Of a DNA stretch of 40,299 nucleotides, positions 1 to 40,299 are shown piece after piece. The DNA is from Acidobacteriaceae bacterium. GTDB lineage: Bacteria > Acidobacteriota > Terriglobia > Terriglobales > Acidobacteriaceae. The position numbers and the translations under genes are program-made. How positions within the stretch are numbered: position 1 is the first letter of the stretch; each line of letters begins with the position of its first letter. The DNA is taken from NCBI GenBank assembly GCA_003164855.1, contig PLUI01000066.1:13534-53832 (forward strand), written 5' to 3'. Below the pieces are notes generated by a model. That model saw nothing but the letters and a program-made list of their open reading frames with translations, had not been told where the DNA came from and made no database searches.

Positions 1-14
1 GTATCGGTTGCCAT
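1..14 (-). CDS. 5' end of a truncated CDS leaving the window (starts MATD...)
   Basis: Reverse complement reads TAAGGAGAAATT-ATG-GCA-ACC-GAT: a strong Shine-Dalgarno 6-7 nt before an ATG; only 4 codons are visible. Confidence 0.4.
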
Positions 15-146
15 AATTTCTCCTTATGAATGCCTGAATATTGATGCTACAGAAGGAATGGAAGGTGCGGCAAGGGAGCTTCTTCGCTGCCAACTGCTGG
101 GTTCCAGGGGGCTGCCCCATGCTTGTAGCACCAGAGAAGAGGCTAC

Positions 147-179
147 CCCACTCTTTCGCGTTCTTTGCGAAAGGGTGGG
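147..179. repeat. Inverted repeat / hairpin CCCACTCTTTCGC-N7-GCGAAAGGGTGGG
   Basis: 13-bp stem with one G:U pair, 7-nt loop, intergenic. Confidence 0.7.
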
Positions 180-357
180 ACGCGATGCTGCCGGGAGCGC
201 CGGTTTTGATCCGTGCGGTAAATCGTGGGGCGATCTTTACTTTCCTTCGCGTCCTCGGCGTCCTCGGCGGTAAAAGTTCCCCGCTTTCTCTTTCCCCCCG
301 AATCTGCTTAAATCAAATCAAGCGCAACCTGGATAGGTTACTGGTGTTTCTACAATC

Positions 358-1116
358 GTGGTCGACATACACTCCCATATTCTTCCGGAAGTAGACGACG
401 GCTCGAAGTCCTGGGAAATCTCCGTTGCCATGTGCCGCATGGCGGCGGACGATGGCATCACTCACCAGGTCGCCACGCCTCACGCCAACGACCGATATCA
501 CTACGACCGGCCCTATCTTCAGGGACTGCTCGCGCACTTGCAGCAACTCGTGGGCAGTGCGCTCACTCTCAGCCTGGGCTGCGACTTCCATCTTTCGTAC
601 GACAACTTGCAGGACGTGCTGGCCAACCCCGCGCGCTACGCCATCGAAGGCTCGCATTACATGCTGGTCGAGCTAAGCAATTACAGCGTGCCGCAACAGA
701 TTACGGAATGCTTTACTAAGTTGGGCGACTGCGGCATCACCGCGGTGATCACGCATCCCGAGCGCAATCCGATTCTGCGCGAGAGCCCGCAGCGCGTGGT
801 GGAGTGGGCGGAGCAAGGTTGCGTGATCCAGATGACCGGCTCCGCGCTCACCGGATTCTGGGGCGAACGCGTACGCCGCGCCGCTCACTGGCTGCTCGAA
901 CACGATGCCGTCCACGTGCTCGCAACCGACGCCCACGACACCGAGAAGCGCATTCCGGTGCTCTCCACGGCTCGCGATGCCGCGGCTGAAATCTGCGGCG
1001 AAGAAGTCGCCGATGCACTGGTGGAGGCCAATCCTCAAGCCATCGTCAACTCGCAGCCTCTGCCTTATTTCCCTCGGCCAGTGACAGGGAGCTACCGAAG
1101 AACACCCGGGGCGTAG
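358..1116 (+). CDS. CpsB/CapC (YwqE)-type PHP-domain tyrosine-protein phosphatase
   Basis: 252 aa; N-terminal MVDIHSHILPEVDDGSKSWE, ATPHAND, THPERNP and ATDAHD metal-binding motifs typical of the PHP/CpsB family. Confidence 0.85.
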   Translation: MVDIHSHILPEVDDGSKSWEISVAMCRMAADDGITHQVATPHANDRYHYDRPYLQGLLAHLQQLVGSALTLSLGCDFHLSYDNLQDVLANPARYAIEGSHYMLVELSNYSVPQQITECFTKLGDCGITAVITHPERNPILRESPQRVVEWAEQGCVIQMTGSALTGFWGERVRRAAHWLLEHDAVHVLATDAHDTEKRIPVLSTARDAAAEICGEEVADALVEANPQAIVNSQPLPYFPRPVTGSYRRTPGA

Positions 1117-1122
1117 CGGGCA

Positions 1123-1247
1123 GCAGTCAGCAATCAGCAGTCGGCAATCAGCCAAGTCAGTTCCGTTTCAGAATTTGAAGAGGTGTAGCTTCGCGGGACA
1201 ACCACCAGGCCACGTTGGCTGACTGCTCAGTGCTGACTGCTGAATGC
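1123..1247. repeat. Long imperfect inverted repeat (GCAGTCAGCAATCAGCAGTCGGCAATCAGCCAA / TTGGCTGACTGCTCAGTGCTGACTGCTGAATGC)
   Basis: Arms 1123-1155 and 1215-1247 are mostly complementary; lies between two convergent genes. Confidence 0.75.
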
Positions 1248-1251
1248 TGAA

Positions 1252-1998
1252 TCACTGCGGTCCCGACGAATCATGATCCGGCGCAGTGGCTGGAAGCGGC
1301 TCCGCCGAGGGGGCTGGATTCGTGCTCATGCGCGCTCCCGGTTCGGCACTGTGCGAGAGCGGGCTCTGCGATGAGGAACTTAGCGGCACAACCGCATGAG
1401 AAGTATTCGGTCCGGTAGTCATCGCGCTTTCCGGATTTAGTAGATGATCGTGGCTGGGTCCCAGTCCTAAGCTGATCAGCGCCCGTGAATCTGGTACGGT
1501 TTTCGATTGCCAGCCATGGTCGGCCTGATAGCGGCGCATCGCGTCTTCGCTCGACTGATTCCATGTTCCCGTCGGCTCGCCGCTCATGTAATGTTCGCGC
1601 ATCAGCGCCTCCTGAATCGCCTGCGCGCGCTCGGATTCTATTTTCTGTTGGCCGCGGGGCTTTCTCTTGCTGTTCTTCCGCGCACTCGCATACTTCGCTT
1701 TACTGTTATGCGCGGCAACGGCCGTGTTCGATTTCGCATGCTGACTGGCTGCGGGATGCGATGCCGGATGTGCCTTCGTCGAGGAAGAACTGGCCTTCGA
1801 ACCGGACGCCGTGTCGTGCTGCTTCGGGCTCACAGTCGTGGTCCCGCTGGTTTTCTTGGCTGCAGAAGTACTGCCGGCGGCGCTCGAAGAGTCCTGCGCA
1901 AGCCCTGCGACAGGGAAAAAGTAGAGGCATGCCACCGCCAGAACGCAGGTTGCGCCCAACCATCCCCTCACGGTTTTCGCGCCATGCTTTTGCTCCAA
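1252..1998 (-). CDS. Secreted low-complexity (Ser/Ala/Lys-rich) protein with C-terminal peptidoglycan-binding-like domain
   Basis: N-terminal hydrophobic signal (GATCVLAVACLYFFPVAGLAQ), disordered Ser/Lys/Ala linker, then IQEALMREHYMSGEPTGTWNQSSEDAMRRYQADHGW resembling PG_binding_1. Confidence 0.65.
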   Translation of the reverse strand: MEQKHGAKTVRGWLGATCVLAVACLYFFPVAGLAQDSSSAAGSTSAAKKTSGTTTVSPKQHDTASGSKASSSSTKAHPASHPAASQHAKSNTAVAAHNSKAKYASARKNSKRKPRGQQKIESERAQAIQEALMREHYMSGEPTGTWNQSSEDAMRRYQADHGWQSKTVPDSRALISLGLGPSHDHLLNPESAMTTGPNTSHAVVPLSSSSQSPLSHSAEPGARMSTNPAPSAEPLPATAPDHDSSGPQ

Positions 1999-2121
1999 CG
2001 GCAGACCCTCAAGTTTTCCGCCATATTACCCCGGCGCAAAAATAAAGGCCAAGGGCAAACTGGCATTGCAATCATCCTCTATCGGATGACGCAACGCCAG
2101 TTCCCGTTGGCTCATTCAAGG

Positions 2122-3717
2122 TTACGGAAGTGTCCCAGGTACGAAGATGGTCCCATCCTGCCGCGTCGAACCCCGCGGCCGCACCAGGAATACCACATCC
2201 TGACCGCTCTTCAGGCTGGACTCAACCCTGGCGAAGTCGTCTTCGCTGTTAACCGGCTGTTTATTGACTTCAAGAATCACGTCGCCACGGCCCAGATTGA
2301 TGTCATCGGCGAACGACCCCGGCTTCACGTCTTGCACGATCACGCCTTTGCCGGCGGGCATGTCAAGCTTCTCGGCCATCTCCGGCGTGAGTTTGCGCAC
2401 CGTGATGCCGAACTTATCCTGCTTGGGCGTGCTCTCGTCGTTACCGCTGTCGTCGTCGTTCAGCCGCGCCGCAAACAGCTTGGCACGATCCGCAATGGTC
2501 ACGCTCGTGTCCTGTTGTTTGCCGTTGCGCACGAACCCGAGCGCCACTTTCGATCCCGGCTTGCGCGACGCAATGTCTGCCACTAATTCAGATCCCTTTG
2601 TTACTTTGTGGCCATCAACAGTGGTAATGGTGTCGCCCACTTTCAAGCCAGCCTCATCGGCTGGACTGCCGGGCACCACGCTCGATATAGTCACGCCCGA
2701 TCCATTGCCATAAACCCGCGTGATTGCCGGATTTTCGACCGCATCAAACATAATGCCGATCGATCCGCGAGCGACTCTGTGCTCGGGTCCGATCAGCTGG
2801 TTGTAAACCTGCACCACGGTGTTTGAAGGAAGCGAGAATCCTACGCCCGCGTAGGCATTGGTTTCGCTCAAAATGGCGGTATTGATGCCGATGACTTCGC
2901 CTTCCAGATTAACCAGCGGCCCTCCGGAATTTCCCGGATTGATCGCCGCGTCGGTCTGAATGAAGGTCTGGAACTGGCGGCCGGGCACGATATCGCGGCC
3001 CTTGGCCGACACAATGCCAGCCGTCACCGTACCCACCTGACCGAACGGGCTGCCAATGGCCAGCACCCAGTCGCCCACTTCCATGCTGTCGGAGTTCCCC
3101 ATCTTGGCGACGGGCACCGGGCGCGACATGTCAATCTTAATTACAGCCAGATCGGTCTCCTGATCTTCGCCAATCACTTTGGCATCGTGCTGCACGCCCG
3201 GCGGATCATCCTGCAAGCGCACCCGGATGCGGTCCGCTTTCTCCACCACGTGGCGATTGGTCACGATGTAACCTTTCGAATCCACAATCACGCCGGAACC
3301 CAGCGAACGCTCGCGGATTGCCGCATCGCCATTGGGACCACCTTGACCGCCGAAAAAGCGGTTGAAGAAGTCATCCATGCCGCCCGGCCCGCCGCCACCG
3401 TTCTCATCGTCATCAGGACCTTGACCCGGCACGCTACGACGGCGATGCGGATTCTTTATCGTCGACTCGGTGTTAATGTTGACCACCGTCGGTCCCAACT
3501 GCTTGGCGATCTGGGAGAACTCACCCGAAAGCTGCTTGGGAGACGGAACCGTCAAGGGAGTCGCGTCGGAAGACGAAGATTTCTGCCCTTCCTTGCCCTT
3601 CACTCCGTAAGAGACCACTGAACCAATCAAAATACCCAGCGCCAGCGTAGCCACAATGCTGAACGAATACACCCAGCGATGGGTTTTCATGCCAAGCCAA
3701 AATGCCCGCGAATCCAT
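2122..3717 (-). CDS. DegQ/HtrA-type serine endoprotease, membrane-anchored, two PDZ domains
   Basis: TNRHVV (His), DLAVIKID (Asp), GNSGGPLV (Ser) triad; two C-terminal PDZ-like segments; N-terminal TM. Start chosen at MDSRAFWLG. Confidence 0.9.
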   Translation of the reverse strand: MDSRAFWLGMKTHRWVYSFSIVATLALGILIGSVVSYGVKGKEGQKSSSSDATPLTVPSPKQLSGEFSQIAKQLGPTVVNINTESTIKNPHRRRSVPGQGPDDDENGGGGPGGMDDFFNRFFGGQGGPNGDAAIRERSLGSGVIVDSKGYIVTNRHVVEKADRIRVRLQDDPPGVQHDAKVIGEDQETDLAVIKIDMSRPVPVAKMGNSDSMEVGDWVLAIGSPFGQVGTVTAGIVSAKGRDIVPGRQFQTFIQTDAAINPGNSGGPLVNLEGEVIGINTAILSETNAYAGVGFSLPSNTVVQVYNQLIGPEHRVARGSIGIMFDAVENPAITRVYGNGSGVTISSVVPGSPADEAGLKVGDTITTVDGHKVTKGSELVADIASRKPGSKVALGFVRNGKQQDTSVTIADRAKLFAARLNDDDSGNDESTPKQDKFGITVRKLTPEMAEKLDMPAGKGVIVQDVKPGSFADDINLGRGDVILEVNKQPVNSEDDFARVESSLKSGQDVVFLVRPRGSTRQDGTIFVPGTLP

Positions 3718-3785
3718 ATACCTGCTTCCTCCGAGGACGTTAAACTGTTCAATTATACCCGTTTGCAAAGGCCCGGATTAAAAAT

Positions 3786-3829
3786 GGGGGCGAGGCCCCC
3801 GGCGTGAATCGCAGGAGTGCAATCACGCC
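3786..3829. terminator. Two abutting hairpins between the amidohydrolase and protease genes; possible terminator or 5'UTR structure
   Basis: GGGGGC-GAG-GCCCCC (3786-3800) immediately followed by GGCGTGA-N15-TCACGCC (3801-3829); no clear T tract. Confidence 0.4.
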
Positions 3830-3882
3830 TGAGAGCCCACTATTAGGTTAGACGCGCAAATGCGGACTTCCGTTTGAAAGAT

Positions 3883-5631
3883 TTACTTTCCCTCGTAAAC
3901 CGTCTTCCCGCCGACCACCGTCCGCAGAACCTTGGTCGCGAGAACCTTTTCCGCCGCCGCCGCCGTCACATCGCGGTCAAGCACCACGAAGTCGGCAAGC
4001 ATCCCCGGCGCCAGCTTGCCTTTTTCTTTCTCTTCGAATTCCGCAAATGCCGAGCCCGTCGTGTAGGCCGTAATGGCCTGATCCATGGTTAGCCTCTGCG
4101 CCGGAAAGAACTCCTGCTTCCCGTTCTCGCTCTGGCGCGTGACGGCGGCATACAGCCCGCGGAATGGCGTCACCGGCTCGACTGGATAGTCTGTGCCAAA
4201 AGCCAGCGTCACACCCTTATTCAGAAATGCCGCCCATGCATACGATGTCGCCGCTCGCTTCGGCCCCAACCGGTCCTGCGCCCAACGCATGTCATTGAGC
4301 AGGTGGCTGGGTTGCATCGAGGCAATCACCTTCAGCTCCTTGAAGCGCGCGATTTGCGCGGGCGTAGTGACCTGTGCATGTTCAATGCGCAGCCGGAAAT
4401 CGTCGCCGCCATTCGCCGCCTTCACTTTCTGCTCCCGCGCCGCCTTCTCGGCTTCTGCAAAGGCATCGAGCGCCATCTGGACACCCTTGTCGCCGATAGC
4501 ATGGAACCCCAGCTGGAACCCCGCCAGCACTCGCTCTTTCGCCATGTCGTTCAACTTCGCAGCCTCATAACGCGGCAAGCCGGAATTCTTCGGATCATCT
4601 GCATACGGCTCTAAAAGCGCCGCCGTATGCCCGCCCAGCGATCCATCCATAAAGCCCTTCAGCATCCCGGTATGCAACATCAGATCCGCCTGCGGATGCG
4701 AGTCGCGCTTCTTCTGCAACTCCTCGATGGAATCGTCGAAAGGCAGCCATTCAGAAATTCGCGCCGTCAGCTTGCCTTCCTTTTCCAGGTCTTCGTAGAT
4801 TTCAAAATTCTGCCACTCTGGCGAATAATCCTGCGCCGAAGTCACCCCATGCTCGGCCAGATCCGCCAGCGCCACTTCCAGTCCCTGCCTCCGCTTTTCG
4901 CGGGTCGGTTGCGGAAGCACCGCGTACACCGCACGCTGCGCCAGGTCGCGCAGAATGCCAGTAGGTTGCCCGTTCGCATCGCGATCGATCTGCCCGCCTT
5001 CGGGATCACGGCTGGCAATCGTGATGCTTGCCAACTGCAGCGCCCGCGTATTGGCCACCGCCAGGTGCCCGTCCACGCGATCCAGAAACACCGGATGCCC
5101 GCCCGAAACCTCATCCAAATCCCAACGGCTGGGCAGCGTCTTCACCGGCCACAACGTCTCGTCCCACCCTCCACCCAAAATCCAGTCGCCGGGCTTAGCC
5201 GTCTCCACCTTCGCCAGCACGCGGTTGCGGAACTCATCCAGCGTCTTCACACCGGTCAAATCCACATTCAACTTTTGCAAACCGGCATCGGCCAGGTGCA
5301 GGTGCGCGTCGTTAAACCCCGGCATCACGAAGTGTCCACCCAAATCGATGACCTGGGTCTGCGGCCCCTTCAGCTTTTGGATATCCACATTCTTCCCCAC
5401 CGCCTGAATGCGATCCCCGCGCACGGCAATAGCCTCTTCGCGCAGGATTGAACTGAATTGCGTGTTCGAGGGCACGCCCGTATACACATTCGCATGAACG
5501 AAAATAATATCCGCCTTCGGCTTGGAGTCCGGCGTCGCAGGGACATTCTGAGCCGAAACCGGCGCGTTTGAAAAGATGGCGATAAAAACAAAGATTGAGA
5601 TTACGAGGACGCAGTCACGAAATGACGTCAT
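3883..5631 (-). CDS. YtcJ-like metal-dependent amidohydrolase, secreted
   Basis: Amidohydrolase_3 features: GFNDAHLHLAD, GGGWDETLWP, FHAIGDKGVQMAL, RIEHAQ, AFGTDYPVEP; signal peptide after MTSFRDCVLVISIFVFIAIFSNAPVSAQ. Confidence 0.85.
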   Translation of the reverse strand: MTSFRDCVLVISIFVFIAIFSNAPVSAQNVPATPDSKPKADIIFVHANVYTGVPSNTQFSSILREEAIAVRGDRIQAVGKNVDIQKLKGPQTQVIDLGGHFVMPGFNDAHLHLADAGLQKLNVDLTGVKTLDEFRNRVLAKVETAKPGDWILGGGWDETLWPVKTLPSRWDLDEVSGGHPVFLDRVDGHLAVANTRALQLASITIASRDPEGGQIDRDANGQPTGILRDLAQRAVYAVLPQPTREKRRQGLEVALADLAEHGVTSAQDYSPEWQNFEIYEDLEKEGKLTARISEWLPFDDSIEELQKKRDSHPQADLMLHTGMLKGFMDGSLGGHTAALLEPYADDPKNSGLPRYEAAKLNDMAKERVLAGFQLGFHAIGDKGVQMALDAFAEAEKAAREQKVKAANGGDDFRLRIEHAQVTTPAQIARFKELKVIASMQPSHLLNDMRWAQDRLGPKRAATSYAWAAFLNKGVTLAFGTDYPVEPVTPFRGLYAAVTRQSENGKQEFFPAQRLTMDQAITAYTTGSAFAEFEEKEKGKLAPGMLADFVVLDRDVTAAAAEKVLATKVLRTVVGGKTVYEGK

Positions 5632-5753
5632 GTGAAAGACCGGCGCGGAAGTGCCGGGTGCAGGTACAAAGAAGAAACCAGTCCCGGAGGGACGGCACAC
5701 CTTCACGCGCCATCTCTCCGAAGCCCTCGGCTTTAACATCTCAAATCTCCCCA

Positions 5754-7019
5754 TCATTCCCCCGCTCCCGCCAGCGCCAGCAGCGTCAACAGGATCCTCT
5801 TCAATCCCAACTCCCGCCCATTGGAATCGAACCACTCCTGCAAAGTATGCGCCCCACCGCCCGATCCGCCGCCACCAATCGCAATCGCCTCCAGCCCCAG
5901 CGACAGCGGAATGTTCGCGTCCGTCGATGCCCGCTGCACCTGCGCCGCATTATTCAGCTGCGCATCCACCGCCCGTATCACATGTAAAATCCGCGAACCC
6001 ACCGCCAACTCTCCCGCCGGACGATTCCCAATTGCCACCACTTCGCAATTCACTCCCGATGGCCGCTTCTGCGCCGATGACCGCATCTCCGCCGCCAGCG
6101 TCTCATCTTCCACCGCGCGATTCAGCGCCAGCCGCAGCGTTTGCTCCAACCGCTCCATCTCCGCCATCGAGGTCGAACGGATATCCACCTTCATGCTGGC
6201 CGACTCCGGAATCGAATTCACTGACGTTCCCCCGCGAATCACTCCGATATTAAAAGTAGTTTTCGGCGTCGCCGGCACCGGCGCCGCGGTAAATGTGTCG
6301 ATGGCCCGCGCCAGAATCACAATCGGATTCGGCGCCCCAAAGTCGCTCCACGAATGCCCGCCCGGACCGCGCACGATCACTTCAAACCGCCGGCTGCCCA
6401 GGGCCTCCGCCACAATCGTGTCCGCCCCCGCCCCGTCGAGCACCACGCTATAGGCAATCGAATCCTTCCAGCGCGGCGTGGAAAAAATATGCCGCATGCC
6501 GCGCAAATCGCCCTCACCCTCTTCGCCCACATTCCCGATAAACACAAACGGCAGCGAATGCCCCACCCTCACCGCTCGCAGCAGCGAGGCAATCGCCAGC
6601 ATCGCCGTCACGCCCGCGCCGTTGTCGGAAACTCCCGGCCCATACAACCGGCTGCCCTGCTGCCGGATATTCAACGGCGTATTCGCCGGAAACACCGTGT
6701 CGATGTGCGCGCTTAGAGCCACGTGCCGCTGCCCAAATCCAGGATGCACTCCAAACACGTTGCCCACATCGTCAATGCGAACATCGTCGAGGCCCACTTC
6801 GCGAAAGCGCTCCGCCAGCCACGCCCCGCGCGCCGTCTCGCCAAACGGAGGCGCCGCAATCCGCGCCATCTCCATCTGCCACTGCGCCAGTTGCGGCTCC
6901 TGCGCCCGCAGCCAGTTGAACGCCGACCGCACCTCCGGCGACGCAGCCAGCCGCGCCACCTCCTGCTGCACCGCAGGCGCAACGTCCGGCAAGTCCGCAC
7001 GTGGGGGAGTGGGGCTCAT
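5754..7019 (-). CDS. M20-family metallopeptidase (PepT-like)
   Basis: LSAHIDTVFP, GPGVSDNGAGVTAML, GNVGEEGEGDLRGMRH and VRGPGGHSW motifs. Confidence 0.85.
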   Translation of the reverse strand: MSPTPPRADLPDVAPAVQQEVARLAASPEVRSAFNWLRAQEPQLAQWQMEMARIAAPPFGETARGAWLAERFREVGLDDVRIDDVGNVFGVHPGFGQRHVALSAHIDTVFPANTPLNIRQQGSRLYGPGVSDNGAGVTAMLAIASLLRAVRVGHSLPFVFIGNVGEEGEGDLRGMRHIFSTPRWKDSIAYSVVLDGAGADTIVAEALGSRRFEVIVRGPGGHSWSDFGAPNPIVILARAIDTFTAAPVPATPKTTFNIGVIRGGTSVNSIPESASMKVDIRSTSMAEMERLEQTLRLALNRAVEDETLAAEMRSSAQKRPSGVNCEVVAIGNRPAGELAVGSRILHVIRAVDAQLNNAAQVQRASTDANIPLSLGLEAIAIGGGGSGGGAHTLQEWFDSNGRELGLKRILLTLLALAGAGE

Positions 7020-7128
7020 GGGAAGTATTGCGTCATCTTACAACGCGTGCGAAAGAAAGGGGATTGGCAAAAGCGGGAACGGGCGGCTAGGGGCTGGCCC
7101 AACCGTTCTCTAACACGACACGGGATGC

Positions 7129-7155
7129 CCCACCCGTGGCAGTTTCACGGGTGGG
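7129..7155. repeat. Perfect hairpin CCCACCCGTG-GCAGTTT-CACGGGTGGG
   Basis: 10-bp perfect stem, 7-nt loop, intergenic. Confidence 0.75.
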
Positions 7156-7507
7156 CTACTGCGAACTCTCCCTGCATGTTCACCGGTTACAGCTAAATCG
7201 TCACGCTTGGCGCGGCCGCATACCCCATCTCGCATGTCCCTTCCGGGACAGTGGATTCCACTTTCTCACCCTCGAAAGGAATTGCCAACAAAACTTGCAC
7301 TTTCCACAGCCCCACTGTGACATCCGACCTTGCCCCCGCTGCCAAATCGCGCGGTCCTACCCAATGCGGGAGCACTGCCACCCGTTTGTTTTAAGCCTTC
7401 AGATCATTGACAACCGAATATCCACCGGCAACTCCTGAATTGGCAATATTTTCCAAGCAACCTATTTGCTATCAAGCACTTAGGAAGCGGCCCAAATCAC
7501 CACTTGC

Positions 7508-7684
7508 TGATTCCAAAGGACTTAGCGGACACGAACCGCCGCTAACCAACTGATTGCAAAGATTTTACCCACAAGCCATTTAGATTGATGGATTTAGCGA
7601 GATTAACCCGGATCGGCAAGCCGCCAAGTGATTGATTCAAGAGATTTTATACGTTTGATCTGGATTTTTTTTTTGATCCGGATC
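7508..7684. repeat. Degenerate AT-rich tandem duplication (~80-bp unit) with a T10 tract and GATCCGGATC palindrome
   Basis: GGACTTAGCGGACACGAACCGCC...AACTGATTGCAAAGATTTTAC...TTTAGATTGATGGATTT is echoed by GGATTTAGCGAGATTAACCC...CCGCCAAGTGATTGATTCAAGAGATTTTAT...GTTTGATCTGGATTTT. Confidence 0.5.
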
Positions 7685-8590
7685 TCACGCCAGCCGAGTC
7701 GTCAACCCAGCTCGCTGCTCCACCCCGGCCACCAGTTTCTTCGTCGCCGGAACCTCGATCCCGTGCTTCTGAGCGCCGCGCAGAATCGGTCCTGCAATCG
7801 CATCGAGCTCCGGTGGGTTGTGCCGCTCCACATCCTTCTGCATCGAGCTGCGCATGTTTCCCGGCATGGCCAGCGCCGCCGAGAGTACACCCTCAGCATC
7901 AAGTCTCGCCCCTTCAGCAACGGCAACCGCGCATGCTTCTCGAACGCAAGCCTCCCCCAAAGCCCGCCATTGCGGATCGGAAAAAATCTCGCCGACAGTT
8001 TTATCGGCAGCGGTCGTACTCAGCGCAAACGGCGCCAGAAAAACCAGCTTGCCCCACATCAGCGTCGGCTCGTCATCGACGAAGCGGCACGCAAACCCAA
8101 TTTTCTGCAGCTCATCGAGCGTACTGCCGAGCAGATCGCGCCCAGCAGAAGCCACATTCAGCCGCGCGAAAGGAGAGCGGTGCACAAAATGCCCCGGGCT
8201 CACGCGCTCCATCTCGCCCGCAATGGTCGCCGGAATCACGCGGTTCGCTCCGTACTTCGAGCGCAGCAACGCCACATGGTCGATTCCATTGAGTAGTGGA
8301 ACAATCGCCCGCACCGAATCCGGATTCTTGAACGCCGCGAGCGCCGGCTCAAGTTGTGTGGCCTTCACCGTAATCCAAAGCGCGTCCACCGGAGGAACTT
8401 CGGCAGCGACCGCGACTTCCACCGTGAAATTGCCGAACGCACTTTCCAGCCGAATTTGTTTCGGATACCGCTCCAGCGCCTCGCGCCTGACGATCAGCGT
8501 GACGGAAGCCCCAGCGTGCGCCATGCAAGCGCCAACCAGGCCGCCGACGCCGCCGGCTCCGAGAATCGCATGTCGCATTTTTTCGGGCAT
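7685..8590 (-). CDS. Ketopantoate reductase-family (ApbA/PanE) 2-ketoacid reductase
   Basis: N-terminal GAGGVGGLVGACMAHAG Rossmann motif, PLLNGIDH, C-terminal MQKDVERHNPPELDAIAG typical of PanE. Confidence 0.88.
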   Translation of the reverse strand: MPEKMRHAILGAGGVGGLVGACMAHAGASVTLIVRREALERYPKQIRLESAFGNFTVEVAVAAEVPPVDALWITVKATQLEPALAAFKNPDSVRAIVPLLNGIDHVALLRSKYGANRVIPATIAGEMERVSPGHFVHRSPFARLNVASAGRDLLGSTLDELQKIGFACRFVDDEPTLMWGKLVFLAPFALSTTAADKTVGEIFSDPQWRALGEACVREACAVAVAEGARLDAEGVLSAALAMPGNMRSSMQKDVERHNPPELDAIAGPILRGAQKHGIEVPATKKLVAGVEQRAGLTTRLA

Positions 8591-8596
8591 AAGATT

Positions 8597-9847
8597 TCAA
8601 CTTTGCTTTGACACCGCCGCCGGCAGGCACTCCACCACCTCGGCATCGCTCAGCGTGTGGTCGCTCGCTTTCGCGCGCTGATAAATGCGGTCGACCAATT
8701 CGTCCGTCGCCGGAATGCCGCGCCGTTCCAGCCAGAACAAAACATTCGACTTTCCGCTCATCGGGCCGACATCAATGATCTGCTCCAGCCCAAACATGTG
8801 CGAGGGCACTCCCGAGTAAACCGTATTCGCCAGCTCGATATCGTTTTTCTTGAACGCCTTGATCACCGCCGCGGCATGTACTCCCGTGGCTGTGCGAAAC
8901 GCGTCCTCTCCCACCACCGGATAATTCGCCGGTATCGGCACGCCCGTGGCCCGCGACACCGCCTGGCAATACTGCTTCAGCTTGGTAAGATCCTGCTCGT
9001 CCCACGGCGTGATCCCCATCAGCTTCAGGTTCACCAACATCTGATCGATCTGCGTGTTCCCCACACGCTCGCCGATGCCGATGGCGCAGGCATGCACGCA
9101 ATTTGCGCCCGCGATCACCGCCGCCATCGAGTTGGTAATCGCCAGCCCGCGATCGCTGTGCCCGTGCCAATCCACGCGAATCTTTTCGCCGGAGGGTTTC
9201 ACTACTTCCTCAATCACGAACCGCACCAGCGCCAGCGCACCCATGGGCGTGGCGTGCCCGGCAGTGTCGCAGATAACGATGGCCCGCGCGCCGCAATTAA
9301 TCGCTGTCGAATACAGCCGCTTCACCGTCTCTGGATCGCAGCGGCTCGTATCCTCGGTCACATACATCGCGTCGAGACCGAGCGAAACCGCATACTTCAC
9401 CGCCTTCTCGGTGGTCCGCAAGAGAAAGTCGTCAGACCAGCCTTCCGTAAAACGGCGGATGGGGCTTGATCCAATGAACATGGCGGCCTCGATGCGCAGT
9501 CCCGTCTTTTGCACGATTTCGGCAATTGGACGAATATCGTTTTCGTGCGTGCGTGCCGCGCAGTTGGCGCGGATCTTCATCTTGTGCGCGACGATCTCCC
9601 GCGCCAGCGCCGTCACATGCTCCACCGCGCGCGCTCCCGCACCCGGCAATCCAAGATCGAGCGAGTCGATCCCCAAAGATTCCATCAGATGAAGAATCTC
9701 AATCTTCTCCGGGATCGAGGGATCGCGCACCGAGGGCGACTGCAGCCCATCGCGCAGACTTTCATCATTGAGCAGCACCGGCCCCGGCGGTTTCAGTCCC
9801 GGCGGATAATTCTTGTTCCAGTCGTAGATCAGTTCGGAAGTGTTCAT
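8597..9847 (-). CDS. 2-isopropylmalate synthase-like / HMGL-like condensing enzyme without LeuA C-terminal regulatory domain
   Basis: LLNDESLRDGLQSPSV, DTSRCDPETV, DWHGHSDRGLA, GIGERVGNTQID and FRTATGVHAAAV motifs; about 416 aa. Confidence 0.8.
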   Translation of the reverse strand: MNTSELIYDWNKNYPPGLKPPGPVLLNDESLRDGLQSPSVRDPSIPEKIEILHLMESLGIDSLDLGLPGAGARAVEHVTALAREIVAHKMKIRANCAARTHENDIRPIAEIVQKTGLRIEAAMFIGSSPIRRFTEGWSDDFLLRTTEKAVKYAVSLGLDAMYVTEDTSRCDPETVKRLYSTAINCGARAIVICDTAGHATPMGALALVRFVIEEVVKPSGEKIRVDWHGHSDRGLAITNSMAAVIAGANCVHACAIGIGERVGNTQIDQMLVNLKLMGITPWDEQDLTKLKQYCQAVSRATGVPIPANYPVVGEDAFRTATGVHAAAVIKAFKKNDIELANTVYSGVPSHMFGLEQIIDVGPMSGKSNVLFWLERRGIPATDELVDRIYQRAKASDHTLSDAEVVECLPAAVSKQS

Positions 9848-9862
9848 GGAAGAAAGTTGCGA

Positions 9863-9920
9863 GTACCCAGTAGCAAGCAATTTTGCAGTTGCTCGATACC
9901 AGGCACTAGGTACTGGGTAC
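9863..9920. repeat. Inverted repeat GTACCCAGTA ... TACTGGGTAC
   Basis: 10-bp perfect arms (9863-9872, 9911-9920) enclosing AGCAA...TTGCT; right arm overlaps the 3' end of the 9906-10265 CDS. Confidence 0.6.
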
Positions 9921-10265
9921 TTTTTCCTTCGGCGGCAGGGTCAACCCGAAAACCGAAATCATTCCTTGCCCCGCCACGTTCACTTTCGCTTCCGCCGGAT
10001 TCGGCAAATACAGCGTCTGGCAATGCTCGCAGCGGTAAACCTCGGCGTCAGGTCCCCAGGCTTTTTCCGCGTCGCCACAAGCCTGCTCAATCACGTCCTC
10101 GGAGTAGAACCAGCGTTTCAAGTGGCCGCCACAGAATTTGCCTTTTTCGTTTTTCTCGTTGCAGGCGCGCTGCCCGGCCTTCTTGATTTTGACTTTATGA
10201 TGCGGAAGCTGCGCCGGAGTTTGCGGACTCGAAGTAGTGATTTCGCCAGTCGCCAAAGGACTCAC
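9906..10265 (-). CDS. Hypothetical small Cys-rich (zinc-ribbon-like) protein
   Basis: ACNEKNEKGKFCGGHLKRW ... QACGDAEKAW ... YRCEHCQTLYLP; compact ORF upstream of the LeuA-like gene on the same strand. Confidence 0.6.
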   Translation of the reverse strand: MSPLATGEITTSSPQTPAQLPHHKVKIKKAGQRACNEKNEKGKFCGGHLKRWFYSEDVIEQACGDAEKAWGPDAEVYRCEHCQTLYLPNPAEAKVNVAGQGMISVFGLTLPPKEKVPST

Positions 10266-10398
10266 CCTCGTTCATGCGGCGCTCGCGCCGCCGGATTCGG
10301 CCCTACGAGCGTCATTGTACTCGAAGCCGAAAGACGAGCCCAAGCCCGCGATGTCGTATGCTAGGCGTTATTCTCGTGACCGGCAATCGAATGCCAGA

Positions 10399-10929
10399 AT
10401 GAACAATCCTATGAACCGTTCGATGTTCCACAAAATGTTCCGCCCGAAAAGAGCTTTCCTGATTTGCGCAGCAACCCTGATCCCGCTCGGATTTCTTCTG
10501 AGCCCGCTCCACGCCCAAACCCCGCGCAGGCAGAGCGACAGTTTCACCAATATTCAACAGGAACTGGTCCGCACCGAGATCGGGTTCTTCGAAGCCTGGA
10601 AGATGAAGGACCAAGCCTACTTCCGCGAACACATCGCCGAGAACGGAGTCTTCTGGAGCGACGCCGGCACTTTTTCGCGCGACCAGCAATTGCAGGAGCA
10701 GGAATCGTCCGCGAAAGTTTGCAAGGTGGATGGCTATGGCCTTTCCGACTTCGGAGTACTGCCGCTCACCGATGGCGCGTACTTGCTCACTTATAAAGCC
10801 GAGCAATATGCCGTCTGCAACGGAGAAAAAGTTCCGGTTCACATGAACGGCAGCTCGATTTACCTTCTCAAGGCGGGCCGTTGGCAGGCAATCTATCGCG
10901 CGCAGGTTCCGCTTAAAAATCAAAGTTGA
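10399..10929 (+). CDS. Secreted DUF4440/SnoaL-like (NTF2-fold) protein
   Basis: Signal peptide FLICAATLIPLGFLLSPLHAQ; IQQELVRTEIGFFEAWKMKDQAYFREHIAENGVFWSDAG typical of DUF4440. Confidence 0.7.
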   Translation: MNNPMNRSMFHKMFRPKRAFLICAATLIPLGFLLSPLHAQTPRRQSDSFTNIQQELVRTEIGFFEAWKMKDQAYFREHIAENGVFWSDAGTFSRDQQLQEQESSAKVCKVDGYGLSDFGVLPLTDGAYLLTYKAEQYAVCNGEKVPVHMNGSSIYLLKAGRWQAIYRAQVPLKNQS

Positions 10930-10951
10930 ATAATTCGGGCTGAGGATATTC

Positions 10952-11512
10952 ATGATCACAATTGTTTCGGGATTGCCGCGCTCTGGCACTTCGCTCATGA
11001 TGCAGATGCTGGCCGCAGGAGGGCTGCCTGTGCTCTCCGATGGCGAACGCCGGGCTGACGTGGATAATCCGCGCGGCTATCTCGAGTGGGAACGCATCAA
11101 ACAACTCCCTAAAGATCCTGGTTGCATTGCCGAAGCCGAAGGTAAGGTTGTGAAAGTGATTTCGCTGCTTCTGCTTTCACTTCCTGAGGGACACGAGTAT
11201 CGCGTTATTTTTATGCAGAGACCTCTTGCAGAAGTGCTGGCATCGCAAGATGTGATGATGCGCAATCGGGGCACGGCAAAAGCCGCCGACACCTCGATCA
11301 TTTCCGCAGCATTCGAGAAAAACCTGAGGGCGGTTGATGCATGGCTGGACAGCAAGGCCTACATCAAAACTCTGCGCGTCCCTTACCACGATGTATTGCG
11401 TGATGCGAAAACGGTCGCGGAGAAACTTATCAGCTTCCTGGGGATCAAACTGGATGCGCACGCCATGTCGCAACAAGTCGACGACACTCTTTATCGCAAT
11501 CGCTCAAAATAG
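10952..11512 (+). CDS. Sulfotransferase-family protein
   Basis: 5'-PSB-like P-loop IVSGLPRSGTSLMMQML; VIFMQRPLAEVLASQ. Confidence 0.75.
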   Translation: MITIVSGLPRSGTSLMMQMLAAGGLPVLSDGERRADVDNPRGYLEWERIKQLPKDPGCIAEAEGKVVKVISLLLLSLPEGHEYRVIFMQRPLAEVLASQDVMMRNRGTAKAADTSIISAAFEKNLRAVDAWLDSKAYIKTLRVPYHDVLRDAKTVAEKLISFLGIKLDAHAMSQQVDDTLYRNRSK

Positions 11513-11519
11513 TTTGCGA

Positions 11520-12011
11520 TCAAAACTCCCGCTTCGGCGACACTTGCTCAGCTCCAACGCGGCCCACGACCACCTCGGCATCGAAATAACTTTCGCCGCG
11601 GACCGGACCTCCAGCCATCCGGCGAAGCGTCGCAATCTGTCCAACGTGCGTCAAGGCGTCGGCCACCGGGCCCTGCAAGAGCTTTTCCGGCGTAGTGTGC
11701 AGCCCCTCGGAAGATGCCAGATAGTCGTCGAACTTCTTCAAAGCCGCAAAAAATCGTTCGATTTCTTTTTCCCAAGGCAACGGACTGGAATCCTTCCAAG
11801 TCCGATTGCCGCCCGCGATCGAGAGCGCCCAGTCGAATAGATCGCCGATGTGGGCCAGAATCTGTCCGGGTGTGCGCACGCCTTCGGCTGCCCGGAAATT
11901 GGCGAAATCGGCAGGTGCAGTACGAATCGCTTTGCCTCCGCGATAAGCCACCGCAGCCAAAGCGTGGCGCAGCAAATCGCGTTTAGGATCTGAGCTCGAA
12001 GTGGTGTTCAT
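11520..12011 (-). CDS. DinB-family protein
   Basis: RTPGQILAHIGDLFDWAL ... DALTHVGQIATLRRMAGGPV; start MNTTSSSDPK. Confidence 0.75.
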   Translation of the reverse strand: MNTTSSSDPKRDLLRHALAAVAYRGGKAIRTAPADFANFRAAEGVRTPGQILAHIGDLFDWALSIAGGNRTWKDSSPLPWEKEIERFFAALKKFDDYLASSEGLHTTPEKLLQGPVADALTHVGQIATLRRMAGGPVRGESYFDAEVVVGRVGAEQVSPKREF

Positions 12012-12089
12012 GGACACAAGATACACTTGATGCCAGCTTAACGAAAAGGAGACAACGGAAAGAAGACAGCAAAAAGGAGACGAAAAAGC

Positions 12090-12455
12090 ATGCCGAAAGA
12101 TGCCGCACAGCCTGGCTCGGTCAGCCGCGAGAACGCGCAACATTACCGTTGGGGAAGCGACTGCGACGGCTGGCATCTGGTGACAGATGAAAACCTTAGC
12201 GTGATTGAAGAGCTCATTCCCCCAGGCGGGTGTGAAGTCCGCCATCATCACCAGAAAGCACAGCAGTTTTTCTACATTCTTTCGGGCGAGGTGATGATGG
12301 AAGTGGAGGGGCGCAACACACTACTTCGCGCCGGCAGCGGAATCCGCGTCCTACCGGGAGCGCGTCACCAGATCAGCAATCCATCCTCCGGCCCTGTGCG
12401 GTTTCTCGTAATCTCACAGCCGCCCAGCCACGGCGACCGAGTTACGGAATCATGA
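12090..12455 (+). CDS. Cupin-domain protein
   Basis: PPGGCEVRHHHQKAQQFFYILSGEVMMEVEG ... LPGARHQISNPSSGPVRFLVIS. Confidence 0.85.
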   Translation: MPKDAAQPGSVSRENAQHYRWGSDCDGWHLVTDENLSVIEELIPPGGCEVRHHHQKAQQFFYILSGEVMMEVEGRNTLLRAGSGIRVLPGARHQISNPSSGPVRFLVISQPPSHGDRVTES

Positions 12456-13154
12456 TCAGGCGACTGAGTCCGCGACTACTTCCGCCGGTTCGCTCATCAA
12501 CAGGTCGGTGAAAACAAATCCATCGCGGGTCACTGTCTCTCCGTTTTGTACTGGGATCCCATGCATAAACATGGGACCGTCATACACAAAAGTATGAAAC
12601 TCGCCATTTTCTCCGCAAGGATCGATTCCAGGTGGAAATTCATCAACCAGTTTTGCATTCAGATCTCGTCCGGCGAACGAGGCGGGTATTTTTCTGGGAT
12701 CGAGACAGACGATTCGACTCCGCACTCCGCCGGCCCACATGTCACGTATTAACTGCCGGGTATCGAGCTTCCACACGGGAAACACGGGAGTGAGACCAAT
12801 TCCACGCATGCGGTCTTCTCGGTACTGCCTCACGTCCTCGAGGAAGAGATCACCAAAGGCAACGGCTTCTATTCCGGCATCGATCGCTTTGGCGCAGGCT
12901 GCGCGCATCGCGTCTTCGTATTCTGGATTGGAACAGGGCCACGGCAGTGGAACCTTCCACAACGGAAGTCCGGCAGCGTCGGCCTGGGCTTCGACCAATT
13001 CACGGCGAACCCCGTGCATCGCAACCCGGTCGAAGCTGGAGTTGATCGTGGTCAGAAGGCCAACGATTTCGTATTCATTCGATTGACGTAAAACCTGGAG
13101 CGTCCACGCGCTGTCTTTGCCGCTGCTCCAGGATACGAGCGCTTTTTTTCTCAA
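12456..13154 (-). CDS. Diphthine-ammonia ligase-family (Dph6/MJ0570-like) ATP pyrophosphatase
   Basis: SWSSGKDSAW PP-loop; GDLFLEDVRQYREDRM; DPCGENGEFHTFVYDGPMF motif. Confidence 0.85.
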   Translation of the reverse strand: MRKKALVSWSSGKDSAWTLQVLRQSNEYEIVGLLTTINSSFDRVAMHGVRRELVEAQADAAGLPLWKVPLPWPCSNPEYEDAMRAACAKAIDAGIEAVAFGDLFLEDVRQYREDRMRGIGLTPVFPVWKLDTRQLIRDMWAGGVRSRIVCLDPRKIPASFAGRDLNAKLVDEFPPGIDPCGENGEFHTFVYDGPMFMHGIPVQNGETVTRDGFVFTDLLMSEPAEVVADSVA

Positions 13155-13170
13155 GTCCGTTTCATTCCTT

Positions 13171-14781
13171 TCACAATCGCTTCCGCCGCATCACGCCGGC
13201 AGCGTGCAACGCTCCGCGCAGGCGTGCGCCCCATCCGCGAGCAAACTGCATATCCAGGAATCCTTCCATCTGCTGCGCGAAATTCGCGCCATATCCATAC
13301 CACCAAACTTTTTTCATCGAAGGCATCAGGTCCACATCGAGATACTTTAGCCGGACCATCTCTTCCAATCCAAAACGACCGTGGGCGCGGCCAATGCCAC
13401 TTGACTTGCAGCCGCCGTGCGGCGCCTCGCTGATACCGAAACACGAAACCACATCGTTCACCATGACCGTGCCGGCCTGAATGCGCCGCGCTAGCCGTTC
13501 TCCGCGGGCGTTGTCGCGGGTCCACACACACGCCGCCAAGCCAAACTCGGAATCGTTCGCCAACCGTACCGCTTCATCGTCTGTGTCGAACGCCACGACG
13601 GGCAGCACCGGACCAAATGTTTCCTCGCGCATGATGCGCATTTCATGGGTCACGTCCGCCAGCACGGTGGGTTGATAAAAGTTCGTTCCGAGTTGCGGTA
13701 ACCGCGAGCCTCCAGCCAGAACCCGCGCCCCGCGGGCCAATGCATCTTCCACGTGCGCTTCCACAATTTGAAGCTGGCGCTTGTGGATCATCGGTCCTAC
13801 ATCAGTGTCACGATCCAGACCACGGCCAACACGCAGCCTCTTCACCTTCTCCGCACATGCGTTCAAAAAAGCTTCATACAGGCTGCGATGCACGTAGCAG
13901 CGCTCTACTGACAAACAGGTTTGCCCGGCATTCACGAAGGCTCCCCAAACCGCCGCGCTCGAAGCTACGTCTACGTCGGCATCCTCCAGCACCAGCATGG
14001 GATCTTTGCCGCCCAACTCCAGCACTACAGGCAGCAATCGTTCCGCCGCAGCCATGGCAATACGCTTTCCTGTTGCCACGCTGCCCGTGAACACCAGTTT
14101 GTCGATCGGCGAATGGATCAGCGCAGCGCCCGTCGCGCCGTCACCCACCACAACCTGAAAAATATCCCTCGGCACGCCCGCCGCGTGCAGGAGGGATTTC
14201 AGTTCCAACGCTACCAGAGAGGTGAATTCCGAAGGCTTCAGCACCACCGCGTTGCCGGCCACTAGAGCCGCCAGCGTCTCCGTCGCGGGAATGGAAAATG
14301 GATAATTCCACGGCGAAATAATTCCGACAATGCCATAAGGTTCTCGCACCAGCCGCCCGCTCTTGAGTTTGGTCGCAAGATTTCCATGAGGCAGCGGTTC
14401 GTCGCGCAGCAGGTGGTAGGCGTAGTCGATCAGGAATCGCGCCGCATCGAGCACCACCAATATTTCGGTGGTCAAAGCTTCCGCGACAGGCTTGCCGGCC
14501 TCGCGCGTGATGGCCTCGGCGATCGCGGATCTTTTTCCCTGCAGCTTGTACTGAAACTCGCGCAGCAGCGCGATCCGCTTGCGCACGCCAACTTCAGCCC
14601 ATTCCACCTGCGCCGCCCGCGCCCGCGCCACCGCTGCCAGCACCTCGTCCGCGCCCGCACATTCCAACTCGCGCAGAACTTCGCCGGTTGCCGGATTCAC
14701 CGACGAAATCTTTCGCGCTGCGATTTGTAGGTCAGTGGCCATTTCTGAAAGCTTGCTCCCAATTTCGACTAGCAGCGTCAA
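13171..14781 (-). CDS. NAD(P)-dependent aldehyde dehydrogenase
   Basis: SPWNYPFSIP, VFTGSVATGKRIA, LELGGKDPMLVLEDAD, NAGQTCLSVERCYV, EETFGPVLPV. Alternative start MATDLQIAA at 14742. Confidence 0.92.
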   Translation of the reverse strand: MTLLVEIGSKLSEMATDLQIAARKISSVNPATGEVLRELECAGADEVLAAVARARAAQVEWAEVGVRKRIALLREFQYKLQGKRSAIAEAITREAGKPVAEALTTEILVVLDAARFLIDYAYHLLRDEPLPHGNLATKLKSGRLVREPYGIVGIISPWNYPFSIPATETLAALVAGNAVVLKPSEFTSLVALELKSLLHAAGVPRDIFQVVVGDGATGAALIHSPIDKLVFTGSVATGKRIAMAAAERLLPVVLELGGKDPMLVLEDADVDVASSAAVWGAFVNAGQTCLSVERCYVHRSLYEAFLNACAEKVKRLRVGRGLDRDTDVGPMIHKRQLQIVEAHVEDALARGARVLAGGSRLPQLGTNFYQPTVLADVTHEMRIMREETFGPVLPVVAFDTDDEAVRLANDSEFGLAACVWTRDNARGERLARRIQAGTVMVNDVVSCFGISEAPHGGCKSSGIGRAHGRFGLEEMVRLKYLDVDLMPSMKKVWWYGYGANFAQQMEGFLDMQFARGWGARLRGALHAAGVMRRKRL

Positions 14782-15539
14782 TACTCCACATTCACCAAAT
14801 ACAACCCACTAGCCGGCGCAGTCGCTCCCGCAGCCGACCGGTTACGCGCCTCCAATATGCGCGTCAGATCAGCGGGTTGCAGCGTTCCCTTCCCCACCAG
14901 AATAAACGTGCCCACCAGATTTCTCACCATGTGGTGCAGAAAGCCGGATCCCCTCACCGTGTAGACGAACTCTTCCCCACGCCGATCCCAGTTGGAGGAA
15001 AAAATGCGCCGTAGGTTGCTGGGAGGCGACACCGGCACGCCTTCGTGTCCCCGCTCGGGATCCACCGCGGCAAAGGAAGTGAAATCGTGCTCGCCCTCCA
15101 TCAGTTCCGCCGCCCGGACCATTGCCGGCTCATCCAAAGGATAGGGATAATGCCACACATACCTTGCCAGGAACGGCGGACAAATCGCAGCGCGATAGAT
15201 CCGGTAGCGATAAGTCTTCGCGCGCGCCGAATGCCGCGCATGGAAATCCGCCGCAGCTTCCGTTACCTCCAGAACCCTCACCGACGCCGGCAAAGCATCA
15301 TTCAGCGCTTTCACAAAATTCACCGTGGGGACGGAAGACTCCGTGACAAATGTCACAACCTGCGCCAGCGCGTGCACGCCCGCGTCGGTTCGGCCGGAAC
15401 CTTGCGGCAATACCTTTTCGCCGGTGACTCGTCCAATGGCTGAGGCAAGCGTGCCCTGCACGGTCGCAGCGTCGGGCTGCACTTGCCAGCCGGCGAATTC
15501 CGAGCCGTCATAGGAGAGAATCAGTTTGAGATTGCGCAT
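14778..15539 (-). CDS. truA: tRNA pseudouridine synthase A
   Basis: LILSYDGSEFAGWQVQPDAATVQG, GSGRTDAGVHALAQV, RYRI, FLHHMVRNLVGT; 4-nt overlap with the downstream ALDH start. Confidence 0.93.
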   Translation of the reverse strand: MRNLKLILSYDGSEFAGWQVQPDAATVQGTLASAIGRVTGEKVLPQGSGRTDAGVHALAQVVTFVTESSVPTVNFVKALNDALPASVRVLEVTEAAADFHARHSARAKTYRYRIYRAAICPPFLARYVWHYPYPLDEPAMVRAAELMEGEHDFTSFAAVDPERGHEGVPVSPPSNLRRIFSSNWDRRGEEFVYTVRGSGFLHHMVRNLVGTFILVGKGTLQPADLTRILEARNRSAAGATAPASGLYLVNVEY

Positions 15540-15964
15540 GCGATCTTTCGAGTCCCACCGAGGCACGGGGTCATCCAAAGCTTTTCATGGATTCAACTCT
15601 GCGCGCTTCCCATTTCCGCATGGTGTGCCCTATGCCGAGCACTTTACCAGTTTCAACATCGGATATACTGTTGCGTTTCACCAACTTTCACTCGGGTACG
15701 GGATTTTCGCGCAGCCTGTTCCACGCAGAAAGCAGCCGCCAGAAAGACCGAATTGCAATTGCAAAACGCTTCGACGCACCTTTCCAGAGCATTCGTTCTT
15801 TTCAGGGAGTCTTTTTCAGGAACTTGGATACCTGGGATTGCGTACTACCTTCTGAGCGGAGCTTTCATTGGAGCGGAGCGTCAGATGATAACCGGCTCCT
15901 TATTGCAGCACGATCTTAACGAATCAGATTCTTAGCATCAGTTCTCAGGAACGGAGATGAGTAA

Positions 15965-18052
15965 ATGCCATTCGCACGCATAGCCTCCAACATCCGGCTG
16001 GCCTTGGCCGCAGCTTTATTTGGGACGCTGGCGCTCGCAGCGTGGGCTCAGGAACCACCCGCCGCGCCCACGCCCCAGAATACGCCGGAGGCGCGGCCTC
16101 TGCCCATGCTGAACTACTCCCAGCCCGCATCGCATTTTCCTAATCCGGTAGCACCCTACACGCCGCGGCACGTGGCCGCGCCCAATCTGGCCAACACGGC
16201 GCGCATCGATTCTCTAATGCACGATGGCAAACTTTATCTCTCGCTTAATGACGCCATCGCTTTAGCGCTCGAAAATAATCTTGACGTCGCCATCGCCCGC
16301 TACAACCTGAACATCGCCGATACTGACGTGCTGCGCGCCAGAGCCGGCGCTCCCATTCTCGGCGTCAATGCTGGAGTGGTGCAGAATACTCCAGGCGGCG
16401 GCGTCGGGGGTATAGGCGCGAGCGCAGGAGTTTCCACTGGCGGCACCAGCCTGGGCGCGGGCGGCATCGGCGCCGGAACCAACGGCTTGGTAAGTTCCAC
16501 GCTTGGCTTGGGACCACAAATCACCAGCTTCGATCCGGTCATCACCGGGACATTACAGGACGATCACTTAAGCCAGACAGCCACCAGCCTCTTTCAAGGC
16601 GTTCTCCCCAACACCAGCCTGGTTCAGAATACTGGAACGGTCGACTTCGCTTACAACCAGGCCTTCCATTGGGGTATGAATCTTTCGGTGGGCTTCAATA
16701 ACACGCGACAGACCACGAATAGCTTCTTCTCCAGCGTGAGCCCGGCTCTGAACTCCAACTTCAAAGCTACGATCACCCAACCGATTCTTCAGGGTTTCGG
16801 ATTCGCCGCGAATACGCGCTTTATTCGTATCGCCAGGAACAACCGCGAACTGACCGACGTGGCCTTCCGTCTACAGATCATTGACTCGGTGGACCAGATC
16901 GAAAACATCTACTGGGATCTGGTTTACGCCTACGAAAACGCCCGCGTGCAAAACGAATCGCTGGCCTTCGCGCAGAAAACTCTGTCGGATACCAAGAAAC
17001 AGGTCGAGATCGGTAGCTTAGCCCCGATCGAGACGGTTCGTGCTCAAAGCACCGTCGCTCAGGATCAACGGTTGGTAACCACGGCGCAAACCAATCTGCA
17101 GCTTGAGCAGCTGTTGATGAAGAACGCGCTGACCCGAAGTTTGAAAGATCCCGTGCTCGCGACCGCCGAAGTCATCCCCACCTCTACGATGGAAATTCCC
17201 GCGCAGGAAGAGGTTGTGCCCACCGAAGATTTGATTAACGATGCGCTACGCCATCGCGCCGAATTGGTTGAAACCCGTATCGACTTGAACAGCCGCGATT
17301 TGAGCAACAAAGCAGTTCGAAGCGCTCTGCTGCCTACACTCAACCTGTTCGGCTATTACGGTGGCGCAGGCGTTGGCGGGAACCAGAATCCGATCAACAC
17401 TTGTGCCTTGGATCCTGTCCCCGCCTTCGGCTGCGCCGCTCCAGGCCCCCTCAGTCCCACGAACCCAGAGCCATTCTTTCCTACAACCCCTATCGGACCC
17501 ACGCTCAATGAATTAGTGAACTCGACGAACCCCGACAAAGGGATCGGCCTGACGCTGAATATTCCCATCCGTAACCGCGCCGCCCAGGCCGTGCAGATCC
17601 GTTCGGAATTGGAATACCGGCAGGCTCAGATGCGCCAGCAACAGATCGAAAACCAGGTCAGCATCGAAGTCCGCAGCGCGCAATATACCGTGCAACAGAA
17701 CCGCGCCAGCGTGGACTCCGCCAAAGCCGCTCTCGACCTGGCCCGCCAGTCGCTTGACGCTGAACAGAAAAAGTATCAGTTTGGCACTTCCACCACAACG
17801 CTGGTGCTGCAGTATCAGAGTGAGCTGGCGACCGCCCAATCTACTCTGGTGAATGCTACTGTTGCCTATGAAAAGTCGCGCATCGAGCTCGACCGCGCTA
17901 CCGGAACGCTGCTCGACCACAACGGCATCAGCGTAGATGATGCCGCCCGCGGCCAGGTCACGCGTATGCCCAACGTGCCTTATATCGCTCCGCGCAAGGA
18001 GTTGCCATCGGTCGCGCAACCCGCGCCGCAGGCGACTGTTGCACCTCAGTAG
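15965..18052 (+). CDS. TolC-family outer-membrane protein, paralogue 1
   Basis: Signal peptide; LALENNLDVAIARYNLNIADTDVLRARAG; coiled-coil repeats; RIELDRATGTLLDHNGI; Gly-rich insertion NTPGGGVGGIGASAGVSTGG. Confidence 0.88.
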   Translation: MPFARIASNIRLALAAALFGTLALAAWAQEPPAAPTPQNTPEARPLPMLNYSQPASHFPNPVAPYTPRHVAAPNLANTARIDSLMHDGKLYLSLNDAIALALENNLDVAIARYNLNIADTDVLRARAGAPILGVNAGVVQNTPGGGVGGIGASAGVSTGGTSLGAGGIGAGTNGLVSSTLGLGPQITSFDPVITGTLQDDHLSQTATSLFQGVLPNTSLVQNTGTVDFAYNQAFHWGMNLSVGFNNTRQTTNSFFSSVSPALNSNFKATITQPILQGFGFAANTRFIRIARNNRELTDVAFRLQIIDSVDQIENIYWDLVYAYENARVQNESLAFAQKTLSDTKKQVEIGSLAPIETVRAQSTVAQDQRLVTTAQTNLQLEQLLMKNALTRSLKDPVLATAEVIPTSTMEIPAQEEVVPTEDLINDALRHRAELVETRIDLNSRDLSNKAVRSALLPTLNLFGYYGGAGVGGNQNPINTCALDPVPAFGCAAPGPLSPTNPEPFFPTTPIGPTLNELVNSTNPDKGIGLTLNIPIRNRAAQAVQIRSELEYRQAQMRQQQIENQVSIEVRSAQYTVQQNRASVDSAKAALDLARQSLDAEQKKYQFGTSTTTLVLQYQSELATAQSTLVNATVAYEKSRIELDRATGTLLDHNGISVDDAARGQVTRMPNVPYIAPRKELPSVAQPAPQATVAPQ

Positions 18053-18069
18053 GCAGCCCGAGAAAAAGC

Positions 18070-18098
18070 GGGCGCGGTTACTCGCCGCGCCTCATTTC
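18070..18098 (+). terminator. Weak candidate terminator after the first TolC gene
   Basis: GGCGCGG-TTACTCG-CCGCGCC followed by the T-rich CATTTCTTTTTC. Confidence 0.45.
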
Positions 18099-18131
18099 TT
18101 TTTCTTTTCTGACAAATCTTTACAACGGCCA

Positions 18132-18157
18132 CCCGCTTTATCCCGCTCCATCCCGCT
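18132..18157 (+). repeat. Three CCCGCT hexamers at exact 10-bp spacing
   Basis: CCCGCT-TTAT-CCCGCT-CCAT-CCCGCT at 18132, 18142, 18152. Confidence 0.7.
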
Positions 18158-18171
18158 AAGATGGTGTGACG

Positions 18172-18190
18172 CAGTGCATGACCAGTGCAT
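18172..18190 (+). promoter_or_regulatory. Direct repeat CAGTGCAT x2 at 11-bp spacing upstream of the second TolC gene
   Basis: CAGTGCAT at 18172-18179 and 18183-18190. Confidence 0.4.
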
Positions 18191-18255
18191 CCAAAATTCT
18201 AAACTCATTTGTCCGCCATACATTGCATCATTTTCCTTGTTCAAGGAGACGAACT

Positions 18256-20349
18256 ATGTCTTTGCTCTTGCGCCGCTGGACCGCAGCCCTGTTGCGCTCT
18301 AGCTTGCTACTGACGAGCACCACGCTTTTAGTTGGCACGCAATTGCCGCCGTCGTTGTGTGCGCAGAATGTTCCCGCCGCTCCCACGCCACAGCCTGCAC
18401 CGCCTGCCGCGCCGCCACAATTGGTTCACTTACAGGATTACTCGAAACCCAGTTCGGCGTTTCCCCACATCCTGCAGCCTTACCGGCCGCAACAGTTGGC
18501 GCAGCCCAATCTCGCGAACTCGCCGCGCATCGATTCGCTGATGCGCGATGGCAAAATCTATCTCTCGATTGACGACGCCGTCGCCCTGACGCTCGAGAAC
18601 AACCTCGATATCGATATTGCGCGCTACAACCTGAACATTGCCGACACGGATTATTTGCGCGCCAAGTCTGGCGCCAACATCCTCGGCGTCAACGCCGGCA
18701 TTGTGCAGAACACTCCCGGCGGCGGCGTTGGCGGTCTCGGCGGAACTGTTGGCTCCGGCACCGGAGGCACCACCGTCGCCCCCAGCGGTGTGGGCACCGG
18801 CACCAACGGCTTGGTCAGTTCCACGCTGGGTATCGGCTCGACCATCACCAGTTTCGATCCCATCGTCACCAGCACGCTGCAACTCGATAAGAACGATACG
18901 GAATCCACCAGCGTAGACAGCGTGCCCATACTTTCCCAGAACACTTACACTGCCGATTTCGCCTACACCCAGGGATTTGAGTGGGGCACCACTCTTAACG
19001 CGGGATTCAATAACACTCACTTCGCCACCAACAATCCCATCAGTCTGTTGAGCCCAGCCATCAGCTCGAACTTCCAGGTGCGCGTCACGCAGAATCTTCT
19101 GCAGGGCTTCGGCTCTCTCCCCAATACTCGCTTCATTCGCATCGCAAAAAATAACCGCGAGATTTCCGACGTCGCCTTCCGCCTGCAGATCATCACGACC
19201 GTCGATCAGATCGAGGATATGTATTGGGACCTGGTCTATGCCTACGAAAACGTGCATGTGCAGCAGGAAGCTCTCACCTATGCGCAGAAGGCGCTGGACG
19301 ACTCCAAGCAGCAGGCGCAAGTAGGCACCGTGCCGCCCATTCAGGTGGTGAGCGCGCAAAGCACAGTCTCGACCGACCAGCAGAATCTGATCCTGGCGCA
19401 GAACAACCTGGAACTGGAAAAATTGCTGGTGAAGAACGCTCTTAGCCGCAGCATTGAAGATCCAGCGCTGGCCGAAGCCGACGTGATACCTACCTCTACC
19501 ATGCTGGTCCCGCAGGAGGAAGCGGTCGTTCCTACCCAAGATCTGATCAATCAGGCCCTTGATCATCGCGCCGAACTCGTCGAGTCGCGCATCGATCTCA
19601 ATTCCCGCGACCTGAGCAGCAAGGCCGTCCGCAACGCCATGCTGCCCACGCTCGACGCCTTTGCTTATTACAGTGGATCGGGAGTGGGCGGGAACGTCAA
19701 TCCCTCGGTGCTTACACCACCGTGCAATCCCGCCGTCTCAAGCTGCTTCAGCAGTTCCAACGCCCCGCCTCCCTTCGTCAACGGCGGCCCCGTCGGCTAC
19801 GGCAGCACGTTGAACCAACTCTTCAACGGCACCGCTCCCGACAAGGGCGTCGGACTCTCGCTGACCATTCCGCTGCGCAATCGCGAGGCGCAGGCCAATC
19901 AGGTGCGCGCGGAGCTGGAATACCGCCAGGCCCAGGTTAGGCTGCACCAACTCGAAAATCAGGTGCGCATCGAAGTGCGTAACGCGCAGTTTGACGTGAA
20001 GCAGAATCGCGCCGCCGTGCAGGCCGCCCAATATGCGGTTGACTTTGCCCGTCAGACTCTCGACGCCGATCAGCAAAAACTGAAGGTCGGACTCACCACA
20101 ACAACTGCAATCTTGCAGGATGCTTCGGTCCTGACTACCAACGAGTCGAATCTGGTCTCGGCCAAGGCGGCGTACGAGAAGTCGCGCGTCGAACTCGATC
20201 GCGCCACGGGTTTGTTGCTTGACCACACCGGCATTGACATCGCGGAGGCAACCCGCGGCCAGGTTACGCACTTGCCGCAGGTGCCCTATGTCGCGCCGCG
20301 GCAGGATAAAGAGGTGTTGCCGAGCCCCCAGCCCTCATCAGCCCCTTAG
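18256..20349 (+). CDS. TolC-family outer-membrane protein, paralogue 2
   Basis: Strong SD AAGGAG before ATG at 18256; closely parallels paralogue 1 over its length (e.g. RIDSLMRDGKIYLSIDDAVALTLENNLDIDIARYNLNIADTDYLRAKSGANILGVNAGIVQNTPGGGVGG). Confidence 0.9.
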   Translation: MSLLLRRWTAALLRSSLLLTSTTLLVGTQLPPSLCAQNVPAAPTPQPAPPAAPPQLVHLQDYSKPSSAFPHILQPYRPQQLAQPNLANSPRIDSLMRDGKIYLSIDDAVALTLENNLDIDIARYNLNIADTDYLRAKSGANILGVNAGIVQNTPGGGVGGLGGTVGSGTGGTTVAPSGVGTGTNGLVSSTLGIGSTITSFDPIVTSTLQLDKNDTESTSVDSVPILSQNTYTADFAYTQGFEWGTTLNAGFNNTHFATNNPISLLSPAISSNFQVRVTQNLLQGFGSLPNTRFIRIAKNNREISDVAFRLQIITTVDQIEDMYWDLVYAYENVHVQQEALTYAQKALDDSKQQAQVGTVPPIQVVSAQSTVSTDQQNLILAQNNLELEKLLVKNALSRSIEDPALAEADVIPTSTMLVPQEEAVVPTQDLINQALDHRAELVESRIDLNSRDLSSKAVRNAMLPTLDAFAYYSGSGVGGNVNPSVLTPPCNPAVSSCFSSSNAPPPFVNGGPVGYGSTLNQLFNGTAPDKGVGLSLTIPLRNREAQANQVRAELEYRQAQVRLHQLENQVRIEVRNAQFDVKQNRAAVQAAQYAVDFARQTLDADQQKLKVGLTTTTAILQDASVLTTNESNLVSAKAAYEKSRVELDRATGLLLDHTGIDIAEATRGQVTHLPQVPYVAPRQDKEVLPSPQPSSAP

Positions 20350-20350
20350 A

Positions 20351-20400
20351 TTCTTGTCATTCCGACCAGCGAGCGAAGCGAGCGGAGGGAGGAATCCCTG
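20351..20400. repeat. Intergenic repeat-like element TTGTCATTCCGACCAGCGAGCGAAGCGAGCGGAGGGAGGAATCCCTG
   Basis: ATTCC...GGAAT arms around GCGAGCGAAGCGAGCG; style of a dispersed intergenic element. Confidence 0.45.
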
Positions 20401-20476
20401 CGTCAACCGCGTAACTTTAGGGAGATACCTCGCTGTCAATTCTCTCTCCGTGCCCCAACGTTGTATCCTTCCTCCC

Positions 20477-21298
20477 GTGACCTTGTCTGTCGTCATCATC
20501 ACGCATAACGAGGAAGCCAACCTCGGCCGCACGCTCTCAGGCGTGAAGGCGCTGGTTAGCGGCGGCAAGGGGGAAATCATCGTCGTCGATTCTGCCTCGA
20601 CTGACCGCACCGTCGAGATCGCGAAATCTTTCGGCGCGAAAGTCTTTGTCGAAGAATGGAAAGGCTACGCGGCGCAGAAGAACTCGGCCATCGATAAAGC
20701 TACGGGCAATTGGATTTTGAGTTTGGACGCGGATGAGGAAGTGAGTGACGGGATGCGTGAATTCCTTTTGCTCATCCTCTTTGGCTCGCACTCTGGAGAA
20801 TTCGTAAATTTTCGTGGCGGAGTTCTTTTCGGAAGGCGCAATTATTTCCTTGGGCGGTGGATTCGGCGCGGAGGTTTCTATCCCGACACGAAGATACGTC
20901 TTTTTCGTCCTGGGACTGCTCGTTTTGAAGATCGCCCAGTTCATGAAGACATACAGTTGGCAACGGGCCTTCCGAAATACGATCCTCAGCCGACCTACAA
21001 CATGGGTGACGCGATCGACATCATCCACCACTCCTACCCCACGCTCTCCGACTACATCGAGCACATGAACCGTTACTCTTCGCTAGGCGCGGAGATGGTC
21101 GTGGCCAAAGCCAATGGCAAGATCCGCTTCAGCGTCGCCAACATTGTTCTGCGTCCGCTTGCAACCTTCGTCTACAACTACTTCCTCCGCCTCGGCTTCC
21201 TTGATGGACGCGAAGGCCTGCTGCTGCACCTATACCACGCGGTTTATGTGTCGTGGAAATATGCCAAAGCGTGGGAGCTTTCGCGCCAGCAACAGTGA
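20477..21298 (+). CDS. Family 2 glycosyltransferase (WaaE/KdtX-like)
   Basis: LSVVIITHNEEANLGRTLSGV, IIVVDSASTDRT, AAQKNSAIDKATGNWILSLDADEEVS; GTG start at 20477. Confidence 0.87.
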   Translation: MTLSVVIITHNEEANLGRTLSGVKALVSGGKGEIIVVDSASTDRTVEIAKSFGAKVFVEEWKGYAAQKNSAIDKATGNWILSLDADEEVSDGMREFLLLILFGSHSGEFVNFRGGVLFGRRNYFLGRWIRRGGFYPDTKIRLFRPGTARFEDRPVHEDIQLATGLPKYDPQPTYNMGDAIDIIHHSYPTLSDYIEHMNRYSSLGAEMVVAKANGKIRFSVANIVLRPLATFVYNYFLRLGFLDGREGLLLHLYHAVYVSWKYAKAWELSRQQQ

Positions 21299-21390
21299 CG
21301 ACCTAACCGACCGGTCGTTCCAACTACGCTTTCGTGCCTTGCCCGCCGACGCGCGCTTCCCTATCATCACAAAAGCACACTGGGGTCCGT

Positions 21391-23187
21391 ATGGAGAAAA
21401 AGAAGTCTAAGCCGCAAGTGGCTGAAAGTCCTGTCGCTGACGTTTTCGAGAACCGGCATCCCTCCGCCGCGGAAAAGAACTGGGCTGAGAAAACCCTTGC
21501 GCCCACCCTCGAAAAGGCTCCCGAGCACGCGATAGGTTCGCCCGCTGGAATAAACGTAGACGAGCACGGCCACGCCCGCTTCACAACAATTTCCGGGGTG
21601 CCCATCCGCCGTCTTTATACTCTGGCCGATCTCCCGGAAGACTGGAGCGAGGAAAAATATCTCGGTTATCCCGGCCAAGCGCCCTACACGCGCGGCATCC
21701 ATGCCACGGGGTATCGCGGCAAATTGTTCACCATGCGGCAATTCTCCGGCTTCGCGTCCCCGGAGGAAACCAACCAACGCTATAAATATCTGCTGGAGCA
21801 CGGCGGCGGCGGGCTTTCCGTGGCATTCGATCTACCCACACTGATGGGCTACGACTCCGATCATCCGGCAAGCGAGGGTGAAGTTGGCAAGTGCGGCGTC
21901 GCCATCGATTCGCTCGAAGACATGGAAATTCTTTTTGGCGGCATCGATCTGGAAAAGACCACCGTGTCGATGACCATCAATTCGCCCGCATCCGTGTTAT
22001 GGGCAATGTATCTGGTGGTAGCCGAGAAACAAGGCGCGGACTGGAAAAAGATTTCGGGCACGATTCAAAACGACATTCTGAAGGAGTACATCGCGCAGAA
22101 GGAATATATTTATCCGCCGGCTCCATCGATGCGGCTGGTCATCGACACCTTCGAGTTCGGATCGAAGTTCACACCGCGCTTCAACACAATTTCCATCAGC
22201 GGATACCACATTCGCGAAGCCGGTTCCACCGCTCTGCAAGAACTGGCGTTCACCCTGTATGACGGCGTGGAGTACGTGGAGTGGGCACGGCGGCGCGGGC
22301 TTGATGTGGACGATTTCGGTCCACGTCTCAGTTTTTTCTTCAACGCGCACAACGACTTCTTCGAAGAGATTGCTAAATATCGAGCCGCCCGCAAGATTTG
22401 GGCTCAGGTAATGAAAGAGCGGTTCGGCGCAAAGAACGCACGCACCTGGCTGATGCGATTCCACACCCAGACGGCGGGAGTTTCGCTGCCCGCGCAGCAG
22501 CCTATGAACAACATTGCGCGGGTAGCGTTGCAGGCTTTGGCTGCAGTGTTAGGAGGCACTCAATCGCTGCACTGCGACTCCTATGATGAAGCGCTGGCCC
22601 TGCCCACCGAGGAGGCGGCGCGGATCGCCTTGCGCACGCAGCAGATCATTGCCTATGAATCGGGCGTGACCCATACGGTTGATCCGTTGGGCGGGTCATA
22701 TTTCCTGGAAGCCTTGACGCTGGAAATGGAAAAGGGTGCGTTCGATTACTTCGGGAAGCTGGATGCGATGGGTGGCATGGTGAAAGCCATTGAGCGCGGC
22801 TATCCGCAGAAAGAAATTGCTGAGGCCTCCTACCAGTACCAGCGAGCGGCTGAGGCCAAAGAGAAAGTCATTGTCGGCGTGAACGAGTTCGTGGTGGAAG
22901 AGGAATCCCCGCACATCCTCTACATCGGCGAAGGCGTAGCGCGGCAACAGTCGGCCAAGCTAAAGGCGCTTCGGGCCCGGCGATCGAATGACGGAGTGCG
23001 ACACGCTCTCGACGCGCTGAAGAAAGCCGCGGCGCAGGATCCGAAGCTGGGCGCCAATGCAGCCATTTCTCCCGCCAATACCATGCCTTATATCGTAGAC
23101 GCTGTGCGCGCCTACGCCACTGTCGGTGAAATTTCCGAGGCTCTGCGAGAGGTGTATGGGACCTATACGGAAGTGAGCATTACGTAG
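21391..23187 (+). CDS. B12-dependent acyl-CoA mutase large (catalytic) subunit; methylmalonyl-CoA mutase superfamily with isobutyryl-CoA-mutase-like signature
   Basis: [92 protein letters not shown]; no B12-binding domain at the C-terminus. Confidence 0.93.
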
Positions 23188-23326
23188 GCGAGGGTAAAAG
23201 CGTCAGCCGGATTTCAGCACGAAAACATTTCGTTTAAGAGCAGTTTCCCGGGCAAATCAAAATGGGAAGCCGCGAAAAGTTTATGGCGTTATCGATGCCA
23301 GTGTTATCCGCATTCGAACTATGATT

Positions 23327-23345
23327 GAGGTCACACAGTGACCTC
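23327..23345. promoter_or_regulatory. Palindrome GAGGTCAC-ACA-GTGACCTC over the ORF6N start codon
   Basis: Perfect 8-bp arms; contains the annotated GTG start and lies directly before the alternative ATG (23347). Confidence 0.55.
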
Positions 23346-23922
23346 CATGAAAAAAAGAATAAGTGCAACGCTCCTCAAGATGCCGAAACGTCGTTTGACG
23401 CCAACTCTTGCCGTGGAATCGCGGGTCCTTATCCTCCGCCATCAGAGGGTGATTCTCGACGTCGATCTTGCTCAACTTTATGCCGTGCCAGTCAAGCGGC
23501 TCAATGAGCAAGTAAGACGTAACCAGGAGCGGTTTCCTGCGGACTTCATGTTTCAGCTGAATTCGAAAGAGCACGAAGCTTTGAGGTCGCAAATTGCGAC
23601 CTCAAAGAAGGGCCGCGGCGGTCGCCGATATACGCCGTTTGCGTTCACCGAACACGGTGCGATCATGGCTGCAACGGTGCTCAATTCCGAGCGCGCCGTT
23701 GCGATGAGCGTTTTTGTCGTGCGCGCGTTCGTGCGTTTGCGGGAGATGCTGGCCACCAACCGCCGCCTCGCGGGAAAGATCGATGAACTGGAGAACCGGT
23801 TGGACACCCACGATTCCACGATCCAGGATTTGATTGAAGCGATCAAGGAACTAATGACGCCCGAGGATCCGCCGCGCAAGCGCATTGGATTCCAGCTTCC
23901 GGCAGGAAGGTCGCGAGCGTAA
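23338..23922 (+). CDS. ORF6N-domain (KilA-N-type) DNA-binding protein
   Basis: VESRVLILRHQRVILDVDLAQLYAVPVKRLNEQVRRNQERFPADFMFQL ... LRSQIATSKKGRGGRRYTPFAFTEHG, typical ORF6N. ATG at 23347 is an alternative start. Confidence 0.9.
   Translation: MTSMKKRISATLLKMPKRRLTPTLAVESRVLILRHQRVILDVDLAQLYAVPVKRLNEQVRRNQERFPADFMFQLNSKEHEALRSQIATSKKGRGGRRYTPFAFTEHGAIMAATVLNSERAVAMSVFVVRAFVRLREMLATNRRLAGKIDELENRLDTHDSTIQDLIEAIKELMTPEDPPRKRIGFQLPAGRSRA
23579..23607. repeat. 29-nt palindrome inside ORF6N CDS: CTTTGAGGTCGCAA-A-TTGCGACCTCAAAG
   Basis: 14-bp perfect arms around one central base. Confidence 0.9.
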
Positions 23923-24047
23923 AACTCCGGGAGTTCCATCCCAAGCTAAGACACGCCAGGACACCTAGCTGCGATTCTTGCCAGCCTGAGATTCGTTTTT
24001 TGTTCGCTGCAAAACTGATTTTGTGATAAAGATAAAGCTAAAAACCC

Positions 24048-24704
24048 ATGAGGAAAGCTGTCAGCCATCTCAAGAAATCGGACCCGGTGATGCGAACCAT
24101 CATCGAGCGCATTGGGCCGTGCCGCATGCAGTTTGGACCGCCCGAGTTTCACAGCCTGGCAGAAGCCATCGTCTATCAACAACTGAACGGCAAAGCCGCG
24201 GAAACAATCTTCCAGCGTTTTGCCGCTCTGGCCGGCGAGCCGCTTACCCCAGAAGGCATCCTAAAACTGAGCGATGAGCAGATGCGCAGCGCGGGATTGT
24301 CGAAGCAGAAGTCGGCGTATTTAAAAGACCTTGCGGCAAAAACCGCCGCCGGTTTACTGGATTTTCCGCGGCTGTCGAGCTTGCCGGACGCAGAGGTGAT
24401 TGAGCATCTGACCCAGGTCAAAGGTATTGGCCTGTGGACGGCCCAGATGTTTCTGATGTTCTCGCTGAAGCGCGAGAACGTGCTGCCCACAGGCGACTTC
24501 GGCGTGCGCATGGCAATGTACAGGCACTATCTCGATGTGCAGCGGGCAAGAGCGGCGAAAAAAACTGCGGCTAAGAATGCACGCAAGCGGAAGATTAAGC
24601 TACCCACTCCGGGACAGATGGAGAAAATCGCGAAGTGCTGGGAGCCTTACCGCAGCGTGGCATGCTGGTACTTGTGGCAGAGCATCGACACAAAAACGCT
24701 TTGA
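24048..24704 (+). CDS. DNA-3-methyladenine glycosylase-like HhH-GPD protein (AlkA type)
   Basis: FHSLAEAIVYQQLNGKAAETIFQRF, LTQVKGIGLWTAQMFLMFSL, VLPTGDFGVRMA; basic insertion AAKKTAAKNARKRKIKL. Confidence 0.88.
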   Translation: MRKAVSHLKKSDPVMRTIIERIGPCRMQFGPPEFHSLAEAIVYQQLNGKAAETIFQRFAALAGEPLTPEGILKLSDEQMRSAGLSKQKSAYLKDLAAKTAAGLLDFPRLSSLPDAEVIEHLTQVKGIGLWTAQMFLMFSLKRENVLPTGDFGVRMAMYRHYLDVQRARAAKKTAAKNARKRKIKLPTPGQMEKIAKCWEPYRSVACWYLWQSIDTKTL

Positions 24705-24769
24705 TCAAAGCGGGCTCGGCACTTAAGTCTCTGTGCTCGATAACGGCCGTTGTGTTTAAATGAATAGCG

Positions 24770-25189
24770 ATGGCTGATCTCAAAATTCGCGTCCTGGTGG
24801 CGAAGCCCGGCCTCGACGGTCACGATCGCGGCGCCAAGGTAATTGCGCGTGCCTTGCGCGATGCCGGCATGGAAGTGATTTACACCGGATTGCGGCAGAC
24901 CCCGGAAATGATCGTGAGCGCAGCGCTGCAGGAAGATGTACAGGTGATCGGACTGTCGATACTTTCGGGCGCGCACAATGCGATCGTCCCCCGCGTAATG
25001 GACCTGCTCAAGCAGAACAAGATGGACGATGTTCTGGTGCTGGTGGGCGGAATCATTCCTGATCAGGATATCGATGCACTGAAGAAACTCGGCGTGGCCG
25101 CCATTTTCCAGCCCGGCACCGCCATGGATGAGATTGTGAAGTTCATTCGAGCCAATGTGAAGGGCGCAAGCGTGCCAGCAGCAGGTTGA
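24770..25189 (+). CDS. Cobalamin-binding small subunit of acyl-CoA mutase
   Basis: [37 protein letters not shown] (DxHxxG), [19 protein letters not shown]. Confidence 0.95.
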
Positions 25190-25197
25190 TTGAGTAG

Positions 25198-25257
25198 TTG
25201 GGCAATCGCGTAAGCCTGTAATTTGACATGCTCCGAGATTTCTAATTGCCCAATTTT
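25198..25257 (+). terminator. Inverted repeat TTGGGCAAT...ATTGCCCAA followed by TTTTC
   Basis: 9-bp perfect arms (25198-25206, 25245-25253), long loop (38 nt), short T run; just before the next CDS. Confidence 0.35.
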
Positions 25258-25262
25258 CTTGC

Positions 25263-25994
25263 ATGGCGATCCCAAACCTAACCAGCATCCGTCAACAACT
25301 TGAGCGCACAGTTGGTCCCGCGCCCTGGTATTGGAAAACATTTCCGGTATTTCATTCTGCTGCCGGACAGCGCTTGTTCTGGACACATCACGGTAGCGAA
25401 GGCCCCGTAGGATATCTCGTCTCGCTGGCGCTGGAGCAGGAAGCCGATCATCCGCGGCTAGCGCTGAACACGTACTCCCGGCCATTTATAGTATCGCCGC
25501 GTTGCCTGGGAATCTGGTGCCCGGAAGGACGCAGTATTCGTTTTGCCGGGTTCAATCCGGAGCGACTCGAGCCTTTCGACCTGGCAGAGATTGCAGGATG
25601 GTTCAAGCAGTCTTCCGATCGCATCTATTCGAAGACCCCACCCATCGCGGAATTCGAGGTGCCTCTTACTCTCGGCCCTGGAATGCACAAGATCAATCCA
25701 CCGCCGGAACTGGCTGCAGTCGACGAACTGATCGTGCCCACCAGCTACAAGGCGATGTCGAATGACGATCCGGCATTCGCACTCTTTGTCCTTTATCTGC
25801 AGGCCGGACTGGTGGAAGTTTTGCCGCAGAAATGGTTCACCGCTTCGCAGTATCAGGTCGGCAAACAATGGATTTCACGCGCGGCACGCGATCAGGAGTC
25901 GCATCGCATCTTCGGGGAATGTTATGGCGCGGGAACCTTCTTGCTGGAAGAAGATGGCTGCCGGCTGGCGGAGTGGATGGACAGAAAGTCTTAG
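25263..25994 (+). CDS. Conserved-looking hypothetical protein
   Basis: 243-aa ORF filling the gap between neighbours with good codon usage; no family recognised. Confidence 0.65.
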   Translation: MAIPNLTSIRQQLERTVGPAPWYWKTFPVFHSAAGQRLFWTHHGSEGPVGYLVSLALEQEADHPRLALNTYSRPFIVSPRCLGIWCPEGRSIRFAGFNPERLEPFDLAEIAGWFKQSSDRIYSKTPPIAEFEVPLTLGPGMHKINPPPELAAVDELIVPTSYKAMSNDDPAFALFVLYLQAGLVEVLPQKWFTASQYQVGKQWISRAARDQESHRIFGECYGAGTFLLEEDGCRLAEWMDRKS

Positions 25995-26042
25995 GTCTTA
26001 GGTCCTGGGTCTGGGTCTTAGCTCCCGGTTCTTGGGTCTTGG
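25988..26042 (+). repeat. Degenerate heptanucleotide tandem array (consensus ~GGTCTTR)
   Basis: GTCTTAG GTCTTAG GTCCTGG GTCTGGG TCTTAGC TCCCGGT TCTTGGG TCTTGG. Confidence 0.65.
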
Positions 26043-26126
26043 AAGCCAGCATCGCGCGAAGCGCCAACCGAGGCGAAGCCGAGAGCCTAGAACCTGACAC
26101 CGAAGACCTGACACCTGCATCCGCGA

Positions 26127-26714
26127 ATGTCCCCATCTCTTTTCCACCCCGACGATCACAATGGCGTGTCGATCTTGCGTCTCTGTTCGGAAGACGGCAC
26201 AAATCGCCTGACGCGGGCGTGCGTGCTGTCTCTCACGGCAGCGATCCGTGAGCTTACTCAGGACCCTGGCCCGCTGGTCCTCACGGGGAATGCAAAGTTC
26301 TTCTCTGCAGGGGCGGAACTCAGAGAGATTGCCGCTCTGGACGGTCCGTCAGCCTACGAGTTCGCAAAGATGGGACAGACGCTCATGCGGGCGCTGGAAG
26401 AGTTTCCGGCGCGGGTGTATGCCGCCATCTCGGGATACTGCATGGGTGGAGGCTTGGATCTGGCGCTAGCCTGCCACCGGCGGATCGCCTCTCCCGATGC
26501 TGTCTTTGGACATCGCGGGGCGGCCTTGGGATTGATCACAGGATGGGGAGGCACACAACGCTTGCCACGGCTGGTGGGCAAGGCCGTCGCTCTGGAAATG
26601 TTTGTGGCGGCGGAGAAGATCCGCGCGACGCGGGCGCGGGCAATCGGGCTGGTCGAAGCAGTAGCCGATGACCCGGTCGCCGAAGCTGTACGAAGGATCA
26701 AGGCACACGGATAA
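26127..26714 (+). CDS. Crotonase-fold enoyl-CoA hydratase/isomerase-family protein (short)
   Basis: FFSAGAELREI, AAISGYCMGGGLDLALACHRRIASPDAVFGHRGAALGLITGWGGTQRLPRLVG. Confidence 0.82.
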   Translation: MSPSLFHPDDHNGVSILRLCSEDGTNRLTRACVLSLTAAIRELTQDPGPLVLTGNAKFFSAGAELREIAALDGPSAYEFAKMGQTLMRALEEFPARVYAAISGYCMGGGLDLALACHRRIASPDAVFGHRGAALGLITGWGGTQRLPRLVGKAVALEMFVAAEKIRATRARAIGLVEAVADDPVAEAVRRIKAHG

Positions 26715-27153
26715 GAAAGATAATCTTAAGCTGGTGCCGTTGGCGGCACTGGGGAGGGGATTCGTTACCCCCCAACTCAGGTTGCTCAACGCAATTACGA
26801 AGCAGTTTCGCCCTCTCCCCCGTAGCTGTTTGAGATCCAAGCTGGAAAGCCGTGAATCCTCCCCCTGTGACCCCGCTTGTCCGCTCTGGCCGCAGGTTGA
26901 CGGCTCCAAAAAAGAACGGCAAAGTCCTAAGTGCGGTGCTTGCGAGACACCTTGCAACACCCGGAATCTCGGAAAAAGGTGGCCCCCACCACCACGTTCG
27001 TGGTCTAGCGAGCCCTCGAGAGACTCGGCTAGTATTGCGCCCGAACGCATTTCCAAGGTATGCCGCGTGATGCGCTACGTACTGTGCCCCACGCGGTTGC
27101 TGGAAGTCATTAGCAGCTCTCATTTTTTTCTGAAGGTTTTCTCAGGACTCGTA

Positions 27154-29169
27154 ATGGAAAACGCTGTCAGGCAATTGTACGAATTTGGCCCCTTCGTTCT
27201 GGATCCCGGCGAGCGCCTGCTTCGCCACGGCGCCGCCCGAATGGAGTTACCTCCTCGGGCCTTCGACACCTTGTTGGCGCTGGTGGAGAACAACGGCCAC
27301 CTGCTGGAAAAAGACGCCCTAATGCGAACCGTGTGGGGCGACACCGTGGTTGAGGAAAATAATCTCAGTCAAGTCGTCTACCTGCTTCGTAAGGCTCTCC
27401 GGGACGGAGAAGACGGCTCCCGCTACATCGAGACGGTCCCCAAACGCGGCTACCGCTTCGTCGCTGGAGTTCGCCCCGTCGAGGCAGCGGAAGTGACCGG
27501 AAACAGTCGAGAGGCTCTTGCCGGCTCAGATGCACCGTCCTCTTCTCCCGCCAATCACTGGGACTCAATTGCAACCCCTGCGGGCGCGAGTTCGGCATTG
27601 CAGGGCAATTCCGAGACCGAGTCCGGCTCTGGCTCATCCGATGTCGAACCTCAAATCCCACACTCCGGTGTGCGGAACGGCTGGAAGAAAACCCTGATAG
27701 CTGGTCTGGCCATCGTGACCCTGGTAGCTCTGTTGGGAGCAGCCGGCTGGAGGCAGGGGCTGTTCGGCGAAGCGGGGCCCAGCCTGATTCGCTCGGTAGC
27801 GGTACTGCCATTACAGAATCTTTCCAACGACCCTAACCAGGAATACTTTGTCGACGGAATGACCGACGAGCTTATCACCGATCTGGCACAAATTCGCCAG
27901 TTAAAGGTCGTTTCCAAAACCTCGATCATGCAATACAAAGGCACCCGGATACCACTTCCCCAGATTGGCCGTGAGCTGGGGGTCGATGCCGTGGTGGAAG
28001 GCTCGGTGCTGCGGTCGGGCGATCGCGTGAGAATTACGGCTCAGTTGATTCGCGCCGCAAGCGATCGCCACATCTGGGCAGCGGCATACGACGGCGACCT
28101 CAAGGACGTGCTATCGCTGCAAGCCCGCGTCGCCGAAGCCATTACCGACGAAGTCAAGCTAAACCTAACCGTCGAGGAGAGCGGCCGCCTGCGACGGGGC
28201 CAGGCCGTGAATCCGGAATCTTTCGACCTTTATCTGCGCGGCCGCTACGCCTTGAATCAGAGGAACATCCCAGGCTTTGAAAAGGCGATCGAGTACTTCA
28301 ACCAAGCCATCGAAAAGGATCCAAATTTTGCCCTCGCCTATTCGGGCTTAGCCGATTCCCACACGCTGCTGGTGCTGTACGGGGGAGGTCCAACGCACAG
28401 CACCGAGGCCAAGGCAGCCGCCGAAAAAGCTCTGGCCCTTGACGGCTCCCTGGCGGAGGCCCACACCTCACTGGCCGCAGTGAAAATTTTGCAGGATTGG
28501 GATTGGACGGGGGCAGAGCAGGAGTTTCAACGAGCCCTCGATCTGAATCCTAGTTTCGCGCAGGCCCACCATTGGTATGGCAACCTGCTGCTCGGTCCCG
28601 AAGGACGCCATGACGAAGCCATTGCCGAACTACGGCGCGCGCAGGAGCTCGATCCCATCTGCCTGATCATCAACGCTGACACCGGCTTCGCGTATTATCT
28701 GGCGGGGCGATACGATCTGGCCCTGCAGGCCTATCAGAGAGTTCTGGCTACCAATCCCAACTTCGTCCCGATTCACTTCTACCTGTCCAAATACTATAAA
28801 CAGACTGGACAATACGATCTCTGGCTGAAAGAAAGCATTGACAATGATCGGCTTTCGGGTTTTTCCGGCCGGTCGCAGTACATGCAGGAACTTTATCGCC
28901 AGGGGGGATTTCGGGCCCTAATGCAGGAAATGGCTAAACCCGGAGAATCAAGCAGGCTGGCGAACTACAAGGATCTGCACTTGAATGCTTGCAGCGCAGC
29001 GGAAGCTGATGCGGTCCTGGGCAGAAACCTGCGAGCGCTGGACTACTTGGAGAAATGCTACCGGGAAGCCAGCGTCGCTCTCATCTACGTCAAGGTCGAT
29101 CCCGTCTGGACGAACCTCCGCCCGGAACCGCGCTTTCAGAGCCTGCTTCGCCGCATTGGGCTGCAATAG
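27154..29169 (+). CDS. Membrane-anchored winged-helix (CadC/OmpR-type) regulator with TolB-N/FlgO-like and TPR domains
   Basis: N-terminal YEFGPFVLDPGERLL...VWGDTVVEENNLSQVVYLLRKAL...YIETVPKRGYRFV; TM GLAIVTLVALLGAAGW; SVAVLPLQNLSNDPNQEYFVDGMTDELITDLAQI; TPR repeats. Confidence 0.87.
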   Translation: MENAVRQLYEFGPFVLDPGERLLRHGAARMELPPRAFDTLLALVENNGHLLEKDALMRTVWGDTVVEENNLSQVVYLLRKALRDGEDGSRYIETVPKRGYRFVAGVRPVEAAEVTGNSREALAGSDAPSSSPANHWDSIATPAGASSALQGNSETESGSGSSDVEPQIPHSGVRNGWKKTLIAGLAIVTLVALLGAAGWRQGLFGEAGPSLIRSVAVLPLQNLSNDPNQEYFVDGMTDELITDLAQIRQLKVVSKTSIMQYKGTRIPLPQIGRELGVDAVVEGSVLRSGDRVRITAQLIRAASDRHIWAAAYDGDLKDVLSLQARVAEAITDEVKLNLTVEESGRLRRGQAVNPESFDLYLRGRYALNQRNIPGFEKAIEYFNQAIEKDPNFALAYSGLADSHTLLVLYGGGPTHSTEAKAAAEKALALDGSLAEAHTSLAAVKILQDWDWTGAEQEFQRALDLNPSFAQAHHWYGNLLLGPEGRHDEAIAELRRAQELDPICLIINADTGFAYYLAGRYDLALQAYQRVLATNPNFVPIHFYLSKYYKQTGQYDLWLKESIDNDRLSGFSGRSQYMQELYRQGGFRALMQEMAKPGESSRLANYKDLHLNACSAAEADAVLGRNLRALDYLEKCYREASVALIYVKVDPVWTNLRPEPRFQSLLRRIGLQ

Positions 29170-29324
29170 CATTTCCCAGGCCGCGGATTTTCTTTAGGCG
29201 CCGCCCTTTTCACCGTTTCCTCTGCTTCTGTGTTTGTTTCCTAGCCCTCGCGGACGCAGCCCGCGTTGCGCGCCCCCGCGGGAGTGTTATACCGTAAACA
29301 GTCCGCTCTCTTGAATTCTTATCC

Positions 29325-31034
29325 ATGGCCGATCGCAGCGAAGCTCCCGCCGACCCTACGTCTCAGGCGTCTAACGTCCTGGCGACCAAAGTTGATCCCA
29401 CCTCGGCACGGTTCGAGGCCAACATGCGTTTCCTGGCGGACCTCATGTCACAGGTACGCAACGAAGCCGAAAAGATTTGTGAAGGCGGCGGTGGCAAGGC
29501 CATCGAAAGCCAGCATGCTAAGGGACGCCTCACCGCCCGTGAACGCATTGAATTGTTGGTTGATCCTAAGACCTTCTTCGAATTGGGCATCTATGCCGCC
29601 CATGGCATGTACGAAGAGTGGGGCGGAGCGCCCGCCGCAGGGGTGATCACCGGCTTGGCGCGCATTCACACGCGCATGGTGATGATTATCGCCAACGACG
29701 CAACCGTGAAAGCGGGCGCATTCTTTCCCATGACGTCGAAGAAAGTAATCCGCGCCCAGAACATTGCCATCGAGAACCGTATCCCGACCATCTATCTGGT
29801 GGATTCCGCCGGAGTTTTCCTGCCGCTGCAGGAAGATGTATTTCCCGATACAGACGACTTTGGCCGAGTCTTCCGCAATAACGCCGTCATGTCGGCCCTG
29901 GGCATTCCACAGACCGCCGCCATCATGGGAATGTGCGTGGCCGGTGGCGGATACCTGCCGGTGATGTGCGATCACGTTTTGATGACCGATGGCAGCGGAC
30001 TATTTTTGGCCGGACCGGCCTTGGTACAAGCGGCGATTGGACAAAAAGTTTCGGCGGAAGATCTGGGCGGGGCGGCCATGCATGCGGGCATCAGCGGCAC
30101 GGTCGATTTCCGCGAACCGGACGATCCCGCGTGCCTGGCGCGCATTCGCTCGATCGTCGAGAAGTGGGGATACCGCCGCCAATCTCCTTGGGACCGCAAG
30201 AAACCCGTCGAGCCGGCGCTCGCCGCCGAGGAGATTTATGGCATTTACGATTCCTCGCCCGCGCGTCCCTACGACATGAAAGAGATTCTGGCGCGCGTGC
30301 TCGATGGCAGCCGCTTCGACGAGTACAAACCGGAATATGGCAAAACGCTCATCTGTGGTTACGGACGCATCGGCGGATTCGCCGTCGGCATCGTTGCCAA
30401 CCAGAAAACGCACGCTCATCAAACCGATCACGAAGGCCGCAAGCGCGTCGAGTTCGGCGGTGTGATCTATACGGAGTCGGCAGAGAAGGCGGCGCGCTTC
30501 ATCATGGACTGCAATCAGAATCTGATCCCGCTCATTTTCTTCCACGATGTGAACGGTTTCATGGTGGGTCGCGACGCGGAGTGGAGTGGCATCATCAAAG
30601 CTGGCGCGAAGATGGTGAATGCGGTGTCGAATTCGGTGGTTCCGAAGATCACCGTGATTGTTGGCGGATCGTTCGGCGCCGGACACTATGCGATGTGCGG
30701 CAAAGCCTTCGATCCACGATTCGTATTCGCCTGGCCAACGGCGCGCTACGCAGTCATGAGTGGCGAATCGGCCGCGGGAACTCTGGTTGAGATCAAGGTG
30801 AAGCAACTGGAACGCGGCGGCACCAAGCTGGGCGAAGAAGAAAAGAAAGAACTGTACGAATCGGTGAAGCGTACTTATGACGAGCAGACCGATCCGCGCT
30901 ATGGCGCGGCCAGGCTGTGGATCGACAAGATCATTGATCCCATCGAAACCCGTGACGCCATTACCCAGGCTCTGGAGGCCGCAGCGCTGAACCCCGAGGT
31001 GCCGGAGTTCAAGGTGGGAGTACTGCAAACGTAA
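29325..31034 (+). CDS. Acyl-CoA carboxylase carboxyltransferase (beta) subunit, 3-methylcrotonyl-CoA carboxylase-like
   Basis: HAKGRLTARERIELLVD, YLVDSAGVFLPLQEDVFPDTDDFGRVFRNNAVMSALGIPQ, GGSFGAGHYAMCGKAFDPRFVFAWPTARYAVMSGESAAGTL. Confidence 0.9.
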   Translation: MADRSEAPADPTSQASNVLATKVDPTSARFEANMRFLADLMSQVRNEAEKICEGGGGKAIESQHAKGRLTARERIELLVDPKTFFELGIYAAHGMYEEWGGAPAAGVITGLARIHTRMVMIIANDATVKAGAFFPMTSKKVIRAQNIAIENRIPTIYLVDSAGVFLPLQEDVFPDTDDFGRVFRNNAVMSALGIPQTAAIMGMCVAGGGYLPVMCDHVLMTDGSGLFLAGPALVQAAIGQKVSAEDLGGAAMHAGISGTVDFREPDDPACLARIRSIVEKWGYRRQSPWDRKKPVEPALAAEEIYGIYDSSPARPYDMKEILARVLDGSRFDEYKPEYGKTLICGYGRIGGFAVGIVANQKTHAHQTDHEGRKRVEFGGVIYTESAEKAARFIMDCNQNLIPLIFFHDVNGFMVGRDAEWSGIIKAGAKMVNAVSNSVVPKITVIVGGSFGAGHYAMCGKAFDPRFVFAWPTARYAVMSGESAAGTLVEIKVKQLERGGTKLGEEEKKELYESVKRTYDEQTDPRYGAARLWIDKIIDPIETRDAITQALEAAALNPEVPEFKVGVLQT

Positions 31035-31038
31035 ATTG

Positions 31039-31140
31039 GCCACGGATTTACACGGATCCACACAGATAAGGAGCAGAACGGGCAACGATCTGAGTTTTCT
31101 CGAAGGGTTTTGATCCGTGAGAATCCGCGAAATCCGTGGC
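31039..31140. repeat. Inverted repeat GCCACGGATTT ... AAATCCGTGGC
   Basis: Perfect 11-bp arms (31039-31049, 31130-31140) with additional internal CACGGATCC/GATCCGTG complementarity. Confidence 0.7.
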
Positions 31141-31150
31141 AGGTTTTGAT

Positions 31151-32029
31151 ATGTCCGAACTGGTGAAACTGATCGAATGTCCGCGCGATGCCTGGCAAGG
31201 GCTGAAGGGACAGATTCCGTCCGACATCAAGCGCGCCTATTTGCAGGCCCTGATCAGCGCGGGATTCAAACACATCGACGCAGTCTCGTTCGTTTCGCCC
31301 AAAGCCGTGCCGCAGATGGCGGACTCGGAAGAAGTATTAACAGAACTCGATCCGCCCGACGACGTGGAGATCATCGGCATCGTGGTCAACGAAAAGGGCG
31401 CGCAGCGGGCCATCGATACGCACGCAGTGCACACTCTGGGCTTTCCGTATTCGATCTCGGAAACATTCTTGCGCAAGAATCAGAACCAATCCGCTGAAGA
31501 CGCGCTCGACGAACTGGAGAAGATTCAGAAAAAAGCCGACGATGCCGCGCTCGACGTTGTGGTCTACATCTCAATGGCTTTCGGCAATCCCTACGGCGAT
31601 CTGTGGAACGTGGACGAAGTGATCGAAGCCATCTCGCTCATGGAAGTCGACAACCTGCGAATGATTTCTCTCGCCGACACGGTTGGCATCGCCACTCCAG
31701 AACAAGTCAGCGAACTCGTCGGCGCGGTGATGGCGAAGTACGATTATCTGGAAATCGGAGTCCATCTGCACAGCCGTCCCGAGCATGCTATGGCGAAGGT
31801 TCTCGCGGCTTACGACGCGGGGTGCCGCCGCTTCGACTCTGCGATAGGCGGGCTGGGCGGCTGCCCCTTCGCGCAAGATGCGCTGGTTGGCAACATCGCG
31901 ACCGAGAAAGTGATTGAAGCCTTGAAGCAGCGTGGTGCGGAATTGCCGCCGATAAAACGATTAGACACGCTGCTACGAGCAACCACCGAGATGGGCGCGA
32001 GATATTCGAATGCCCTCAGCGACGATTAG
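31151..32029 (+). CDS. Hydroxymethylglutaryl-CoA lyase
   Basis: ECPRDAWQGLKGQIPSDIKRAYLQALISAGFKHIDAVSFVSPKAVPQMAD, ISLADTVGIATPEQV, GVHLHSRPEHAMAKV, FDSAIGGLGGCPFAQDALVGN. Confidence 0.9.
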   Translation: MSELVKLIECPRDAWQGLKGQIPSDIKRAYLQALISAGFKHIDAVSFVSPKAVPQMADSEEVLTELDPPDDVEIIGIVVNEKGAQRAIDTHAVHTLGFPYSISETFLRKNQNQSAEDALDELEKIQKKADDAALDVVVYISMAFGNPYGDLWNVDEVIEAISLMEVDNLRMISLADTVGIATPEQVSELVGAVMAKYDYLEIGVHLHSRPEHAMAKVLAAYDAGCRRFDSAIGGLGGCPFAQDALVGNIATEKVIEALKQRGAELPPIKRLDTLLRATTEMGARYSNALSDD

Positions 32030-32041
32030 CGGTTTCAAAAT

Positions 32042-32824
32042 ATGAACTACAAAACGATCCAACTCAGTTACGATTCCGGCGTCGCCACGATCACGCTGAA
32101 CCGCCCGGACAAGCGCAACGCCATCAGCTTCGAGTTGATTGACGATCTGCTGCGCGCGCTCGAGGAAGTGGAGACATCCGAGGCGATTGTCCTCATCCTA
32201 ACCGGCGCCGGCAAAGCTTTCTGCTCCGGCATGGACCTGGAAAACTTAAACACGCTGATCGGCCGGTCGCCCGTACAAAATCTCAAAGATTCCGAAACCA
32301 TGGTCCGACTGTTCCGCTCACTTTACGAATTCCCCAAGGTGACGATTGCGGCGGTGAATGGCGCAGCCATCGCGGGTGGCACCGGACTGGCGTTGCTGTG
32401 CGACTTCACTTTAGCCGTGCCGGAAGCCAAGTTCGGCTATACCGAAGTGCGCATCGGCTTTGTCCCCGCCATTGTTTCCACTTTCCTGCTGCGCCAGGTG
32501 AGCGAAAAGCAGGCGCGCGATCTTTTGCTGACGGGAAGAATTTTCGGTGCGGAAGAAGCGGCGCGCATGGGATTGATCAGCAAAATCGTCGCTCCGGAAA
32601 ATTTAATTGCCCGATCTCGCGAACTGGCAGCGCTGCTGATCGAAAACAGTCCAGCTTCTCTGCGAGCGACCAAGAAACTCCTCACCGATCATGGCCGCGC
32701 CGAACTTGATGCGCAGATCGATGATGCCGTGCGCGAGAATGCCGCCATCCGCACCACCGCCGACTTCCGCGAGGGAATTGCATCATTTCTTGAAAAGCGC
32801 AAGCCGGTATGGACCGGGAAGTGA
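32042..32824 (+). CDS. Enoyl-CoA hydratase/isomerase (methylglutaconyl-CoA hydratase-like)
   Basis: LNRPDKRNAISFELIDDLLRAL, KAFCSGMDLENL, AVNGAAIAGGTGLALLCDFTLA, FGYTEVRIGFVPAIVSTFLLRQV. Confidence 0.88.
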   Translation: MNYKTIQLSYDSGVATITLNRPDKRNAISFELIDDLLRALEEVETSEAIVLILTGAGKAFCSGMDLENLNTLIGRSPVQNLKDSETMVRLFRSLYEFPKVTIAAVNGAAIAGGTGLALLCDFTLAVPEAKFGYTEVRIGFVPAIVSTFLLRQVSEKQARDLLLTGRIFGAEEAARMGLISKIVAPENLIARSRELAALLIENSPASLRATKKLLTDHGRAELDAQIDDAVRENAAIRTTADFREGIASFLEKRKPVWTGK

Positions 32825-32834
32825 GGAGCGGGGA

Positions 32835-33278
32835 ATGAGTTCGAAGCCACAGGCAGTCAATGAAACCCGGCTGCGCGTGCGTTACGCCGAGACCGATCAA
32901 ATGGGAGTGGTGTACCATTCCAACCATTTCATCTGGTTCGAAGTGGGACGCGTCGAATTGCTGCGCCAGCTGGGCTTTTCTTATCGCGACATGGAGAGCA
33001 AAGATGGATGCTTCATCGCCGTGGCCGAAGCCAGATGCCGCTATCGTGCCCCGGTGCGCTATGACGAGGAAGTCACGGTGCGCACGGAATTGTTGAATGT
33101 GCGCGACTCGGTGGTCCACTTTGGTTATGAGTTGCGGCGCGTAGACGATGGCACTCTGCTCGCCGAAGGGGAAACCACGCACATCGTCACCGACGCAGAC
33201 ATGAAGATTGCCGTGCTGCCGGAAAAATACTTGCAGGTGTTCCGCGCCGCGGTGGGGAAACACCAAACCGGTCACTAG
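32835..33278 (+). CDS. YbgC/4-hydroxybenzoyl-CoA-type acyl-CoA thioesterase
   Basis: RLRVRYAETDQMGVVYHSNHFIWFEVGRVELLRQLGFSYRDME. Confidence 0.9.
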   Translation: MSSKPQAVNETRLRVRYAETDQMGVVYHSNHFIWFEVGRVELLRQLGFSYRDMESKDGCFIAVAEARCRYRAPVRYDEEVTVRTELLNVRDSVVHFGYELRRVDDGTLLAEGETTHIVTDADMKIAVLPEKYLQVFRAAVGKHQTGH

Positions 33279-33308
33279 AAACTGGAAATAGGAAACGGGA
33301 AACTTATT

Positions 33309-34838
33309 TTGAACGCACTTCACATCAGCGGCAACGACCTTACTCTGGAAGCGGTTCTCGAAGTTGCGGCCCAACGCCGTCCCGTGCTCCTATCCGCCGA
33401 TGCCCGCGCAGCCGTCGATCGCGCGCGCGCCGTCGTCGATGAGATTGTGGCGAACAATAAGCTCGCCTATGCCATCACCACCGGCGTAGGCAAGCTCAGC
33501 GATGTGCGCATTGTGGGCGACCAGATTCGCGAATTGCAAATCAACCTGGTGCGCTCGCACGCTGTAGGCGTCGGCGACCCGCTCTCTGCAGCCGAGACCC
33601 GCGCCATGATGCTTCTACGCGCCAATTCTCTGGCCAAAGGCTATTCGGGAGTGCGCGCAGTCGTCATCGATACACTCTGCGAAATGCTGAACCGCGGCGT
33701 TATCCCTTATGTGCCCTCGCAGGGCAGTGTGGGCGCGAGCGGTGATCTGGCTCCCCTGGCTCATCTGGCATTGACCTTGATCGGCGAGGGCGAGTGCATC
33801 GACGCTGCAGGCCTGCGCATCTCTAGTGGCGACGCCCTGCAGCGGGCACAGATCAAGCCGATCGTGCTGCAGGCCAAAGAAACCATCTCGCTGATCAACG
33901 GTACGCAGGCCATGCTGGCCCTAGGTACGTTGGCGCTGCTGGCTGCGGAAACCCTGGTCGATTCCGCCGATGTGCTCGGCGGTCTCTGCTGCGACGCACT
34001 GAAAGGCACCGACGCGGCCTTCGACGAACGTATCCACAAAGCGCGCCCGCACAGCGGACAAATCAAGACGGCCGCGAACCTGCGCAAGATGCTCGAAGGC
34101 AGTCAGATTCGGGAATCGCACCGCGAATGCGGCCGCGTGCAGGACGCTTATTCCCTGCGCTGCATTCCGCAGGTGCACGGCGCGGTGCGCGATACGCTGG
34201 CGCACTGCCGCGAAGTGTTTGAGATCGAGGCGAACTCCGCGGTGGACAATCCTCTGGTCTTCATCACCGACGCGGAGAATTCCGCAGGCGACGTCGTCTC
34301 CGGCGGAAATTTCCACGGCGAACCGCTGGCCTTCGCTCTGGATTTTCTTGGCATCGTATTAAGCGCTCTCGCAGGAATCAGTGAACGAAGAATCGAGCGC
34401 CTGGTGAATCCCGCACTCAGCGAGGGGTTGCCGCCATTCCTGGCCCAGGGCGCGGGATTGAATTCCGGTTTCATGATGCCGCAGGTCACGGCCGCTGCGC
34501 TGGTCAGCGAGAACAAAGTGCTGGCTCATCCCGCATCGGTGGATTCGATTACTACATCGGGCAACAAGGAGGACTACGTCTCCATGGGCATGACGGCGGC
34601 AAACAAGCTGAAGCGCATCGTCGAAAATACGCGCAATGTGCTGGCCATCGAAGCCATGGCCGTGGCCCAGGCAATCGACTTCCTCGCCCCACTGAAAACT
34701 TCAAAACGCGGACAGGCCGCACATACGGCGATCCGCTCGGTGTGCCCCACGATGGAGAAGGACCGCGTGATGTACAAAGATCTCGCTCGCATCTCGGAAA
34801 TGATCGCGACGGGGAAGATCGCGGAAATTATCCACTGA
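33309..34838 (+). CDS. hutH: Histidine ammonia-lyase
   Basis: YAITTGVGKLSDVRI, LVRSHAVGVG, MIO triad motif GSVGASGDLAPLAHLAL, SGNKEDYVSMG; TTG start. Confidence 0.9.
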   Translation: MNALHISGNDLTLEAVLEVAAQRRPVLLSADARAAVDRARAVVDEIVANNKLAYAITTGVGKLSDVRIVGDQIRELQINLVRSHAVGVGDPLSAAETRAMMLLRANSLAKGYSGVRAVVIDTLCEMLNRGVIPYVPSQGSVGASGDLAPLAHLALTLIGEGECIDAAGLRISSGDALQRAQIKPIVLQAKETISLINGTQAMLALGTLALLAAETLVDSADVLGGLCCDALKGTDAAFDERIHKARPHSGQIKTAANLRKMLEGSQIRESHRECGRVQDAYSLRCIPQVHGAVRDTLAHCREVFEIEANSAVDNPLVFITDAENSAGDVVSGGNFHGEPLAFALDFLGIVLSALAGISERRIERLVNPALSEGLPPFLAQGAGLNSGFMMPQVTAAALVSENKVLAHPASVDSITTSGNKEDYVSMGMTAANKLKRIVENTRNVLAIEAMAVAQAIDFLAPLKTSKRGQAAHTAIRSVCPTMEKDRVMYKDLARISEMIATGKIAEIIH

Positions 34839-34925
34839 AAAATCAAACGATTGAACCACGGCGTCTCTCACGCTGCGGTAGATTGACACAAGATTCACGC
34901 ACATCTAGTCTGGCTAGACTTCCTG

Positions 34926-36647
34926 ATGGCACCGCCTACTGAGAGCTTCCAGAATCAGCATCCGAGCATCCATTACCTACTTCTTGCAATAGCCGTCCTC
35001 GCCTGCCTGCTCCCGTTTGCCGGCAGCGCTTTCAAAGTGGACGACACTTTATTTCTCTACGTCGCGCGGCACATCGCGAAGCATCCGCTTGATCCCTATG
35101 GATTCAAAGTCAACTGGTACAGGGACGCGGTCCCCATGGCGGTCGAAACCAAGAATCCTCCGCTTGCTTCTTACTATCTCGCTGCGGCGGCCAGCATCTT
35201 CGGATGGTCTGAACGCGCATTGCATCTCGCCTTCCTTCTGCCCGCGCTAGCGGTGGTGCTGGGCACATATCGCCTGGCGCAGCGCTTTACGAATTCACCC
35301 CTGCTTGCTGCCGCGGCCACGCTTCTCACGCCCGGATGTCTAATCTCTGCCAATAGTGTGATGTGCGACGTCTCGATGTTGGCGCTATGGCTTTGGGCAA
35401 TTATTTTCTGGATTGAAGGCATTGAGCCGCAGAAACCTGCCTATCTGATCACTTCTGCCCTGCTTATTACGTTGTGTTCCTTGGCAAAGTTTTTTGGCAT
35501 CGCTTTGATCCCGCTGCTCGCCGTGTATTCCTTGGCACGGCAGCGCCGTCTCGGCAACTGGGCTTGGTACCTGCTCCTACCGATTCTGGTTCTCACTGGA
35601 TTTCAATATTGGACCAAGGCCGTCTACGGAATCCGCATGATTACCAGCGCCGGCCATGTCTCTACCGGCATTCGTCAGGAGAGACAAGCTTCCACCCTGG
35701 CCAAGCTATTCGTTGATCTCAGTTTTGTTGGCGGATGCATGCTTCCCGCGCTAACCCTTGCTCCGCTGCTTTGGACGCGCCGCAAAATCCTAATCGTCTG
35801 TGCGCTGAGTGCAATCGCGGGATTTCTCCTCGCCACCGGCCAAATCGGTCTCGGTGGAATCCTCGGGCCGCCTCACTTTTATCACCATAGTTTATCGGTT
35901 GGCATTCACTTGACGCTCTTCATCGCCGCTGGATCCTCTGTAATGGCGCTGGCGGTCGCGGACGCATGGAAGCGAAAAGATGCCAACGCTCTTTTGCTGA
36001 TGCTTTGGGTAATCGGGACATTTATTTTTACCGGCTTCTTGAACTGGACCATCAATGCCCGCTCCGTACTCCCATTGATTCCCGCCGTCGGCATCCTGCT
36101 GGCGCGCCGCGCCGACGAACTCCGCGCAACTTCGATCCGCTGGCGCCCAGCATTGGTGGCATTATCGTTAGCCGCAGCGGGCGCGGTATCGCTCTGGCTC
36201 ACCTGGGCTGACTCCGAACTGGCGAACTCGGCGCGAACCGCCGCCGAAATAATAGAGCAGCGAACCCGAAACCAGCCGGGCACAGTCTGGTTCACCGGCC
36301 ATTGGGGATTCCAATACTACATGGAGGCTTTCGGCGCGCGCCCCGTTGTGCTCGATGACCCGCCGCACCGCCCCGGAGACTTCCTCGCCGTGTCTCCACA
36401 AACATCTCTCTTCGAAATACGTCCGAACTTCGTAACTTCAACCGACGTTATTCGAATTCCGATGCGTCTCGGTATCACCACCATCCAAGGCGAGCTGGGC
36501 GCGGGATTCTACTCCTTCGATTCCGGCCCCTTGCCTTTTGCCATCGGACCGGTGCCCGCAGAGGACTACAAATTAATTCAGTTGGGAACAAAGCCCGTCT
36601 TAGAGGCATCGCCAAACGATTTGCCTCCAGGGACGCCGTCGCTTTAA
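34926..36647 (+). CDS. Glycosyltransferase family 39-like multi-TM protein
   Basis: Multiple TM helices; N-terminal KVDDTLFLYVARHIAKHPLDPYGF and NPPLASYYLAAAASIFGWSERALHL typical of ArnT/PMT-like proteins. Confidence 0.8.
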   Translation: MAPPTESFQNQHPSIHYLLLAIAVLACLLPFAGSAFKVDDTLFLYVARHIAKHPLDPYGFKVNWYRDAVPMAVETKNPPLASYYLAAAASIFGWSERALHLAFLLPALAVVLGTYRLAQRFTNSPLLAAAATLLTPGCLISANSVMCDVSMLALWLWAIIFWIEGIEPQKPAYLITSALLITLCSLAKFFGIALIPLLAVYSLARQRRLGNWAWYLLLPILVLTGFQYWTKAVYGIRMITSAGHVSTGIRQERQASTLAKLFVDLSFVGGCMLPALTLAPLLWTRRKILIVCALSAIAGFLLATGQIGLGGILGPPHFYHHSLSVGIHLTLFIAAGSSVMALAVADAWKRKDANALLLMLWVIGTFIFTGFLNWTINARSVLPLIPAVGILLARRADELRATSIRWRPALVALSLAAAGAVSLWLTWADSELANSARTAAEIIEQRTRNQPGTVWFTGHWGFQYYMEAFGARPVVLDDPPHRPGDFLAVSPQTSLFEIRPNFVTSTDVIRIPMRLGITTIQGELGAGFYSFDSGPLPFAIGPVPAEDYKLIQLGTKPVLEASPNDLPPGTPSL

Positions 36648-37285
36648 GGGGACGCGACGACCTTCGCCGCACTCCCGTCCAACCCCAACTCACCAGCAAT
36701 CCCCTGCAGCGCCTCAATGCAAAAAGAAATGTGCTCGTCCAAATCCACTCCCAGAGCAGCAGCGCCGTGCACAATGTCGTCCCGATTCACCTTGCGGGCG
36801 AAGGCTTTATCTTTCATTCTTTTTCGCACAGACTTCGCGTCCACCTCGGCCAGAGATTTCCCCGGCTTGATCAGCGCCACGGCAGTAATAAATCCGGCCA
36901 GTTCATCGCAGGCGAACAGACATTTTTCCATCGGCGTTTCGCGGGTCACTCCGCTGTATTCGGCATGCGACATAATCGCTCGGCGAATCACTTCCGGCCA
37001 TCCCCGCTCCTTCAGAATCTCGCTTCCCCGGTACGGATGATCTTCCAGGCTGGGATATTTCTCGTAGTCGAAATCGTGGATGAGTCCGACAATCCCCCAA
37101 AGGTCTTCCTGGGACAATCCGAATTCCGGCAGCCCAAGTTCTGATGGCCCAGGGTTCCCGGAACCGGCCGCAAGCTTACGGGAACACGCTCTCATGCAAG
37201 CCTCGACCGCCAGCGCGTGCTTGCGCAAGCTTTCCGACTGTGTGAACTCAGTTAGTAAACACCACGCGGACTCGCGATTAATCAT
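36644..37285 (-). CDS. HD-domain hydrolase
   Basis: RKHALAVEACMRA, GLIHDFDYEKYPSLEDHPYRGSEIL, MSHAEYSG. Confidence 0.85.
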   Translation of the reverse strand: MINRESAWCLLTEFTQSESLRKHALAVEACMRACSRKLAAGSGNPGPSELGLPEFGLSQEDLWGIVGLIHDFDYEKYPSLEDHPYRGSEILKERGWPEVIRRAIMSHAEYSGVTRETPMEKCLFACDELAGFITAVALIKPGKSLAEVDAKSVRKRMKDKAFARKVNRDDIVHGAAALGVDLDEHISFCIEALQGIAGELGLDGSAAKVVASP

Positions 37286-37480
37286 GCCTTTGCCTTGCCT
37301 GAAGCGTGATTTCACCGTCTACTTCCGGCTTTCGCCGGCAAAGTGTACGGCTTTATGCATTTTAACCTTGACTTCCACAGGCTTCATACCGCAGATTGTC
37401 TCTGCAGTCAGAACCTCTTCCCCCGTTGTTAGGTTCGATTGTTAGTAAGGAGTAGCCGGCTCTGGCACTCCCACAACCCG

Positions 37481-38020
37481 ATGGCCACGACTCTTGCCCC
37501 AGTAGATTCTAGGGAAGTCGTCCGTTGCGATCATTGCCTGTTGGTTCAATTCCGTACGGTCAACAATAACTGCCGGCGCTGCCACTCGTCCCTGGACGAG
37601 GAACCCGAGCCTGAACCCGTGGTGATGGCGCCGCCGGTAATGATGCCCATGCCCGGCATGGGCCGCGGACACCTGAACCTGGCGACCTCCATCCGCTCAC
37701 TTCGGCTGCGCAGCGGATTGAGCCAGCGCCAACTGGCAGGACGCATGTCCGTACCGCGGACCTACGTTTCTAAAATCGAAAACGAAAAAGCCACGCCCAC
37801 GCTGTCTTCCCTGGAGCGGCTGGCGCGAGCCCTGGAGGTAACCGTGCCCGAACTGCTTAGTGGCGGCGAAAAGAACCGCCAGGACGAAATCAGCGAACTG
37901 ATGAAAGATCAGTTCATCGCGGAGATTCTGCCCTTCGTGTCGCAACTGAACGGAATGCAGATGTCAAGCATCCTGACCCAGGTGCGGGATTTAACCATAC
38001 GGCCGCGAAGGACCGCGTAG
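37481..38020 (+). CDS. Zinc-ribbon plus XRE-type helix-turn-helix regulator
   Basis: CDHCLLVQFRTVNNNCRRC Cys pairs; SIRSLRLRSGLSQRQLAGRMSVPRTYVSKIENEKATPTLSSLERLARAL HTH. Confidence 0.88.
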   Translation: MATTLAPVDSREVVRCDHCLLVQFRTVNNNCRRCHSSLDEEPEPEPVVMAPPVMMPMPGMGRGHLNLATSIRSLRLRSGLSQRQLAGRMSVPRTYVSKIENEKATPTLSSLERLARALEVTVPELLSGGEKNRQDEISELMKDQFIAEILPFVSQLNGMQMSSILTQVRDLTIRPRRTA

Positions 38021-38049
38021 ACTTTATCCGGGCAACCAGCCAACTCAAC

Positions 38050-38080
38050 GCCGGGACCAGACCTTGGTCCCGGCTTTTTT
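38050..38080 (+). terminator. Rho-independent terminator
   Basis: GCCGGGACCA-GACCT-TGGTCCCGGC + TTTTTT, 30 nt after the XRE stop. Confidence 0.93.
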
Positions 38081-38207
38081 CTCTGTCACCCTGGCGATGT
38101 TACCCAGCGCGTAGCGCGCGGCAGCGCAGTCGAAGGGTCCCTACCTCTCGCTGCGACCGCCAGCGCCGACGCGCGCGCTGAATCCCGCGGAATTCCGTGG
38201 ACATCTA

Positions 38208-39257
38208 TTGACCATGCACCTGGAAGAGATTGGAAATGCGTTTTCCGAATTGTCTGCCGGGGCGACGCCGGCCTCGACACTTCCACATGCCGACGATTCC
38301 CTGCTCGATGCCTACTCCCGCGCCGTCACGGGCGCAGTCGAACGTGTCAGCCCCTCCGTTGTGAACATCGAAGTACATCAATCCGCAGGACGCACCCGCT
38401 CGGGCGAGCCGCGCGAACGGCGCGGTGGAGGATCGGGTTTCGTGTTCACTCCCGACGGCCTGATTCTCACGAATAGCCACGTCGTGCATGATGCTCGCCA
38501 CATTGAGGTCACGCTGGCCGACGGCCGCCGCATGCCGGCAACCGCTATCGGCGACGACCCCGCGAGCGACCTCGCCGTGATTCGAATCGATAACGCACGT
38601 GTCGACGAACCCGGACTCACCGCCGCCGCGCTCGGTGATTCTCAGCAGTTGCGCGTGGGACAACTGGTGGTCGCCATCGGCACCCCCTACGGATTTCAAT
38701 CCACGGTAACCGCTGGCGTCGTGAGCGCTCTGGGACGTTCGCTGCGATCGTATTCCGGACGTCTGATTGATGACGTCATCCAGACAGACGCGGCGCTCAA
38801 CCCCGGCAACTCCGGCGGTCCACTCGTAGATTCCGCAGGACGTGTGGTCGGCGTGAACACCGCGACTATTTTGCCCGCGCAGGGAATCTGTTTCGCCATT
38901 GGCATCAATACGGCAAAGTTCGTGGCCAGCCGCCTGCTGCGCGATGGACGCATCCGCCGCAGCTATATCGGCGTCTCGGCGCAGACCGTGCCCATCCATC
39001 GCCGCGTGGTGCGCTTCTATGATCTGCCGAAAGAATCGGGAGCACTCGTTTTGTCTGTCGAAGAGAATAGTCCAGCCAAGCGCACCGGCGTCCGCGAGGG
39101 CGACGTGATCGTCGCGCTCGAAGGCCATCCTGTAGCGGGCGTCGACGACCTGCACCGCGTGCTGACTGACGTTCGCGTGGGTGCGAGTTGCTCGCTGACA
39201 CTCCTGCGGCACACGGAGAAGATCGATTTGAAGATCGTGCCGGAAGAGACAAAGTAG
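38208..39257 (+). CDS. HtrA-type trypsin-like serine protease with one PDZ, no evident signal peptide
   Basis: TNSHVV, DLAVIRID, LNPGNSGGPLVDS triad; C-terminal PDZ GALVLSVEENSPAKRTGVREGDVIVALEGHPV. Confidence 0.9.
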   Translation: MTMHLEEIGNAFSELSAGATPASTLPHADDSLLDAYSRAVTGAVERVSPSVVNIEVHQSAGRTRSGEPRERRGGGSGFVFTPDGLILTNSHVVHDARHIEVTLADGRRMPATAIGDDPASDLAVIRIDNARVDEPGLTAAALGDSQQLRVGQLVVAIGTPYGFQSTVTAGVVSALGRSLRSYSGRLIDDVIQTDAALNPGNSGGPLVDSAGRVVGVNTATILPAQGICFAIGINTAKFVASRLLRDGRIRRSYIGVSAQTVPIHRRVVRFYDLPKESGALVLSVEENSPAKRTGVREGDVIVALEGHPVAGVDDLHRVLTDVRVGASCSLTLLRHTEKIDLKIVPEETK

Positions 39258-39266
39258 CTCGTGTGG

Positions 39267-39286
39267 CGCGGGCGCCCTCGCCCGCG
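39267..39286. repeat. Hairpin CGCGGGCG-CCCT-CGCCCGCG
   Basis: 8-bp perfect stem, 4-nt loop, 10 nt after the protease stop; no T tract. Confidence 0.55.
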
Positions 39287-39397
39287 AATGCAGACACTCG
39301 ATTGGCTGTGTAAGGCACAGCTCAGGGCGGTGCCCTTCCTCTCATTGCAAGCCCCTTCCCGCCCGTGGTAGCCTCAACCTTCGGAAGGGGATAAGCC

Positions 39398-40216
39398 TTG
39401 CAGGCAAGAATTCCCGCCGGTCTGGATCGCAAGGAAAGCGAAGTTTACCGGCATCTCGATCCAGCGCGGCTCCCAAGACACATCGCGATTATCATGGACG
39501 GCAACGGGCGCTGGGCCAAGCGGCGCCACATGCCGCGCGTCGCCGGACATCGCGCCGGTGTCGCCGCCGTGCGCTCCACCGTAGAGACGGCGGCCCGCAT
39601 CGGCATTCATGCGCTCACGCTCTATGCTTTCTCCGAAGAAAACTGGAAGAAGCGTCCGAAGAGTGAGGTCGATTTTCTGATGCGCCTGCTCAGCCGCTAT
39701 CTTAAGGCGGAAGTCCCCACGCTGAACGAAAATAATATCCGCCTAGAATATATCGGCCGCCAGCACGAACTCCCCGAAGATGTGCAGGAGCGCGTGGAGT
39801 GGGCACGCAAGAGCACGGAGAAGAATACCGGCACCATACTCACGCTTGCGCTGAATTACAGCGCACGCAGCGAGCTGGTCGACGCGTTTCGCTCCATGGT
39901 CAACGCAGCTTCGCAGAACGGCGGCCTCGAGCACCTGCGCATTGACGAAGACACCGTCGGCGAACATCTTTACACGCGCGACTTGCCTGATCCCGATCTG
40001 GTGGTCCGCACCTCGGGCGAGATGCGCCTCAGCAATTTCTTGCTCTGGCAACTGGCCTATGCCGAGATCTATGTGACGCCAACGTTGTGGCCCGACTTCC
40101 GTGGCGTGCATCTGCTCGAAGGCATCGCCGAATATCAAAAGCGCGAGCGCCGCTACGGCGGGTTGAATCACGGCGATTCGCACGCCCATCCCGAACCGGT
40201 AAAGGTCCCCAAGTAG
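39398..40216 (+). CDS. uppS: Isoprenyl transferase (undecaprenyl diphosphate synthase)
   Basis: HIAIIMDGNGRWAKRRHMPRVAGHRAGV, ALTLYAFSEENWKKRP, DLVVRTSGEMRLSNFLLWQLAYAE. TTG start. Confidence 0.95.
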   Translation: MQARIPAGLDRKESEVYRHLDPARLPRHIAIIMDGNGRWAKRRHMPRVAGHRAGVAAVRSTVETAARIGIHALTLYAFSEENWKKRPKSEVDFLMRLLSRYLKAEVPTLNENNIRLEYIGRQHELPEDVQERVEWARKSTEKNTGTILTLALNYSARSELVDAFRSMVNAASQNGGLEHLRIDEDTVGEHLYTRDLPDPDLVVRTSGEMRLSNFLLWQLAYAEIYVTPTLWPDFRGVHLLEGIAEYQKRERRYGGLNHGDSHAHPEPVKVPK

Positions 40217-40225
40217 ACTCATCGC

Positions 40226-40299
40226 ATGCTGAAGCGCATCGCGACCGCGCTGGTCCTGATTCCGATTGTGATGCTGCTGGTGCTGCGCGCCCCGGTGCC
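40226..40299 (+). CDS. cdsA: Truncated CDS, probably phosphatidate cytidylyltransferase (CdsA) N-terminus
   Basis: ATG 9 nt after uppS; MLKRIATALVLIPIVMLLVLRAPV hydrophobic N-terminus; the uppS-cdsA order is common. Only 24 codons visible. Confidence 0.55.
   Translation, partial: MLKRIATALVLIPIVMLLVLRAPV

Follow-up and report, generated by a model that had tools for sequence, protein, structure and literature searches.

The lac operator O2 is an intragenic auxiliary operator, but the gene that contains it is lacZ, a target gene, and not the gene of the repressor. We know of no conservation of lac O2 across phyla in two reading frames. The palindrome analysed here also lies inside a coding region, but it sits in the gene of its own proposed reader, an ORF6N-domain protein. 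Autoregulatory operators of the XRE-family type (PMC12565409) share with it a homodimer-type palindrome that is limited to the regulator's own locus; in the ORF6N genes, however, the conserved copy is inside the sequence coding for the DNA-binding domain, and an upstream copy is present in a minority. The coding palindromes of nematomorph mitochondria (PMC6649704) are likewise inverted repeats in protein genes that shape the peptide, but they have no protein reader, occupy many positions and show no residue-base coupling. The Rickettsia palindromic elements (reviewed in PMC10969869) also occur within protein genes, but are dispersed and mobile, whereas the ORF6N palindrome belongs to one gene family and one position. 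The open-literature papers searched on ORF6N, KilA-N and intragenic operators describe neither a DNA target of ORF6N nor an intragenic self-operator of this family.

The window, that is, the whole 40.3-kb stretch of DNA analysed, contains a perfect palindrome with the arms CTTTGAGGTCGCAA-A-TTGCGACCTCAAAG (23579-23592 and 23594-23607, 100% complementary). The original prediction of a 14-bp perfect inverted repeat with a 1-nt centre was exact in sequence and coordinates, and its reading of the encoded peptide as LRSQIATSK of an ORF6N gene was confirmed at codons 79-87. The palindrome spans codons 78-87, numbered from the ATG (M1 = 23347; a GTG at 23338 is an alternative start), and L79-R-S-Q-I-A-T-S-K87 directly precedes GRGGRRYTPFAFTEHG. 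No other palindrome in the window has perfect arms of 11 bp or longer, the expectation by first-order Markov simulation being 0.085 per window, and synonymous resampling of the palindrome's codons gave the full set of 14 pairs in 2 of 200,000 draws. Pairs were numbered from a 3-nt centre outwards, as TTGAGGTCGCA (d11 to d1) - AAT - TGCGACCTCAA. The features are as follows:

23327..23345, no strand: start-codon palindrome GAGGTCACACAGTGACCTC, short-spaced and related to the homologues' upstream copies
23347..23922, plus strand: ORF6N-domain gene, 191 aa (Pfam PF10543)
23494..23496, plus strand: K50 codon, coupled to palindrome pair d6
23497..23499, plus strand: R51 codon, coupled to d3/d4
23506..23508, plus strand: E54 codon, coupled to d3/d4
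23579..23607, no strand: intragenic palindrome, 14-bp perfect arms, 1-nt centre
23581..23591, plus strand: left half-site TTGAGGTCGCA, pairs d11 to d1
23592..23594, no strand: variable 3-nt centre AAT; pairing at the innermost position is at chance level
23595..23605, minus strand: right half-site, which is TTGAGGTCGCA on the minus strand

Among the ORF6N, KilA-N and Rha phage regulator domains, the window protein belongs clearly to ORF6N (PF10543, E 1.1e-30, 106.2 bits against a gathering score of 27.8), with a weak match to PF09669. In an AlphaFold2 model (mean pLDDT 76; 57 for the block 81-90), the palindrome-encoded segment forms the end of helix 73-82 and a low-confidence loop, 83-97. Residues 50, 51 and 54 share one predicted helix (49-58), and their codons lie about 75-100 bp upstream of the palindrome. 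For an ORF6N structure, a PDB sequence search returned no match and a fold search no significant match. The neighbours are a mutase-like gene, named methylmalonyl-CoA mutase from its sequence (21334-23187), and a DNA glycosylase-like gene (24048-24704). The mutase-like gene adjoins ORF6N in at least 11 relatives, and its protein is 84-94% identical among the close relatives with an ORF6N gene behind it.

Homologous loci came from two sources, a genome-wide search and 396 genomes of the phylum, and 189 distinct ORF6N genes of bacteria, plasmids and viral contigs were compared. Conservation of the palindrome, covariation of its arms, independence of the reading frame and residue-base coupling were computed directly. 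When the site was located by the protein motif, 119 of 123 genes formed 9 or more of the 11 pairs. Arm pairing of 10/11 or 11/11 anywhere in the domain was present in 159 of the 189 genes, compared with 3.2% of codon-shuffled versions, in agreement with the dual constraint originally proposed; the outcome named there as its refutation, homologues no more palindromic than codon-shuffled controls, was tested and the opposite was found. The arms covary. Pair d3 was G.C in 71 genes, A.T in 66 and C.G in 13; it was complementary in 151 of 155 genes, where column composition predicts 64.5; pair d12 was T.A in 79 and C.G in 57, with 143 paired against 67.9 expected. The covarying changes often altered amino acids in both arms at once (S..A, S..V, F..G, R..G), and paired codon changes for L/S were also seen (TTG..TCA against TTA..TTA). 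That the amino acids of both arms shift together indicates that the DNA drives the peptide. Distant members use a second frame at the identical protein position (EVVTNCDHL, ELVANCDRF, ELVENFDRF and VEVANCDLN, against LRSQIATS), with the DNA core of the palindrome unchanged between the two frames. Peptide conservation alone is ruled out by the codon shuffling, the two frames and the amino-acid-changing covariation.

A few ORF6N relatives with no clear palindrome were also found (L208, L212, L214, L231). At six loci (L090, L094, L100, L103, L106, L107), a degenerate second ORF6N-like gene lies downstream, with the palindrome segment entirely missing. Conversely, in a viral gene that is non-ORF6N by profile (L178, L182, L185), the peptide KSQFATSK is encoded by this same palindrome.

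When protein columns were scanned against palindrome pairs, residue 54 emerged as the one position outside the loop that fully separates the palindrome classes. At d3, E54 was accompanied by G.C in 66 of 68 genes, Q54 by A.T in 74 of 82, and R/K54 by C.G in 10 of 11. The exceptions were resolved when residue 51 was added: the left bases (d4, d3) were CG with R51 and E54 (68/68), CA with non-R51 and Q54 (73/74), TG with R51 and Q54 (6/7), TC with K54 (3/3) and GC with R54 (7/8). K50 was accompanied by G at d6 in 99 of 100 genes, and other residues at 50 mostly by A. Contacts of Gln with A, Glu with C and Arg/Lys with G are the usual ones in major-groove recognition. The K50, R51 and E54 of the window gene agree with TTGAGGTCGCA, which carries the predicted G at both d3 (23589) and d6 (23586). 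For genes of the second frame (frame B), the rule was right in 13 of 13 and 7 of 8 cases; the 13 include L037 and L055, for which the upstream copy was picked, and L120, for which an inserted second copy was picked. Among syntenic orthologues behind the mutase-like gene, residue and site switch together: the site is GAGATCACA in R50/Q54 genes (L002-L004), GAGGTTGCA in K50/R51/Q54 genes (L005, L012) and GAGGTCGCA in K50/R51/E54 genes (the window, L006, L008, L009, L025).

The held-out set in which the code was examined comprised 79 genes; their sources were viral contigs, plasmids and a further class of the same phylum. The training palindromes had been filtered for CA or TG beside the centre, whereas the held-out ones were chosen by pairing only. 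Of 73 held-out genes, the residue-54 rule predicted 69 correctly, and permutation gave a mean of 31.3 and a maximum of 45; K50 was found with G at d6 in 28 of 29. Among the 147 columns outside the loop, excess information on d3 was highest for residues 54, 51 and 55 (.709,.636 and.321), followed by.155 for the next column, with a median of.02; for d6, residue 50 ranked on top (.417; next.113). The near-zero column median argues against hitchhiking of linked residues, an explanation further disfavoured as the columns between the helix (residue 55) and the palindrome loop did not rank prominently. A tree was built from which the loop and residues 50, 51, 54 and 55 had been left out; it showed 22 E/Q changes at residue 54 and 21 changes at d3. 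Supported independent pairs changed in the same direction in about 6 of 7 cases for residue 54 and d3, and in about 9 of 12 for residue 50, with none in the opposite direction for either. With just 7 qualifying pairs, the sign test on supported branches gives a modest result for residue 54 (median p 0.03).

On the strength of this coevolution, the 25-29 bp palindrome is very probably the DNA target of the ORF6N protein from the same gene, a member of a widespread bacterial family, and so an intragenic self-operator; of the functions originally put forward for it, the operator is the one supported. The degenerate 25-mer has one exact match in its own genome (5.2 Mb, assembly 87.5% complete), the next-best sites having 3 mismatches, and this single, locus-restricted site fits a locus-restricted reader. 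Recognition by the gene's own product is suggested by the residue-base coupling; physical binding, dimerisation, and the sign and mechanism of regulation are inferred. Each subunit of a symmetric dimer would read its own half-site through a single helix, whose residues 50, 51 and 54 would contact base pairs 6 and 3/4. The DNA site would overlie a flexible loop of the DNA-binding domain, which would leave the peptide free to change or to switch frame without loss of the palindrome. The palindrome most likely serves negative autoregulation, a proposal less firm than the binding; it is put forward because the site is within the regulator's own gene, with copies at start codons, and because it tracks the gene over phyla, plasmids and phages and would be usable only by a reader that travels with it. 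Bound protein may block or loop the transcription of the gene that encodes it, in some cases jointly with a second palindrome copy over the start codon, and the feedback would move with the gene, whichever promoter it acquired.

Upstream copies were analysed in 181 genes. Some upstream palindrome (at least 9 of 11 pairs) was present in 59, a loose cut-off that admits chance hits; as just these 59 have one, the internal copy does not simply accompany a standard operator at the promoter. Consensus-like upstream copies were found in 44 genes; often they lie 1-5 or 13-20 nt ahead of a start codon that is in frame. They followed the residue-50 code (p = 0.008) and showed a trend for the residue-54 code (Fisher p = 0.11), relatedness being uncontrolled in both. 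Often they were of another specificity class, and some genes had two that differed in class. This mixture may reflect cross-regulation among adjacent ORF6N genes. Two or three adjacent ORF6N genes of different specificity classes were observed at L073, L059, L030 and L323. The idea that upstream and internal copies simply evolve in concert was considered and rejected (similarity 17.1 of 22, against 15.8 permuted, relatedness not controlled). In the window, GAGGTC/GACCTC half-sites were said to be shared with a palindrome over the start codon; the sharing is real, but the spacing there is 7 bp and not 9, and the innermost pair is lacking. The start-codon palindrome is a non-canonical or decayed version and not the same site as the intragenic palindrome.

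It is possible, but unlikely, that binding of the palindrome by the ORF6N protein serves something else than autoregulation, such as marking its own gene for recombination or replication, or cross-talk with regulators of phages or plasmids. The frequent difference in specificity class of the upstream copies would suit such a role, as would the integrases that adjoin ORF6N genes on several plasmids, but the Pfam search of the window protein gave neither a recombinase nor a nuclease domain, and the Terriglobales relatives keep the gene stably behind one housekeeping gene. Nothing was found in support of a recombination site, which was among the functions first suggested. On the Treponema plasmid pTS1 (L209), an ORF6N gene lies between a DNA methyltransferase gene and a restriction subunit S gene.

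An RNA hairpin in the mRNA, with an 11-14 bp stem and a 3-nt loop acting in translational control, pausing or processing, was also among the functions first suggested and is very unlikely. The arms would make a perfect stem, and the position of upstream copies, frequently 1-5 or 13-20 nt ahead of a start codon, would suit one; however, G.U, which RNA tolerates, was not favoured over A.C. Mismatches in the upstream non-coding copies were A.C in 16 cases and G.T in 14, and those in the internal copies A.C in 35 and G.T in 15. With no G.U preference, the constraint looks like that on double-stranded DNA, and the pair covariation together with the lack of a G.T excess over A.C is that of a symmetric duplex-DNA site. 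A hairpin would also leave unexplained why residues 50, 51 and 54 predict bases, unless the protein binds RNA, and no Rfam family matched in the window.

It is more improbable still that replicational template switching homogenises the arms (quasipalindrome correction) with no selection on the DNA. Such homogenisation of coding sequence has been described in yeast (PMC8604942) and E. coli (PMC7202029), and template switching may supply the paired mutations. In an ORF6N fragment (L177, 3380-3404 and flanks), the arms reach 26 bp with 2 mismatches in a template-switching-like manner, and tandem palindromes are present: a second or third one lies inside the same loop at L045, L030, L250 (= L120) and L125, with the extra copy at L250 shifting the frame and breaking the gene. 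The process does not, however, explain the recurrence of the same half-site across phyla in two frames, and is hard to reconcile with bases that are predicted by amino acids encoded 75 bp away.

The exact degenerate pattern occurred 39 times in the 396 genomes (reversed control 0), about 12 of the 39 outside intact ORF6N genes. Stand-alone copies, mostly intergenic (L122, L123, L137, L138, L141, L261, L262, L263, L264), were partly in genomes with no ORF6N match; others (L125, L126, L135) were ORF6N remnants. Palindrome remnants at L135 and L138 lie beside ORFs resembling type I restriction-modification genes. Among viral contigs, 54 were matched, against 5 for a scrambled control palindrome of equal composition, and the first list of matches outside ORF6N mixes genuine copies with chance palindromes. 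Least probable of all is a mobile palindromic element (REP- or RPE-like) residing in ORF6N genes by chance, since, notwithstanding the stand-alone intergenic copies, the tandem copies and the frameshifting one at L250, the position is fixed in nearly all ORF6N genes, several stand-alone copies are remnants of such genes, and the copy number (one exact site in its own genome, a maximum of three per genome among the 396) rules out a dispersed repeat.

The self-operator reading, extended to the family, suggests that ORF6N genes are probably self-contained regulatory units, with an operator inside the DNA-binding domain that reads it and specificity given by a three-residue code (50, 51, 54). For this large protein family, sequence alone would yield both a DNA target and a code linking residues to bases. 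The case would be a clear one of coevolution, within a single ORF, between a regulator and the site it binds, with the DNA dictating amino-acid changes. If this is true, one short stretch must meet the demands of protein fold, DNA recognition and specificity code together, and the specificity of any ORF6N protein would be readable from its own gene through residues 50, 51 and 54. Horizontal transfer could then not separate the gene from its operator, which would explain how a horizontally mobile regulator brings its own feedback into new hosts.
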